A stretch of 61,420 bases of DNA, taken from Actinomycetes bacterium (GTDB lineage: Bacteria > Actinomycetota > Acidimicrobiia > Acidimicrobiales > GCA-2861595). The translations under genes and the position numbers were made by a program. Of this stretch, positions 1-61,420 are shown piece by piece (the stretch's first letter is position 1; every line of letters starts with the position of its first letter). The stretch lies in the NCBI GenBank assembly GCA_023264975.1, contig JAHFUS010000014.1, positions 1-61,420 of the forward strand. Direction: 5' to 3'. The notes beneath the pieces are model-generated. The model did no database searches, was not told the DNA's origin, and worked only from the letters and a program-made list of their open reading frames with translations.

Positions 1-1
1 C

Positions 2-1870
2 GGCACGCGTACCGCCCCCCGCTCGGCCGGCGCCCCCCGCTCGGCCGGCGCCCGCCGAGGCCGCCGCCGGGGGCCGAACTCCCGCAGCCGTCTGGCCGCC
101 ACCCGCGCCGCCATGGTGGTGGCCTTCTTCCTGCTGGCTGCACGCGTCGTGCAGGTGCAGGGCGTGTCGGCAGACCGCTACTCGGCCGTGGGCGAGTCCC
201 AGCGCATCCGGTCGGTCGCCCTGCCGGCCGAGCGGGGCGCCATCTTCGACCGCAGCGGGCGCGACCTGGCGCTCACCGTCCGCCAGTCCACCGTGGTCGC
301 CGACCCCCGCCTGGTGGCCGACCCCCTCGGGGCGGCGAACAAGCTCGCCCCTGTGGTCGGCGCCGACGTCGCCCTCCTCCAGACCCGTCTCACCCGCGAC
401 CTCGGCTTCGTCTACCTGGCCCGCCGGGTCGACGACGACGTGGCCGCCAAGGTCAAGGCGCTCGCCATCCCCGGCGTGAGCCTCATCGATGAGCCCGAGC
501 GCTTCCTGCCTGCGGGCGACATGGCCCTGCCGCTGCTGGGCAAGGTCGGTACCGACAACGACGGGCTGTCCGGCCTCGAGAACCAGTACGAGGAACGCTT
601 GGCCGGCAAGCCCGGGAAGATCGTCGTGGAGCGCGACCCCCGGGGCGGCGACATTCCCGGCGGCGTCCGCCAGTTCGACCCGTCGGCCCGCGGTGACGAC
701 CTGGTGCTCACCCTCGACCGGTCGCTCCAGTACGAGACCGAGCGGGCCCTGTCCGCCGAGATCGTGACGTCCAACTCCAAGTCCGGCACCGCCATCGTGA
801 TGCAGACCCGCACGGGCGAGATCCTGGCCCTGGCCAATCTCCAGGCGGGCACGGGCGGGGCGCCCCCACGGCAGGCCGACAAGAACATGGCCGTCACCAA
901 CGTGTTCGAGCCGGGCTCGGTGAACAAGGTCATCACCATCTCGGCCGCCCTCGAAGAAGGCATCATCAAGCCGGACGACGTGCTCGACGTGCCCAGCACC
1001 ATCAAGGTCGCCGACCACGTCTTCTCCGAGCACGACCCGCACCCGCTGGCCAAGTGGTCGATCACCGACATCATGGCCAACTCGTCGAACGTGGGGTCGA
1101 TCATGATCGGCCAGAAGGTCGGCAAGGAGCGGATCGACAACTACCTGCGGGACTACGGCTTCGGGGCCAAGACGGGCCTCGGCTTCCCCGGCGAGTCGCG
1201 CGGCATCCTTCTCGACCCGAAGAAGTGGTCGGGAACGTCGATCGGCACGGTGCCCATCGGTCAGGGGTTGGCGGTGACGTCGATGCAGATGCTGGCCGCC
1301 TACAACTCGGTGGCCAACGGCGGCACGTGGGTGGCGCCCAAGCTGGTGAAGGCCACGGTCGACACCGGAGGCCGCCACCACGCCACACCCGAGTCCGGGG
1401 CGCGCCGGGTGGTGTCGGCCCGCACCGCCCAGCAGGTGACGGCCATGCTCAGCGAGGTCGTCCGGGTCGGCACCGGCACGGCGGCGGCGGTCGACGGCTA
1501 CACGGTGGCCGGCAAGACGGGCACCGCCCGCAAGCCCCTCGAGGGTGCCCGCGGCTACCAGGCGGGCGCCTACGTGGCCACCTTCGCCGGCTTCGTGCCG
1601 GCCGAGCGGCCCGAGTTCACGATCATCGTGGTGCTCGACGAGCCCACGCCCATCTACGGCGGCCTGGTGTCGGCGCCCGTGTTCGCCCAGGTCGCCCGCT
1701 ACGCCCTGCGCCAGTTCCAGGTGCCGCCGCCGCCGCCCGACGCCGTCCCGGTGGGCGCGGCCGGGGTGCCTCGGTCGACTCCCGCGAGCGCCGGCCAGGC
1801 GACGTCCGACGGCGCGGCCGTCCCGGTGGTCACCACTACGCTGCCGACGTCCAGCCCGCCGACCCAATAG
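2..1870 (+). CDS. ftsI: Peptidoglycan transpeptidase FtsI / penicillin-binding protein (5' end cut by window)
   Basis: Class B penicillin-binding protein that crosslinks septal peptidoglycan. The three active-site motifs are present; counting from the in-frame ATG at 113 they are S269-V-N-K272, S324-S-N326 and K468-T-G470. One N-terminal membrane segment (MVVAFFLLAARVV) is followed by the dimerisation domain and then the transpeptidase domain. The tail is Pro/Ser/Thr-rich. The ATG at 113 would start inside the membrane segment. The frame is open back to the window edge and codes a basic, Arg-rich stretch, the expected cytoplasmic tail, so the true start probably lies outside the window. murE follows after 14 bases. 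Confidence 0.93.
   Translation, partial: GTRTAPRSAGAPRSAGARRGRRRGPNSRSRLAATRAAMVVAFFLLAARVVQVQGVSADRYSAVGESQRIRSVALPAERGAIFDRSGRDLALTVRQSTVVADPRLVADPLGAANKLAPVVGADVALLQTRLTRDLGFVYLARRVDDDVAAKVKALAIPGVSLIDEPERFLPAGDMALPLLGKVGTDNDGLSGLENQYEERLAGKPGKIVVERDPRGGDIPGGVRQFDPSARGDDLVLTLDRSLQYETERALSAEIVTSNSKSGTAIVMQTRTGEILALANLQAGTGGAPPRQADKNMAVTNVFEPGSVNKVITISAALEEGIIKPDDVLDVPSTIKVADHVFSEHDPHPLAKWSITDIMANSSNVGSIMIGQKVGKERIDNYLRDYGFGAKTGLGFPGESRGILLDPKKWSGTSIGTVPIGQGLAVTSMQMLAAYNSVANGGTWVAPKLVKATVDTGGRHHATPESGARRVVSARTAQQVTAMLSEVVRVGTGTAAAVDGYTVAGKTGTARKPLEGARGYQAGAYVATFAGFVPAERPEFTIIVVLDEPTPIYGGLVSAPVFAQVARYALRQFQVPPPPPDAVPVGAAGVPRSTPASAGQATSDGAAVPVVTTTLPTSSPPTQ
14..49 (+). repeat. Two tandem 18-bp coding repeats
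   Basis: The unit GCCCCCCGCTCGGCCGGC occurs twice back to back (14-31 and 32-49). In the ftsI frame it encodes a repeated APRSAG-type peptide in the presumed cytoplasmic tail. It looks like a simple in-frame duplication. Confidence 0.75.
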
Positions 1871-1884
1871 GCCCATCGCCTCTC

Positions 1885-3303
1885 ATGCGGCTCGAACGAC
1901 TCTTGGACGACGTCCACGTGCTGGAGCGGCGCGGTGACCCCGACTCGGTGGACGTCGCCTCCGTCACCTACGACTCGCGAACGGTCGCGCCCGGCGCCGT
2001 GTACTGCTGCATCCCCGGTCGAATGAGCGACGGCCACGACCATGCGCCGGCCGCGGTCGCGGCCGGCGCCGTCGCACTGCTGTGCGAGCGGTTCGTCGCC
2101 GTCGACGTGGCCCAGGCGCGCGTGGCCAGCGCCAGGGAGGCCATGGCCCCGGTTGCGGCCGCGTTCCACGGCCACCCCTCGCGTGCCCTCTCGGTGGTCG
2201 GCGTCACCGGCACCAACGGCAAGACCACCGTCACCCACCTGCTGGCCGCCGCGCTGCGGGCCCACGGCTTGGGCACCGGCGTCATCGGCACCCTCGACGG
2301 TCCCCGCACGACGCCCGAGGCCCCCGAGTTGCAGGCCGCCCTGGCGCGCCATCTGGACGACGGGGCCAGGGCGGTGGCCCTCGAGGTCTCGTCCGACGCG
2401 CTGGTGCAGCACCGGGTGGACGCCGTGTGGTTCGCCGTCGCCGCCTTCACCAACCTCAGCCCCGAGCACCTCAACACCCACGGCGACATGGAGTCGTACT
2501 TCGCAGCCAAGGCGTCCCTGTTCGACCCCGGGCGGGCGGGCAGCGGCGTGGTGAACGCCGACGACACGTGGGGCCGGCGCCTCCTTGCCTCGGCCCGGTT
2601 ACCGCTCGTTCCCTATTCCATGGACGACGTCACCGACGTCGAGGTCCGGCCCCGGAGCACCCGCTTTTGCTGGGAGGGCCATCCCGTCGATCTCCGCCTC
2701 GGCGGCCGCTTCAACGTGTCCAACGCCGTGTGCGCGGCGACCATCGCCCGGGAGATGGGCGTGCCCGGCGCCGCGGTCGCCGCCGGTCTGTCCGACATCG
2801 GCGCCCTGCCGGGGCGCTACGAGCGGGTCGACTCCGGCCAGCCCTTCACCGTCGTCGTCGACTACGCACACACGCCCGCCGCCCTCGAGCAGGTGCTGCT
2901 GGCGGCGCGCGAGGAGGTGGGCAACGGCGGCCGGGTCCTGGTGGTGTTCGGCTGCGGCGGCGAGCGCGACAAGGGTAAGCGCCCGCTCATGGGGGAGGTG
3001 GCGGCCCGGATCGCCGACGTGGTGGTGCTCACGTCCGACAACCCCCGCGGAGAAGATCCCGCGGCCATCCTCGACGAGGTGAGGGCGGGCGCCGGCGCCG
3101 CCCACGCCCTGGTGGTCGAGCCCGACCGCAGGGCCGCCGTCCGCGCCGCCGTCGAGGCGGCGCGTCCCTGCGATGTGGTGGTGGTGGCCGGCAAGGGCCA
3201 CGAGACCGGCCAGACTGCGGCCGGGCGCACCGAGGCGTTCGACGACCGCGAGGTGGCCCGCGCCGCGCTGCGCGCCGCCGGCCACAGCGGGACGACGACG
3301 TGA
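1885..3303 (+). CDS. murE: UDP-MurNAc-L-Ala-D-Glu:meso-diaminopimelate ligase MurE
   Basis: Cytoplasmic Mur ligase that adds the third amino acid to the peptidoglycan stem peptide. The 472-aa product has the ATP-binding GTNGKTT loop (K113) and a D385-N-P-R388 motif. DNPR is the established signature of meso-diaminopimelate-specific MurE, so the cell wall is probably mDAP type. I chose ATG 1885 because it gives a normal MurE N-terminus (MRLERLLDDV) just after ftsI; the frame stays open further upstream only as an ftsI shadow. The stop overlaps the mraY GTG (GTGA). Confidence 0.95.
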   Translation: MRLERLLDDVHVLERRGDPDSVDVASVTYDSRTVAPGAVYCCIPGRMSDGHDHAPAAVAAGAVALLCERFVAVDVAQARVASAREAMAPVAAAFHGHPSRALSVVGVTGTNGKTTVTHLLAAALRAHGLGTGVIGTLDGPRTTPEAPELQAALARHLDDGARAVALEVSSDALVQHRVDAVWFAVAAFTNLSPEHLNTHGDMESYFAAKASLFDPGRAGSGVVNADDTWGRRLLASARLPLVPYSMDDVTDVEVRPRSTRFCWEGHPVDLRLGGRFNVSNAVCAATIAREMGVPGAAVAAGLSDIGALPGRYERVDSGQPFTVVVDYAHTPAALEQVLLAAREEVGNGGRVLVVFGCGGERDKGKRPLMGEVAARIADVVVLTSDNPRGEDPAAILDEVRAGAGAAHALVVEPDRRAAVRAAVEAARPCDVVVVAGKGHETGQTAAGRTEAFDDREVARAALRAAGHSGTTT

Positions 3304-4334
3304 TCGACCTCCTCGTCGCCGGCGGCGTGGCCCTCATCCTCTCGCTCGTCGGCACGCCCATCCTGATCGGCTGGCTCCAGGCCAACGGCATCGGCCAGCA
3401 GATCCGCGACGACGGCCCCTCCGGCCACTTCACCAAGGCGGGCACGCCCACCATGGGCGGGATCATGATCGTGCTGGGCGCCCTCGGCGGCTACCTGGCC
3501 GGCCACCTGCGGGGCGGGAACATCTTCACGAGGGGAGGCATCCTCGTCGCCCTCACCGTTGGCGCCGCCGGCCTGGTGGGGCTGGCCGACGACTGGCTCA
3601 AGGTGCGTCGCAAGCAGAGCCTGGGCCTGAACAAGCGGGCCAAGATCGCCGGCCAGCTCGTCGTGGCGGGCGGGTTCGCCGTGCTCGCCTTGAACTGGGC
3701 CCACGTCAAGACCGACCTGTCGTTCACCCGGTGGGACTCGGTCGGCATCCACCTGTCGCCGCCCGTGTACGTGGCGTGGGCCGTGATCCTCATCATCGGG
3801 ACGTCGAACGCGGTGAACCTCACCGACGGGCTCGACGGCCTGGCCGCCGGCTCCTCCACGTTCGCCTTCTCCGCCTTCGCCATCATCGGTTTCTGGCAGT
3901 TCCGCCACTTCGACGTCTACCAGGTGCCCCAGGCCCTCGACCTGGCCGTGCTGGCCGTGGCGCTCACTGGCGCCTGCACCGGCTTTCTGTGGTGGAACGC
4001 AGCGCCGGCCCGCATCTTCATGGGCGACACCGGATCGCTCGCCATCGGCGCCGGGATGGCCGCTTTCGCCCTGGTGATGAACACCCACCTGCTCCTGCCG
4101 GTGGTGGGCGGGCTTTACGTGCTCGAGACGCTGTCGGTGATGATCCAGGTGGCCAGCTTCCAGATCTTCCATCGCCGGGTGTTCCGCATGGCGCCCGTGC
4201 ATCATCACTTCGAGCTGGCCGGCTGGCCCGAGGTCACCGTGATCGTGCGCTTCTGGATCCTGTCCGGCCTGTGCACTGCGCTCGCCCTCGGCCTCTTCTA
4301 CGCCGACTTCATATCCCTCGGGGCCCTCGATTGA
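3300..4334 (+). CDS. mraY: Phospho-MurNAc-pentapeptide transferase MraY
   Basis: Integral membrane enzyme that moves phospho-MurNAc-pentapeptide onto undecaprenyl phosphate to form lipid I. It is 344 aa with about ten hydrophobic segments. The NLTDGLDG motif (N173, D176, D179) carries the conserved Mg-binding/catalytic aspartates, and the histidine-rich PVHHHFE loop is present near the C-terminus. GTG start overlaps the murE stop; the stop overlaps the murD TTG. The tight packing implies translational coupling. Confidence 0.96.
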   Translation: MIDLLVAGGVALILSLVGTPILIGWLQANGIGQQIRDDGPSGHFTKAGTPTMGGIMIVLGALGGYLAGHLRGGNIFTRGGILVALTVGAAGLVGLADDWLKVRRKQSLGLNKRAKIAGQLVVAGGFAVLALNWAHVKTDLSFTRWDSVGIHLSPPVYVAWAVILIIGTSNAVNLTDGLDGLAAGSSTFAFSAFAIIGFWQFRHFDVYQVPQALDLAVLAVALTGACTGFLWWNAAPARIFMGDTGSLAIGAGMAAFALVMNTHLLLPVVGGLYVLETLSVMIQVASFQIFHRRVFRMAPVHHHFELAGWPEVTVIVRFWILSGLCTALALGLFYADFISLGALD

Positions 4335-5647
4335 CGGCGGGCGAGCGGGGCACGGCAGTGGTGGTCGGCTTCGGCGTCACCGGCCGGGCCACCGTCTCCC
4401 ACCTGGTCGCGGCGGGCTGGAGGGTGGTGGTGGTGGAGGACGCGGCCACCACGTCGACCACCGTCGCAGTTGCCGGTCTCGGCGCCGTCCTCGGCACCTT
4501 GGCCGATGTCGCGGGCGCCGGCCTGGTGGTGCCCAGTCCCGGCGTGGGGCCGTCCCACCCCGTCTACGCGAAAGCGCGCGACGCGGGCGTGACGGTGGTG
4601 AGCGAGGTGGAGGTGGCCTGGCGGGCGGCGCCGGCCAAGCGCTACGTCGCCGTCACCGGCACCAACGGGAAGAGCACGGTGACGACGCTGATCGCCGCCA
4701 TGCTGGCGGCCGGCGGCACGGGCGTGGTGGCGGCCGGCAACATCGGCCTGCCCCTCGTGACCGCCGTGGCCGGCGACGCCGAGGTGGTGGTGGCCGAGGT
4801 GTCCTCCTTCCAGCTCGAGTACACCGACCGGTTCCGTCCCGATGTCGCGGTGTGGCTCAACTTCGCCCCCGACCACCTCGACTGGCACCGGTCGATGGAC
4901 GACTACGCAGCGGCCAAGGCGCGCATCTGGGCCAACCAGCGGCCGGCCGACGTGGCCGTGGTGAACGCCGAGGACCCGGTGGTGATGGCGGCCGTCGCCG
5001 GCGCGCCCGGGCGGGTCGTCACGTTCGGCCCCGCCGGCAGCGGGGCGGACTGGCACGTGGACGGCGACGACCTGTCAGGCCCGTCGGGTCCGGTGATGGC
5101 GGTCGCCGACCTGCCCCGTTCCCTGCCCCACGACGTGGCCAACGTGTTGGCGGCCATGGCAGCCGCCACCGCGGCCGGGGCGAGCCCGGCCGCGTGCGCG
5201 ACCGGCGCCACCCACGCCGAGGGGCTCCCCCATCGCGTCCAGCTGGTGGGGGAGGCTGGGGGCGTGCGGTACTACGACGACTCCAAGGCGACCACGCCCG
5301 CGTCGGTGCAGGCCGCCCTGCGGGCCTTCGACTCCGTGGTGCTCATCGCCGGCGGCCGCAACAAGGGCCTCGACCTGCGGCCACTGGCCGACGAGGCCGG
5401 GCGCCTGCGCGCCGTGGTGGCCATCGGCGAGGCCGCACCCGAGGTCGAGGCCGCCTTCGCCGGGTCCGCTCCCGTCAGCGTGGCCACCTCGATGGCCGAC
5501 GCCGTCCGCCGAGCCGCCGCCGCGGCGATGCCTGGTGACGCCGTGCTGCTCTCGCCGGCGTGCGCCTCGTTCGACTGGTACCGCTCGTACGCCGAGCGGG
5601 GCGACGACTTCACCCGCCACGTGCGGGCCCTCCTGGAGGCGACATGA
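4331..5647 (+). CDS. murD: UDP-MurNAc-L-alanine:D-glutamate ligase MurD
   Basis: Adds D-glutamate, the second residue of the stem peptide. The 438-aa product has an N-terminal Rossmann-like fold (VVVGFGVTGRA), the ATP loop GTNGKST (K115), the SSFQLE segment and the C-terminal YDDSKATTP motif, all typical of MurD. The TTG at 4331 overlaps the mraY stop as TTGA and gives a normal N-terminus; the GTG at 4358 is the alternative but would cut into the first strand. The end overlaps ftsW by 4 bases (ATGA). Confidence 0.94.
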   Translation: MTAGERGTAVVVGFGVTGRATVSHLVAAGWRVVVVEDAATTSTTVAVAGLGAVLGTLADVAGAGLVVPSPGVGPSHPVYAKARDAGVTVVSEVEVAWRAAPAKRYVAVTGTNGKSTVTTLIAAMLAAGGTGVVAAGNIGLPLVTAVAGDAEVVVAEVSSFQLEYTDRFRPDVAVWLNFAPDHLDWHRSMDDYAAAKARIWANQRPADVAVVNAEDPVVMAAVAGAPGRVVTFGPAGSGADWHVDGDDLSGPSGPVMAVADLPRSLPHDVANVLAAMAAATAAGASPAACATGATHAEGLPHRVQLVGEAGGVRYYDDSKATTPASVQAALRAFDSVVLIAGGRNKGLDLRPLADEAGRLRAVVAIGEAAPEVEAAFAGSAPVSVATSMADAVRRAAAAAMPGDAVLLSPACASFDWYRSYAERGDDFTRHVRALLEAT

Positions 5648-6900
5648 CGAGCATCGCGCGCAGCGCCCGCTCCGGCGGGGCCCACCGCACGCCCTCCGGC
5701 TCCCGCAGCCGGAACACCGCCGTTGCGCCGGAGCGCAGCGGTCAGGTGGTGCTGGCCGGCGTCGTGGCGCTGCTGTGCCTCATCGGGTTGGTGATGGTGC
5801 TCAGCGCGTCGTCGGTACAGGCGCTGCGGGAGGGCGGGTCGTCGTGGTTCTACTTCCGCCGCCAGGTCCTCTGGGTGGGAGCGGGTTCGGCCGCCCTCGT
5901 GGTGGCCGCCCGCCTCGACTACCGGCTTCTGCGCCGCCTCGGCCTCCCGTTGCTGGTGGCGTCCGTCGCCCTGCTCGTCGTCGTGCTCGTCCCGGGCATG
6001 GGGATCTCCGTCAACGGTTCGACGCGGTGGATCGGCGTCGGCGGCTGGCGCATGCAGCCGTCGGAGCTGGCCAAGCTGGGACTGCTCCTGTCCTCCGCCG
6101 ACCTGCTGGCCCGGCGGGGAGGCCGTCCCGACACGGGCAGGTCCGCCATGTGGGTGGTGCTGCTCGGGTTCCTCCTCGTCGCGGCCCTGGTCATGGCCCA
6201 GCCCGACCTCGGCACCACCCTCGTCGTCGGGTGGATGGTGCTGTGCCTCCTGTACGTCGCCGGCACGCCGCTGCGATCCGTCGCCGGCCTCCTGGCGGCC
6301 GGCGCCGGCGCCGCCTTCGTGTTGGGCATGGCCGAGCCGTACCGGCGCGAGCGCCTCCTGTCGTTCATGAACCCCTGGGCCGATGCCGACAACACCGGCT
6401 ACCAGGTCGTGCAGTCCCTCGTGGGCATGGGCACCGGGCGCTTCACCGGCGTGGGCGTCGGCGCCAGCCGCGCCAAGTGGGGCTTCCTGCCCAACGCCCA
6501 CACCGACTTCATCTTCAGCATCATCGGCGAGGAGCTCGGCATGGTGGGCAGCCTCATCGTGATCGCCCTGTTCGCCGCCTTCGCCCTCGTCGGCATCCGG
6601 ATCGCCCTCCGGGCGCGCGACCGCTACGGGATGCTGCTTGCCGCCGGCATCACGTCGTGGGTCATCTCCCAGGCGTTCATCAACATCGGCGCGGTGGTGG
6701 GTGTGGTGCCGGTCAGCGGCCTGCCCCTGCCATTCGTCTCCTTCGGCGGCACGTCGATGGTGCTGCTCATGGGCGCCGTGGGCGTGCTGCTCAACATCGC
6801 CGGCCAGGGCTCGGCCCGGCCCGCCGGGCGGCCCACCCCCGCCGTGTCGACCGCCCCGACCCCCCGCAGCGGCCGCCTGCGCCCGCAGCCGGTCCGGTGA
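5644..6900 (+). CDS. ftsW: Septal peptidoglycan polymerase FtsW (SEDS family)
   Basis: SEDS glycosyltransferase that polymerises lipid II at the septum with FtsI as its partner. 418 aa, about ten membrane segments after a short basic cytoplasmic tail. Conserved SEDS stretches are visible: NGSTRWIGVG, the WRMQPSE loop, the acidic DFIFSIIGEE(L)G motif, and the final PLPFVSFGGTS. ATG 5644 overlaps the murD stop. The next gene begins only after a 185-bp gap holding a long hairpin, the first real break in this operon. Confidence 0.95.
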   Translation: MTSIARSARSGGAHRTPSGSRSRNTAVAPERSGQVVLAGVVALLCLIGLVMVLSASSVQALREGGSSWFYFRRQVLWVGAGSAALVVAARLDYRLLRRLGLPLLVASVALLVVVLVPGMGISVNGSTRWIGVGGWRMQPSELAKLGLLLSSADLLARRGGRPDTGRSAMWVVLLGFLLVAALVMAQPDLGTTLVVGWMVLCLLYVAGTPLRSVAGLLAAGAGAAFVLGMAEPYRRERLLSFMNPWADADNTGYQVVQSLVGMGTGRFTGVGVGASRAKWGFLPNAHTDFIFSIIGEELGMVGSLIVIALFAAFALVGIRIALRARDRYGMLLAAGITSWVISQAFINIGAVVGVVPVSGLPLPFVSFGGTSMVLLMGAVGVLLNIAGQGSARPAGRPTPAVSTAPTPRSGRLRPQPVR

Positions 6901-6967
6901 CGCCCGGGGACCAGGGCGCTGCGACGGGTCGAGTGTCGCCGGCAGGCGCCGTCGAGGGAGGCTTCTC

Positions 6968-7004
6968 GGTGAGGAAAACGACCGCCTGGGTCGTTTCCCT
7001 CACC
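6968..7004 (+). promoter_or_regulatory. Long hairpin between ftsW and murG
   Basis: The arms GGTGAGGAAAACGACC (6968-6983) and GGTCGTTTCCCTCACC (6989-7004) pair over 16 positions with one mismatch around a 5-base loop. No T-run follows, so it is not a classical terminator. It sits 68 bases after the ftsW stop and 81 before the murG start. It could stabilise a processed transcript end or attenuate murG; its role is unknown. Confidence 0.65.
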
Positions 7005-7085
7005 AAGGTACGGCGGCGGCCGGTCAGTGGCGCGGGCACCGCCGGTGCAGCCGCCGCAGGCGGCGAACGCACAGGAGGCGGGCGG

Positions 7086-8192
7086 GTGTGGGCGCTGGTG
7101 GCGGGCGGCGGCACCGCCGGCCATGTGCTGCCGGCGGTGGCCATCGCCGGCGCCCTGTCGGCGCGGGGCCGGCCACCGGCCGCCATCCACTTCGTCGGCT
7201 CGTCACGCGGGCAGGAGGCGACGCTGGTCCCGGCGGCCGGGTACGCCGTCACCCTGCTCCCGGGCAGGGGCATCGCCCGCCGGCTCACCATCGACAACGT
7301 GGGCGCCGTGATCGGCCTGCTGCGGGCGGTGGGAAAGGCGTTCGTGCTCACGGCCAGGGAGCGGCCGGCCGTCGTGGTGTCGGTGGGCGGGTACGCCAGC
7401 GTGCCGTGCGCGGCGGCCGCCGTCGCCCTCCGGGTTCCCCTCGTGCTGCACGAGCAGAACGCCGTGCCCGGCCTGGCCAACCGCCTGGCCGGCCGTTTCG
7501 CCAAGGCCAGCGCCGTCTCCTTCGAGGCCACGTCGCTGCCCCGGGCCGTCGTCACGGGCAACCCGGTGCGGCCCGAGGTGCTGGCGGTCGACCGCTCGCC
7601 GGCCGGCCGCACCCTGGCCCGGGCCGCGCTCGGCCTCCCGGCGGACGCAGTGGTGGTGGGCGTGTTCGGCGGGTCCCTGGGCGCCCGGCGGATCAACGAC
7701 GCCACCTTCGGGCTGATCGGGGCATGGGCGGACCGCCACGGCGTCGCCGTCCGCCACGCCGTCGGGTCGCGCGACTGGGCCACCGTCTCGACGCGGTTGC
7801 CCGCCGTCCCCGGTGGCGGACTCGTCTACGACCCCGTGGAGTACGAGGACCGCATGCCGCTGCTCTACGCAGCGGCCGACGTCGTGGTCAGCCGGGCCGG
7901 CGGCTCCACGGTGGCGGAACTGGCCGCCGCCGGCGTGCCCGCCGTGCTCGTGCCGCTCCCGGGCGCGCCGAACGACCACCAGACGGCCAACGGCATGGCC
8001 CTGGTGCGGGCCGGCGCCGCCGTTCTCGTCCCCGACGCCGAGTTCACACCCGGGCGCCTGGCCGCCGAGCTCGAGCCCCTGCTGGCCGACCCCGACCGGC
8101 TTTCGGCCATGGGCGACGCCGGGCGGCGCATCGCCCACCCCGACGCCGCCGACCGGGTGGCCGACCTGGTGGAGCGCCATGCCCGGCACTGA
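7086..8192 (+). CDS. murG: UDP-GlcNAc:lipid I N-acetylglucosaminyltransferase MurG
   Basis: Peripheral membrane GT-B glycosyltransferase that converts lipid I to lipid II. 368 aa. The N-terminal GGGTAGHV loop, the HEQNAVPG motif and the C-terminal donor-site segment SRAGGSTVAEL are all present. GTG 7086 is supported by a perfect AGGAGG at 7073-7078, 7 bases away. This is the strongest ribosome-binding site in the cluster, which fits a gene needing its own initiation after the preceding gap. It overlaps murC by 14 bases. Confidence 0.95.
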   Translation: MWALVAGGGTAGHVLPAVAIAGALSARGRPPAAIHFVGSSRGQEATLVPAAGYAVTLLPGRGIARRLTIDNVGAVIGLLRAVGKAFVLTARERPAVVVSVGGYASVPCAAAAVALRVPLVLHEQNAVPGLANRLAGRFAKASAVSFEATSLPRAVVTGNPVRPEVLAVDRSPAGRTLARAALGLPADAVVVGVFGGSLGARRINDATFGLIGAWADRHGVAVRHAVGSRDWATVSTRLPAVPGGGLVYDPVEYEDRMPLLYAAADVVVSRAGGSTVAELAAAGVPAVLVPLPGAPNDHQTANGMALVRAGAAVLVPDAEFTPGRLAAELEPLLADPDRLSAMGDAGRRIAHPDAADRVADLVERHARH

Positions 8193-9585
8193 GCTGTTCG
8201 ACCTCTCGACGCGACGGCGGATCCACGTGGTGGGCGCCGGTGGCGTGGGCATGAGCGCCATCGCCACCGTGCTGGCGGCCATGGGCCACCGGGTGTCAGG
8301 CAGCGACCTCAAATCGTCGACCGGGCTGGAGCACCTCCGCGCCCTCGGCGTCGAGGTGGCGGTGGGGCACCGGCCCGAGAACCTCGGCGACGCCGAGGTG
8401 GTCACCCTGTCGACCGCCGTACCCGCCACCAATCCCGAAATCGCGGCTGCGGCGGCGGCCGGCGTGCCCGTCCTGCGACGGGCCGAGATGCTGGCCGCGG
8501 TGGCGGCCACCCGGCGCAGCATCGGGGTAGGCGGCACCCACGGCAAGACCACCACCTCGTCGATGCTCGCCCTAGTGCTGGTCGAGGCGGGCATGCGGCC
8601 GTCGTTCCTGATCGGTGGGCAGGTGAACGACGTCGGCAGCGGCGCTGTCTGGGACGACGGCGAGTGGCTCGTGGTGGAGGCCGACGAGAGCGACGGCACC
8701 TTCCTCGAGCTCCCCCTCGAAGCGGTGGTCGTCACCAATGTCGAGCCCGACCACCTGGCCCATTACGGCGGCACCTTCGACGCCGTCGTCGACGCCTTCG
8801 GGCGGTACCTCGCCCGTGCGCCCGGCGCCAAGGTCGTGTGTGCCGACGACCCGGTAGCAGCCCGCTTGGCCGCCGCCGCGGGCGCCGTCACCTATGGCAC
8901 GGCCGACGACGCCGCCTACCGGATGACCGACGTCGCATCGGGGCGCAGCAGCGTGGCGTTCACCGTGTCGCACGGCGGCGCCGTGCTCGGTCGCGTCGCC
9001 CTGCCGGTGCCCGGCCTCTACAACGCCCGCAACGCCTGCGCCGCCCTGGTGACCGGCCTGCTGCTGGGCGCCCCTTTCACGGCGGCCGCCACCGCCCTGG
9101 CCCGCTACGGCGGGGTGGCCCGCCGGTTCCAGTTCCGGGGCGAGCGCGACGGCGTGACGTTCGTCGACGACTACGGCCACCTCCCCGGCGAGGTGGCGGC
9201 CGTGCTGGCTGCCACCCGCACCGGCGGCTGGTCGCGCGTGGTGGCCGTTTTCCAGCCCCACCGCTACTCCCGCACGGTCGAGGTGGCGGCCGACTTCGCA
9301 GGAGCCTTCGACGACGCCGACGTGGTGGTGCTCACCGACGTGTACGGGGCGGGCGAGACGCCCCGGCCGGGGGTCACCGGCAAGCTCGTGCTCGACGCCG
9401 TGCTCGACGCCCGCCCCGCCACCCAGGCCGCCTACATCACGGGCCGCCAGGAGCTGGCGCCCTACCTGCGTCGCATCCTGCGCCCCGGCGACCTCTGCAT
9501 CACCCTCGGCGCCGGCGACATCACGTTGCTGGCTGACGAGCTCCTCCGCCCCGTCCCGCCCGCCGGCGCCCGGCCGAGCCGGTGA
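8179..9585 (+). CDS. murC: UDP-N-acetylmuramate:L-alanine ligase MurC
   Basis: Adds L-alanine to UDP-MurNAc, the first stem-peptide step. 468 aa with the N-terminal GAGGVGMSA dinucleotide-like loop, the ATP loop GGTHGKTTT (K123), the EADESDGTF segment and the C-terminal DDYGHLPGEV motif. Most MurC proteins read DDYGHHP here, so one histidine is replaced by leucine. ATG 8179 lies inside the end of murG. The end overlaps murB (GTGA). Confidence 0.95.
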   Translation: MPGTELFDLSTRRRIHVVGAGGVGMSAIATVLAAMGHRVSGSDLKSSTGLEHLRALGVEVAVGHRPENLGDAEVVTLSTAVPATNPEIAAAAAAGVPVLRRAEMLAAVAATRRSIGVGGTHGKTTTSSMLALVLVEAGMRPSFLIGGQVNDVGSGAVWDDGEWLVVEADESDGTFLELPLEAVVVTNVEPDHLAHYGGTFDAVVDAFGRYLARAPGAKVVCADDPVAARLAAAAGAVTYGTADDAAYRMTDVASGRSSVAFTVSHGGAVLGRVALPVPGLYNARNACAALVTGLLLGAPFTAAATALARYGGVARRFQFRGERDGVTFVDDYGHLPGEVAAVLAATRTGGWSRVVAVFQPHRYSRTVEVAADFAGAFDDADVVVLTDVYGAGETPRPGVTGKLVLDAVLDARPATQAAYITGRQELAPYLRRILRPGDLCITLGAGDITLLADELLRPVPPAGARPSR

Positions 9586-10508
9586 CCGGGATCGACAGAG
9601 CGGCCGCCGTCCTCGGCGACCGGGCCCGACCCGACGCACCCCTCGGCCCCCTCACCACCTACCGGGTGGGTGGCCGGGCGGCCCTGCTCTTCGAGGCCGG
9701 TGGCATCGACGATCTCGTGCTCGCGGCGGCGGCCGTCGATGCCGGCCAGGTGCCCGTGCTGGTGGTGGGCCGGGGCTCCAACCTGCTGGTGGCCGACGCC
9801 GGGTTCAGGGGGCTGGCCGTGGTGGTGGGGGAGGGCCTCGACGGCGTGGAGGTCGACTCCACCGCCGCCACCGTGCGGGCGGGTGGTGCGGCGTTCCTGC
9901 CCGTTGTGGCCCGCCGCACGGCGGCAGCCGGCCTCACCGGCCTGGAGTGGGCGGTAGGGGTGCCCGGTTCGGTGGGCGGGGCTGTGCGCATGAACGCCGG
10001 CGGCCACGGGTCCGACACGGGCCGCACGCTCACCCGAATCGGCCTCGTCGACCTGGCCGGCGGGGGGGCATGGGCCCAGGCGACGGAACGGGAGGTCGCG
10101 GCGGGCGACCTCGCCCTCGGCTACCGCCGCTCCTCGGTCAACGCCAACCAGGTCGTGGTGTGGGCCGAGTTCGCCCTGACCCCGGGCGACCGGGCCGGAG
10201 CGGAGGCGGCCGTCGCCGACATCGTGCGCTGGCGCCGCGAGCACCAGCCGGGGGGACAGAACGCCGGATCGGTGTTCACCAACCCGCCCGGGGACTCGGC
10301 CGGGCGCATCATCGACGAGGCCGGACTGAAGGGCCTGCGGGTGGGGTCCGCCACCGTGTCGGCGAAGCATGCCAACTTCGTGCAAGCCGACGACGGTGGT
10401 TCGGCGGACGACGTGATGGCGCTCATCGAGGAGGTACGGCGGCTCGTGGAGGACCGGACGGGGGTGCGCCTGGAGACCGAGCTGCGCCTCGTCGGGTTCG
10501 CACCATGA
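9582..10508 (+). CDS. murB: UDP-N-acetylenolpyruvoylglucosamine reductase MurB
   Basis: FAD/NADPH enzyme that makes UDP-MurNAc. 308 aa. FAD-binding motifs TTYRVGG and GRGSNLLV are followed by [13 protein letters not shown] and the catalytic-serine motif GSVFTNP (S230); a Glu near the C-terminus (LETELR) is the probable second proton donor. The GTG start overlaps the murC stop. Placement of murB between murC and ftsQ is common in actinobacteria and other Gram-positives. ftsQ follows after 37 bases. Confidence 0.95.
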
Positions 10509-10545
10509 CGATCGCGAGGGCCAGAACGGCGGGGAGACGGAACCG

Positions 10546-11583
10546 GTGAATGACCGCCGCGCACCGTCCGTCGAGGAACTGAGGCGCTCCCTCGATCGCC
10601 TCAGTCGGCCGCGCCCGCCGGATGGCGGGCCCTTGGTGCCGCCCCGGCCCGGAGCGCCCGTCGAAGGACCGGACGAGCCGCCGGTCGTACCACCGCTCCT
10701 GCGCCCCTCGGCGCCGCCGGCCCCGGGGACCGACCCGCCTCCCATCACCGGGACCAGGGGCTCATCTGCGCCGGCCGGTCCGTCGCCGAGGCCGCCGGCG
10801 AATTCCGCCGGCGGCGGGGGCGCGGTCACGATGGACCCGCGGATCAAGCGCCGCCGTACCGAAGTCCGGAGGGACGAGGGCCGTAAGCGGCTACGCATCC
10901 TGGTGGGCTGCCTGAGCGTCCTGGGCGCAGCGGCAGCCGCCTTCGGCGCCGGCCGGTCGCCGCTGTTCGACGTCGACTACGCCGATGTCCGCGGCATCGA
11001 CCAGACCGCGAGGGCGGAGGTCGTCGCTGCCGCCGGTCTCGGCGGTCATCCGGCCATGCTCGACATCGACACCCGCGCCGTCGCCCGTCAGCTCGAGGCG
11101 CTCCCGTGGGTCCTCCAGAGCACCGCCCGCCGGGAGTGGCCCGGCACGGTGCGCATCGACATCACCGAGCGCCGGCCGGCCGCCGTGCTCCCGGCCGGCG
11201 CCGGCGCCTGGGCCCTGGCCGACCGCACCGGCCGGATCCTCCGGATCGGGCCCGAGAAGCCGGCCGGGCTGCCGGTGATCGGGAACCTCCCACCGCCCAC
11301 CAGCGCAGGTGCCTCGGTGCCGGCGGCGGCCACGCCCTCGCTGCGGGTGGCGGCCGCCCTGCCCACCACGGTGCGCGAACGGGTGGCCGACATCGCCACC
11401 CTGGCGACCGGAGAGGTGGAGCTCCAGTTGACGTCTCCGGGTGGCGTGGTGCGCCTCGGCCGGCCTGTCGACCTCGACGCGAAGCTGAGTGTCCTGGCCA
11501 CCGTCCTGGCCCGCGCCGACCTGGCCCGGGTCAGCGTGGTCGATGTGCGGGTGCCCAAGGCCCCAGCCTTGACCCGACGATGA
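10546..11583 (+). CDS. ftsQ: Cell-division protein FtsQ (POTRA domain)
   Basis: Bitopic divisome protein linking early and late division proteins. 345 aa: a long Pro/Arg-rich cytoplasmic tail (about 1-115), one membrane helix (RILVGCLSVLGAAAAAFGAG), then a POTRA domain (SPLFDVDYADVRGI ... WPGTVRIDITERRP) and the FtsQ domain. GTG 10546 has GGGGAGA a few bases upstream. The last codons and stop form the first copy of a three-fold 20-bp repeat that continues into the ftsZ upstream region. Confidence 0.9.
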   Translation: MNDRRAPSVEELRRSLDRLSRPRPPDGGPLVPPRPGAPVEGPDEPPVVPPLLRPSAPPAPGTDPPPITGTRGSSAPAGPSPRPPANSAGGGGAVTMDPRIKRRRTEVRRDEGRKRLRILVGCLSVLGAAAAAFGAGRSPLFDVDYADVRGIDQTARAEVVAAAGLGGHPAMLDIDTRAVARQLEALPWVLQSTARREWPGTVRIDITERRPAAVLPAGAGAWALADRTGRILRIGPEKPAGLPVIGNLPPPTSAGASVPAAATPSLRVAAALPTTVRERVADIATLATGEVELQLTSPGGVVRLGRPVDLDAKLSVLATVLARADLARVSVVDVRVPKAPALTRR

Positions 11584-11623
11584 CAGCCTTGACCCGACGT
11601 TGACAGCCTTGACCCGACGTTGA
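11564..11623 (+). repeat. Three perfect 20-bp tandem repeats across the ftsQ stop
   Basis: The unit CAGCCTTGACCCGACGWTGA occurs at 11564-11583, 11584-11603 and 11604-11623 (A once, T twice at W). Copy 1 encodes the ftsQ C-terminus and its TGA. Each copy carries TTGACC, a good -35-like hexamer, so the duplication multiplies possible -35 elements upstream of ftsZ. Confidence 0.92.
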
Positions 11624-11638
11624 CCATGTGGCTAAAGT
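11609..11638 (+). promoter_or_regulatory. Candidate ftsZ promoter
   Basis: TTGACC (11609-11614, in repeat copy 3) and TAAAGT (11633-11638) are 18 bases apart, a plausible sigma-70-type pair about 95 bases upstream of ftsZ. A second TTGACA at 11657-11662 lacks an obvious -10. Inferred from sequence only. Confidence 0.45.
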
Positions 11639-11667
11639 TTCGACCATCGCAGGAGGTTGACATAACT

Positions 11668-11690
11668 CTCACCCTCCAGTGGAGGTTGAG
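11668..11690 (+). promoter_or_regulatory. Inverted repeat upstream of ftsZ
   Basis: CTCACCCTCC (11668-11677) and GGAGGTTGAG (11681-11690) pair at 9 of 10 positions around AGT. It lies between the candidate promoter and the ftsZ ribosome-binding site. It may be an operator or an mRNA hairpin. Confidence 0.5.
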
Positions 11691-11730
11691 ATTGTGTTGA
11701 AGCGGCGATCCGCATTCGAGGGAGGCTGAC

Positions 11731-12831
11731 ATGGCCGCAACGCAGAATTACATCGCCGTCATCAAGGTGGTCGGCATCGGGGGAGGCGGCGTCAACGCCG
11801 TCAACCGGATGATCGATGCCGGGCTGAAGGGCGTCGAGTTCATCGCCATCAACACCGACGCCCAGGCGCTGCTCATGAGCGACGCCGACGTGAAGCTCGA
11901 CATCGGCCGCCAGCTCACGCGCGGCCTGGGTGCGGGCAGCGATCCCGAGGTGGGCCGCCAGGCGGCTGAGGAGCACCGCGACGAGATCGAGGAGGTGATC
12001 AAAGGCTCCGACATGGTGTTCATCACCGCCGGCAAGGGCGGCGGCACCGGCACCGGCGGCGCCCCTGTCGTGGCCGAGGTGGCCAAGTCGCTCGGTGCCC
12101 TCACCATCGGCGTCGTCACCCGGCCGTTCTCGTTCGAAGGCCGCCGTCGCGCCGTGCAGGCCGACTCCGGCATCCAGACCCTGAAGGAGAAGGTCGACAC
12201 CCTCATCATCATCCCGAACGACCGGCTCCTCACCGTGTCGAACGACAAGACCTCGATGGTCAACGCGTTCAAGATGGCCGACGAGGTGCTGCTCCAGGGC
12301 GTTCAGGGCATCACCGACCTCATCACCACGCCCGGCCTCATCAACACCGACTTCGCCGACGTGAAGATGATCATGAACAACGCCGGCACGGCGATCATGG
12401 GCATCGGCACGGCATCGGGTGAAGGTCGTGCCGTCAACGCCGCCCGGGCGGCCATCACCAGCCCGCTGCTCGAGGCATCGATCGAGGGCGCACGCGGCAT
12501 TCTCCTCAACATCGCCGGTGGCAGCGACCTCGGCCTGTTCGAGGTGAACGAGGCGGCCGAGATCATCCACGGCGTGGCCCACCCCGACGCCAACATCATC
12601 TTCGGCAGCGTGGTCGACGACGCCATGGGCGACGAGGTGCGAGTCACCGTCATTGCCGCCGGCTTCGACCGCTGGGAGGAGGAGACGCCGAAGCCCCGCC
12701 AGCGCGAGACCACCGGCTCCCGCTCCGCCCCCCGCGACACCGCCCCCCGGCCCGACCCCTTCGCCATGCCGGCGGACGACGACATCGACCTCGGCGACGA
12801 CGAGTTCGACGTCCCGTCCTTCCTTCGTTGA
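11731..12831 (+). CDS. ftsZ: Cell-division GTPase FtsZ
   Basis: Tubulin homologue forming the Z ring. 366 aa. The tubulin signature GGGTGTG is at 103-109, preceded by the N-terminal [13 protein letters not shown] nucleotide loop. A short variable linker ends in an acidic C-terminal peptide [10 protein letters not shown], the usual docking site for SepF in organisms without FtsA. ATG 11731 has GGGAGG at 11720-11725. The 147-bp repeat-rich upstream gap suggests expression separate from ftsQ. Confidence 0.98.
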
Positions 12832-12838
12832 CGCGTCG

Positions 12839-13528
12839 GTGAGGGCGGGCCCAGCGACGGGCCTGCCTGCGCCGGTGGTGCTGTCCGGGGCACGGGTCTG
12901 TTGGACGGGACGGGCCGAGGGCGACATGCGGCCGGGGCGGTCCGCAGGCGCAGCGCGGCTGTCGGCCCTGGCCGGCCGGCCGGTGTCGTGGCTGCGCCAG
13001 GTTCACGGCGAGACGGTCGTGGTGGTGGACGGTGCAGGCGCGGTCGAGGGCGGGGAGGGCGACGCCCTCGTCACCTCGTCGCCCGATGCCGTCCTCGCCG
13101 TCCTGGTGGCGGACTGCGCCCCGATAGCCCTCGCCAGCTCGGAGGGGGTCGTGGCCGCCGTGCACGCCGGCTGGTCCGGGCTGGTGGCCGGCGTGGTGGA
13201 TCGGGCCGTCGATGCGATGCGCGACCTCGGCGCGTCGGGTATCGAGGCCGCTCTGGGGCCGTGCATCCATCCCGGCTGCTACGAGTTCGCGGCCGCCGAC
13301 CTCGACCGGGCTGCGGCTGCGCTAGGGCCGTCGGTGCGGGGCGAGACGACCGCAGGCGCCCCCGCTCTCGACCTCCCGGCGGGCGTACGCGCCGCGCTGG
13401 CACGGGCCGGTGCCGAGCTCGTGTGGGAGGCCGGCACGTGCACGGCGTGCGCGGCGGGCACCCACTACTCCCACCGGGCGCGGCGCGATCCCGAGCGCCA
13501 GGCGATGCTCGTGTGGAAGCACGCGTGA
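12839..13528 (+). CDS. pgeF: Peptidoglycan editing factor PgeF / YfiH (multicopper-oxidase-like fold)
   Basis: Member of the YfiH/DUF152 family. Members remove wrongly incorporated residues from UDP-MurNAc peptides or act on purine nucleosides; which applies here is not visible. 229 aa from GTG 12839. Family motifs: RQVHGETV, VADCAPIAL, AVHAGWSGL and GPCIHPGCYEF, supplying the metal-binding His and Cys. Its position just after ftsZ and before yggS is typical of actinobacterial dcw clusters. The end overlaps yggS (GTGA). Confidence 0.87.
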   Translation: MRAGPATGLPAPVVLSGARVCWTGRAEGDMRPGRSAGAARLSALAGRPVSWLRQVHGETVVVVDGAGAVEGGEGDALVTSSPDAVLAVLVADCAPIALASSEGVVAAVHAGWSGLVAGVVDRAVDAMRDLGASGIEAALGPCIHPGCYEFAAADLDRAAAALGPSVRGETTAGAPALDLPAGVRAALARAGAELVWEAGTCTACAAGTHYSHRARRDPERQAMLVWKHA

Positions 13529-14223
13529 CGATGCTGCACGACGACCGGTCGCCCATCACGGAGGCTCCCGACGCGGAGGCCGTGAGGCGGCGCGCCGACG
13601 AGATCCGGTTGCGTGTGGCCGAGATCGCCGGCGGCCGTCCCGTCACCATCGTGGCCGTCACCAAGGGCTTCGGGCCCGAGGCGGTGGCGGCGGCGCAGGG
13701 CTCCGGTCTCGACGACGTGGGGGAGAGCTACGCCAAGGAGCTCATCGCCAAGGCGGACGCCGCCGGCGCCCGACTGCGCTGGCACTTCCTCGGCGCCGTC
13801 CAGCGCCGCAAGGTCCGCGACCTCGCCCCGCTGGTGCACCTGTGGCAGTCGGTCGACCGCCCGGCTGCGGCGGCCGAGATCGCCCGGCACGCGCCCGGTG
13901 CGGCGATCCTCGTGCAGGTGGACGTGACCGGCGCCCCTGGCCGCAACGGGTGCACTTGGGACGAGGCGCCTGCCCTCGTCGACGGCGCACGCGGGCTCGG
14001 CCTCGACGTACGGGGCTTCATGGCGGTGGCCGGTCGCACGGACCCCCGCAGCGAGTTCCGCCGCCTCGCCAGCCTGGCCCGCGACCTCGATCTCGCCGAG
14101 CTCTCGATGGGCATGTCGGGTGATCTCGACGTCGCCCTCGAGGAGGGATCGACGATGGTCCGGGTGGGTCGCGCGCTCTTCGGGGACCGCCCCGTCCGCG
14201 ACCCCGACGGGCGGCGACGATAG
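13525..14223 (+). CDS. yggS: YggS-family pyridoxal phosphate homeostasis protein
   Basis: PLP-binding TIM-barrel protein (COG0325) that buffers pyridoxal phosphate, with no known catalytic reaction. 232 aa. The PLP lysine is in the AVTKGF motif (K47), and the C-terminal LSMGMSGDLDVALEEGSTMVRVG segment of the family is present. GTG 13525 overlaps the pgeF stop; ATG 13531 is an equally possible start two codons in. The TAG stop at 14221 is part of a TAGTGT hexamer that may be a -10 for sepF. Confidence 0.92.
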   Translation: MTMLHDDRSPITEAPDAEAVRRRADEIRLRVAEIAGGRPVTIVAVTKGFGPEAVAAAQGSGLDDVGESYAKELIAKADAAGARLRWHFLGAVQRRKVRDLAPLVHLWQSVDRPAAAAEIARHAPGAAILVQVDVTGAPGRNGCTWDEAPALVDGARGLGLDVRGFMAVAGRTDPRSEFRRLASLARDLDLAELSMGMSGDLDVALEEGSTMVRVGRALFGDRPVRDPDGRRR

Positions 14224-14245
14224 TGTTCCGGCCAAGGAGGCTTTG

Positions 14246-14791
14246 ATGCCTGGCATGCTTCGGCGGGCGATGGTCTACCTCGGCCTCGTCGACGACGACT
14301 ACGACGATTACGAGCTCTCGTACGAGGAGCAGACGCCGGCCGCCCAGCCGCGCCCGGCGGCGCGGGCCTACGGCCCGGAGCCGTCGTTCGATCCGGCGCC
14401 CACCAGCAGCATCCGCACGCTTCCGCGGGACTCGCCCGCACCACACGAAGGGGTGACGCCAATGTCTTCCATCACCCCGAGACCTTCGGTGGTGCGCGCT
14501 GTCCCGCAGGCCCAGAGCGCCAAGGTCCACGTGATCGCCCCCGCCCAGTTCCCCGACGCCAAGGAGATCGGCGACCGGCTCCGGGGGAGCCAGCCAGTCA
14601 TCGTCAACCTCCAGGCCGCCGACCGCGAGCTGGAGCGGCGGATGATCGACTTCTGCAGTGGGGCCGCCTACGTCCTCGGCGGCTCGATGGACAAGGTGGC
14701 GGACCACGTGTTCCTGCTCACCCCCACCAACGTCGAGGTATCGGCAGAGGAGAAGCGCCGCCTACAAGAGCGCGGCCTGTACCGCACGTGA
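14246..14791 (+). CDS. sepF: Cell-division protein SepF
   Basis: Cytoplasmic protein that tethers FtsZ to the membrane where FtsA is absent. 181 aa: an amphipathic N-terminal helix (MPGMLRRAMVYLGL), an acidic linker, and the C-terminal SepF core (VIVNLQAADRELERRMIDFCSG, split by family-typical glycine positions). ATG 14246 has AAGGAGG at 14234-14240. Upstream TAGTGT (14221-14226) may start a short 5' leader at about 14233, giving sepF a promoter of its own. Confidence 0.93.
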   Translation: MPGMLRRAMVYLGLVDDDYDDYELSYEEQTPAAQPRPAARAYGPEPSFDPAPTSSIRTLPRDSPAPHEGVTPMSSITPRPSVVRAVPQAQSAKVHVIAPAQFPDAKEIGDRLRGSQPVIVNLQAADRELERRMIDFCSGAAYVLGGSMDKVADHVFLLTPTNVEVSAEEKRRLQERGLYRT

Positions 14792-14834
14792 GCCTTCCTG
14801 CCCCGGGGCCCGCACCGACCGGGCCGGCGCCGTC

Positions 14835-15104
14835 GTGAACGTCATCTGCCTGGTCCTCAACCTGTATCTGATCGCCTTGTTCGGGCGCATCATCCTGAGC
14901 TGGTTCCCCGTGGCCCCGGAGTCGGCGATGGCGCAGATCTTCGCCTTCCTCTACACGATCACCGAACCGGTCCTCGGGCCGATCCGCCGCCTCCTGCCGC
15001 CCATCGGCGTGGGGGGCATGGGCCTCGACCTGTCGCCGATCATCGTCACGCTGACGCTGTCGCTCGTCGTGTTCCCCGCCCTGGGCTGCCACTCGCTGTT
15101 CTGA
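14835..15104 (+). CDS. yggT: YggT-family membrane protein
   Basis: Small integral membrane protein of 89 aa with two hydrophobic segments, one at each end, and the family motif EPVLGPIRRLLPP between them. YggT proteins sit in the sepF-divIVA neighbourhood in many Gram-positives and cyanobacteria and are linked to division or osmotic stress; the exact role is unknown. GTG 14835 is the only reasonable start after sepF. Confidence 0.85.
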   Translation: MNVICLVLNLYLIALFGRIILSWFPVAPESAMAQIFAFLYTITEPVLGPIRRLLPPIGVGGMGLDLSPIIVTLTLSLVVFPALGCHSLF

Positions 15105-15130
15105 TCGACGTTCAGGGTCGCACCCGCCAG

Positions 15131-15136
15131 TATCAT
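15131..15136 (+). promoter_or_regulatory. -10-like TATCAT before divIVA
   Basis: TATCAT lies 8 bases before GTG 15145, the spacing expected if transcription starts at or near the start codon (leaderless mRNA). No good -35 is visible. Confidence 0.5.
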
Positions 15137-15144
15137 TGATCGAC

Positions 15145-15873
<729 letters not shown>

Positions 15874-15959
15874 TCGGGCGCTCGATCGGGCCGCCCCGCC
15901 GGTGTGGATCGCGCGCCTAGGATGCCCGGCGTTCCGTCGACGACTCGGATGGTGGCTTC

Positions 15960-17267
15960 GTGTTGCTTCTTGTGACAATCGGGTTGGTGGTGGTCGGGGC
16001 GATCGCTCTGGTGATCGGCTTCGTCAGCAACTCCCTCGCCCCGATCTACCTGTCCATTGCCTGCAGCGTCATCGCCGGCATCGTGCTTGTCGTCTTCTCG
16101 CGGATTGCGCGACGAGGCGACTCCGGGACGACGGTTGTGCCGGCGCAGGCGTCGCCGGGCTCGTGGGCCCCCAGCACCACATCGGTGCCGCCCCCGCCCG
16201 TTCCTGCGCCTGCGATGGCGCCCAGATACGAGCCGCCGCCCGCTCCGGCGACGCCGCCTCGTGCGCCGACCGCGAGACCGGCCCCTGCGCGCTCCACTCC
16301 CGTCGGGCGTCGCCCTGCGGCCAGGCCCGAGGCGGAGCCCGAGTTCGAGGCGGAGCCGACCATCGTGCTCGACGAGGCGGTGCCGGGCGGAACCGGTCCC
16401 GACGCCGACGGCTTCCCGATCGCCGGCTACGACTCCATGCGGTCGAGCCAGATCGTCGCCGTGGTGGCCGATCTCGACCTCGACGAGCTCGACATGGTCC
16501 AGGAGCGTGAGGAGCAGGGCAAGAACCGCGCCACGGTGCTGCGCCGGGTCGTCGAGCGCATCGACGAACTCGAGGCGGAGGATGTCGACGAGGCGCCGCT
16601 GGAGGACGAGCTGGAGGACGAGGAAGGCGAGGACCTGGGCCCGGCGGCCGTAGCGGAGGACTTTCCTGCCGCCGCCGACGACGAGTTCCCTGCCACCGCC
16701 GCCGACGACGGGTTCCCCATCGCCGACTACGACTCGCTGTCGGTCGCCGAGATCATCGCCGTCCTCGACGATCTCGAGGATGACGAGCTCGACCTGGTGG
16801 CCGAGCGCGAGGAGATGGGTGAGAACCGCGATGAGATCCTCGACTACATCGACGACATGTTCGAGGACGTCGACGGCCCCCCCGAACCCCCGGCCCCGCG
16901 CGTCGTGACCCAGCCCGCCCCCCGGGCGGTCGCCAAGCGGGAGCCGGCGGCGAAGGCGGTGGCGGCCAAGAAGGCCCCCGTGAAGAAGGTCGCGGCCGCG
17001 AGGGCGCCGACCAAGAGGGCGGCAGCCGCACCGGCCGGCCGCAAGGCGGCCGCTGTGGTCAAGGCGGTGCCCCGCAAGACCGCGGCCGCCAAGGCGCCTG
17101 CTGCCGCCCGCGGCGCGGCGGCGTCACCCGGCACCAAGTCCGCCGGCCGCCGGTCCGCCGCACCGGTGGCCAAGGCGGCCAAGGCAGCCAAGACGCCGGC
17201 CAAGGCGGCCACCCGCGCCGTGAAGAAGCCTGCCGTCAAGAAGGCTGCCGCCACCCGCAAGCGCTAG
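15960..17267 (+). CDS. Membrane protein with two YDS-type modules and a Lys/Ala-rich histone-like tail
   Basis: Function not recognised. 435 aa. Two closely spaced hydrophobic segments (about 1-20 and 25-48) are followed by a Pro-rich linker. Two related acidic modules start near residues 150 and 249 with [11 protein letters not shown] and [11 protein letters not shown], each continuing with an Ile/Leu/Asp/Glu helix of about 40 residues. From about 320 the protein is a KKA/AAK-rich tail like histone H1 or mycobacterial HU tails, so it may bind nucleic acid or polyanions at the membrane. TAGGAT at 15918 is a possible -10. The stop shares a CTAG with ileS. Confidence 0.8.
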
Positions 17268-20200
17268 TGCGGCCCCGGGGTGCGGGCGACCATGATATGG
17301 ACGGGCCGGCCGTCGGCCAGCTCGTACGGCCGGCCGGCGCCGCCGGCGCCTCCGACGTGTAGCTCGGTGGCGAGGGTGGCGTCCATCACGTAGGGGCGGT
17401 GGGCGGCGACGGCGGCGGCCACGTCGTCCGGTCCGCAGATCGTAAGGGCGATTCGGTCGGACACCTGGAGGCCGGCGTCGCGGCGGGCCTCGTTCACCAG
17501 CCGTACCGCGTCGCGGGCCAGGCCCTCCGCCGCCAGCGCGGGGGTCACGGTGACATCGAGGGCGACCACCCCGCCTGCGCCGGGCAGGGCTTTGGCCGTG
17601 CGCTCGTCGCGGGGCACGAGGCGCAGCGTGTACTCGTCGGCTTCCAGCATCCGCCCGCCCGCTTCGACCGAGCCGTCGGGGGTGCGCTCCCACCGGCCCT
17701 CCCGCACGGCCCGGATGATCTTCTGCACATCGGCTCCGACCCGTGGACCGAGCACGCCGGGCACCACCTGGAGGCGTAGCTCGCCCACCGATTCGACGTC
17801 GGTGGTGAGTTCCACCTTCTTGACGTTGAGTTCGTCGGCGATGAGGGAGCGGTAGTCCTCCAGCACGGCGGCGTCGGGGGCGGCAACTGTCAACGTCGGG
17901 AGCGGCAACCGCGAACGCAGCCCGGCCGACTTGCGCACGGAATGGGCGGCCGAGCACACCTCCCGCACCCGGTCCATGGCCGCCACCAGTTCGGGGTCGG
18001 CCGGTAGTGCAGTCGCGTCGACCCAGTCCTCCAGGTGCACGCTGCGCCGGCCGGTGAGGCCCTGGAAGATGTCCTCGGTGAGCAGGGGCAGGAACGGGGC
18101 GGCCGTGCGGGCGAGCACCTCGAGCAGCGTGGCCAGGGTGTCAAAGGCGTCGGCCTCGCCTGCCCAGAAACGGTGGCGGGAGCCGCGGATGTACCAGTTG
18201 GTCAATGCGTCGAGGAAGGACGAGATGGCGGTGCACACGCCGGCGATGTCGTAGGCGTCCATGCGCGCCGTCACGTCGTCGACCAGCTGGCGGGCCTTGG
18301 CCAGGGCGTAACGGTCGAGCAGGCCGGTGGCGTCGGTGCGGAAGGTGGCCCGGTGGCCGTCGGCGTTGGCGTAGAGGGTGAAGAAGTGCCACGCGTTCCA
18401 GACCGGGTGCATCACCTGGCGCACGGCGTCCTCCACGCCGGCCCTCGTGAAGACCAGGTCCTGGCCCCGCAGCACCGGTGACGACAGCAGGAACCAGCGG
18501 ACGGCGTCGGCCCCGTAGGTGGCGAACATCTCCTCGGGGTCGACGTAGTTGCGCAGCCGCTTCGACGCCTTGCGCCCGTCGTCGCCCAGGATCACGCCAT
18601 GCACCACGCACGTGTGGAACGGCGCCGAGTCGAACAGGGCGGTGCCGAGCACGTGCAGGTTGTAGAACCACGCACGGGTCTGGCCGATGTACTCGACGAT
18701 GAAGTCCGCCGGGAAGTGCGACTCGAACCACCCGGCGCTGTCGAACGGGTAGTGCACCTGGGCGTACGGCATGGAGCCGGACTCGAACCAGCAGTCGAGC
18801 ACCTCCTCGACGCGGCGCATCGTCGAGCGCCCCGACGGGTCGTCGGGGTTGGGCCGGGTGAGCGCGTCGATGCCCGGACGGTGCAGGTCGTCGGGGCGCA
18901 CGCCGAAGTCGCGCTCGAGCTCGTCGAGGCTGCCGTAGACGTCGATGCGGGGGAAGGCCGGGTCGTCGCTCTTCCACACCGGGATGGGCGAGCCCCAGAA
19001 GCGGTTGCGGCTGATGGACCAGTCGCGTGCGTTCTCCAGCCACTTGCCGAAGGCGCCGTCACGGATGTGCTCGGGCACCCACGCGATGCCGTGGTTCAGC
19101 TCGACGGCCCGCTGCTTGATCGCCGTCACCTCCACGAACCACGAGCTGACGGCGCGGTAGACGAGCGGCGTGTCGGTGCGCCAGCAGTGCGGGTAGCTGT
19201 GCTCGTAACGCTCGGTCCGCACAACGGCGCCGGCCGCCCGCAGGTCGTCGACGATCCGGGCATTGGCGTCGAAGACCTGCACGCCCTCGTAGGGCGGCAC
19301 CTCCGACGTGAAGCGGGCATGGATGTCGACGGGCACGACCAGCGGGATCCCATTGGCCTCGCACAGGCGCTGGTCGTCCTCGCCGAAGCCGGGGGCGATG
19401 TGGACGGCGCCGGTGCCCTCGTCGGTGCTCACGAAGTCGGCGGCCAGTAGCCGGAAGGCGCCCGGCGTGTCGGCGAAGAACGGGAACAGCGGCGTGTAGT
19501 AATGCCCCACCAGCGAAGCGCCTGTCACGCCGGCGGCGGGCGTGGCGCCCTCCAGCTCGGCCTCGTAGCGGGCCGCGGTGGCGGCGCCGATGAGCACTCG
19601 CTGCCCGGTCGGCTCCACGAAAGCCGAGTACTCGATGTCGGCGCCCACGGCGAGGGCCAGGTTGGACGGCAGCGTCCACGGGGTGGTGGTCCACACCAGC
19701 AGGTCGTCGCCCGTGTCGAGCCGGAAGCGGACGGTGACAGCCGGGTCGGTCCGGGGCCGGTAGGCGTCGTCGAGACGGGTCTCGAAGTTCGACAGCGGGG
19801 TCTCGCACTCCCAGCAGTAGGGGAGGACCTTGTAGCCCTCGTAGATCAGGCCCTTCTCCCAGAGCTGCCTGAACGCCCACATCACGCTCTCCATGTAGGT
19901 GACATCGAGCGTCTTGTAGTCGTTATCAAAGTCGACCCAGCGGGCCTGGCGGGTGACGTAGGCCTTCCACTCCTCGGTGTAGCGCAGCACCGACGTGCGG
20001 CACGCATCGTTGAAGCGGTCGATGCCGTACTCGTTGATGGCCACGTGGCCGCTGATGCCGAGCTCCTTCTCGGCCTCCATTTCGGCCGGCAGGCCGTGGC
20101 AGTCCCACCCGAAGCGGCGCTCCACCCGCCGGCCACGCATGGTCTGGTAGCGGGGGACGGCGTCCTTCACGTACCCGGTGAGCAGGTGCCCGTAGTGGGG

Positions 20201-20365
20201 GAGCCCGTTGGCGAACGGGGGCCCGTCGTAGAACACGAAGTCGTTCCCGCCCGCCGGTCGCTGCTCCACCGACGCCCGGAAGGTGTCGTCCGCCGCCCAG
20301 AAGGCCAGCACCCGCTCCTCGAGGGACGGCAGGTCCGGCTGGCGGGGGACGTCGGGGTACGGCAT
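17264..20365 (-). CDS. ileS: Isoleucyl-tRNA synthetase IleS
   Basis: Class I aminoacyl-tRNA synthetase charging tRNA-Ile. 1033 aa, normal for the long actinobacterial form. The HIGH motif is H57-Y-G-H60 and the KMSKS loop reads KASKR near residue 597. A CP1 editing domain lies between about 200 and 400 ([21 protein letters not shown] follows it). I see no C-terminal CxxC zinc finger. ATG 20365 has AAAGGAG about 13 bases upstream. No T-box leader motif is visible in the 107-bp divergent gap. It converges on the preceding gene, both stops lying in one CTAG. Confidence 0.97.
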
Positions 20366-20468
20366 CCCGCAGTTTCGCGCTCCTTTCGCACTCGCAACCG
20401 GAGGTCGCCCGGCGAGTCTCTCGTGCTCCGCGGCCGCCCGCCAGAGCTCCGGCCTCCGGCCGTCGCCC

Positions 20469-20474
20469 TACCAT
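20469..20474 (+). promoter_or_regulatory. -10-like TACCAT before the DUF167 gene
   Basis: TACCAT ends 7 bases before GTG 20482. The pattern matches other start sites in this window and suggests a leaderless transcript. The ATG at 20473 overlaps this hexamer and would then not be transcribed. Confidence 0.5.
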
Positions 20475-20481
20475 GCCCCTC

Positions 20482-20853
20482 GTGACCGACTCCCTGTTCG
20501 ACGTCGAAGACGATGGCGCCGTGGTGCTGAGGCTCCACGTGCAGCCGGGCGCCGGGCGCACCGCCCTGAACGGGCGGCATGGCGACGCCCTCAAGGTGAA
20601 GGTGGCGGTGCCGCCCGAGCAGGGCCGGGCCAACGAGGCGTGCGTGGAGCTGGTGGCGTCGATCCTCGGGGTGCCCAGGACGCAGGTCGAGCTGGTGAGC
20701 GGGCCTTCCAGCAGAAGCAAGCGGGCCCGGATCACGGGAGTGGAGGCCGACGAGGTGCGCCGCCTGCTGGCGGTCGCGCTGGCCGGTAAGGGCGATGTCG
20801 GACGCGAGCCGCGGATGCCCGGGAATGCCAGGCCCGGCCGAAGCGTTCGCTAG
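20482..20853 (+). CDS. DUF167 / YggU-family protein
   Basis: Small cytosolic protein of the DUF167 family, whose role is unknown. The core LHVQPGAGRTAL ... LKVKVAVPPEQGRANEACVELVASILGV ... VSGPSSRSKRARITG is complete. The last 25 residues are an unrelated basic tail. The start is either ATG 20473 (126 aa) or GTG 20482 (123 aa); I favour GTG because a TACCAT hexamer overlaps the ATG. It is divergent from ileS with a 107-bp gap that should hold promoters for both. Confidence 0.85.
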   Translation: MTDSLFDVEDDGAVVLRLHVQPGAGRTALNGRHGDALKVKVAVPPEQGRANEACVELVASILGVPRTQVELVSGPSSRSKRARITGVEADEVRRLLAVALAGKGDVGREPRMPGNARPGRSVR

Positions 20854-20923
20854 CGAGCATCCGCCCGGTGTCACCGGGAGGAGGCATGGTAAGTTCCCCG
20901 TCCTCTCGACCCCGGAGCCTCGG

Positions 20924-21493
20924 TTGCCCAGATCCACCAAAGCCGTCGACGCCACCAAGGAGCCGGCCAAGAAGGCTGCTCCTGCCGCCGTGAAGGCGAA
21001 GGTCAAGGCCAACGACGCGCCGGCCGAGAAGGCCGCGGCACCCCGGAAAGCAGCGCCCGCCAAGGCGGGAGCGCCGGACAAGGCGCCGGCCGAGAAGGCC
21101 CCCCCGGCGGCCAAGACACCGGTCACCGACAAGTTCTTCCAGGAGCAGGCCGTCCTCCTCCACGAGGAGCGGTCCACCTATGAGGAGCAGGCGGCCGCCC
21201 TGAAGGCCCAGGCCGACCAGATGGCACTGGAGATGGAGCCGGGCGACATCCAGTTCGACGACGAGTCGGGCGAGGGTGGCACGGCCAACATCGACCGCGA
21301 GCGCGACCTCACGCTGTCGGCCCAGGCCCGCCAGGCGGTCGACGAGATCGACCACGCCCTGGCCAAGATCGCCAACGGCACCTACGGCAGGTGCGAGGGC
21401 TGCGGTCAGCCCATCCCCAAGGCCCGGTTGAAGGCGCTGCCGCATGCCCGCCTGTGCGTGGCCTGCAAGAGCGGGGGCCTGTCCCGGCGTTGA
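20924..21493 (+). CDS. DksA/TraR-type C4 zinc-finger protein with Lys/Ala-rich N-terminus
   Basis: 189 aa. The C-terminal half is a DksA/TraR domain: a coiled coil (about 70-140) and a four-cysteine zinc finger, CEGCGQPIP ... LCVACK. DksA-like proteins bind RNA polymerase through the secondary channel. The N-terminal 65 residues are a Lys/Ala/Pro-rich tail not normally seen in DksA. TTG 20924 has GGAG at 20913-20916 and removes an unlikely extension. The stop overlaps the lspA TTG, and this dksA-lspA-rluD order is common in Gram-positives. Confidence 0.85.
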
Positions 21494-21966
21494 GCCCGCC
21501 CCGCAGGCTCTCGCTCGGGGCAGCGACGGCCGTGGCGGTGGTGGTGGCAGACCAGGTCACCAAGAGCTGGGCACTGAGCGCCCTCGATGACGGGCCCCGC
21601 CATATCGTGTGGACCCTGCGGCTCAACCTGTCGTTCAACTCGGGCGCCGCATTCGGGTTGGGCAAAGGGCTGGCGCCCCTCCTCGTGGTGATCGGCGTGG
21701 TCATGGTGGTGGCGCTGGTGGGCGCCGGCCGCTCGGCCGGGACCTCGGTCACCGCCGTCGTCGCCCTCGGCCTCGTGCTCGGCGGCGCAGTCGGCAACCT
21801 GGCCGACCGACTGCTCCGGGACCACGGCGGATCGGTGGTCGACTTCATCGACCTGCAGTGGTGGCCCGTGTTCAACGTGGCCGACGCCGCCATAACCAGT
21901 GGCGCCGTCCTGCTCGTGCTGGCCACGTCGCTGTCGGACCGGCACAAGAGCAGGGTGGACGCGTGA
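21490..21966 (+). CDS. lspA: Lipoprotein signal peptidase LspA
   Basis: Membrane aspartyl protease that removes signal peptides from lipidated prolipoproteins. 158 aa with four hydrophobic segments. The two catalytic aspartates are D106 (GNLADR) and D132 (FNVADA), and the NxGAAFG motif is at [11 protein letters not shown] 21490 overlaps the upstream stop as TTGA. The end overlaps rluD as GTGA. Confidence 0.95.
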
Positions 21967-22874
21967 GGGAGACGATCCCGGCGGCGCTGGCGGGCGAGCG
22001 GGTCGACAAGGTGGTGGCGCTGCTCACCGGCCTGCCCCGGTCGGAGATCGCCGCGCTGGTGGCGGCCGGCGCCGTGCGGGTGGGCGAGCGCGCCGTGGGG
22101 ACGCGCAGCCGCCGGCTGGCCGAAGGAGACGTCCTCCAGGTCGACATGCCCGAGGCGGCCGCGGTCGAGCCGCTGGCGGCCGAGCCGGCGGTGGCGGTCG
22201 ACGTGGTGCACGAGGACGACCACGTGCTCGTGGTGGACAAGGCGGCCGGCGTGGTCGTCCACCCCGGAGCCGGGCTGGAGAGCGGCACCCTGGCCGCCGG
22301 CCTGCTGGCCCGGTACCCCGAGCTGGCGGGGGTGGGCACCCTCGACCGGCCGGGCATCGTCCACCGCCTCGACAAGGGCACCTCGGGACTGTTGATGGTC
22401 GCCCGCACCAACGAGGCCTACCGGTCCCTCACCGCCCAGCTCAAGGAAAGATCGGTGGGGCGGCGCTACACGGCCATGGTGTGGGGCCGGGTGGAGGCGC
22501 CGGCCGGCCTGGTGGACGCCCCCGTGGGCCGGGCATCGAAGGACCCCACGCGCATGTCCGTGTCGGCCCGGGGCCGGGAGGCAAGGACCCGCTACGAGGT
22601 GGTCGAACGCTTCAGCGAGCCGGCCGGCGCCACCCTGGTCTGGTGCCGGCTGGAGACGGGCCGCACGCACCAGATCCGCGTACACCTGGCCGCCATCGGC
22701 CACCCGGTGCTGGGCGACCGGCGCTACGGGGGCGCCCGCTCGGCCCGTCTGGCGGACCGGCCCTTCCTGCACGCCGCCCAGCTCGCCTTCGACCACCCGG
22801 CCACGGGCGGGCGCCTGTCGTTCGAGTCTCCGCTCCCCGCCGACCTGCAGGCCGTGGCCGACCAGTTCAGCTGA
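21963..22874 (+). CDS. rluD: RluD-family 23S rRNA pseudouridine synthase
   Basis: RluA/RluD-type pseudouridine synthase, probably acting on large-subunit rRNA. 303 aa: an N-terminal S4 RNA-binding domain (about 1-70) and the catalytic domain with [10 protein letters not shown], where D137 is the catalytic aspartate, plus the [10 protein letters not shown] motif. GTG 21963 overlaps the lspA stop. The exact target uridine cannot be told from sequence. Confidence 0.93.
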
Positions 22875-22902
22875 CCCGTCCGGGCCTCCGGTAACGGCGT
22901 GG

Positions 22903-23352
22903 TCAGACGAGGGGCAGTACGGGGGCGTCGGCGTCGCCCCGGGCGGAGCGCACCATGTCGGCCAGGGTGAACGAGTCGAGGTGGGACCGCATGTGGCGGC
23001 CGACCTCGGCCCACACCGACAGCAGGACGCACTGGCCCTCGTGGTCGCAGGCGCCGTCCTCGTGGGGCCGGCCGAAGTCGCCCGCCACGATGGGGCCGTC
23101 GACGGCGCTGACGATCTCGCCCAGGGTGATCTCGGCCGGGTCCCGGGCCAGCACGTACCCGCCGCCCACGCCCCGCTTGGACCGCACCAGGCCGGCGCCC
23201 TTGAGGGCCAGCAGGATCTGCTCCAGGTAGGGCTGGGGGAGGCCGGTGCGCTCGGCCACATCGCGCACCGACGTGGGGAGGCTGCGCTCGCCATGCAGCG
23301 CCAGCGACAGCAGCGCCCGGCTCGCGTAGTCGCCCCTCGTCGACACCTTCAC
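22903..23352 (-). CDS. Rrf2-family transcriptional regulator
   Basis: Winged-helix repressor or activator of the Rrf2 family (IscR, NsrR, CymR, RsrR). 149 aa. The N-terminal STRGDYASRALLSLAL and the wing SKRGVGGGYVLARDP are typical. Only two cysteines occur in the usual cluster region (CDHEGQC); IscR and NsrR use three. GTG 23352 is the only in-frame start giving the standard N-terminus and is preceded by TACCAT 6 bases away. It is divergent from the phosphodiesterase gene, a possible target. Confidence 0.88.
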   Translation of the reverse strand: MKVSTRGDYASRALLSLALHGERSLPTSVRDVAERTGLPQPYLEQILLALKGAGLVRSKRGVGGGYVLARDPAEITLGEIVSAVDGPIVAGDFGRPHEDGACDHEGQCVLLSVWAEVGRHMRSHLDSFTLADMVRSARGDADAPVLPLV

Positions 23353-23358
23353 GGGTTC

Positions 23359-23412
23359 ATGGTAGGAGCAGTGGGGGCCCAGTCGGGCGGACGAGCGGGC
23401 ACCCCCTATCGT
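23359..23412. promoter_or_regulatory. Divergent promoter region, rrf2 and phosphodiesterase genes
   Basis: On the minus strand TACCAT (23364-23359) stands 6 bases before GTG 23352. On the plus strand TATCGT (23407-23412) stands 6 bases before GTG 23419. Both suggest leaderless starts. The 66-bp gap leaves little room, so one bound regulator could affect both genes. Confidence 0.5.
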
Positions 23413-23418
23413 CGCAGG

Positions 23419-24546
23419 GTGGTCCACATCCGTCCGGAGCCGGTTCTGCCCGCCTATGGCTGCGCCTGCCTCACGTCGATCGTGCCGTCGCTCCTGTCGG
23501 CCGACCCCACCGCCCGGGACTGGATGCCCGAGCCCGTGCGGGCCGCCTCGCAGGTCGTCCTTCTTGTCCTCGACGGCCTGGGCTGGGACCAGTTGCAGGC
23601 CCGCGCCGCCCTGGCGCCGGTGCTGGTGTCGATGGAGGGCGGTTCGATCACGTCGGTGGCGCCCACCACGACGGCCACCGCACTCACGTCGATCAGCACG
23701 GGCCTCCCGCCGGCCCAGCACGGTGTGGTGGGGTACCGGGTCCGCGTCGGCTCCCGTGAGGTCCTCAACGTGCTCCGCTGGACGACCTCGTCGGGCGACG
23801 CCCGCGCCGTGGTGCGGCCCGAGTCGTTCCAGCCCCATCCGCCCTTCGGCGGTACGGGACCGCCCGTGGTCACCCGGGCCGAGTTCGCCGCCACCGGCTT
23901 CACGTCCGCCCACCTCGGCGGCGCCCGGCTCAACGGGTGGCGCCTTCCGTCGGGCCTCGTGGTCGAGGTCCGCCGGTTGCTCGAGGCGGGTGAGCCATTC
24001 GTCTACGCCTACTACGACGGCGTCGACAAGGTCGCCCACGACCGGGGCTTCGGCGACTACTACGACGCCGAGCTGGCCTTCGTCGATCGCATGGTGGGCG
24101 ACCTGGCGGCGGTGCTTCCGCCCGGCGCCGCGCTCGTGGTGACGTCGGACCACGGCCAGGTCGAGGTGACCGGGCCCGGCATCACGCTGGCGCCGGAGCT
24201 GGCGGCCGACGTCGACCTGCTGTCGGGCGAGGGCCGCTTCCGCTGGCTGCACGCCCGACCGGGCACGGCCGCCCGCATGGCCGCCACCGCGGAGCGCCTG
24301 TACGGCGACATGGCGTGGGTGCGCAGCCGCCAGGACATGGTCTACGAGGGCTGGCTCGGCGGTACGCCGTCGCCCGAGATCGAGCACCGGCTGGGCGACG
24401 TCGCCCTCGTGCCGTTCGAGCCCGTCGCCTTCCTCGATCCGTCGGACACGGGCGAGTCGCGCCTGGTGTGCCGGCACGGCTCGCTCACCGCGGCCGAGGT
24501 CCTCGTCCCCCTGCTGGTCAAGAGCGCCCCTGGAGGGGGAGGATGA
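23419..24546 (+). CDS. Type I phosphodiesterase / nucleotide pyrophosphatase family protein
   Basis: Alkaline-phosphatase-superfamily hydrolase, 375 aa. Metal and nucleophile motifs are visible: LVLDGLGWD near residue 52, the TTTATALTSISTG nucleophile segment near 93, YDGVDKVAH and TSDHGQ. Substrate unknown; relatives cleave nucleotide phosphodiesters or phospholipid head groups. No signal peptide is evident, so it is probably cytosolic. The stop overlaps the bpa start (ATGA), so the two are translationally coupled. Confidence 0.82.
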   Translation: MVHIRPEPVLPAYGCACLTSIVPSLLSADPTARDWMPEPVRAASQVVLLVLDGLGWDQLQARAALAPVLVSMEGGSITSVAPTTTATALTSISTGLPPAQHGVVGYRVRVGSREVLNVLRWTTSSGDARAVVRPESFQPHPPFGGTGPPVVTRAEFAATGFTSAHLGGARLNGWRLPSGLVVEVRRLLEAGEPFVYAYYDGVDKVAHDRGFGDYYDAELAFVDRMVGDLAAVLPPGAALVVTSDHGQVEVTGPGITLAPELAADVDLLSGEGRFRWLHARPGTAARMAATAERLYGDMAWVRSRQDMVYEGWLGGTPSPEIEHRLGDVALVPFEPVAFLDPSDTGESRLVCRHGSLTAAEVLVPLLVKSAPGGGG

Positions 24547-25052
24547 CCGCCATGCCGCCCGACTCTGCTGCTGCCGACCTGCCCGAACCCGCTACTCCGG
24601 AGGTCCTCGAGGCCACGGAGGCGGCTCCGGAGGCCACGCCGGTGGAGACGGTGGAGCACCCGGCCAAGGTGATGCGCATCGCCTCGATGATCAAGCAACT
24701 GCTGGAGGAGGTGCGCCACGCCCCCCTCGACGAGGCCGGCCGGGCCCGCCTGCGGGAGATCTACAAGACGTCGGTGCGGGAACTGGCCGACGGCATGTCG
24801 CCCGACCTCCAGGAGGAGCTGGCCCGGGTCACCCTCCCCTTCGCCGACGGCGACACGCCTACCGAGCCCGAGCTCCGCATCGCCCAGGCACAGCTCGTCG
24901 GCTGGCTCGACGGCCTCTTCCACGGCATCCAGGCCACGGTCTTCGCGCAGCAGATGGCCGCCCGCGCCGAGTTCGAACAAGGCCGCCGGGGCCTCCCGCC
25001 CGGCGCCGTCGACGAGGGCATGGCCGCAGGCCGCCCCCCCGGCTACCTGTAG
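24543..25052 (+). CDS. bpa: Bacterial proteasome activator Bpa (PafE)
   Basis: ATP-independent ring activator that docks on the 20S proteasome and feeds it unfolded proteins. 169 aa. The conserved core is almost complete: KVMRIASMIKQLLEEVR, LREIYKTSVRELADG, and RIAQAQLVGWLDGLFHG. It ends in GYL, matching the GQYL-type C-terminal docking peptide that inserts into the 20S ring. Known in actinobacteria with proteasomes, so proteasome genes should exist elsewhere in this genome. ATG 24543 overlaps the upstream stop and follows a GGAGGGGGAGG run. Confidence 0.92.
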   Translation: MTAMPPDSAAADLPEPATPEVLEATEAAPEATPVETVEHPAKVMRIASMIKQLLEEVRHAPLDEAGRARLREIYKTSVRELADGMSPDLQEELARVTLPFADGDTPTEPELRIAQAQLVGWLDGLFHGIQATVFAQQMAARAEFEQGRRGLPPGAVDEGMAAGRPPGYL

Positions 25053-25076
25053 GGCGCCGGCGACCATCCCGGCGCC
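25053..25076 (+). terminator. Probable terminator hairpin after bpa
   Basis: GGCGCCGG (25053-25060) and CCGGCGCC (25069-25076) form a perfect 8-bp stem directly after the bpa stop. No T-run follows, which is common for high-GC actinobacterial terminators. Confidence 0.55.
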
Positions 25077-25088
25077 GGCCCAGAGCCC

Positions 25089-25153
25089 ACCGGTCAGCCG
25101 ATCGGTACCGCGGCGGCCCGTTCCGGCGGACCAGAGCGCCGCCGGCCGGCGGG
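25089..25153 (+). repeat. 65-bp direct repeat, copy 1
   Basis: Perfect 65-bp match to 25184-25248. It begins ACCGGTCAGCCGATCGGTAC and ends in a GC-rich inverted segment. Located between bpa and the AbiEi/DUF559-like gene. Confidence 0.9.
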
Positions 25154-25183
25154 TTCGCAGCCCCGGCTCCGGTCCCACGGCCG

Positions 25184-25248
25184 ACCGGTCAGCCGATCGG
25201 TACCGCGGCGGCCCGTTCCGGCGGACCAGAGCGCCGCCGGCCGGCGGG
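25184..25248 (+). repeat. 65-bp direct repeat, copy 2
   Basis: Identical to copy 1, 95 bases downstream of it (start to start) and 49 bases before the ATG of the following gene. Confidence 0.9.
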
Positions 25249-25297
25249 CGCCGTCCGGGCGATGAGGGTGTCACAGGCGGCTGGGAGACTTGGAGCC

Positions 25298-26215
25298 ATG
25301 GACGCGACCTCGCTGGACCGGATGATGCGGGCGTGGGCCGAGGCCCAACACGGTTTGGTCGGTACGGACCAGCTGCGGGCGGCGGGAATCGGGTCGCGAG
25401 CAGTCCGGCGCCGGGCCGCGTCGGCGGACTGGGAGCGGGTGACCCCCCGTGTCCTGCGCCTCGTGGGCGGGGTGAGGACGGTGGAGCAGCGGGCCATGGT
25501 CGCAGTCCTCGATGTGGGCCGAGGCGCCGTGTCGTCCCACATGACAGCGGCGGCGCTGTGGAGCCTGCCCGGCTTCCAACTCCGGGTGATCGAGGTCAGC
25601 CGCCCCCGGAACGGCTCGGGCCGGTCCACATCCGTCGGCCGCCTTCACCACCCCCGGGCGCTGCCGCCGCACCACTGCACGGTGCATGCCGGCATCCCGG
25701 TGACGACGCTCACCCGCACGGTGGTGGACCTCGGCGGCAGTCTTCACCCGGCCCGGGTCGAGGTGGTCGTGCACGCGGCCGTCCGCCTCGGCGTGTCGTG
25801 GGAGGCGCTGGGCGACATGGTGGCCGAGCTCAGCTCGACCGGCCGCCCCGGGATCGGCGTGGTGCGCCGCCTCGTCAGCGACAACGTTGGCACGAGGCCG
25901 ATGGAAAGCGGGCTCGAGGTGAGGTTCCTTCGGCTCCTGACGGAGGCCGGGCTGCCGGCACCCCGCCGGCAGGTCGACCTCGGCGGCCTCGACTGGGCCG
26001 GACGGGTCGATTTCGTCTATGACGACGCCCGGCTGGTCATGGAGGTCAACGGGAGCCATCACGACGACCCGCTGCAGCGCCGCCGGGACGACCGGCGGAC
26101 GGCGGCCCTCGTGGGCGCTGGGTTCCGGGTGCTCCCGCTTCCCGAGGAGCTCATCAAGCGCTCGCCCGCCGAGGTCGTCCGGCTGGTGGAGGCAGCCCGG
26201 CGCTCTGTCGCATGA
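25298..26215 (+). CDS. Protein with AbiEi-like N-terminal and DUF559/Vsr-like endonuclease C-terminal region
   Basis: 305 aa. The first ~70 residues look like the winged-helix domain of AbiEi-type antitoxins (GLVGTDQLRAAGIGSRAVRRR). The C-terminal ~90 residues fit a DUF559/very-short-patch-repair nuclease fold (RVDFVYDDARLVMEVNGSHH ... RRTAALVGAGFRVL), with D and E-x-N as likely metal ligands. Such proteins are common in actinobacteria with no proven role; no AbiEii toxin partner is adjacent. ATG 25298 gives the usual N-terminus. Repeats lie on both sides, which suggests insertion or duplication of this segment. Confidence 0.75.
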   Translation: MDATSLDRMMRAWAEAQHGLVGTDQLRAAGIGSRAVRRRAASADWERVTPRVLRLVGGVRTVEQRAMVAVLDVGRGAVSSHMTAAALWSLPGFQLRVIEVSRPRNGSGRSTSVGRLHHPRALPPHHCTVHAGIPVTTLTRTVVDLGGSLHPARVEVVVHAAVRLGVSWEALGDMVAELSSTGRPGIGVVRRLVSDNVGTRPMESGLEVRFLRLLTEAGLPAPRRQVDLGGLDWAGRVDFVYDDARLVMEVNGSHHDDPLQRRRDDRRTAALVGAGFRVLPLPEELIKRSPAEVVRLVEAARRSVA

Positions 26216-26217
26216 GC

Positions 26218-26240
26218 ACCGGTCAGCCGATCGGTACCGC
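26218..26240 (+). repeat. Partial third copy of the repeat
   Basis: The first 23 bases of the 65-bp repeat recur exactly, 3 bases after the stop of the preceding gene, then diverge. With the two full copies upstream this brackets the gene at 25298-26215. Confidence 0.85.
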
Positions 26241-26322
26241 CCCGCCCTCGTCCGCTGACCAGTCCCGGGGGGCCTTTCCGGCCGGTTCCCGCCGCGCTAC
26301 CGTGAGACAAACGACACCGGTG

Positions 26323-26328
26323 TAACTT
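26323..26328 (+). promoter_or_regulatory. -10-like TAACTT before dnaE
   Basis: TAACTT overlaps the first base of a DnaA-box-like sequence, 41 bases before the dnaE start codon. No clear -35 is visible. Confidence 0.35.
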
Positions 26329-26351
26329 TGTCCACAGCCTGTTGTGGACAG
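26328..26351. promoter_or_regulatory. Two DnaA-box-like sites in inverted orientation before dnaE
   Basis: TTGTCCACA (26328-26336, plus) equals the DnaA-box consensus reported for Streptomyces. TGTGGACAG (26343-26351) reads CTGTCCACA on the minus strand, one mismatch away. They flank GCCTGT and lie between the candidate -10 and the ribosome-binding site of dnaE. DnaA control of dnaE is inferred. Confidence 0.55.
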
Positions 26352-26368
26352 GCTGAGGAAAGGCGATC

Positions 26369-29300
26369 GTGGCGAGTTCCTTCTCCCACCTCCACGTGCA
26401 CACCGAGTTCTCCATGCTCGACGGTGCCGCCCGGGTGAAGGACGTGATCGCCGCCGCCGCGGCCGACGGGCAGCCCGCCATCGGGATCACCGATCACGGC
26501 AACATGTACGGCGTCTTGGACTTCTACCGGGAGGCCCGGGCCGCCGGCGTCACCCCGGTGATCGGCACCGAGGCGTACATGGCCGCCGAGAGCCGTCACG
26601 AGCGCCCCGTCAGGCGGGGCCGCATGGACGACGGCGGCGGCGAGGACGGCGAGGGCGAGAAGCTCTACTACCACCTCACCCTGCTGGCCGAGACCACCCA
26701 GGGCTACAAGAACCTGCTGAAGCTGTCGAGCGCCGCCTTCCTCGAGGGCTACTACTACAAGCCCCGCCTCGACTGGGAGCTGATGGAGCGGTGGCACGAG
26801 GGCGTCATCGCCACCACCGGCTGCCTCGGCGGCGTTGTGCTCCAGGCCCTGCTCCGGGGCGACATGGCAGGCGCCACCGCCCTCGCCGCCCGGCTGCAGG
26901 ACATCTTCGGCAGGGACGGTCTGTTCGTGGAGATCCAGGACCACGGCCTGGCCAAGCAGCACAAGACCAACCCCATGCTCATCGAGATCGCCCGCACCAT
27001 CGGGGCGCCCCTGCTGGCCACCAACGACAGCCACTACACGTCACGGGGCGATGCGGTGGCCCACGACGCCCTCCTGTGCGTGCAGACGGGCGCCACCCTG
27101 GCCGACGAGAAGCGGTTCCGCTTCGAGGGCGACGAGCACTACCTCAAGTCGGCGGCCGAGATGCGCTCGCTGTTCTCCGACTACCCCGATTCCTGCGACA
27201 ACACGCTCCTCATCGCGGAGCGGGCCCAGGTCGAGATCGAGTTCGGCAACCCCCGGCTGCCCCGCTTCCCGCTGCCCGAGGGGTTCGCCGATGACGACGG
27301 CTACCTGCGCCACATGGCGTACGCCGGCGCCCGTGAGCGCTACGGCAACGAACTGCCCGCCCCTGCCGTCGAGCGGCTCGAGCACGAGCTGAAGATCATC
27401 TCCGACATGGGGTTCTCCGCCTACTTCCTCGTGGTGTGGGACCTCATCCGCCACGCCAGGGAGCGAAAGATCCGGGTCGGGCCGGGCCGCGGGTCCGCGG
27501 CCGGGTGCTGCGTGGCCTACTGCCTGCGCATCGTCGACCTCGACCCGATCCGCTACGACCTGTTGTTCGAGCGCTTTCTCAACCCGGGCCGCAAGCAGAT
27601 GCCCGACATCGACATGGACTTCGACGAGCGGTACCGCGGCGAGATGATCCGCTACGCGGCCGAGCGTTACGGGTCCGACCACGTGGCCAACGTGGTCACC
27701 TTCTCCACCATCAAGGCGCGGGCCGCCGTGCGCGACGCGGCCCGGGTCCTCGGCTACCCGTACATGGTGGGCGACAAGGTGGCCAAGGCCATGCCGGCGC
27801 TCATCATGGGCCGCGACACGCCTCTGGCGGCCTGCCTCGACGAGGTCCCCGGCCACAGCGACGGCTACAAGATGGCGGCCGACCTGCGGACCATGTACGA
27901 GAGCGATCCCGACGCCCGCAAGGTCATCGAGGTCGCACGCGGGCTCGAGGGCCTGCGCCGCCAGGACGGCATCCACGCCGCCGCCGTGGTAATCACCGAC
28001 GAGCCCCTCACCGAGTACCTGCCCATCCAGCGCAAGCCCGATCCCGGCGGCGTGGCCACCGACTCGCCCATCGTCACCCAGTACGAGATGCACGGGGTCG
28101 AGGAGCTCGGCTTGTTGAAGATGGACTTCCTGGGCCTCCGCAACCTCAGCGTGATCGAGCGGGCCCTCGACATCGTGGAGGACACCACCGGCACCCGGCC
28201 CGACATCGACAACGTTCCCCTCGACGACGAGATCACGTTGGAGATGCTGCGCCAGGGCCGTTCCGTCGGGGTGTTCCAGCTGGAGGGCGGCCCCATGCGC
28301 TCGCTGATGCGCTCGCTGGCGCCCACCGCCTTCGACGACGTCGCCGCCCTCGTCGCCCTCTACCGGCCGGGGCCCATGGCGGCCAACATGCACAACGACT
28401 TCGCCGACCGAAAGAACGGGCGCAAGCCGGTGAAGTGCCTCCACCCCGAGCTCGAGGAGATGCTGGCCGACACCCACGGCCTGATGATCTACCAGGAGCA
28501 GGTCATGCGGGTGGCCCAGCGATTCGCCGGCTACTCGCTGGAGGAGGCCGACAACCTCCGCAAGGCGTGCGGCAAGAAGATCCGCGCCCTCATCGCGGCC
28601 GAGCGGGTGAAGTTCGTCGCCGGCTGCGAGGCCAAGGGCTACGGCAGCGACCTCGGCACCAAGCTGTTCGACGACATCGAGCCCTTCGCCGACTACGCGT
28701 TCAACAAGAGCCACTCCTACGGCTACGGCCTGGTGGCGTACCAGACGGCGTGGCTCAAGGCGAACCACCCGGTGGCCTATCTCGCCGCCCTGCTCACATC
28801 GGTGAAGGACGACAAGGACAAGACGGCGGTGTACCTGTCCGAGTGCCGGTCCATGGGCATCAAGGTGCTGGTGCCCGACGTCAACCTGTCGTCATCCGAC
28901 TTCTGCGCCCGGGACGACGCCATCCCGTTCGGCCTGTCCGCCATCCGCAACGTGGGCGAGGGGCTGGTGGAGCGCATCGTGGCCGCGCGGGAGGCGGGCG
29001 GCCCGTTCGGCGACTTCTACGACTTCTGCGAGCGGGTCGACCCCCTCGTGCTCAACAAGCGCTCGGTGGAGTCGCTGGCCAAGGCAGGTGCGTTCGACTC
29101 CCTCGGCCATCCCCGCAAGGGCCTGTGCCAGGTGTTCGAGCAGATCATCGACCGCACCCTGGCGCGCCGGCGCGAGCGCGAACTGGGCGTCATGAGCCTG
29201 TTCGCCGACTTGGGCGGCGGCGACGGCGACGCGGGAGCCGGCGCCGGCGGGGGAGGGTTCGACGACAGCCGGGTACCAGTGCCCGACCTCGAGTTCGACA

Positions 29301-29911
29301 AGGCCCAGAAGCTGGCCTTCGAGAAGGAGATGCTCGGCCTCTACATCAGCGACCACCCGCTCCTCGGCGTCGAGGCCGGCCTGCGCCGCTACGCCGACGC
29401 CACCGTCAACGAGGTGCGCGAGCTGCGCGACGGCGAGATCCGTAGCGTGGGCGGCGTCATCACCGGCCTCAACCGCAAGTACACGAAGAAGGGCGACCTC
29501 ATGGCCACCTTCTTCCTGGAGGACCTCGAGTCGGCCATCGAGTGCTGGGTCTTCCCCCGCACCATGGGAGAGTTCGCCCACCTGCTGGAGGACGACGCCA
29601 TCGTGTGCGTCAAGGGCCGCCTCGACACGCGCGACGACGTGGCGAAGCTGACGGTGCTCGACTTGGCGCGCCCCGAGCTGTCGGCCACCGGCGCCACCGA
29701 GGTCCGCATCCGCCTGCCCATTCACTCGCTCACCGAGACGCGGGTCGACCAGCTCAAGCGGCTGCTGGTCGAGCATCCAGGCACGTCGCCCGTGTTCTTG
29801 GAGGTGGGGGAGAAGGTGCTGCGCCTCACCGACGAGTTCCGGGTCGACGACGGCAACGGCCTCATGGCCGAGATCCGGGTGCTGCTCGGTCCCAACGCCG
29901 TCGTCGGCTAG
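26369..29911 (+). CDS. dnaE: DNA polymerase III alpha subunit DnaE
   Basis: Replicative polymerase, 1180 aa, the length of DnaE1. Order: N-terminal PHP domain (HLHVHTEFSMLDGA), palm with catalytic P-D413-I-D415-M-D417, fingers, helix-hairpin-helix region, and a C-terminal OB fold (VGGVITGLNRKYTKKGDLMA). GTG 26369 has AGGAAAGG at 26356-26363. It seems to be a single-gene unit; DnaA-box-like sites stand in front. It converges on a repeat protein with a 22-bp gap. Confidence 0.97.
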   Translation: MASSFSHLHVHTEFSMLDGAARVKDVIAAAAADGQPAIGITDHGNMYGVLDFYREARAAGVTPVIGTEAYMAAESRHERPVRRGRMDDGGGEDGEGEKLYYHLTLLAETTQGYKNLLKLSSAAFLEGYYYKPRLDWELMERWHEGVIATTGCLGGVVLQALLRGDMAGATALAARLQDIFGRDGLFVEIQDHGLAKQHKTNPMLIEIARTIGAPLLATNDSHYTSRGDAVAHDALLCVQTGATLADEKRFRFEGDEHYLKSAAEMRSLFSDYPDSCDNTLLIAERAQVEIEFGNPRLPRFPLPEGFADDDGYLRHMAYAGARERYGNELPAPAVERLEHELKIISDMGFSAYFLVVWDLIRHARERKIRVGPGRGSAAGCCVAYCLRIVDLDPIRYDLLFERFLNPGRKQMPDIDMDFDERYRGEMIRYAAERYGSDHVANVVTFSTIKARAAVRDAARVLGYPYMVGDKVAKAMPALIMGRDTPLAACLDEVPGHSDGYKMAADLRTMYESDPDARKVIEVARGLEGLRRQDGIHAAAVVITDEPLTEYLPIQRKPDPGGVATDSPIVTQYEMHGVEELGLLKMDFLGLRNLSVIERALDIVEDTTGTRPDIDNVPLDDEITLEMLRQGRSVGVFQLEGGPMRSLMRSLAPTAFDDVAALVALYRPGPMAANMHNDFADRKNGRKPVKCLHPELEEMLADTHGLMIYQEQVMRVAQRFAGYSLEEADNLRKACGKKIRALIAAERVKFVAGCEAKGYGSDLGTKLFDDIEPFADYAFNKSHSYGYGLVAYQTAWLKANHPVAYLAALLTSVKDDKDKTAVYLSECRSMGIKVLVPDVNLSSSDFCARDDAIPFGLSAIRNVGEGLVERIVAAREAGGPFGDFYDFCERVDPLVLNKRSVESLAKAGAFDSLGHPRKGLCQVFEQIIDRTLARRRERELGVMSLFADLGGGDGDAGAGAGGGGFDDSRVPVPDLEFDKAQKLAFEKEMLGLYISDHPLLGVEAGLRRYADATVNEVRELRDGEIRSVGGVITGLNRKYTKKGDLMATFFLEDLESAIECWVFPRTMGEFAHLLEDDAIVCVKGRLDTRDDVAKLTVLDLARPELSATGATEVRIRLPIHSLTETRVDQLKRLLVEHPGTSPVFLEVGEKVLRLTDEFRVDDGNGLMAEIRVLLGPNAVVG

Positions 29912-29933
29912 GCGGGGCCTGGGCCGGGCACTA

Positions 29934-30323
29934 CTAGCCGAACGACGCTGTGGCCATCCCCACCATCGGCCGGTTCAGCCGGATGGCGCCGGTGGAACCG
30001 AGGAATGGGGCATCGCCGAAGGCGAACACGCCGCCGTCCGACGCCACGAGCCAGTAGCCGTTGAGCACGCCGATCGAGGGCGTGGGCGCCATCCCCACCA
30101 CCGGCTGGTTGAGCCGTAGGGCGCCGGTGGAACCGCGGAACACGGCGTCGCCGAAGGCGAAGACCCCGCCGTCGGACGCCACCAGCGCGTAGCCCTTGCC
30201 GGACGGCGTGGCGGTCGTCCCCACCACGGGCCGGTTGAGGCGGATCGCGCCCGTGGAGCCGCGGAACACGGCGTCACCGAAGGCGAACACCCCCCCGTCG
30301 GACGCCACCAGCCAGTAGCCGAC
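29934..30323 (-). pseudogene. Frame-shifted C-terminal part of the SBBP/Kelch protein: three GYW-FGDA repeats
   Basis: Encodes three 42-residue repeats of the type [19 protein letters not shown] ending at a TAG (29936-29934). It has no start of its own that makes sense: it continues the upstream protein in a +1 frame. The switch lies in the 15 or so bases around 30320-30335, where one frame reads Kelch ([12 protein letters not shown]) and the other reads [13 protein letters not shown] single-base error or mutation, or a 2-base loss, would explain it. The gene is either recently broken, mis-assembled, or translated by frameshifting. Confidence 0.7.
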
Positions 30324-33294
30324 GCCCGTCCTTCAGCATCGTCGAGTCGGTGGTGTGTCGGGGAACGCTCATGGCGCCGGTGGGCGTGAACGTGCCCGTG
30401 GCCGGGTCGTACAGGTCGGCGGTGTTGGTGTACTGGGTGAAGTCGCAGGTGCCGGGCGGCGCCACGCTGCACGTGCGTCCGCCCGCCACGAGCACCTTCC
30501 CGCTCCTCAGCAGGATGGCGGTGTGGAGGTAGCGCCGGGCCGACATCGTGCCCGTGGGCGTGAAGGTGCCGGTGTCCGGGTCGTACAGCTCCGCCGAGTC
30601 GAGCTGGGGAACGGCGTTGGCGCTGGTGTTGCCGCCGGTGGAACCGCCGGTCACCAGCACCTTGCCGTCGGGCAGGAGGGTGGCGGTGTGGGCGGAGCGG
30701 GCCGCGCTCATCGACCCCGTCGCCGACCACGTACCCGTCTTCGGGTCGTAGATCTCGGCGGAGGTGAGGGCGGCGCCCCCCTGGCGGTCGCGTCCGCCGA
30801 CCAGGAGCACCTTGCCGTTGGCCAGGAGCACCGACCGGGTGGCCACCCGCGCCACGACCTGCGCCCCGGTGACCTCCCAGGTGCCCTCGCCATAGGTGTA
30901 GCGGGCGACCGGGTTGGGCGGAGAGGTGCCGCCCGGCGTGGTGACCGTGATCGTGGCCACACCGGCGGTCGCGGCGGGAGCGATGGCTTGGATCTCCGTC
31001 TGCGACACCACCGTGAAGCCGCTCGCCACCACGGTGCCGAACCGCACGATCGAGGTATTGGTGAATCCGGCGCCGGAGATGGTGATTTTCGTGCCGGGAG
31101 GGCCACTACGCGGTGCGAGTGAGGTGACGAGCGGCCTGCCGGGCGTGAGGGGCGCCACCTTGAGCACGAAGGCGTTGTTCTCCTGGCCGGGCGGGGCCTG
31201 GAAGCCGTCCACGGCCGGGAAGTCGTCCGCGTTGAAGAACGAGGACTGCCCGGCCAGGTACCCGTTGCCCGAGGCGTCGACGGCCACGGCGGCGCCGGAA
31301 TCGGCGGCGCTGCCGCCGAAGGGCGCCCCGTGCACGAGGGCGTTGCCGGCCGGCGTCAACTGGGTGAGGAAGGCATCCGAGCTGCCGCCGCGCGACGACA
31401 CCGGGGTGGCGACGGGGAAGTCGACGGACGACGTGGTGCCCGCCACGTGGGCGCTCCCGGCCGGCTCCACGGCGACTGCGTTGGCCTGGTCGGGCCCCGA
31501 GCCGCCGAGCAGGGTCGAGTACAGCGGGCCCGACCCGGCCGGGTCGAGCTTGGTGACGAAGGCCTCGTCGCCACCCGCCCGGGTGGTCTGGAACGCCCCG
31601 GCTGTCAGCGGGAAGTCGTCGGAGCCGGTGATGCCGGCCACGTACGCGTTGGAGGCGGCGTCGAGGCCGATGCCGTTGCCGGCGTCGGCTCCGCCGCCGC
31701 CGAGGTAGGTGGAGTACGCGAGTGCGGACCCGGCCGGGTTCAACTTGGTGACGAACGCGTCGGTGGCGCCTGCCAGTGTGCCGCGCAACGCGGCTGCGAC
31801 GGGGAAGTTGGTGGACGACGTGTCGCCGGTGACGTGGGCGTTGCCGGCTCCGTCGACGGCGATCGCCCGGCCGGCGTCGGCGAGTCCACCGCCCAGGTAG
31901 CTGGAGTATGCAAGGGCCGAACCGGCCGGGTTGAACTTCGTGACGAAGGCATCGGTGGTCGCCGCGGCGCCCTTGGCCCCCTGGAACGCAGCGGCGACGG
32001 GGAAGTCGGCCGAAGCCGTGTCGCCGGTGACGTAGGCGTTGCCGGCGGCGTCGACGGCGACGCCGCGGCCCACGTCGCCCTGGTTGCCGCCGAGGTAGGT
32101 GGAGTACACCAGGGCCGATCCGCTCGGGCTGAGCTTGGCGAGGAAGGCGTCGGTGCTGGCGCCTGCTCCCTTGGCCGCCTGGACTGGCGACGCGGTGGGG
32201 AAGTTGGTGGAGGCGGTACTGCCGGTGACGTAGGCGTTGAGGCTGCCGTCGACGGCGATCGCCGTTCCGGCGTCGATGCCGTCGCCGCCGAGGTAGGTGG
32301 AGTAGACGAGCGCCGAGCCCGAGCTGTTGAGCTTGGTGACGAAGGCGTCCGACGCACCGCGACGGCCGGCCTGGAGCGGCGTGACGGTTGTGAAGTCGGG
32401 CGAGGCCGTCTGGCCCGTGAGGTAGGTGTTGCCTGCGGCGTCGGCCGCGACCCCGGCTGCCGAGTCGGCGTTCAGCCCGCCGAGAAGGGTGGAGTACACG
32501 ACCGCCGGGTCGATCACCAGCCGCAGCGAGCGGTCGTACCGGCCGAGCCGGAAGCCGATCCTGCCGTCGGCGCTCTTCGTGTAGGCCGCCTCCACCGGGC
32601 GGCGGGCCCCGCCGGTCTCCTGGTAGGCCACCGGGCGGCGATGGCGCAACCTGCCGGCCGGCGTGTCGATCACCAGGTCGCCGGCGTCGTCGATGGCGAC
32701 ATCGGTGGCCCCGTCGGTGGCCCCGTCGATGGCGACGGCGATCCTCGCCGGGTCGGCGCCGGGCGCCACCTCGAAGTCGTACTCGAGCACGCTGTGCTTG
32801 CCGTGGTACACGAGGTCGATCCCGGGGTACACGGCGCCGTACCGCACCTGCTCGTAGCTCGGGACCCCGGTGAGCCATGCCTTTTCCCCGGCCCCCCTCA
32901 GGTAGTTGGAGACGCCGGGGAGGCGGCGGCCCGTGGTGGCCGAAGCTTCGGCATCGCCGCCGGCCAGGTGCATCCGCACCTGGCCTGCGGTCCCGTCGCC
33001 CAGCCGGAACACCGTGTCGGGCCCGGTGACGAAGGCAGTGAAGCCCTCGCTGCGGACGAGGAACCCGTCGTCCGGGCCGGACTGGCCCGCGTTGGCCTCG
33101 AAGCGGAGGGGAAGGCGGCCGAATGCCCCCGCCGCGGTCGGGGCATCCACGCCCCCTCCGGGCGAGGCGGAGCGGAAGGCGACGGAGGACACACCCGCCA
33201 GCACGCCCACCACCATGAGCGAGGCGGCGACCGCCGCCAGCGGGACGAGCCGCCCCCGGGTCGGTGGGTGGGGTAGCGGTCGCTGGTTCTCCAC
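30274..33294 (-). CDS. Large secreted SBBP-repeat / IPT / Kelch protein (frameshifted near the C-terminus)
   Basis: 1006 aa as read to the premature stop. A signal peptide or membrane anchor ([21 protein letters not shown]) is followed by an SBBP-associated N-terminal domain, then seven SBBP beta-propeller repeats with the pattern YSTYLGGxxxDxGxxIAVD ... GNAYVTG. An IPT/TIG domain ([17 protein letters not shown]) and four or so Kelch repeats ([12 protein letters not shown]) complete it. GTG 33294 is preferred: longer versions begin with a basic stretch before the signal peptide. The last real residues are MLKDG; the following residues to the TGA at 30274 are out-of-frame noise. Likely a surface or secreted adhesive/binding protein; target unknown. 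Confidence 0.8.
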
Positions 33295-33571
33295 GGTCTG
33301 CCTCCGATGTCGTCCGCTTCGCAGAGCACACCGATGACCCACGGGCAGCTTCACCCGGTTCACCGTCGTGATCAGCGCACCGACACTGCTGGTGGCGAAC
33401 GCTACCCGCCGCCGGCGCCGGCGTCGTCGTCCGCGCCCCGGTGGCGCCGGTCGGGGGGCCGCCTCCGAGGCACCGTCGTCGGGCGCCCCGGGTGGCGCCG
33501 GCCACGGTGTTGCGGCCGAGCAACTAGGCTGTGACCCGAAACACCGAGTTCTCCCGGGAGATTTGGGCGGC

Positions 33572-34246
33572 ATGGCGACGCAGGTCGAGACGAAAGACTG
33601 TACGGCGCTCAGCGACGCCGAGATGGGCGAGATGGCCGACATCTGCGCCGATGGGCCTGCCCATTACGACGTCGGCCTCCTCTCCAAGCAGCGCGAGGAG
33701 TGGGTGCTCGTCACCCAGGCCCGTGACAACGCCAAGCTGTGCGGGTTCTCCTTCTGCACGCTCGAGCGCATCGGCGGCACCCCGTGCCTCCTGATCGGGC
33801 TGGCGTCGGTGAAGCGCAGCGCCCGGCGGTCCACGGTGCTCAAGGCCCTCATGGCCGACCAGTACCGGCGCGCCCTGCTGGCGTTCCCCGACGAGGACGT
33901 GCTCATAGGCACCAAGCTCCTCGACCCGGCCGGCTTCGAGGCGTTCAGAGGCCTCGATGACATCGTGCCCCGCCCCGGCCACAAGGCCTCGGGCGAGGAG
34001 CGGGCGTGGGGCCGCCGCCTGGCCAAGCGCTTCGGCGCCGAAGGCCGCATCGACGACCGCAGCTTCCTGGTCAAGGGAGACGGGAACACCTGTGGCGCCC
34101 TCGACCACGAGGCCCTCAAGGAGGGCTCGGTCGACCCCGGCGTCGCCGCCTTCTTCGCCGACGCCGACAGCACCCGGGGCGACTACCTCATCGCCTTCGG
34201 CTGGGCCATGGCCGAGGACCTCGCCGGCGGCAAGATAGGCCGCTAG
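33572..34246 (+). CDS. Conserved hypothetical protein, possibly GNAT-like
   Basis: 224 aa, not recognised with confidence. The middle (KLCGFSFCTLERIGGTPCLLIGLASVKR, then a helix and PAGFEAFRGLDDIVPRPG) has the strand-strand-helix rhythm of a GNAT acetyltransferase, but no clear acetyl-CoA loop (Q/RxxGxG/A) is seen. The C-terminus is acidic and Gly/Ala-rich. ATG 33572 has GGGAG about 12 bases upstream; TAGGCT (33525-33530) may be a -10. It is divergent from the SBBP protein across a 277-bp gap with nothing else recognisable. It ends 4 bases before a convergent gene. Confidence 0.7.
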   Translation: MATQVETKDCTALSDAEMGEMADICADGPAHYDVGLLSKQREEWVLVTQARDNAKLCGFSFCTLERIGGTPCLLIGLASVKRSARRSTVLKALMADQYRRALLAFPDEDVLIGTKLLDPAGFEAFRGLDDIVPRPGHKASGEERAWGRRLAKRFGAEGRIDDRSFLVKGDGNTCGALDHEALKEGSVDPGVAAFFADADSTRGDYLIAFGWAMAEDLAGGKIGR

Positions 34247-34250
34247 CCCC

Positions 34251-34835
34251 TCATAGGAGGGCGACGACGACCTTGTAGCAGTAGCCCCGGCGGGGGGCGG
34301 AGAGGGCGACGACGAGGCGACGGGGCCGGGCCGGACTGGTCGTGAGGGCGTGGGGGAGGACGGGGAGGGTGTGGACCCGGTTGCGCCAGCGGAACCTGCA
34401 TTGGCCGTCCGCCACGACCGGCGCATGCGACGGTGCCACCACGGCGATGGAGGGGCCGGTGCCGTCGAGGGTCCAGTAGGGCGTGGCGGGGCCGGGGATG
34501 CCGAGGAGGTGCTCGGTGGTGGGGTGGAGCACGGCCCGGAGCATCCGCTCGGCCCGCCGGCGCGAGAGGTGGCCCGCCTGCTGGGGCGGGCCCTTGAGGC
34601 TGACCTCCTCGGGCCGTACGGGGTCGACGTCGCCCTGGTCGTCCGACACCCATGCGGTGGCCAGGACGAAGGGGGCCAGGCCCGCGGCCGGCTCGTGCCA
34701 GCGGGCGCTCACCAAGGCGCCCGTGGAGACGTGCATGGCCGCACACCACCGCTGCCCGCCGGCGAGCAGGAGCAACTGCACCTCCGCGCCGACCAGGGAA
34801 GTTCGGCCAGCGATGGTGACGGCCACGGCCACCAT
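34251..34835 (-). CDS. Hypothetical protein
   Basis: 194 aa; no family recognised. It is rich in beta-prone hydrophobic stretches and Pro, with no signal peptide or membrane segment. It contains a helix-rich middle (LSRRRAERMLRAVLHPTTEHLLGI) and a basic C-terminus ending YCYKVVVALL. Frame use is typical of a coding sequence (strong third-position GC). It lies downstream of the DUF255 gene on the same strand, 80 bases away, and could be the last member of that operon. Confidence 0.6.
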   Translation of the reverse strand: MVAVAVTIAGRTSLVGAEVQLLLLAGGQRWCAAMHVSTGALVSARWHEPAAGLAPFVLATAWVSDDQGDVDPVRPEEVSLKGPPQQAGHLSRRRAERMLRAVLHPTTEHLLGIPGPATPYWTLDGTGPSIAVVAPSHAPVVADGQCRFRWRNRVHTLPVLPHALTTSPARPRRLVVALSAPRRGYCYKVVVALL

Positions 34836-34915
34836 GCTTGCGCCGACAGGCCGGAAAGTGGTGGATGGTGGGTTTCACCTTCGGAACCGGAGGCCGGTGG
34901 CCCCTGTGGTCCGCC

Positions 34916-36886
<1,971 letters not shown>

Positions 36887-36896
36887 CCGGTCAACC

Positions 36897-39377
36897 CTAG
36901 GGCTGCGACGAGGGCATCCGGTCCCGCGACGAATGTCGGTGCGTGCCGCCCGGTCGCCCGGCGATCCCCGCCAGCGGGCCGACGGCAACGGCCTGGCGCA
37001 GGTAGTCGACCAGGCCCAGCTTGGCCGGGGTGCCGACTTCCTCCTGGTGCTGCCCGAGGTGCCACTCCGCCTCGGCCACGTCCTTACGGGCGCGCGCCAG
37101 GTCCCGGTCGATCTCGACCCGTTGGCGGGCGGCGTCGGCCTCGACCTGGTTCTGGCGCTGGAGGACTGCGTCCTGCTCGGCCTTCCACCGCTCCCGGATC
37201 CCGTCGGCCCGCCTCCGGGCCAGGACCCGGGCGGATTCCTCCTCCGCCGCGAGGGCCGACCGGAGGCGGTTGTGCTCGGCACGGATGGCGGACTGCCGCT
37301 TCGGAGGGAGGGCGTCCGGCACCTTGAGCTGGGCGGCGCCGGCGACGCGCCGCCGCCACTGGAGGATGGCGTCGGCCTGGCGCCGGTCCACGCCGTTGAC
37401 CTGGATGCGGCGCCCGTCGCGGCACACCACCACACCGCCTTTCTTCTCCACCAGCACGTCGGTGAAGTCGGCGGCCGACCGCACGTCGTCGAGGGCGAGG
37501 AGGTGGACGATCTTGTCGCTCACGCCGGCGGCCGATGCCGACACCAGGCTGTGCTTGGCCAGCTGGGCGTCGACCACCGACGACTGCAGGGCGGCGAGGG
37601 CGACCGTCCGGGCCTCCTGCTCGGCCACACCGATCGCCCGCTCGCGTGCTACCAGTGAGGCGAGGGTCGCCTCGAGGGAGACGTCGACATCGCGGAGCTC
37701 CGCATCCTGCCGGGCCCGCAGCCGGGCCCGGTCGCGTTCGGCATCGCGGGCGGCCGCGTCCTCGCCGGTCGACACCTCCGCCCGCCCGCGGGCCAGGCGG
37801 TCGACGGCGGCGACAGCGTCACCGGCCGCCCGGCGGGGGGCGGCGAGGACGGCGCCGACCTGGTGGGCCGCCCGGGCCTCGGGCGTGCGGAGGAACAGGC
37901 GGCGGACCTGGGCCAGGCCGGCGCCGGCCACGGCGACAGCTCCGACGAGGGCGACAAGGAGGGGAAGGCCGACGGCGACGGTGAGGAGCAGGACAACCGC
38001 TCCAGCGCCGGAGCCGGCGACCGTGCGCCGGGCCTCGCGCAGGTCGCCACCGAACGCAACGGCCGGCGCCGGCGCGGGGGGGAGTGGGGGATCGGCCGCT
38101 CCCGGCCCGGTGTCGACGGGCCCGGCGGCGACGAGCGCGTCGTAGAGGCTGCGCCGCCGCTCGTCCTCCGTCCGGGCTGCGTCGTCGTCCTTGCCGCCTT
38201 CGCCCGTGGCAGGGACGCCACCGGTGTCACCTGGTCCGTTCCTCGGGGTCTCGTCCGTCGCCCTGGCCCCCCGCGCCGACCACGCCCGGCGCATGGCCGC
38301 CTCGCCAGCGGCCAACGCCGCCGCGCCCACCGGCGGATCGTCCACAGCGCCGCCCGAGCGGGTAGGCGTCACCACCGCCGCGGACGGCTTGGCGGGCAAC
38401 CATGACGGTCCGGGCCGCCCTGTGGCGCCGGATCCGGCGCCGCCGGGCGCCGTCGGCACGCCGCCAGCAGCGGGACACGCCGGCGCCGGGCCGAGGGCGT
38501 GGGACAAGGGAGGCACCTCGTCGGGCCGCAGCGCGAGGAACGACCGGAGCAGAGCGGCCAGATCGGCCACGCCCGGTCCGTCGCTCGCCTCCATGGCGGC
38601 GAAGGCGGCGGACCGTCCGGGCTGCTCGAGGTCGTGGTGGCGCAGGAGCAGCGCCTCCTCGCCGCCGTCGAGGCGACCCCACAGCAGCGGGTCGGCGGCC
38701 AAGGCGGCGATGGAGGCGTAGATCGACCACGCCGAGAACGAGTCGAGGTGGGGGCCGAAGTCGCCCACGGCGCGGCCCGGGTGCTGGTAGTTCCGGTGCC
38801 CCCGCTCGGTGCCGGCCCATCCGGCCAGAGCGGGCACGTACATGCCGTCGTAGTCGACCAGCCTGAGGTCGCCCCCCGGCGCCACCAGGAGGTTGCCGTG
38901 CTGGAGGTCGCCGTGGGCGACGCCGTCGGCCCGGAGTCGCTCGGCCAGCGCCGCCACCCGAGCCGCCAGGTAGCCCAGGGCGGCGCCGTCCCACAGGTGG
39001 CGGCGGACATAGGAGAGGAGCGGCTCGGCCGTCGTCCACTCCATCTTCACGACCGGCCACCACCCGCCGTCGACGCGGATGCCGAGTGGCTGGAGGTCGA
39101 AGCCCACCCGCCAGGACGAATCGAGAGTCGCCAGATGGGAGCGCAATGCCTCGTAGCGGGCCCGCTCGGCCTCGAGCGGCCGCACGAAGCAGCGGACGGC
39201 CCAGCTCCGGCCTGACGACCCGTCGAGGCGGAACACCACGGCCACGTTCCCGCTTACCGCCCGGGGCAGGCCGAGCGGGCCCAGGGCGGCGGAGGCGCCG
39301 GCCAGTTCGGGATCGGCGAAGCAGGTCGCGGGGTCCTGGAGGGCCTCCATGTAGGCGGTGGCGCCGGGCAGCTTCAT
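36897..39377 (-). CDS. Kinase-like protein with membrane, coiled-coil and helix-hairpin-helix regions (TerY-P type)
   Basis: 826 aa. Residues 40-260 form a protein-kinase-like domain with catalytic loop H155-G-D157 ... N162 and a DYDG metal loop (175-178); the usual N-lobe VAxK reads AVRCF, so the ATP lysine looks replaced. A Pro/Gly/Ala-rich linker follows. Near 455-500 are two adjacent hydrophobic segments, then a charged coiled coil. Near 660-680 the sequence [17 protein letters not shown] resembles a helix-hairpin-helix. ATG 39377 overlaps the phosphatase stop (ATGA). Third gene of a set matching the TerY-P triad described by comparative genomics. Confidence 0.8.
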
Positions 39378-40150
39378 CGCGTCGGCTCCACCCGCACGAG
39401 TGTGAGGTCGTCGTTGCGGAGCCGGCGCCCAGCCCGCTCGCCGGCTGCCCATTCGGCGAAGGCGGCGCTGTCGTCGCAGGCGATGCCGTTCATAGCCCGC
39501 CACGGCGTCCTGCCGGCGGCGGCCTCGGTGAGGAACCAGGCGGCCAGGGCGTCGGTTGTGAGGAACAGCATATCGCCCGGCTGCCACGCACCCTCGGCCC
39601 GCTCGAGGTGGGCCACGACCCGGTTCAGGTGGCGGGCCGACGACGGCACCAGCTTGGGGGCGTTGCCGAAGGCGGCAGCGTCAGTAAGGGGGAAGGCGGT
39701 TACGAGCTCGTCGTCGCGCACCTGGAACAGGCACGAGTCGCCGAGCGACACGGCCGACCACCGGCCCTCGCTCCCCGGGGGCCGGGTGAGCTCGATGCCG
39801 AGCAGTGTGGCGTGGGCGCCGCGCTCCAGGCCGGGTTGCTCGAACCACTCGATGGGGCGTGACTCGGCCTCACGCCCTTTGCGGTAGGCGACGAGGGTGG
39901 TGTCCCAGCCCGACATGGCGGAGGCGACGACGTCGGCCATGTCCCGCCGGCGCGACGAGCGGCACCACGTGCGCACCAGCGTCTGCGCCCAGAGCCCGCT
40001 GAGCATGCTCTCGCTGGCGCCGTCGGCCACCGCCAGGCGGAGCCGGGGCGTGGTGCGGGCCCCGGTGCGACGGGGGAAGTACGCGTCCTCGTACTGCTCG
40101 ACGGGGCTGCCGTCACGCGGGAGCCAGAAGGAGGAGACGACGCAGCGCAC
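39374..40150 (-). CDS. PP2C-like protein phosphatase of the TerY-P type set
   Basis: 258 aa. Motifs of the PPM/PP2C fold: an early acidic pair (Q-Y-E21-D22), VADGASES with D43-G44, SLGDSCLF, LTTDALAAW and the final RNDDLTLV. These supply the metal-binding aspartates. It would remove phosphates added by the adjacent kinase-like protein; the target may be the VWA protein (inference). GTG 40150 starts 6 bases after the VWA stop, and the end overlaps the kinase gene by 4 bases. Confidence 0.82.
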   Translation of the reverse strand: MRCVVSSFWLPRDGSPVEQYEDAYFPRRTGARTTPRLRLAVADGASESMLSGLWAQTLVRTWCRSSRRRDMADVVASAMSGWDTTLVAYRKGREAESRPIEWFEQPGLERGAHATLLGIELTRPPGSEGRWSAVSLGDSCLFQVRDDELVTAFPLTDAAAFGNAPKLVPSSARHLNRVVAHLERAEGAWQPGDMLFLTTDALAAWFLTEAAAGRTPWRAMNGIACDDSAAFAEWAAGERAGRRLRNDDLTLVRVEPTR

Positions 40151-40156
40151 GGGGCG

Positions 40157-40987
40157 CTAACGCAGTTCCAGCACCTGGGTGCCGACATCGAGGAATTGCA
40201 CGATCGCGCTGATGTCGGCGTTGAAGGCGAAGCCGCGGGCGCCGGCGTCGAGGACGAGGTCCTGGCGGGCGGCGGCGGCCATCATCTGGTCGGGCAAAGG
40301 GCTCGACATGCGGTGGAGTTGGCGGGCGTAGTCGTCCGGAAGGGCGGTGTCGGGCCCGGGGAAGATCACCGGGTCGGAGAGGCCGCTCGACAGGTGCAGG
40401 TTGAACAGCAGCACGTGGCCGTCGGCGCTGGTGAGCGCCTGGAGGCCCTGGGCCACCGGCAGGGCATCGCCGTCGGTCGACACGCCGTCGGTGATGTTCA
40501 CGACCACCGGCGGGAAACAGCCGGGATGGTCGGCCAGCCACGGGCCGAGCAGGCCGCGGGCACGGGTCAGCGCCGCGCACATCGGCGTGTCGCCGTAGGC
40601 CACGGGCGAGAACCAGGTGGGGAATTTCACGGTACGCCCGGCCGAGTGGCGACCGTTCTGGCGGGTCCGCTCCTCCATGCGGGCAGGCCGGGCCGCGACC
40701 TCGCTGAGGGGGACGAGGTCACGCCCGGCGAGGGCGCCGTCGAGAATGGGCCCCACGGCGGCGCCGTACCCGATAACCCCGACGTGGAAGTAGTCGCGTA
40801 CGCCGTCCTCCTTGGCGCACTTGATCGACAGCTCCGACAGGAGGCGGTTGACGGCGTCGGCCACCGCCTCCGCCTTGGTCATGGGCACGTCGCCCCCGCC
40901 GATGTGCGCACCCATCGACTCGGACTGGTCGATGAGGAACAGGAAGCAGGTGGGGTTGGCCCGGCTGATCTCCGCCGAGAAGGGCAT
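40157..40987 (-). CDS. VWA-domain protein, TerY-like
   Basis: 276 aa, a von Willebrand factor A domain with an intact MIDAS site: D20-x-S22-x-S24, T134 and D167 (NITDG). No signal peptide; cytosolic. TerY-like VWA proteins pair with a PP2C phosphatase and a kinase in the TerY-P triad linked to stress and metal response. First gene of the minus-strand operon. The upstream 58 bases hold a GGCCGCC/GGCGGCC inverted repeat but no clear promoter. Confidence 0.87.
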   Translation of the reverse strand: MPFSAEISRANPTCFLFLIDQSESMGAHIGGGDVPMTKAEAVADAVNRLLSELSIKCAKEDGVRDYFHVGVIGYGAAVGPILDGALAGRDLVPLSEVAARPARMEERTRQNGRHSAGRTVKFPTWFSPVAYGDTPMCAALTRARGLLGPWLADHPGCFPPVVVNITDGVSTDGDALPVAQGLQALTSADGHVLLFNLHLSSGLSDPVIFPGPDTALPDDYARQLHRMSSPLPDQMMAAAARQDLVLDAGARGFAFNADISAIVQFLDVGTQVLELR

Positions 40988-41045
40988 GTCGCCTGTATCG
41001 GCCGCCGGGCGGCCCTCCCTTACCGCCTCTTGAAGAGGACCGACC

Positions 41046-41342
41046 TCAGCCCTCGATCATCTCGACCACATCGAGGTTGCGGAAGGTGGGGGGACCGTCG
41101 CACAGCTCCATCATCTTGGCTGCCATGGCCGACGTCTCGGGCAGCTCGGAGTTCTTCATCGCGGCCTCGTAGGACTCGAACTGCACGATGATGACGTAGC
41201 GGTTGGGCTGGTCGCGGTCGGTGCACACCCTGGCCTCGCCCGCGGTGCGGACGCCTTCGGTGCTGGCCCGGTACTCGGCGATAAGGGCCCGGACCTCGTC
41301 TTCCCTGGTGGTGGTGAACTCGATCATCTGCACGAACGCCAT
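41046..41342 (-). CDS. Small dimeric alpha/beta-barrel (ABM-like) protein
   Basis: 98 aa from ATG 41342, which follows GGGGAGG on the minus strand at good spacing; a longer frame adds an unlikely 16 residues. The layout (FVQMIEFTT ... YVIIVQFESYEAAMKNSELPET ... FRNLDVVEMIE) is that of antibiotic-biosynthesis-monooxygenase-like or stress-responsive dimeric barrels, which bind small ligands or heme. No catalytic signature is visible. It is divergent from the L,D-transpeptidase gene. Confidence 0.75.
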   Translation of the reverse strand: MAFVQMIEFTTTREDEVRALIAEYRASTEGVRTAGEARVCTDRDQPNRYVIIVQFESYEAAMKNSELPETSAMAAKMMELCDGPPTFRNLDVVEMIEG

Positions 41343-41374
41343 GGAGGTGTCCTCCCCTGGATAGCGGCTCCCGG

Positions 41375-41380
41375 TAGTCT
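41375..41380 (+). promoter_or_regulatory. -10-like TAGTCT before the L,D-transpeptidase gene
   Basis: TAGTCT lies 8 bases before ATG 41389, matching the leaderless pattern elsewhere in the window. No ribosome-binding site precedes this ATG. Confidence 0.5.
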
Positions 41381-41388
41381 GCCCCACC

Positions 41389-42873
41389 ATGTCGCCCTTG
41401 CGCTATAGCCGCCTTTCGGCCCGCCGGGCGACCCTCGCCGCCGCTGTGTTCCTGGTGGCGGCGCTGACGGCGGCGGTGGCGACGAGCGCCCCGGCCGCGG
41501 CTGCCGGCACCGGCGCCGGCACCGGCGACGGCACGGTCCTGGCCTTCGGTTCGGCGGGCTTCCTCGGGGCCCCGGCCATTGACTCCCTCCGGCTCCCGGT
41601 GGTGGGGATGGCCGCCACAGCCACCGGCAACGGGTACTGGCTGGTGGCCTCGGACGGCGGGATCTTCAACTACGGCGACGCCACCTTCCTGGGCTCCACC
41701 GGCGCCCTCACCTTGCGCCGGCCCATCGTCGGCATCGCTGCGCCCGCGCCGCCGCCGCAGGCGGGGTACTGGCTGGTCGCCGCCGACGGCGGCATCTTCG
41801 CCTTCGGCGTGCCCTTCTTCGGATCGACCGGCGGCCTCGCCCTGCGCCAGCCGGTGGTGGGCATGGCGCCCACCCCTACCGGCAACGGGTACTGGATGGT
41901 GGCGCGCGACGGCGGGGTGTTCGCCTTCGGTGACGCTCCATTCCTCGGGTCCATGGGCGGCACCACCTTGAACCAGCCGGTCGTCGGTATGGCGGCCACG
42001 CCGTCGGGCCGGGGGTACTGGCTGGTGGCGGCGGACGGCGGCCTGTTCTCGTTCGGCGACGCCCGCTTCCTCGGGTCGGCCGCCGGCCAGAGCCTGGCCC
42101 GCCCGGTCACGTCGATGACCTCCACCGTGAGCGGCGACGGCTACATCCTGGCCGCTGGCGACGGCGCCACCTTCGCCTTCGGCGACGCCGTGGTTGCCGG
42201 CTCGGGCACCGGCAGCCTGGCGCCCGGCACGTCGGTCGTGGCGATTGCCGGCCACCCCGGCGACGGGTACTGGCTGGCCGCCGGTCGCCCGACGCTCATG
42301 CTCGGGGCGGTGGGCCCAGGCGTGGAGAACCTCCAGAAGCGGCTGCTCGCCCTTGGTTACTGGGGCGTCGTCGACGGCAGGTACGGCACCCTCACCACGC
42401 AGCAGGTCTATGCCTTCCAGAAGGCCAACGGCCTGCCTCGCGACGGCGTCCTCGACGGCGCCGAACTCGGCGTCCTCGAGCGGGCTGCCCGGGTGGTGCC
42501 CCGTCTGAACAGCGGCCGCCAGGTCGAGGTCGACAAGACCCGCCAGATCATCATCGTGTCGGTCGACGGCCAGACGGAGTGGGTCTTCAACACCTCCACC
42601 GGCAACGGCAAGCCCTACGGCAACGGGGCCGTCGCCATCACCCCCGAGGGCCACTTCACCTTCTCCCGCCAGATCGACGGCTTGCGCATCTCCGCCCTCG
42701 GCGAGCTGTTCCGGCCGAAGTACTTCATCGGCGGCTACGCCATCCACGGCTCGCCCAGCGTGCCGGCCTTCCCCGCCTCGCACGGCTGCATCCGGGTCAC
42801 CAACGCCGCCATCAACTTCATCTGGGCCAACAACGTGATCCCGCTGGGGACGCCCGTCTGGGTCTATTCCTGA
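41389..42873 (+). CDS. Secreted L,D-transpeptidase (YkuD) with six GYW-FGDA repeats and a peptidoglycan-binding domain
   Basis: 494 aa. A signal peptide (about 1-39, AAALTAAVATSAPAAAA-like) is followed by six FGDA-type repeats (about 48-302). Next is a PG_binding_1 domain (VENLQKRLLALGYWGVVDGRYG). Last is a YkuD catalytic domain with H453 and the SHGCIRV motif, catalytic C467. It should form 3-3 crosslinks or attach proteins to peptidoglycan outside the membrane. The repeat domain opens with an FG strand and closes with a GYWLAAG strand, as a circularly closed propeller would. It converges on menE, 3 bases away. Confidence 0.9.
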   Translation: MSPLRYSRLSARRATLAAAVFLVAALTAAVATSAPAAAAGTGAGTGDGTVLAFGSAGFLGAPAIDSLRLPVVGMAATATGNGYWLVASDGGIFNYGDATFLGSTGALTLRRPIVGIAAPAPPPQAGYWLVAADGGIFAFGVPFFGSTGGLALRQPVVGMAPTPTGNGYWMVARDGGVFAFGDAPFLGSMGGTTLNQPVVGMAATPSGRGYWLVAADGGLFSFGDARFLGSAAGQSLARPVTSMTSTVSGDGYILAAGDGATFAFGDAVVAGSGTGSLAPGTSVVAIAGHPGDGYWLAAGRPTLMLGAVGPGVENLQKRLLALGYWGVVDGRYGTLTTQQVYAFQKANGLPRDGVLDGAELGVLERAARVVPRLNSGRQVEVDKTRQIIIVSVDGQTEWVFNTSTGNGKPYGNGAVAITPEGHFTFSRQIDGLRISALGELFRPKYFIGGYAIHGSPSVPAFPASHGCIRVTNAAINFIWANNVIPLGTPVWVYS

Positions 42874-42876
42874 CGA

Positions 42877-43941
42877 TCAGAGGCGCTCGTTCTCGAGGAG
42901 CCGGGCCCGGGCCACCTTGCCGCCGGGCGCCCGGGGGAGGGCGTCCACCAGCACCAGCTCCCGGGGGGCGGCGAAGGCCGGCCGCCGCTCTTTCACCCAA
43001 GCGCGCAAGGCGTCGAGGGTGGGCACGGCGGCGGGGTCGGCCGGCACCACCACGGCCACCACCAGCGCCCCCCACTCGGGATCGGCCCGGCCCGTCACGG
43101 CCACGTCGGCCACCGCCGGGTGGGAGCGCAGGACGTCCTCCACGTCGGCCGGCCACACGTTCTCCCCGCCGGAGACGATGAGGTCCCCCTGGCGGCCCCG
43201 CACGACGACTCGCCCGTCGTCGGCCACCGTGCCCACGTCCCCCGTGGCCAACCAACCCTCGGCGTCCTTGGGGTCGGTGCCGTCCCGGTAGCAGCGCAGG
43301 AGGCCGGGCCCCCGCACCAGCAGCCGTCCGTCGTCCTCCGTGCGCACGTCCACGCCGTCGAGCGGGACGCCGTCGTACACCACGCCGCCGCCCGTCTCCG
43401 TCATCCCGTAGGTGTGCACCACGTTCGCTTCACGGATGCGCCAGTCGGCCGACCCGCCCGCCAGCACCGCCCGGTACGCCGACGTGTCCACCCGGTCCAG
43501 CAGTGTGGGCACGAGCGCCACGAGGGTGGCGGCCACCGACGAGTCGAACGACGGGAGCACGGTGAGCGGCGTGCCGGTGAGCACCGCCCGCACGACCACG
43601 CCCAGCCCGCCCACGTGCGACAGGGGGAGGCAGGCGAGCCACCGGTCGGTGCCCGGGTCCACGCGGAGCCGGGTCGACACGGCGGCGGCCGCCGCTGCCA
43701 AGGCGTCGTGGGTCAGCACCACGCCCTTGGGCGTGCCGGTCGAGCCGCTGGTGGCCACGACCAGGGCGTCGCCCTCCTCCACCGCCAGGCCGGCGCCCAG
43801 CGCCTCGATCACGGCGGCCCTGGCGGGCGCCGGCAGCCGGGGGTCGATCGGGAGCACGGCGTCGCCCCGGTCCCACGCCCGCTGCAGCTCGGATACGAAG
43901 CGCTCGCTGCCTTCGGCCTCGATGGCGACCAGCGAGGGCAC
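42877..43941 (-). CDS. menE: O-succinylbenzoate-CoA ligase MenE
   Basis: Acyl-adenylating enzyme of menaquinone synthesis making OSB-CoA. 354 aa, the short form seen in actinobacteria. Motifs: [29 protein letters not shown], and the C-terminal PGGKVAR with the catalytic lysine. Start GTG 43941, preceded 6 bases away by TACCCT. The assignment to OSB rather than another acid rests mainly on the adjacent menB and menA. Divergent from menB with only 21 bases between the start codons. Confidence 0.87.
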
Positions 43942-43946
43942 GCCGG

Positions 43947-43953
43947 TAGGGTA
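43947..43953. promoter_or_regulatory. Overlapping divergent -10 elements between menE and menB
   Basis: TAGGGTA reads TAGGGT on the plus strand (43947-43952, 10 bases before the menB ATG) and TACCCT on the minus strand (43953-43948, 6 bases before the menE GTG). The near symmetry suggests one bidirectional promoter. Confidence 0.5.
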
Positions 43954-43962
43954 GCGGCGCCC

Positions 43963-44820
43963 ATGAGTCACACTCCGAACGGCTCCGCGCTGCCCGCTTG
44001 GGAGGCCTCCGGCACGTGGACCGACATCCGCTACGCCACGGCCGAGGGCATAGCCAAGATCACCATCAACCGGCCCGAGGTGCGCAACGCCTTCCGGCCC
44101 CAGACGGTGAACGAATTGGCCAAGGCGTTCACGCTGGCCCAGGACGACCCCGACGTGGGCGTCATCATCCTCACCGGCGAGGGCCCGCTGGCCTTCTGCT
44201 CTGGTGGCGACCAGAAGGTGCGGGGCACCGACGGCTACATGGGCGACGACGACGTCGCCCAGCGGGGGATCGGGCGCCTCAACGTGCTCGACCTCCAGGT
44301 CCAGATCCGACGCTGCCCCAAACCGGTGGTGGCCATGGTGGCCGGCTACGCCATCGGCGGCGGGCACGTGCTGCACGTGGTGTGCGACCTCACCGTCGCC
44401 GCTGACAACGCCCGCTTCGGCCAGACCGGCCCCCGGGTCGGCTCGTTCGACGCCGGCTACGGCTCCGGCCTGCTGGCCCGCATCATCGGCCAGAAGAAGG
44501 CCCGCGAGATCTGGTTCCTGTGCCGCCAGTACGACGCCCAGGAGGCCCTCGACATGGGCCTGGTGAACACGGTCGTCCCCCTTGAGCGACTCGAGGAGGA
44601 GACCGTGCAGTGGTGCCGGGAGATGCTGCGCCTGTCGCCCCTGTCGCTGCGGGTGCTGAAGAGCGCCCTCAACGCGGCCGACGACGGCCTCGCCGGCCTC
44701 CAGCAGCTGGCCGGCGACGCCACCCTCCTCTACTACATGGGCGAGGAGGCCCAGGAGGGCCGCAACGCCTACGTGGAGAAGCGGCCGCCGGACTTCTCGC
44801 AGTTCCCCCGCCGCCCCTGA
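43963..44820 (+). CDS. menB: 1,4-dihydroxy-2-naphthoyl-CoA synthase MenB
   Basis: Crotonase-fold enzyme that closes the second ring of menaquinone. 285 aa. The oxyanion-hole motif [10 protein letters not shown], the [13 protein letters not shown] segment, [15 protein letters not shown] and the C-terminal FSQFPRRP tail are all MenB-typical. ATG 43963 has no ribosome-binding site. Its TGA overlaps the menA ATG (ATGA), so menB and menA are coupled. Confidence 0.95.
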
Positions 44821-45680
44821 TGACCTCGCGGTGGGTGCTCGGGGCCCGGCCCCGCACCCTGCCGGCGGCGGTGGTTCCCGTGCTGGTGGGGACGGCCGTG
44901 GCTTCGTCGCAGGGGGGCATCGTCGTGTGGCGGGCGGTGGCGGCCATGATCGTGTCGGTGGCCATCCAGGTCGCCACCAACTACGCCAACGACTACTCCG
45001 ACGGCGTGCGGGGCACCGACGAGGTGCGGGTCGGTCCCGTGCGCCTGGTGGCGGGTGGGCTGGCGCCGGCCAAGGCCGTGAAGCGGGCCGCCTTCGCAGC
45101 CTTCGGGGTGGCCGGGCTGTTCGGCCTCGCCCTCGCCGTCGCCGTGGGACCCGAGCTGGTGGTGGTGGGGGCGGCCAGCCTGGCCGCAGGCTGGTTCTAC
45201 ACCGGCGGCTCCAGGCCCTACGGCTACGTGGGCCTCGGCGAGGTGGCAGTGTTCGTGTTCTTCGGCGTGGTGGCCACGGTGGGGTCCGCCTACGTCCACC
45301 TCGAGCACGTGAGCGGCCTGGCCGTGCTGGCGTCGGTGCCGATCGGGCTGCTCGCCACCGCCCTGCTGGTGGTCAACAACCTCCGCGACATCCCCACCGA
45401 CGCGGCGGCCGGGAAGAAGACCCTGGCCGTCCGCCTGGGCGACCGCTCGACGCGCGTGCTCTACGTGGGCTGCGTGGCCGGCGCCTTCGCGGTGCTGCCC
45501 CCGATCGCCCTGGCCCGGCCCGCCGCCCTGCTCAGCTTCGTCACCCTCGTGCTCGCCCAACGGCCGGTGAAGGCGGTGCTGGGCGGGGTCAGCGGGCGCG
45601 ATCTCATCGGTGTGCTGGTCGCCACCGGCCAGGTGCAACTCGCCTTCGGGTTGATGCTGGCCCTGGGCATCGCCCTGTAA
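44820..45680 (+). CDS. menA: 1,4-dihydroxy-2-naphthoate polyprenyltransferase MenA
   Basis: Membrane UbiA-family prenyltransferase that makes demethylmenaquinone. 286 aa with about eight hydrophobic segments. The two Asp-rich Mg-diphosphate motifs are NYANDYSDGVRGTD and NNLRDIPTDAAAGK. The genes for earlier steps (menD, menC, menF) are not in this window. A long hairpin follows 52 bases after the stop. Confidence 0.93.
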   Translation: MTSRWVLGARPRTLPAAVVPVLVGTAVASSQGGIVVWRAVAAMIVSVAIQVATNYANDYSDGVRGTDEVRVGPVRLVAGGLAPAKAVKRAAFAAFGVAGLFGLALAVAVGPELVVVGAASLAAGWFYTGGSRPYGYVGLGEVAVFVFFGVVATVGSAYVHLEHVSGLAVLASVPIGLLATALLVVNNLRDIPTDAAAGKKTLAVRLGDRSTRVLYVGCVAGAFAVLPPIALARPAALLSFVTLVLAQRPVKAVLGGVSGRDLIGVLVATGQVQLAFGLMLALGIAL

Positions 45681-45732
45681 GCCCGAGGGAAGGACGACCA
45701 GGGCACGCCCCGGGAAGCGACCCGGACGCGAA

Positions 45733-45766
45733 CTCGGGTGCCTGAGCAGGAGCCCGGGCACCCGAG
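45733..45766. terminator. Probable bidirectional terminator after menA
   Basis: CTCGGGTGCC (45733-45742) and GGCACCCGAG (45757-45766) form a perfect 10-bp stem with a 14-base loop, between convergent menA and the small minus-strand frame. No T-run. Confidence 0.55.
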
Positions 45767-45785
45767 ATGCGTACGGTTGGTCAAG

Positions 45786-45989
45786 CTACGGCTGCTTGGT
45801 GACCTGGGCCTTGGCCGTCTCGACCCGCTTGCGGCGGGAGTCCTTGGCCACGATGGCGGAGCTGGCGACGGCGAGCGCCACGCCGAGCAGGATCATCGGT
45901 GCGAGCCACGGCGAGGTGTCGCTCGATGAGCTGGCGTTCGTCGTGAGGGCGACGGCCGGCTTGTCGGCCACCCGGGGCGCACGTACCAC
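45786..45989 (-). pseudogene. C-terminal remnant of a surface protein, or a 67-aa single-span protein
   Basis: From GTG 45989 the frame encodes 67 aa with one membrane helix (WLAPMILLGVALAVASSAIVA) and a basic tail (KDSRRKRVETAK), a membrane-anchor layout. Upstream in the same frame, to about 46092, it continues as an Ala/Pro-rich linker typical of long secreted proteins, then meets an in-frame TGA. This suggests the last part of a larger anchored protein whose N-terminal part is lost. A genuine small protein starting at the GTG cannot be excluded. It is divergent from the large gene at 46097. Confidence 0.5.
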
Positions 45990-46096
45990 CTCGGGAGCCG
46001 GCGCGACGACCGGGGCCTGTGGTGCGGGCGCAGCGGCGACGGCAGGGGCGGGCGTGGCCGGCCCGGGCGTCGAAGGAGCGACGGGAGCAGCGGCGG

Positions 46097-48784
46097 ATGA
46101 TCACTGCCAGGACAACAGGACGGGTACGGGCGCTGGCCGTCTGTGCCGCCGTGCTCGGAGCGGCCACCGTGCTGGCGCCCAGCACGGTGGCCGCCCAGTC
46201 GAAGGCAGGCACGACCGCGACGCGGCCGAGCCACCTCGGCGGCGGCCTGCGGGAGGTGGGCAGGAGCGACCTCGGGGGCAAGGGCCTCAACGGTGAGCTG
46301 GCCGTGGTGGGAACGACGGCCGTCGTGGCCGCCGGCCTCAACGCCAGCGGCTCGTCGCACGCCGGCTTCTACAATCCGATCAACTGCCCGGACGTGTCGG
46401 TGAAGGTGGTGGACCTGTCCGACCCGGCTGCGCCCAAGGTCGTCTCCACCATCCCGCTGCCGGCCGGCGTGGTGGCCCTCGACGTGGCCGCGCTGCGGGT
46501 CAGCACGCCGGCGTTCAAGGGCGACCTGGCCGCCCTTGCCCTCGGTACGTGCAGCGCCGCCGGCAACGGCATCGAGAAGGGCGTGCAGTACTACGACATC
46601 ACCAACCCGGCCTCGCCGGCGCTCCTCGGGCGCTACCAGGCCGGCTCCGACAACGTGCCCCCAGCCGCCGGTCCGTGCAGCGCGGCCGCCCCCACCCGCT
46701 GCGCCGCGTCGCAGCACACGGTGCAGCTCGTGGCCCGGGCCGACGGGCGCGTCCTGTCCCTGTCGAGCAACCCGGGCGGCACCACCGCCCCCTCCGGCGA
46801 CCTTCGCATCGTCGAGGTCACCGATCCCCGGGCCCCCGTCCAGATCAGCGCCTTCCCGGCGCTGGCCCAGCGGCCCACCGCCGGCGGCGGGTTCTTCTCG
46901 CCCAACGGCTGCCGCTCCTTCTATATGGGCCACGACGGCGCGGCCAACGCCGACGGCACCAGGGCCCTGCTCGCCTACCTCGACGAGGGTGTCTTCTCGG
47001 CCGACCTGACCAACCCGGCCGCACCCACGCTGGCAGGCCGGTTCGAGTACCCGAAGGAGCGCACGCTGGAAGCGGGCGCCGGGTACGTGGCCTGGGCCGA
47101 GTTCGCCGGCCGCCAGCTCGGACTGGTGTCGGAGGAGGACTGGATCGCCCCCAACTCGACGGTCCGCATCGACTCGCCCGCCACCCTCGCCGGTTCGAAG
47201 TTCGCGTGCGAGGCCATGTTCACGCTCTACGACCCCGAGAACACGGCGCAGGTCTACCGCAAGCCCAACAGCCAGCTCCCCGGCGAGATGGTCTACGTCG
47301 GCCGGGGCTGCCCGGTGGCCGGCTCCGTCACCGACCCCCTGCTGGCCAACCCGCAGGCCAAGATCGCCGTGGTCGAGCGCAACCCGTCCGTGCAGACAGG
47401 CCTGAGCACGGGCATCTGCTCGTTCAGCGACCGGGTGCTGCGGGCCCAGCAGGCGGGCGCCACCGGCGTCATCTTCCTGGACTCCAGCACCTTCCCGTCC
47501 TTCTCCTCGGACGGTGTCCCCGCCGGCATCGACATCCCCGCCGTCATCATCGAGAAGCCGGACGCCGACGCTCTCCGCACGGTCCTGTGCCCCACCTACT
47601 CCGGTGGCGCGGGCGGCACCTGCACCGGTGGTCAGCAGGTCGCCGGCGCCATGGTGGACAAGGCCGGCGACTGGGGCGGCCTCCGGGTCCTCGACATGTC
47701 GAACCCGGCTACGCCCACCTCGACCGGAATCTACCGCACGCCCCGCTCGCAGGTGTTCCCGCCGCCGGACCTCGGCGTCTACTCCGTCCACCACGCCATC
47801 GCCAGGGGGAACCGTGCCTACGCAGCATGGAACTCCGACGGCGTCCGGGTGCTCGACCTCACCACCCCCACGCCCACCGAGATCGCCTCGTTCGTCCCGG
47901 CCGACACGGCGGACCCATCCGGGAGCGGGAACCTCCCGGCCAAGGCTTTCGTCACCGGCGTCGACACCATGCCGGGCTACGTCGTGATCTCCGACATCAA
48001 CTCAGGGCTCTACGTCCTCGAGTTCGGCGCCGGCTACTGGACGGCGGCCGCCGACGGTGGCGTCTTCGCGTTCGGCGCCTCCGACTTCTTCGGGTCCATG
48101 GGAGCCACCAAGCTCAATCAGCCCATCGTCGGACTGGCTCCCACGCCCACCGGCAAGGGCTACTGGCTGGTGGCCGCCGACGGCGGCATCTTCGCCTTCG
48201 GCGACGCCAGCTTCTTCGGCTCCACGGGAGCCATCAAGCTGAGCAGACCGATCGTGGGCATGACGCCCACGCCGTCGGGGCTCGGCTACTGGTTGGTGGC
48301 GGCGGACGGCGGCATCTTCGCCTTCGGCGACGCCCGCTTCCTCGGCTCCACCGGCGCCCTCGCCCTGAACTCGCCGATGGTGGGCATGAGCCCGACCCCA
48401 TCGGGCAGGGGCTACTGGCTGGTGGCGGCGGACGGCGGCATCTTCGCCTTCGGCGACGCCGCTTTCGTGGGGTCGACCGGCGCCACGCGCCTCAACCGTC
48501 CCATCGTCGGGATGGCGTCATCGGCCACCGGCAAGGGCTACTGGCTGGTGGCTTCGGACGGTGGGGTCTTCGCCTTCGGCGACGCCCGCTTCGCCGGGTC
48601 CACCGGTGCCATCAAGCTCAATTCGCCCATGGTGGGTCTCCAGGCCACCCCGACCGGCAAGGGCTACTGGATGACGGCGGCGGACGGCGGCATCTTTGCC
48701 TTCGGCGACGCCCTCTTCCTCGGCTCCACCGGCGCCATCAAGCTCAACTCACCGGTGGTGGGTCTGGGCGTGTTCCCGCGCTAG
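46097..48784 (+). CDS. Secreted LVIVD-repeat / PA-domain protein with six GYW-FGDA repeats
   Basis: 895 aa. A signal peptide (VRALAVCAAVLGAATVLAPSTVAA) is followed by LVIVD-type propeller repeats (VVDLSDPAAPKVV, YDITNPASPALLG, IVEVTDPRAPVQI, DLTNPAAPTLAG, VLDMSNPATPTS). A protease-associated-like insert lies near residues 400-510 (ICSFSDRVLRAQQAGATGVIFL). The C-terminal ~250 residues are six 42-residue repeats. No catalytic motif is seen, so binding or display at the surface is likely. Paired cysteines fit an extracytoplasmic protein. ATG 46097 fits the signal peptide. Its TAG shares a CTAG with the convergent tadG-like gene. Confidence 0.85.
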   Translation: MITARTTGRVRALAVCAAVLGAATVLAPSTVAAQSKAGTTATRPSHLGGGLREVGRSDLGGKGLNGELAVVGTTAVVAAGLNASGSSHAGFYNPINCPDVSVKVVDLSDPAAPKVVSTIPLPAGVVALDVAALRVSTPAFKGDLAALALGTCSAAGNGIEKGVQYYDITNPASPALLGRYQAGSDNVPPAAGPCSAAAPTRCAASQHTVQLVARADGRVLSLSSNPGGTTAPSGDLRIVEVTDPRAPVQISAFPALAQRPTAGGGFFSPNGCRSFYMGHDGAANADGTRALLAYLDEGVFSADLTNPAAPTLAGRFEYPKERTLEAGAGYVAWAEFAGRQLGLVSEEDWIAPNSTVRIDSPATLAGSKFACEAMFTLYDPENTAQVYRKPNSQLPGEMVYVGRGCPVAGSVTDPLLANPQAKIAVVERNPSVQTGLSTGICSFSDRVLRAQQAGATGVIFLDSSTFPSFSSDGVPAGIDIPAVIIEKPDADALRTVLCPTYSGGAGGTCTGGQQVAGAMVDKAGDWGGLRVLDMSNPATPTSTGIYRTPRSQVFPPPDLGVYSVHHAIARGNRAYAAWNSDGVRVLDLTTPTPTEIASFVPADTADPSGSGNLPAKAFVTGVDTMPGYVVISDINSGLYVLEFGAGYWTAAADGGVFAFGASDFFGSMGATKLNQPIVGLAPTPTGKGYWLVAADGGIFAFGDASFFGSTGAIKLSRPIVGMTPTPSGLGYWLVAADGGIFAFGDARFLGSTGALALNSPMVGMSPTPSGRGYWLVAADGGIFAFGDAAFVGSTGATRLNRPIVGMASSATGKGYWLVASDGGVFAFGDARFAGSTGAIKLNSPMVGLQATPTGKGYWMTAADGGIFAFGDALFLGSTGAIKLNSPVVGLGVFPR
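48025..48781 (+). repeat. Six 126-bp coding repeats (GYW-FGDA modules)
   Basis: Tandem in-frame 42-codon units, each with GYWLVA, DGGIFAFGDA and GSTGA blocks. The same unit occurs at about 41530-42294 (six, L,D-transpeptidase), 29937-30323 (three, minus) and 61062-61300 (two). The DNA is similar enough between units to allow recombination. Confidence 0.85.
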
Positions 48785-49278
48785 CGCTGGCGCCCGCAGA
48801 CGGCCCCGGCCACGCCGGCCGGGGACCCGTCATTGCGGACGGCGGTGGCCACCGCCTGTCCGGTGATGGTGCGGCCACGGGCGGCGCCCGGGATGGCCTT
48901 GGCGAAGATGTAGTCCACCTGCCCGGTGATGGTGACGCACACCCGGTCTGCGGCGACATCGGTGTTCGTGCTCACGTCGTGCACCCCCTGGACCCGCCGG
49001 GCGGCAACGGCGGCATCGGCGATGGCGCCGGCGTGGGCAGCGTCGAGCACGATCCTTCCCGGCTCCCGGCCGCTGTAGAAGGCGTCGTCGGACACGCTGG
49101 CGCCGGCTGCGTCGTTGGCCGCCGCGGCGGCGGCGGCGGAGAGCTCGCGTTGGGCCAGGAAGGCGATCGAGAAGTCGACGGCGATGGCCCCCAGCACGAA
49201 CAGCACGAGCACCGCTGCGGGCACGAGCATGAGGACCGATCCCCGTTCGCCCCGGGGTGGGGGAGCGGTCGTCAACAC
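48781..49278 (-). CDS. TadG/TadE-like pilus assembly protein
   Basis: 165 aa from GTG 49278, which overlaps the preceding gene. The N-terminal RGERGSVLMLVPAAVLVLFVLGAIAVDFSIAF is a pilin-like membrane helix as in TadE/F/G and Flp-associated pseudopilins. The rest is extracytoplasmic, with two cysteines (VCVTITG, AVCGRQR). Last gene of the Tad operon; the longer upstream frame is a shadow. Confidence 0.72.
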   Translation of the reverse strand: MLTTAPPPRGERGSVLMLVPAAVLVLFVLGAIAVDFSIAFLAQRELSAAAAAAANDAAGASVSDDAFYSGREPGRIVLDAAHAGAIADAAVAARRVQGVHDVSTNTDVAADRVCVTITGQVDYIFAKAIPGAARGRTITGQAVATAVRNDGSPAGVAGAVCGRQR

Positions 49279-49730
49279 GTGGCCGTGCCTGCCAGGCCGC
49301 TGCGGTAGGGGTCGATGACCTCCGAGTGCCGAGACGTCACCGTGATGCCATTGCCGGCCTGGCCGAGAAGCGGGATGGCGATGAGGGGGACCTCGTAGGA
49401 GACCTCCACGGTGATCCGCCGGCACCGGCCGTACGCACCGTCGACCGGGGGAACGGTCGTGCGCTCCCACCGCCGGCCGTGGGCCAGGATCGCCTCCCTG
49501 GCGGCGTTCTCGGCAGCCGGGCCGGCGGCCGCCTCGGACGAAGCCTCCACGTACGTCCGGGCCGCCTCCCTGGCGGCCGAAGTCGTGGCCAGCTTGGCGT
49601 CGATGACGCCCCAGGCGTTGGCGACCACCAGGGTGCCGAACACGAAGATGAGGACACCGAAGACCAGTCCCTCGATGCCGCCCACCTGCCCGCGCTCGTT
49701 CCGGCGCACCTGCCCGCCACTGCCGCTCAT
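49272..49730 (-). CDS. TadE/TadF-like pseudopilin
   Basis: 152 aa. An N-terminal RNERGQVGGIEGLVFGVLIFVFGTLVV helix resembles the TadE-type prepilin region; then an Ala-rich helical segment (SAAREAARTYVEASSEAAAG) and a beta-rich part with C-terminal Cys. ATG overlaps the previous stop (ATGA) and the end overlaps the next gene, so it is firmly in the Tad operon. Confidence 0.75.
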   Translation of the reverse strand: MSGSGGQVRRNERGQVGGIEGLVFGVLIFVFGTLVVANAWGVIDAKLATTSAAREAARTYVEASSEAAAGPAAENAAREAILAHGRRWERTTVPPVDGAYGRCRRITVEVSYEVPLIAIPLLGQAGNGITVTSRHSEVIDPYRSGLAGTATC

Positions 49731-50122
49731 CGCAGCTTCTCCACCCGCACCGTCACGGTGCGCACGATGTCGCCGAGGACCGGACCGGTGAGGACGGTCG
49801 AGAGGAACGACGGTCGCTGCGCCCGGGCCCGGAGCTTCACGACGTCGGGGGTGGTGCCGCTCCAGTCGAACGTCACCGTCCTGCCGTAGTCGCCCAGCTG
49901 CGACCGGGCATTGGCTTCGGCCACCGCGACGGCCGCGGCGCCCCCGTCTGAGCCGGCCACCGCCTTCGCCGCGTCGTAGGTGGCGGCGTTGACGACCGAA
50001 CTGGCGTACAGGCCCACCAGGACCTGCACGGCGAACAGCATGAGCAGCAGGAACACGCCGGCGCCGAGGATGGTGCCGAGGGCGCCCGACCCGTGCTCGC
50101 CGCGGTGGCCGGGCCGTCGCAC
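49727..50122 (-). CDS. TadE-like pseudopilin
   Basis: 131 aa. GEHGSGALGTILGAGVFLLLMLFAVQVLVGLYASSVVNAATYDAAK is the TadE-type hydrophobic N-terminus followed by the conserved Ala/Tyr helix. GTG 50122 is 4 bases after the small pilin stop. Minor pilins of this type are needed to assemble Flp pili. Confidence 0.75.
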   Translation of the reverse strand: MRRPGHRGEHGSGALGTILGAGVFLLLMLFAVQVLVGLYASSVVNAATYDAAKAVAGSDGGAAAVAVAEANARSQLGDYGRTVTFDWSGTTPDVVKLRARAQRPSFLSTVLTGPVLGDIVRTVTVRVEKLR

Positions 50123-50126
50123 CGCG

Positions 50127-50345
50127 CTACTTGATCTGGTCGATCTGGTCGTTGACCTTGGTGTTCGACTTGGTGAGGGTCTCCTTGAACAGCACCCACA
50201 TCACCACGCCGAGGAACGCCATCACCAGCACCGCTATCGCAGCCGAGATCACTCCCTCGCCGCTCTCGTCCTTGATGATCCGGCCGTACAGGACGGAGCG
50301 GGCCGTCCGTTGCCAGACAAACGCAAACAGGGCCAGGTCGCTCAT
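50127..50345 (-). CDS. Small Flp-like pilin
   Basis: 72 aa. A 33-residue leader ending DESGEG is followed by one hydrophobic helix (VISAAIAVLVMAFLGVVMWVLF) and a short polar tail. This is a type IVb pilin layout; processing after the Gly is inferred. It lacks the Glu at +5 of classical Flp. ATG 50345 has a perfect AGGAGG 4 bases upstream, the best ribosome-binding site in this operon, as expected for the abundant major subunit. Confidence 0.72.
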   Translation of the reverse strand: MSDLALFAFVWQRTARSVLYGRIIKDESGEGVISAAIAVLVMAFLGVVMWVLFKETLTKSNTKVNDQIDQIK

Positions 50346-50358
50346 CGTGCCTCCTTCT

Positions 50359-51276
50359 TCAGGATCCGGCGAAGAGGCTCAAGGCCTCGATGAAGGGGAT
50401 TGAAAGGAAAATTACCCCGGGAACGAGCGTGGCCACCGTGACCGGGACCCACACCTGCTGCCCCCGGCGCTCCATCGTCTCGACAAGCTGGCGGTGGACG
50501 TCGCGCCGGATGGCCCGGGCCTCGTCGGAGATCAGGCGGCCGAGGTCGCCGGCCTCGCGGTTCAGGGCCAGCACCGGAACCAGCCGGTCGAGCGCCTCCA
50601 CCCGTGCGACCGTCGCCCACTCCCGGAGGGCGTCGACCTCGCTCAGGCCGTGACGGATCCGGGTGGTGACCCGCTGGAGGTCCCGGGCGCATGCCCCGTC
50701 TCCCCGGACGGCCAGCCGGTTCAGGGCGGAGCCGAGCGAGAAGCCGGCCGACAGGAGCATGGCCAGCTGCTCGCTCACGACAGGCAGCTCCAGGAACAGC
50801 CGGCGCCGCCACCGGTCCGACGCTTTCGCCAGCTGCTGCTCGAGCACCAGGAAGGCGAGGACGGGGGAACCGAGCAGTCCGAACAGGACGATGCCGGGGC
50901 CGGGTCGGGCGGCCAGGGCCACCAGCAGGGCGATGCCTTCGGCGGCCACGCTCCACCCGAGCTGGCGGACCCGGAAGGCGGTGACGTCGAGCGGCGAGTG
51001 CACCCGCTGGAGGCGAACGGCCAGCTCCTCGCTCACCCCGAACAGGCGGGCCAGCCGTTCGCCGATGCGCCGCGAGACAGGCCCCACGACCTCACGGAAC
51101 GACTCGACCGACAGCAGGCCGCTGTGCTCGGGACCGGCCATGCCGCCCGGGCTGTACGGGCGCAGCCGCTGGACGAGCGCCGGCCGGGAGAACCATCGCA
51201 GCTGCGACAGCAGCAGGGTGACCCCGGCCCACAGCACCAGCCCCGACAGCACGAACAGCCTCATGACGGGGCCCAT
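50359..51276 (-). CDS. tadC: Tad pilus inner-membrane platform protein TadC
   Basis: Type II secretion F-domain membrane protein, 305 aa, with an N-terminal membrane helix, a cytoplasmic helical GspF domain (LPVVSEQLAMLLSAGFSLGSALNRLA), and two C-terminal membrane helices (VWVPVTVATLVPGVIFLSIPF). It pairs with TadB, three bases upstream. Confidence 0.85.
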   Translation of the reverse strand: MGPVMRLFVLSGLVLWAGVTLLLSQLRWFSRPALVQRLRPYSPGGMAGPEHSGLLSVESFREVVGPVSRRIGERLARLFGVSEELAVRLQRVHSPLDVTAFRVRQLGWSVAAEGIALLVALAARPGPGIVLFGLLGSPVLAFLVLEQQLAKASDRWRRRLFLELPVVSEQLAMLLSAGFSLGSALNRLAVRGDGACARDLQRVTTRIRHGLSEVDALREWATVARVEALDRLVPVLALNREAGDLGRLISDEARAIRRDVHRQLVETMERRGQQVWVPVTVATLVPGVIFLSIPFIEALSLFAGS

Positions 51277-51279
51277 GGG

Positions 51280-52164
51280 TCAGTCATGGAAGACCCGCTG
51301 TTCATCCGGCAGCAGCATCAGCCGGCCCGCCCACAGCCAGCACCCGGCGACCACGAACAGGCCGCACGCCACGGCGACCTGGCCGCCGACCGTCCGGTAC
51401 GCCTCCCGGCCGGTGCCGATGGACAGGCCGGCCAGGGTCATGCCGAGGGGGACGATGAGCACGAAGCGGCGGGCGAAGCGCACGCCGGCCTGGCGGGCCT
51501 GGGCGTCCTTGCGGCCCTGGAGGTCCTGGATGCGGTCCTCAACCAGGGCTGACAGCCGCCGGTCGAGGTCCGACCCGCCCACCTCGTAGGCCACCAGCAG
51601 CGTCTCGAGGGTGGTGTCGGCCGTCACGTCGGACAGCCGTTCCTTGAGCACCGACACCGTGCGGGGGAAATCGGTCGACAGCAGCCATTCCCGCTCGGCG
51701 GCGGCGAAGGCGGGGCGCAGCTCGTCGGGCGCCCGCCGGCCCACCTCGAACAGCCCCTGGGGGATGGAGCGGCCGAGCGAGCCGGTCTGGAGGCGCAGCT
51801 CCTCGATGAGGCGGGGCCACGCCTCCCGCGCCTCGCCGCGACGGCGGTCCCGCCGGGCCCGGTAGGAGGCGATGGGGAAGGTGGCGGCGAAGAGCCCGGT
51901 GATCAGGGCGGGGAGAGCACCGGCGAACAGGGCGTACGCCAACGACGCGCCCACCACGAACAACACCGCCATCACGGCCACGAACTCACGGGGCTCCACC
52001 CCCTCCAGCCCGGCCTGGGCCAGCCACTCGGCCGTGCGCCGGCGGGAGGTGCGCTCGCTGTCGCCCACCGGCGAGAGCCCGAACCCCGTCCATCGCATGG
52101 CCAGAGCGGTGTAGACCAGGAACACGCCGTAGGCGGCGAGCACGGCCAGGAACAGCCCTGTCAC
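51280..52164 (-). CDS. tadB: Tad pilus inner-membrane platform protein TadB
   Basis: 294 aa, paralogous to TadC. Two N-terminal membrane segments, a GspF-like helical domain (WPRLIEELRLQTGSLGRSIPQGLFEVGRR) and C-terminal membrane helices. GTG 52164 overlaps the cpaF stop (GTGA), so the two are coupled. Confidence 0.85.
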   Translation of the reverse strand: MTGLFLAVLAAYGVFLVYTALAMRWTGFGLSPVGDSERTSRRRTAEWLAQAGLEGVEPREFVAVMAVLFVVGASLAYALFAGALPALITGLFAATFPIASYRARRDRRRGEAREAWPRLIEELRLQTGSLGRSIPQGLFEVGRRAPDELRPAFAAAEREWLLSTDFPRTVSVLKERLSDVTADTTLETLLVAYEVGGSDLDRRLSALVEDRIQDLQGRKDAQARQAGVRFARRFVLIVPLGMTLAGLSIGTGREAYRTVGGQVAVACGLFVVAGCWLWAGRLMLLPDEQRVFHD

Positions 52165-53525
52165 CGGCGGGCCTCCCGCCCGAATCCCACCGCGGCGGCG
52201 CGTGCCGCCTGCTTGTCGATCCGGGGGACCACGCCGAACGGGGCGGCGGTGGCGTCCAGTAGCTCGCGCACGTCGTAGCCGGCCATCTCCAGCGGCCGGG
52301 CGGCCCGGGCCGGGAGGTTGCCCGTCCACGTGAGCGGCGCTCCCGGACGCTCCCGGCGGAACAGCTCGGTGACGGTGAAGGCAGTGGAGTCCCGCCCGGT
52401 CTGCAGGTCCTCCACGGCAACGACCTCGGACACCCGAACCTCGTCGCCGATGCGCGTGCAGTGGACGACGACGTCGATGGCCTCGCTCACGAGGGAGTTG
52501 AGGGCCGACATCGACAGCTCGCTCGACGTGTCGGCCAGCTGGCAGATGAATCGCAGGCGGGTGAGGGCCTGGCGGGCGGAGCCGGCATGGATCGTGGTGA
52601 AGCCCTTCACACCCGACGACAGGGTGAGCAGGAGGGGGAGGGCCTCTCGGTCGCGCACTTCGCCCACGATGGCGATGTCGGGCGCCATACGCAGGAACCC
52701 GGCGACCAGGCGGCGCAGGTCGATCTCCTTGCGGTCCTGGCGCGGTGGGCGGGTCTGCATGCTCGCCACGTTGGGCAGGGGAATGTCCGCCTCGAACACC
52801 TCCTCGGCTACCACCACCCGCAGCGACGGGTCGAGTTCCGCCGCGCAACACGACAGCAGGGTGGTCTTTCCCGACCCGGGGGCGCCTGCGACCACGATCG
52901 ACAACCGGGCCCGCACGCAAGCCCGCAGGAAGGCGGCGACCTTGTCGTCGAGCATGTCCCGATCCACCAGCTCGCCGAGGGTGCGGAAAGCGACGCCGGT
53001 GAACTTGCGGATGTTGACCAGCACGTGGCCGTCGCGCCCCACGTCGCCGTGCACGATGTGGATGCGGGCGCCGGTGTCGAGCTGAGCGTCCTGGAGGCCT
53101 TCGGCCGGGTCGAGCTTGCGGTGCGACCCTGAGGCGTCGTCGAGAATCTTGGTGAGGGTGCGAACGACGTGCTCGTCGTCGTGGAAGACCTCGTCGTGGT
53201 AGCCGCTCGGCCCGGTATGGCGCTTCACGAAGATGGCGTCCGGCCCGTTCACCATGATCTCCCAGACGTCGTCGTCGGCCAGGAGCGGCTCCAATGGGCC
53301 GTAGCCGGCCACGTTGCGGAAGGCCCGCTCGGCCACCAGTTCCTGGTCGGCGATGTCGAAGGAGCGCAGGCCCCGCTTGTAGTCGTCGGACCAGCGGGCC
53401 ACCTCCTCGTCGACCAGGGCCCGGAGCCGGCGCTGGGCGTCGGGGGACCCCATGTCGAGCGATACCGCCTTCGCCCGCTCTTGCACGGAGCGCTCGACCT
53501 CCTGCAGCGGCGAGACGGTGCTCAT
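52161..53525 (-). CDS. cpaF: Tad pilus secretion ATPase CpaF/TadA
   Basis: Type II/IV secretion ATPase that powers pilus assembly, 454 aa. Walker A is GAPGSGKTT (K220); Walker B and the arginine/His boxes lie in DIAIVGEVRDREA and GFTTIHAGSARQAL. The N-terminal domain ends in GYGPLEPLLADDDVWEIMVNG, typical of CpaF. ATG 53525 has AGGAAG 8 bases upstream. No tadZ/cpaE, cpaB or prepilin peptidase gene is in this window, so these must be elsewhere. Confidence 0.94.
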   Translation of the reverse strand: MSTVSPLQEVERSVQERAKAVSLDMGSPDAQRRLRALVDEEVARWSDDYKRGLRSFDIADQELVAERAFRNVAGYGPLEPLLADDDVWEIMVNGPDAIFVKRHTGPSGYHDEVFHDDEHVVRTLTKILDDASGSHRKLDPAEGLQDAQLDTGARIHIVHGDVGRDGHVLVNIRKFTGVAFRTLGELVDRDMLDDKVAAFLRACVRARLSIVVAGAPGSGKTTLLSCCAAELDPSLRVVVAEEVFEADIPLPNVASMQTRPPRQDRKEIDLRRLVAGFLRMAPDIAIVGEVRDREALPLLLTLSSGVKGFTTIHAGSARQALTRLRFICQLADTSSELSMSALNSLVSEAIDVVVHCTRIGDEVRVSEVVAVEDLQTGRDSTAFTVTELFRRERPGAPLTWTGNLPARAARPLEMAGYDVRELLDATAAPFGVVPRIDKQAARAAAVGFGREARR

Positions 53526-53730
53526 CGGAAAGACTTCCTACTTCAGCGGTTTGGGCTCGTCAACGAATTCCTTGTCATCTCGTCCTCGTCACGACCCGGA
53601 CCTTCGTCAGCAGGTTTCCTGCTCGGCCGGTACGAGAGGCGCCGGCAGGTCGTCGAGATCGCCCGTCGCCGCCTCGACCTCACCAGCAGAGCGCAGGGCC
53701 TCTGGTGCGACGTTCTAGGCATCGGGCCCC

Positions 53731-53740
53731 GGGGGGGGGG
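53731..53740 (+). repeat. G10 homopolymer before pgsA
   Basis: Ten Gs lie in the 235-bp cpaF-pgsA gap, inside the spacer upstream of the candidate pgsA -10 (TAGACT, 53748-53753). A tract of this length is prone to slippage. The rest of the gap shows no gene. Confidence 0.85.
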
Positions 53741-53747
53741 CCGCCCG

Positions 53748-53753
53748 TAGACT
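53748..53753 (+). promoter_or_regulatory. -10-like TAGACT before pgsA
   Basis: TAGACT ends 7 bases before GTG 53761, so the transcript would be leaderless. The 17 bases upstream include the G10 run; no -35 consensus is seen. Confidence 0.5.
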
Positions 53754-53760
53754 CCGGCCG

Positions 53761-54357
53761 GTGAGCCGCCAGGGCGAAGACCGCATCCTCACGGTGCCCA
53801 ACGTCATCTCGGTCGTGCGGCTGTGCCTCGTGCCGATGTTCCTCTGGCTGCTGTTCGGCCGGGAGGACCGCTACGCCGCCGGCCTGCTCCTCGGCTTCCT
53901 CGGCATCACGGATTTCGCCGACGGGTACATCGCCCGCCACTTCCACCAGGAGTCCAAGCTCGGGAAGGTCCTCGACCCCACCGCCGACCGCATCCTCCTC
54001 GGCGTCGGTGTCCTGGCCGTGCTGATCGACGGGTCCATGCCCTGGTGGGTCGCGGTCCTAGCCATCACCCGGGAGTCGGTGGTCGGGCTGTCGGTGCTGG
54101 CCCTGGCCGCCATGGGCGCGCGGGACATCGTCGAGGTGAAGCTGGCGGGCAAGGCGGGCACCCTGCTGCTGATGATGGCCTTCCCGTTCTTCCTCGCCAG
54201 CAACCCCGACGGCGGGGCCCCGTGGCACGAGCTGGCCCGGCCCTTGGCCTGGTGCACCGCCATTCCCGGGCTGGTTCTGAGCTACTACGCAGCCACCCTC
54301 TACGTGCCCCCGGCCCGCGCCGCACTTGCCGGCAGAGCGGCGCCCCGGAGCGCGTAG
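53761..54357 (+). CDS. pgsA: CDP-alcohol phosphatidyltransferase, probably PgsA
   Basis: Membrane enzyme of phospholipid synthesis, 198 aa. The CDP-alcohol transferase signature D-G-x2-A-R-x8-G-x3-D-x3-D is intact at DFADGYIARHFHQESKLG then KVLDPTADR. About five hydrophobic segments. The most likely product is phosphatidylglycerophosphate, but phosphatidylinositol phosphate or cardiolipin synthases share this motif. Its TAG stop is the first half of a TAGTCT hexamer serving the next gene. Confidence 0.85.
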   Translation: MSRQGEDRILTVPNVISVVRLCLVPMFLWLLFGREDRYAAGLLLGFLGITDFADGYIARHFHQESKLGKVLDPTADRILLGVGVLAVLIDGSMPWWVAVLAITRESVVGLSVLALAAMGARDIVEVKLAGKAGTLLLMMAFPFFLASNPDGGAPWHELARPLAWCTAIPGLVLSYYAATLYVPPARAALAGRAAPRSA

Positions 54358-54360
54358 TCT
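54355..54360 (+). promoter_or_regulatory. -10-like TAGTCT overlapping the pgsA stop
   Basis: TAGTCT begins with the pgsA TAG stop and ends 7 bases before GTG 54368. A leaderless start for the next gene is inferred. Confidence 0.5.
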
Positions 54361-54367
54361 CAGCCCG

Positions 54368-56851
54368 GTGAAAGCCGTGATCATGGCCGGCGGCGAGGGC
54401 ACACGGCTGCGGCCGCTGACCTCCAACCAGCCCAAACCCATGCTGCCCCTCGCCAACCGGCCGATGATGGAGCACGTCATCCGCCTCCTCAAGGAGCACG
54501 GGTTCGACGACATCGTCGTCACGTTGGCGTTCATGCCCCACGCCATCCGCACGTACTTCGGCGACGGGTCCGAGTTCGGCGTGAAGCTGTCCTATGCCAC
54601 CGAGGAGTCGCCCCTCGGCACGGCCGGGTCGGTGCGCAACGCCAAGGACAAGCTCGACGAGCCCTTCCTCGTGATCTCGGGCGACGTCCTCACCGACATC
54701 GACCTGTCCGCCATCGTGGCCTTCCACTCCGAGCGCGGCGCGCTGGCGACCCTCGGCCTCAAGGCGATGGACAACCCGCTCGACTTCGGCATCGTCATCA
54801 TCACCGAGGACGGCACCATCGAGCGCTTCCTCGAGAAGCCGACGTGGGGCCAGGTCTTCAGCGACACTGTCAACACCGGCATCTACGTCCTCCAGCCCGA
54901 GGTCTTCGACTACGTGCCCGAGGGCAAGGTCGACTGGTCGGAGGACGTGTTCCCCGCCCTCCTGGCCGCAGGCAAGCCTCTCTACGGGTTCGTGGCCGAG
55001 GGCTACTGGGAGGACGTGGGCACCCTCGACGCTTACGTCGACGCGCACCACGACGTGCTCGACGGCAAAGTCGTGATCGACGTACCGGGCTTCCGCCTCA
55101 GCGAGGGCGTATGGCTGGGCGAGGGCGCCGAGGTCGACCCCGGCGCCAAGCTCGACGGCCCGGTCCTCATAGGCGATTACTGCCGGGTCGAGGAGGGCGC
55201 CCGCCTGGCGCAGTACACGGTGCTCGGGTCCAACGTCCGGGTCGGGGCGCACGCCTACCTCGAGCGCTCGATCGTCCACGACAACGGCTACGTCGGCCCG
55301 TCCACCCGCCTGCGGGGCACGGTGGTGGGCCGTTCCAGCGACCTGCGCCTGGGCGCCCGCTGCGAGGAGGGCGTGGTCCTGGGCGAGGAATGCCTCGTCG
55401 GCGAGCACGCCGTCATCAACCCGGGGGTGAAAGTCTACCCGTTCAAGACGGTGGAGCCGGGCGCCATCGTCAACAGCTCGATCATCTGGGAGTCCCGCGG
55501 GGCCCGTCACCTGTTCGGCCGCCTCGGCGTGGCCGGCCTGGCCAACGTCGACATCACCCCCGAGCTGGCCGTCCGCGTGGCCATGGCGTTCGGCACCACC
55601 TTGAAGAAGGGCGTCACCGTCACCACATCGCGCGACTCGAGCCGGGCGGCCCGCGCCATCAAGCGGGCGGTGATGGTGGGCCTCAACGCGGCGGGCGTGA
55701 ACGTGGAGGACCTCGAGGTCGCCACCGTGCCGGTCACCCGGTTCCACGTGCGCTCGATCCGCAGCGAGGCGGGCGTCACCGTGCGGCTGGTGCCGGGCGA
55801 CCCCCAGTCGGTGCTCATCCGCTTCTTCGACACCGAGGGAATCGACCTCCCCGAGGGCACCCAGCGCAAGATCGAGCGGCTCTACCACCAGGAGGGCTTC
55901 CGCCGGGCCATGGCCGCCGACATGGGCGACATCGGCTTCCCTGCCCGGGCCCTCGAGCATTACACCGACGTGATGATGTCCACCGTCGACACCGACGCCA
56001 TCCGCTCGGTCGGGTTCAAGGTGGTGCTCGACTTCGCCTACGGGTCGGCCGCCTTCGTCATGCCCAACGTGCTCGCGAAGCTGGGCGCCGAGGTCCTGTC
56101 GGTCAACCCCTATGCGTCCACCGCGCTGGCCACCGGCTTCGATTTGGATGTCCACGCCAAGCGGGTGGCCGAGCTGGTGCGGGCGTCTGGCGCCCACCTC
56201 GGCGCCGTCATCCATCCCGACGGCGAGAAGCTCACGATCGTCGACGACGCCGGGCAGATCCTCGACGACGACAGTGCCCTGTTCGCCCTGCTCAATCTGG
56301 TGTGCGCCACCACCGAGCACGCCCGGGTAGCCCTGCCGGTGTCGGTGGGGAGGGGCGCCCAGGAGCTGTGCGACCGCTACGGCGCGGAGATCGTGTGGAC
56401 CAAGCTGTCCGCCTCCCACCTTATGGAGGTGGCCTCGGGCGAGAACATCACCTTCGCCGCCAGCCAGGAGGGCGGCTACATCTTCCCGTCGTTCCTGCCC
56501 GCCTATGACTCGGTGGCCACCCTGGTGAACCTGCTGGCCATGCTGGCCGCCACGGGGCTGCGCCTGTCGAAGGTGGTGAGCCAGTCGCCCCGCGCCCACA
56601 TCGCCCACCAGTCGGTGGCCACCCCGTGGGAGCAGAAGGGCCTGGTCATGCGCACGATGGTGGAGCGCATGAAGGACGAGGAGCTCGTGCTGATCGACGG
56701 CGTGAAGGTCGTCTACGACGACGGGTGGGCCCTCGTGCTCCCCGACCCGGAGAAGCCCATCACCCACGTGTGGGCCGAGGGGAGCACCGCCGGGGAGGCC
56801 CGCAGCAGGGCCCAGGAGTTCGCCCGCAGGATCCGCCAGCTCCTCCCCTGA
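54368..56851 (+). CDS. Nucleotidyltransferase-phosphohexomutase fusion (mannose-1-P guanylyltransferase / phosphomannomutase-like)
   Basis: 827 aa. Residues 1-230 form a sugar-1-phosphate nucleotidyltransferase (GGEGTRLRPLT at 8-18, VISGDVLTDID). Residues 245-370 are left-handed beta-helix hexapeptide repeats. The rest is a phosphohexomutase-like region with the phosphoserine loop TTSRDSS (S424/S425). The metal loop, usually DGDxDR, reads H616-P-D-G-E-K621, so mutase activity is doubtful. GTG 54368 gives the standard N-terminus VKAVIMAGG; the longer frame lies inside pgsA. Likely makes a nucleotide sugar, possibly GDP-mannose. Confidence 0.85.
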   Translation: MKAVIMAGGEGTRLRPLTSNQPKPMLPLANRPMMEHVIRLLKEHGFDDIVVTLAFMPHAIRTYFGDGSEFGVKLSYATEESPLGTAGSVRNAKDKLDEPFLVISGDVLTDIDLSAIVAFHSERGALATLGLKAMDNPLDFGIVIITEDGTIERFLEKPTWGQVFSDTVNTGIYVLQPEVFDYVPEGKVDWSEDVFPALLAAGKPLYGFVAEGYWEDVGTLDAYVDAHHDVLDGKVVIDVPGFRLSEGVWLGEGAEVDPGAKLDGPVLIGDYCRVEEGARLAQYTVLGSNVRVGAHAYLERSIVHDNGYVGPSTRLRGTVVGRSSDLRLGARCEEGVVLGEECLVGEHAVINPGVKVYPFKTVEPGAIVNSSIIWESRGARHLFGRLGVAGLANVDITPELAVRVAMAFGTTLKKGVTVTTSRDSSRAARAIKRAVMVGLNAAGVNVEDLEVATVPVTRFHVRSIRSEAGVTVRLVPGDPQSVLIRFFDTEGIDLPEGTQRKIERLYHQEGFRRAMAADMGDIGFPARALEHYTDVMMSTVDTDAIRSVGFKVVLDFAYGSAAFVMPNVLAKLGAEVLSVNPYASTALATGFDLDVHAKRVAELVRASGAHLGAVIHPDGEKLTIVDDAGQILDDDSALFALLNLVCATTEHARVALPVSVGRGAQELCDRYGAEIVWTKLSASHLMEVASGENITFAASQEGGYIFPSFLPAYDSVATLVNLLAMLAATGLRLSKVVSQSPRAHIAHQSVATPWEQKGLVMRTMVERMKDEELVLIDGVKVVYDDGWALVLPDPEKPITHVWAEGSTAGEARSRAQEFARRIRQLLP

Positions 56852-56867
56852 GCCCGGTAGCAGGCGT

Positions 56868-56895
56868 CGTTCTCGTCGGTTCGCCGACGGGAACG
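56868..56895. terminator. Bidirectional terminator with TTCG tetraloop
   Basis: CGTTCTCGTCGG (56868-56879), loop TTCG, then CCGACGGGAACG (56884-56895): 12 pairs with one G-T. It lies between convergent genes, 16 bases after one stop and 12 before the other. Confidence 0.65.
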
Positions 56896-56907
56896 CCGCG
56901 AGGACAG

Positions 56908-57288
56908 CTACTTGGACCGCCGCCGTCCCACCAGCCAGCCCAGCCGGTAGGCGAACCGGCCCTCCTGCTCGCCTGCCAGCGACGCGTCCCGCGCGATGCG
57001 CGACCGGGCGGCGAGGCGGCCCAGCCGGTACGCCACCGGCTCCTTCGCCGCCGCCCCGCCCGCCGCCCCGCCCGCCGCCGACCCGCCGCCGCGGGCCCGC
57101 TGAGCCAGCGCCACCTCGTAGGCCTCGGTCAGCTGGGTCATGGCCCGTTCGGCCTCCCGGCGGACGTGCTCGGGCCGTCCCTGGTGGAGGTCGGGATGCA
57201 GCAGCATGGAGCGGGCCCGGTAGGCGGCGCGCACTTCGTCAGCGGTGGCGGACGGCGCCACGCCGAGCACGGAGAACGGATCGTTCAC
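56908..57288 (-). CDS. J-domain protein
   Basis: 126 aa. A compact N-terminal J domain (PFSVLGVAPSATADEVRAAYR, then LLHPDLH with the HPD motif) is followed by a Gly/Ala linker and a basic C-terminal region with two similar YRLGxLxxR segments. HPD supports Hsp70 stimulation; no client or zinc-finger domain is present. GTG 57288 is chosen since it begins the J domain; a longer frame adds unlikely sequence. Confidence 0.82.
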   Translation of the reverse strand: MNDPFSVLGVAPSATADEVRAAYRARSMLLHPDLHQGRPEHVRREAERAMTQLTEAYEVALAQRARGGGSAAGGAAGGAAAKEPVAYRLGRLAARSRIARDASLAGEQEGRFAYRLGWLVGRRRSK

Positions 57289-57294
57289 CGGCGC

Positions 57295-57313
57295 GCCATC
57301 CCTGCGGGATGGC
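57295..57313. promoter_or_regulatory. Hairpin just upstream of the J-domain gene
   Basis: GCCATCCC (57295-57302) and GGGATGGC (57306-57313) pair perfectly around TGC, ending 6 bases before GTG 57288 on the minus strand. It covers the ribosome-binding position and could limit translation. The rest of the 57289-57497 gap shows no gene. Confidence 0.5.
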
Positions 57314-57485
57314 CCCCCGCGAGTTGCTCGATGGACCGTCCTCCCGGGTCGGTCACCCATCCCATCGTCCGGCGTCGCACTCCTCCAGTGTGGTGCACCG
57401 GGGCACCCACGAAGGCACTGAGTATGCGCACTGACTATGCGCGAAATGACCCGGTTTGCTGATTGGCGCACGGCTGCCCCGGGTA

Positions 57486-57503
57486 GAACATGTGTACATG
57501 TTC
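57486..57503. promoter_or_regulatory. Perfect palindrome over the start of the 49-aa membrane protein
   Basis: GAACATGT-GT-ACATGTTC, 8-bp arms with a 2-base centre. It overlaps a -10-like TAGAAC (57484-57489) and the ATG at 57498, so a bound repressor would block transcription. GAACATGTGTAC inside it is one base from the GAAC-N4-GTTC core of actinobacterial LexA boxes. Confidence 0.6.
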
Positions 57504-57647
57504 CGCACCGGCCTCGTCGTCTGGCTGTTCGCCTCGGTTCCCCTCAGCATCCTCGTGGGCGGGATGATCCGATTGTCGAACCCGTCCGAGGTCGGCCGCT
57601 CGGTGGCGTCCGGACCGGTGCTCCACCTCGTCGCCTCCGGCTCGTAA
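57498..57647 (+). CDS. 49-aa single-span membrane microprotein
   Basis: ATG 57498 opens 49 codons: a short basic start (MFRTG), one membrane helix (LVVWLFASVPLSILVGGMI) and a polar tail. No family recognised. TAGAAC stands 8 bases before the ATG, like other starts here. The frame can extend to 57456, but that adds non-hydrophobic sequence upstream of the palindrome. Small one-span proteins behind such operators include SOS-induced division inhibitors; this link is only a suggestion. Confidence 0.5.
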   Translation: MFRTGLVVWLFASVPLSILVGGMIRLSNPSEVGRSVASGPVLHLVASGS

Positions 57648-57705
57648 CTCCCGGCGCCTTGCGCGTCGCTTCCGCTTTCGCGCCGCGACCGGTACCGTCG
57701 GGGCG

Positions 57706-57732
57706 ATGAGCGACCCGCGCGGGTTGGGCTGA
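57706..57732 (+). other. Possible 8-residue leader ORF
   Basis: ATG 57706 follows TACCGT (57693-57698) by 7 bases, the window's leaderless pattern, but encodes only MSDPRGLG before TGA. The next gene starts 4 bases after that stop, so it could be a coupled leader peptide, or chance. Confidence 0.3.
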
Positions 57733-57736
57733 TCCG

Positions 57737-58084
57737 GTGGGCCCGGTGCCGGACGACCCCGACGAGTGGACCGACGAGCAGTGGCTGGCGTGGCTGGCCG
57801 AGGGCGACGGCGTCGGGCCGGTCGTCGGGCCCGAGCCATCGCAGCCGGCCCGCCGTCCCACGTTCCGGGAGGGCCTCGGCGCAAAGATGCTGGCCGCCGG
57901 CATGCGGGGCCTCAACGACGCGATCTACGGGCCCAAGGACGAGCCGGCCATCGTGATCGACGCCGCCGGCGACCCGCCCGACCCCGAGGGCCTCGACGTG
58001 CAACTCGACCCCGACCATCCCGACCAGAGTGTGGTGGTGGTGCGCCCCTGGCTCCTCCGCCACCTCCACGACGAGCGAGGCTGA
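57737..58084 (+). CDS. Hypothetical acidic protein
   Basis: 115 aa from GTG 57737, the only start in a frame that is open back to 57710. N-terminus DDPDEWTDEQWLAWLAEGD is acidic and Trp-rich, a pattern found in uncharacterised actinobacterial proteins. The middle is helical (REGLGAKMLAAGMRGLNDAIYG) and the C-terminus ends VVVVRPWLLRHLHDERG. No membrane segment. Adjacent to, and upstream of, a tRNA gene on the other strand. Confidence 0.6.
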   Translation: MGPVPDDPDEWTDEQWLAWLAEGDGVGPVVGPEPSQPARRPTFREGLGAKMLAAGMRGLNDAIYGPKDEPAIVIDAAGDPPDPEGLDVQLDPDHPDQSVVVVRPWLLRHLHDERG

Positions 58085-58113
58085 GGCGAAGGCCGGCCAG
58101 CCGGAACGCTGCG

Positions 58114-58196
58114 TGCCCGAGGTGGGACTCGAACCCACACGCCCCGGAGGGCAGTGGCTTTTGAGGCCACCGCGTCTGCCATTCCGCCACTCGGGC
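58114..58196 (-). tRNA. tRNA-Leu (anticodon CAA)
   Basis: On the minus strand a full class II tRNA: acceptor GCCCGAG pairs with CTCGGGC, discriminator A, D arm GTGGCGGAATGGCAGAC, anticodon stem-loop GTGGC-CTCAAAA-GCCAC giving CAA, a long variable arm, and T arm GTGGG-TTCGAGT-CCCAC. CCA is not encoded. It reads UUG codons, rare in this GC-rich genome. Confidence 0.95.
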
Positions 58197-58252
58197 CAGC
58201 CCCGGGAGCGTACCGGCCCCTCGCCCCGGGCCGCCGGGTGATTGCCGGCGGG

Positions 58253-58258
58253 TAGCGT
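58253..58258 (+). promoter_or_regulatory. -10-like TAGCGT before the prolyl oligopeptidase gene
   Basis: TAGCGT ends 8 bases before ATG 58267; no ribosome-binding site is present, so a leaderless transcript is likely. Confidence 0.5.
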
Positions 58259-58266
58259 CCCGCCCG

Positions 58267-60330
58267 ATGCCGTACCCGCCCGCACCCCGGACCGACGTGG
58301 TCGACGACGTGCACGGCCGGCCTGTGCCCGACCCGTACCGGTGGCTGGAGGACCCGTCGTCCCCGGGGACCGAGGCGTGGTCCGTGGCCCAGGACGACCT
58401 CGCGCGGTCGCACCTCGACGAGCTGCCCGGCCGGGAGCACCTGCGCGCCCGCCTGCGCGAGCTGCTGGCGGTGGGGCTGGTGACGGTGCCGGTGCACAGG
58501 GGCGAGCGGGCCTTCTTCCTTCGCCAGGGCCCCGACCAGGAGCACCCGGTGCTGACGGTGCGGGAGGCGGACGGCGGCGAGCGGGTGCTGATCGACCCGA
58601 GCGCCCTGAGCGACGACGACAGCGTCACCCTCGACGGCTACGACCCGTCGCCCGACGGCAACCGGCTCGCCTACCTCCTGTCCGACAGCGGGGACGAGGA
58701 GGCGTCGCTGTGGATATTGGACGTGGCGACCGGTGACGCGCTCGACGGTCCGATCGACCGGGTCCGCTACGGCTCGCTGGCCTGGCTTCCCGGTGGCGAG
58801 GAGCACTTCTACGTCCGCCGGTTGCCGCCCTCGGAGGTGCCCGCCGGCGAAGGGCACTTCCACCGCCGGGTGTACCGCCATCGGGTGGGGGCCGACCCGT
58901 CCACCGACCTGCTCGTCTTCGGCGCCGGCCGTGACAGGACCGAGTACTACTCGCTCGATCTCTCGGCCGACGGGCGCTGGCTGGTGGTCTCCGCCTCCAA
59001 GGGAACGGCCCCTCGCAACGACGTCTACCTGTGCGACCTCCAGGCCGGCGCGGCGGCCGGGTGGGCCCCGCTGCAGGAGGACGTCGATGCGATGACCTCG
59101 GCGCGTGTGGCCCACGACGGCCGCCTCTACGTCCTCACCAACGCCGGCGCCCCTCGCAACCGGTTGGCCGTGGCCGACCCCGCCCACCCCAGGCTGTGGA
59201 CCGATCTGGTGCCCGAGTCCGACGCCGTGCTGGAGGACTTCGCAGTCACCGACGATGCAGTCGTCGTGGTGTCGACCAGCCACGCCGTCGCCCACGTCAC
59301 GGTCCACGACCGGGAGACCGGGGTGCCGGGGCCCACCGTCGGCCTACCCGGCCTCGGGTCGGTGAACGGGTTGGTGAGCAGGCCCGAGGGTGGTCACGAG
59401 GTCTGGCTCGGCTACGCCGACTTCCTGAGCCCGCCCGCGGTGCACCGCCTCGACGCCCGCACCGGCGAGCTGGCGCTGGAGGCGGGCGCCCCGGGCCGGG
59501 TCGACGTTCCGGGCGTTACCGCGGAGCAGCTCACCTACGACTCGGACGACGGTACCGAGGTGCGTATGTTCGTCCTGCGGCCGCCCGCCGGCGATGGCCC
59601 GGACGCAGAAAGTCCGCGCCCCACCGTGCTGTACGGCTACGGCGGGTTCGGCGTCTCCCTCACCCCCCAGTACAGCGCCGGCATCCTGGCGTGGGTCGAA
59701 CAGGGTGGCGTGTACGCGGTGGCCAACCTCCGGGGCGGCAGCGAGGAGGGTGAGGCCTGGCACCGGGCCGGCATGCGTGAGCACAAGCAGAACGTGTTCG
59801 ACGACGTGGCCGCCGCCACCCGCCGGCTCGTCGACAGTGGCATCACCACGGCGGGCCAGCTGGCAGTCAGCGGCGGCAGCAACGGCGGCTTGCTGGTGGG
59901 GGCGGCGGTCGTCCAGCATCCCGAGCTGTACGCGGCGGCGTTGTGCAGCGCTCCCCTGCTCGACATGGTGCGCTACGAACGGTTCGGTCTGGGCGTCACC
60001 TGGAACGACGAGTACGGCACGGTCGACGACCCGGTGGAGGCGGGCTGGCTCCTGTCCTACTCGCCGTACCACCACGTGAACGAGGGCGTGCGCTACCCGG
60101 CCGTGCTGTTCACGGTGTTCGATGCCGATACCCGCGTCGATCCGATGCATGCCCGCAAGATGTGCGCCGCCCTCCAGCACGCGACCTCGGCTCCGTTCGG
60201 CGACGCGCCCGTGCTGTTGCGGCGTGAGGAGCAGGTGGGTCATGCCTCGCGCTCACGTACCCGCACGGTCGAGCTGGGCGTCGACACGGCGGCCTTCCTC
60301 GCCGCCCGGTTGGGATTGCGCCTACCCTGA
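58267..60330 (+). CDS. Prolyl oligopeptidase (S9A family)
   Basis: Cytosolic serine peptidase that cleaves short peptides after proline. 687 aa, normal for S9A. A seven-bladed propeller (about 75-400) precedes the alpha/beta-hydrolase domain. Catalytic triad: S538 in GGSNGGL, D621 in DADTRVD and H659 in QVGHAS. The N-terminal DVVDDVHGRPVPDPYRWLED and the YGYGGFGVSLTP segment are family hallmarks. No signal peptide. Confidence 0.93.
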   Translation: MPYPPAPRTDVVDDVHGRPVPDPYRWLEDPSSPGTEAWSVAQDDLARSHLDELPGREHLRARLRELLAVGLVTVPVHRGERAFFLRQGPDQEHPVLTVREADGGERVLIDPSALSDDDSVTLDGYDPSPDGNRLAYLLSDSGDEEASLWILDVATGDALDGPIDRVRYGSLAWLPGGEEHFYVRRLPPSEVPAGEGHFHRRVYRHRVGADPSTDLLVFGAGRDRTEYYSLDLSADGRWLVVSASKGTAPRNDVYLCDLQAGAAAGWAPLQEDVDAMTSARVAHDGRLYVLTNAGAPRNRLAVADPAHPRLWTDLVPESDAVLEDFAVTDDAVVVVSTSHAVAHVTVHDRETGVPGPTVGLPGLGSVNGLVSRPEGGHEVWLGYADFLSPPAVHRLDARTGELALEAGAPGRVDVPGVTAEQLTYDSDDGTEVRMFVLRPPAGDGPDAESPRPTVLYGYGGFGVSLTPQYSAGILAWVEQGGVYAVANLRGGSEEGEAWHRAGMREHKQNVFDDVAAATRRLVDSGITTAGQLAVSGGSNGGLLVGAAVVQHPELYAAALCSAPLLDMVRYERFGLGVTWNDEYGTVDDPVEAGWLLSYSPYHHVNEGVRYPAVLFTVFDADTRVDPMHARKMCAALQHATSAPFGDAPVLLRREEQVGHASRSRTRTVELGVDTAAFLAARLGLRLP

Positions 60331-60422
60331 GCCGAACCGAACCGGTCCCGGCGTGCGACAGACGTTACGGTGACCAGCGTGCCGGGCCACGGTCCCGGTG
60401 ATCCGACAAGTCAGGAGGACGG

Positions 60423-61420
60423 GTGGCAGCAATGAGGACAAGCGGGGGACCGCGCCGCGTACGCGTGGCGGCGGCTGTAGGAGTGGCGTTGGGACTCGTG
60501 GGCGTGGGCATGTCCGCCACGCCGGCCGGCGGCATCCAGCCGCCGGCGCCGGCCAAGGCCAAGGCGCTCCTGAAGGACACCGCCGGCGCCGACCGGGGCG
60601 GTGTCCTGTTCGCCCAGGAGGCCGGCGCCATCCGGGTGCAGGTGGCGGCTACCGGGCTGACTCCGGGCTGGCACGGCTTCCACGTGCACACCACGGGCAA
60701 CTGCACGGTGACCAGCGGACTCGCTACCGACCCGTTCGGGGCGGCCGGGGGTCACCTCGGTTCCGCCCTCGGCCACGGCACGCCCGGCCATGACGGTGAC
60801 ATGCCGCTGCTCTACGCAAACGCCGACGGCGTGGCCCGCGCCACCTTCCGCACCGACAACTTCACGCTGGCCCAGGTGCTCGACGCCGACGGAAGTGCCG
60901 TCATCGTGCATGCGGCAGCCGACAACTACGCCAACATCCCTGCCGCCCGCTACGACACCAAGCCGGCCGGAGGCACATTCCCAGACGACACCACCAAGAA
61001 CACCGGCGACTCCGGGTCCCGCCAGCGCTGCGGCGTGGTGCAGAGCGGCGGCCTCGGCTTCGGCGCCGGCTACTGGATGGCGGGCGCCGACGGCGGGGTG
61101 TTCGCCTTCGGGGACGCCAAGTTCCTCGGCTCGGCCGGCGCCACCAAGCTGAACCAGCCGGTCGTGGGTATGGCAGCTACGCCCAGTCGGGCCGGCTACT
61201 GGCTGGTCGCCAACGACGGCGGGGTGTTCGCCTACGGCGACGCCAAGTTCGCCGGCTCCACGGGCGGCACCAAGCTCAACCAGCCGGTGGTCGGGCTCGG
61301 GGCCCCGACGGCCGACGCCGCCACCGTGCTCAACGACACCACCGCCAAGGCGATGGGCACGGTCCGCTTCAGCCAGGAGGCCACCCAGGTGCGGGTCGAG
61401 GTGGTCGCCAAGGGTCTGAC
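60423..61420 (+). CDS. Secreted Cu/Zn superoxide dismutase-like protein with GYW-FGDA repeats (3' end cut by window)
   Basis: The frame runs open to the window end, 332 codons. A signal peptide ([23 protein letters not shown]) is followed by a Cu/Zn SOD domain with [38 protein letters not shown] and RQRCGVV, so the copper and zinc ligands and disulfide cysteines appear intact. Two FGDA repeats come next (about 61062-61300), then what looks like the start of a second SOD domain ([21 protein letters not shown]). Start is GTG 60423, close to AGGAGG (60413-60418), or ATG 60432. Confidence 0.85.

Follow-up and report, generated by a model that had tools for sequence, protein, structure and literature searches.

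Two Cu/Zn superoxide dismutase domains in one actinobacterial protein, the second probably inserted in a six-bladed propeller

What kind of protein is encoded by a superoxide dismutase (SOD) gene that breaks off at the very end of a contig, and does the second SOD domain that seems to begin there really exist? The window, i.e. the whole stretch of DNA that was analysed, is the entire contig C76 (61,420 bases), and its last gene is a forward-strand frame without a stop codon up to the final base (Table 1). The first-pass annotation had read this frame as a complete Cu/Zn-SOD domain (SOD1) followed by two GYW repeats and the start of another SOD domain (SOD2), and both parts of this reading are borne out: Pfam Sod_Cu covers residues 59-206 (E 3.5e-28, 99.1 bits; cut-off 28.9), the repeat profile finds two repeats of 42 residues each, and the SOD profile detects the 32 residues of SOD2 that lie within the window from this fragment alone (61323-61418 of C76; E 2e-6). 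The frame goes on in contig C139 (L003) of the same genome, whose first 120 bases are the last 120 of C76. The joined gene comprises 1893 bp and encodes 630 amino acids in the order signal-like stretch, SOD1, two GYW repeats, SOD2 and four GYW repeats. Past the window the frame neither ends early nor lacks metal ligands; SOD2 is complete on C139 and gives a full Sod_Cu match of its own (E 1.5e-29, 103.6 bits; cut-off 28.9). In the alignment with E. coli SodC both domains contain the four copper His, the zinc His/His/His/Asp set, the disulfide Cys pair and the active-site Arg, which for SOD2 means the HVH pair, the bridging His, the zinc His, a further His and the Asp, the fourth copper His, both Cys and the Arg (the LGHG zinc His of this genus is gap-shifted in this alignment). 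We take these ligand, Cys and Arg residues of SOD1 and SOD2 to have the roles named here. Reading the signal-like N-terminus (60423..60533) by eye, we saw no lipobox Cys; the protein would be secreted.

Table 1. Features of the tandem SOD gene within the window.
Feature	Position	Strand	Basis or remark
Shine-Dalgarno-like AGGAGGA, putative	60413..60419	+	Precedes the GTG start (60423); read from the sequence
Tandem SOD gene, 5' part, GTG start	60423..61420	+	Remainder on C139, bases 121-1015 including the stop codon
N-terminus, basic then hydrophobic, signal-peptide-like	60423..60533, end approximate	+	Read from the sequence
SOD1, complete Cu/Zn-SOD domain, all ligands	60564..61040	+	Pfam PF00080; E. 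coli SodC alignment
368-bp tract, identical in SOD2 (C139 bases 122-489)	60663..61030	+	Sequence comparison
GYW repeat 1, predicted propeller blade 1	61068..61193	+	Repeat profile
GYW repeat 2, predicted blade 2 and inner strand of blade 3	61194..61319	+	Repeat profile; blades from the L035 model
Contig join, 120 bases same as the start of C139	61301..61420	+	Exact identity
SOD2, first part	61323..61420	+	Domain runs on to C139 base 499

The contig most likely broke here because SOD1 and SOD2 share 368 identical bp, the window ending one base before the second copy. With such a perfect repeat at the break and nothing but the 120-bp overlap to link C76 and C139, SOD2 might be a misjoin or a repeat-caused copy in a gene that truly contains a single SOD. 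We reject such an artefact as exceedingly improbable on the grounds of single-contig homologues and gene order. Five other genomes carry the tandem within one contig, with SOD copies that differ, and ahead of the identical tract there are 38 differing positions between the N-terminal parts of SOD1 and SOD2. Gene order flanking the join agrees with that in G001, a genome of the same genus: its single-contig gene (on G001:C36) is flanked by matches to three upstream genes of C76 and three downstream genes of C139, with order and strand kept. An S9 peptidase gene (58267-60330) adjoins the SOD gene; it has counterparts in G002 and G003 but none among the frames selected from G001. The other end of the window has no overlap with another contig of the genome. 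The assembly is compatible with further copies in this strain beyond the two, and with an identity short of an exact 100%.

The order SOD, two GYW repeats, SOD, four GYW repeats is shared by five other genomes, namely G001, two genomes of the same family (G002 and G003), one from another family of the order (G034) and one from another family of the class (G543; tandem at L334:1294-3285); the six tandem genomes span three families. Related loci were taken from the best 80 of 178 relatives. By alignment, metal ligands are complete in all 10 SOD domains of the five order members. In G543 SOD1 is intact, but bridging His, zinc Asp and Arg have been lost from SOD2, so two active sites are not required in every member. 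Within the own family the tandem is present in 4 of 6 genomes, and G004 and G005 have one SOD each, in a frame without GYW repeat; in the family of G034 one of two genomes gave a SOD match, namely the tandem. With at most the best nine candidates per genome scored, we obtained SOD matches in 57 of 397 genomes of the order (tandem in 5 of those 57), in 28 of 395 genomes of the class sample (tandem in 3: the genome of the window, G000, as well as G001 and G543) and in 36 of 396 genomes of the phylum sample, where two full SODs in one frame occur in G000 and, besides, only in G926, the latter without GYW repeats. Tandem SODs of the SOD-GYW-SOD kind are rare, and the first-pass annotation was right to call the arrangement unusual.

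Two Cu/Zn-SODs per frame are likewise found in three further loci, but there the domains are adjacent and no GYW repeats are present. These are L098:432-1604 from a Thermoplasmata MAG, L056:4078-5124 from the MAG of bacterium LB3_2, in which both domains have the same protein sequence, and an independent tandem in G926 (L345:46-2517, minus strand), in which two adjacent SODs are followed by CW_binding_2 stretches. They lie elsewhere in the tree and therefore probably have separate origins.

Within its own genome the tandem gene is the only Cu/Zn-SOD gene detected, since there is no further PF00080 gene. An Fe/Mn-SOD search, which matches 12 of 14 control genomes, found nothing in this genome or in any of the five other tandem genomes (85-97% complete). 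A Ni-SOD is present at G000:C126:16715-17071 (L352; E 1.5e-44; controls 0/14). The tandem SOD is probably the extracellular SOD of this genome.

The first-pass annotation had placed the tandem SODs around a surface repeat, and here its reading needs revising. Among 27 uncut GYW frames of the own genome (from 30 of its 62 matches, with one edge-cut frame left out and repeated frames counted once), 20 contain exactly six repeats; the seven others have four repeats in three cases, one of which is the second part of the tandem gene itself, and seven, five, three and one repeats in the rest. Two frames of the window (41365-42870 and 45947-48781) contain uninterrupted six-repeat arrays, and against them SOD2 aligns as a single insertion between repeats 2 and 3. 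The same alignment, again with SOD2 as one insert, is obtained with five six-repeat arrays from phages, less cleanly for L160. Elsewhere in the window (29937-30341, minus strand) a short GYW array contains a TGA in frame; it probably represents a remnant or a gene that was cut short.

Structure prediction points the same way. An AlphaFold2 model of a relative (L035), extending from repeat 1 to the end and including SOD2 but without SOD1, reached a mean pLDDT of 86.4 and a pTM of 0.77, with some low-confidence loops; a first model, covering almost all of the L035 protein and built from five alignment rows, had a pLDDT of 48.7 and was left unused. The model has three strands per repeat, and SOD2 is flanked by the inner strand (83-87) and the GYW strand (260-265) of blade 3. 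The final strand (417-423) is free and could close the ring by completing blade 1. Among the structure matches listed by VIA-align 2, which were mostly SODs, residues 7..425 of the model matched megalin (8jxi; Z 17.7, rmsd 3.7, 235 aligned) and LRP6 (3s8z; Z 16.1, rmsd 3.9, 231 aligned), and the insert matched mycobacterial SodC (1pzs; Z 18.4, rmsd 3.5, 158 aligned). The propellers of megalin and LRP6 are of the six-bladed YWTD class. The modelled propeller part is like them in fold, but identity is ~10%, the GYW protein gives no Pfam match to them, and their propellers contain no SOD insert. By sequence the GYW repeat is hard to place: in the tandem protein and the GYW proteins of the window no Pfam family matched it above cut-off, its best match in the PDB is an RCC1-like protein (E 0.07), and a weak RCC1-like model match was seen in 2 of 75 phage frames (best E 3e-4).

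Six repeats of ~40 residues that match solved six-bladed propellers are what a six-bladed fold calls for, and at the level of prediction this is what we find. The 2+4 repeats are most likely one YWTD-like six-repeat propeller that carries SOD2 as an insert in blade 3, and the six-repeat counts, the insertion alignments and the model favour such a split propeller over a loose GYW spacer between two SODs. SOD1 would be placed ahead of blade 1 and SOD2 in the hairpin of blade 3, between its inner strand and its GYW strand, so that both SODs would run into the equivalent blade strand, two blades apart. We also considered an origin by duplication of a unit of one SOD and two repeats. It is not supported, because repeat 1 is just a little closer to repeat 3 (68%) than to the remaining ones (60-64%), and repeat 2 resembles repeat 4 (65%) no more than repeat 3 (66%).

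The company that GYW repeats keep elsewhere suggests what the propeller may do. We found 81 GYW frames on phage contigs (L147-L150 and L156-L231, IMG/VR), a number that includes partial frames and three apparently identical ones (L188-L190), with two (43 frames), three (30), six (5), four (2) or twelve (1) repeats. Counts of 2, 3, 6 and 12 account for 79 of the 81; mostly there are two or three repeats, C-terminal on amidase-type lysins. Pfam was run on 75 of the 81 frames (all except L149, L174, L189, L190, L229 and the second L158 frame), and Amidase_2 was found in 53 of these, GH25 in one and VanY in one; endolysin-named PHROGs models match L156, L148 and L158. Of the two six-repeat GYW proteins in the window, one has PG_binding_1 and an L,D-transpeptidase domain (YkuD), and the other a PA domain and LVIVD repeats. 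Another tandem SOD, that of G926, bears three CW_binding_2 stretches. Because the same repeats are so often found on phage lysins, the GYW propeller is probably a wall-binding anchor for the two SODs, although modules of phage lysins can be used for purposes other than wall binding. It would bind the cell wall or envelope and hold both SODs there, where they would clear extracellular superoxide. A six-blade ring assembled from one or several chains would match the repeat counts in phages. Two long phage proteins without Pfam match carry their repeats in mid-chain (L159:1459-4533 with 12 and L160:2194-4524 with 6), and there too the propeller seems to be inserted in another protein.

The closest known protein allows a different function for the propeller. 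DrSOD of Deinococcus radiodurans (DRA0202; PDB 9m58, 9m59), the top Foldseek match, is described in PMC12362111 as one SOD followed by a calcium-bound six-bladed propeller that is a Ca-dependent lactonase. Like the tandem protein, it is a Cu/Zn-SOD of bacterial origin that has both metal sites and shares its chain with a six-bladed propeller, and the layout of a SOD followed by such a propeller is seen here too, in six repeats and a model, i.e. in sequence and prediction only. By analogy, the propeller could be an enzyme like the DrSOD lactonase, and the protein would be bifunctional rather than an anchored SOD. However, DrSOD has a single, N-terminal SOD and a propeller without inserted SOD, and according to PMC12362111 this propeller is SGL-type with a central Ca and lactonase activity. 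Sod_Cu was the only Pfam family above cut-off in our scan of the tandem protein, which gave no match to SGL or to any other propeller-enzyme family, and DrSOD is matched in sequence over its SOD part alone. Moreover, the GYW repeat occurs on many unrelated proteins, above all phage lysins, as expected of a binding module. An enzymatic propeller is therefore unlikely in our view, and we favour a wall anchor.

Several SOD domains in one extracellular chain are otherwise known from the CSRPs of animals, which, as described in PMC13017621, have 4-12 Cu-only SOD domains with very short linkers and without zinc site. In the tandem protein, in contrast to these Cu-only proteins, there are two SODs with zinc His and Asp in both, one of them predicted to lie inside a propeller, a part that CSRPs lack, and two GYW repeats stand between them (extra copies being left possible by the assembly). 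The nearest solved SOD domains by sequence are those of mycobacterial SodC (NF047631; PDB 1pzs, 6adq, 7rh5), which, unlike the tandem, has a single SOD; SOD1 and SOD2 score 120.8 and 119.9 bits, below the NF047631 equivalog cut-off of 230 bits. Among the matches listed for openly licensed PMC papers, we found no report of bacterial tandem SODs, of GYW repeats or of any propeller with a SOD insert, and DrSOD and CSRP were the nearest systems. A text search of PMC8382915 gave no mention of tandem or fused arrangements, of domain architecture or of repeats. Both parts, SOD and propeller, are of known kinds; their nesting and the concerted evolution described below appear new.

Why the two SODs are so alike was addressed with codon alignments, in which the core begins two residues ahead of GWHGF and the N part comprises the first 35 columns; an alignment that placed all single SODs on SOD2 was set aside. 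Core DNA identity between SOD1 and SOD2 is 99% within G000 and 95% within G001, where the two copies lie on a single contig, vs. 85-86% between these genomes. The N part behaves in the opposite way, with 78% identity for SOD1-SOD1 and 77% for SOD2-SOD2 between the two genomes and 58-61% for SOD1-SOD2. Quartet sites of this pair are 19 orthologous vs. 4 concerted in the N part and 0 vs. 42 in the core. Over all genome pairs the concerted pattern is ahead in the core in 10 out of 10, and the contrast between N part and core has p <0.05 in 8 of 10 (G002/G003 0.44; G003/G034 0.31). The core tree pairs the SODs inside each of five genomes (support 81/87 to 100/100), and a clade of all SOD1 is rejected (p 1.2e-5), whereas the N-part tree places all SOD1 together, unsupported (50/0), with within-genome pairs rejected for G000 (p 1.2e-5) and G001 (p 0.004). 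In the whole-domain tree the SOD1 of G000 and G001 pair (100/99), and the SODs of G002, G003 and G034 pair within their genomes. G543 is a counter-case, as its two SODs are not each other's nearest in the tree; a single clade of all GYW-linked SODs is absent from the tree, yet not rejected (p 0.37). As the cores pair within genomes while the N-terminal parts follow position, these patterns are best accounted for by recurrent intragenic gene conversion, which would have an edge close to the GWHGFHVH codons and would keep the catalytic cores alike.

The same trees could be read as SOD2 having been copied from SOD1 into the propeller separately in each lineage, rather than having arisen once, with gene conversion afterwards: SOD1 and SOD2 of G034, G002 and G003 are mutually nearest, G543 stands apart from the others, and one clade of all is not shown. 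However, in 6 of 6 genomes SOD2 interrupts the array after repeat 2 and before repeat 3, with a similar junction, and the N-terminal parts of G000 and G001 group by position, with within-genome pairs rejected; at least in these two genomes conversion after a shared duplication is therefore needed. We judge separate copying to be improbable. Constraint alone might also account for the likeness of the cores if one SOD did the work and the other served structure, copper handling or dimer contact. The lost ligands of SOD2 in G543, next to an intact SOD1, would fit such a division, but all ligands are kept in both domains of five genomes, and the cores are alike in DNA too (99% in G000, 95% in G001). 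This likeness at the DNA level, beyond that of the protein, points to conversion, and we consider a single working SOD to be rather unlikely. Both SODs would be active, and something may be gained from having two.

Taken together, we consider it fairly probable that the gene encodes a secreted Cu/Zn-SOD with two complete domains on one six-bladed propeller, probably bound to the wall or envelope, whose cores are kept alike by gene conversion. More tentatively, and with somewhat less than even confidence, a SOD may have been copied into the hairpin of its own propeller anchor, which would give a surface-held pair two blades, or a third of a turn, apart; conversion would keep the cores alike across several genera while the N-terminal strands diverge by position, and the 2, 3, 6 and 12 repeats of phages would suggest trimers of two, dimers of three and single chains of six. 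If this is true, two of the three positions offered by a trimer of two-repeat lysins are combined by the SOD gene in a single chain. It is unusual for an enzyme domain to sit within a propeller blade next to another copy of itself, and the concerted evolution of two domains in one bacterial enzyme makes it testable why two active sites persist. The uncharacterised GYW repeat, abundant in this genome and common to phage lysins, would likely be a six-bladed wall-binding propeller.
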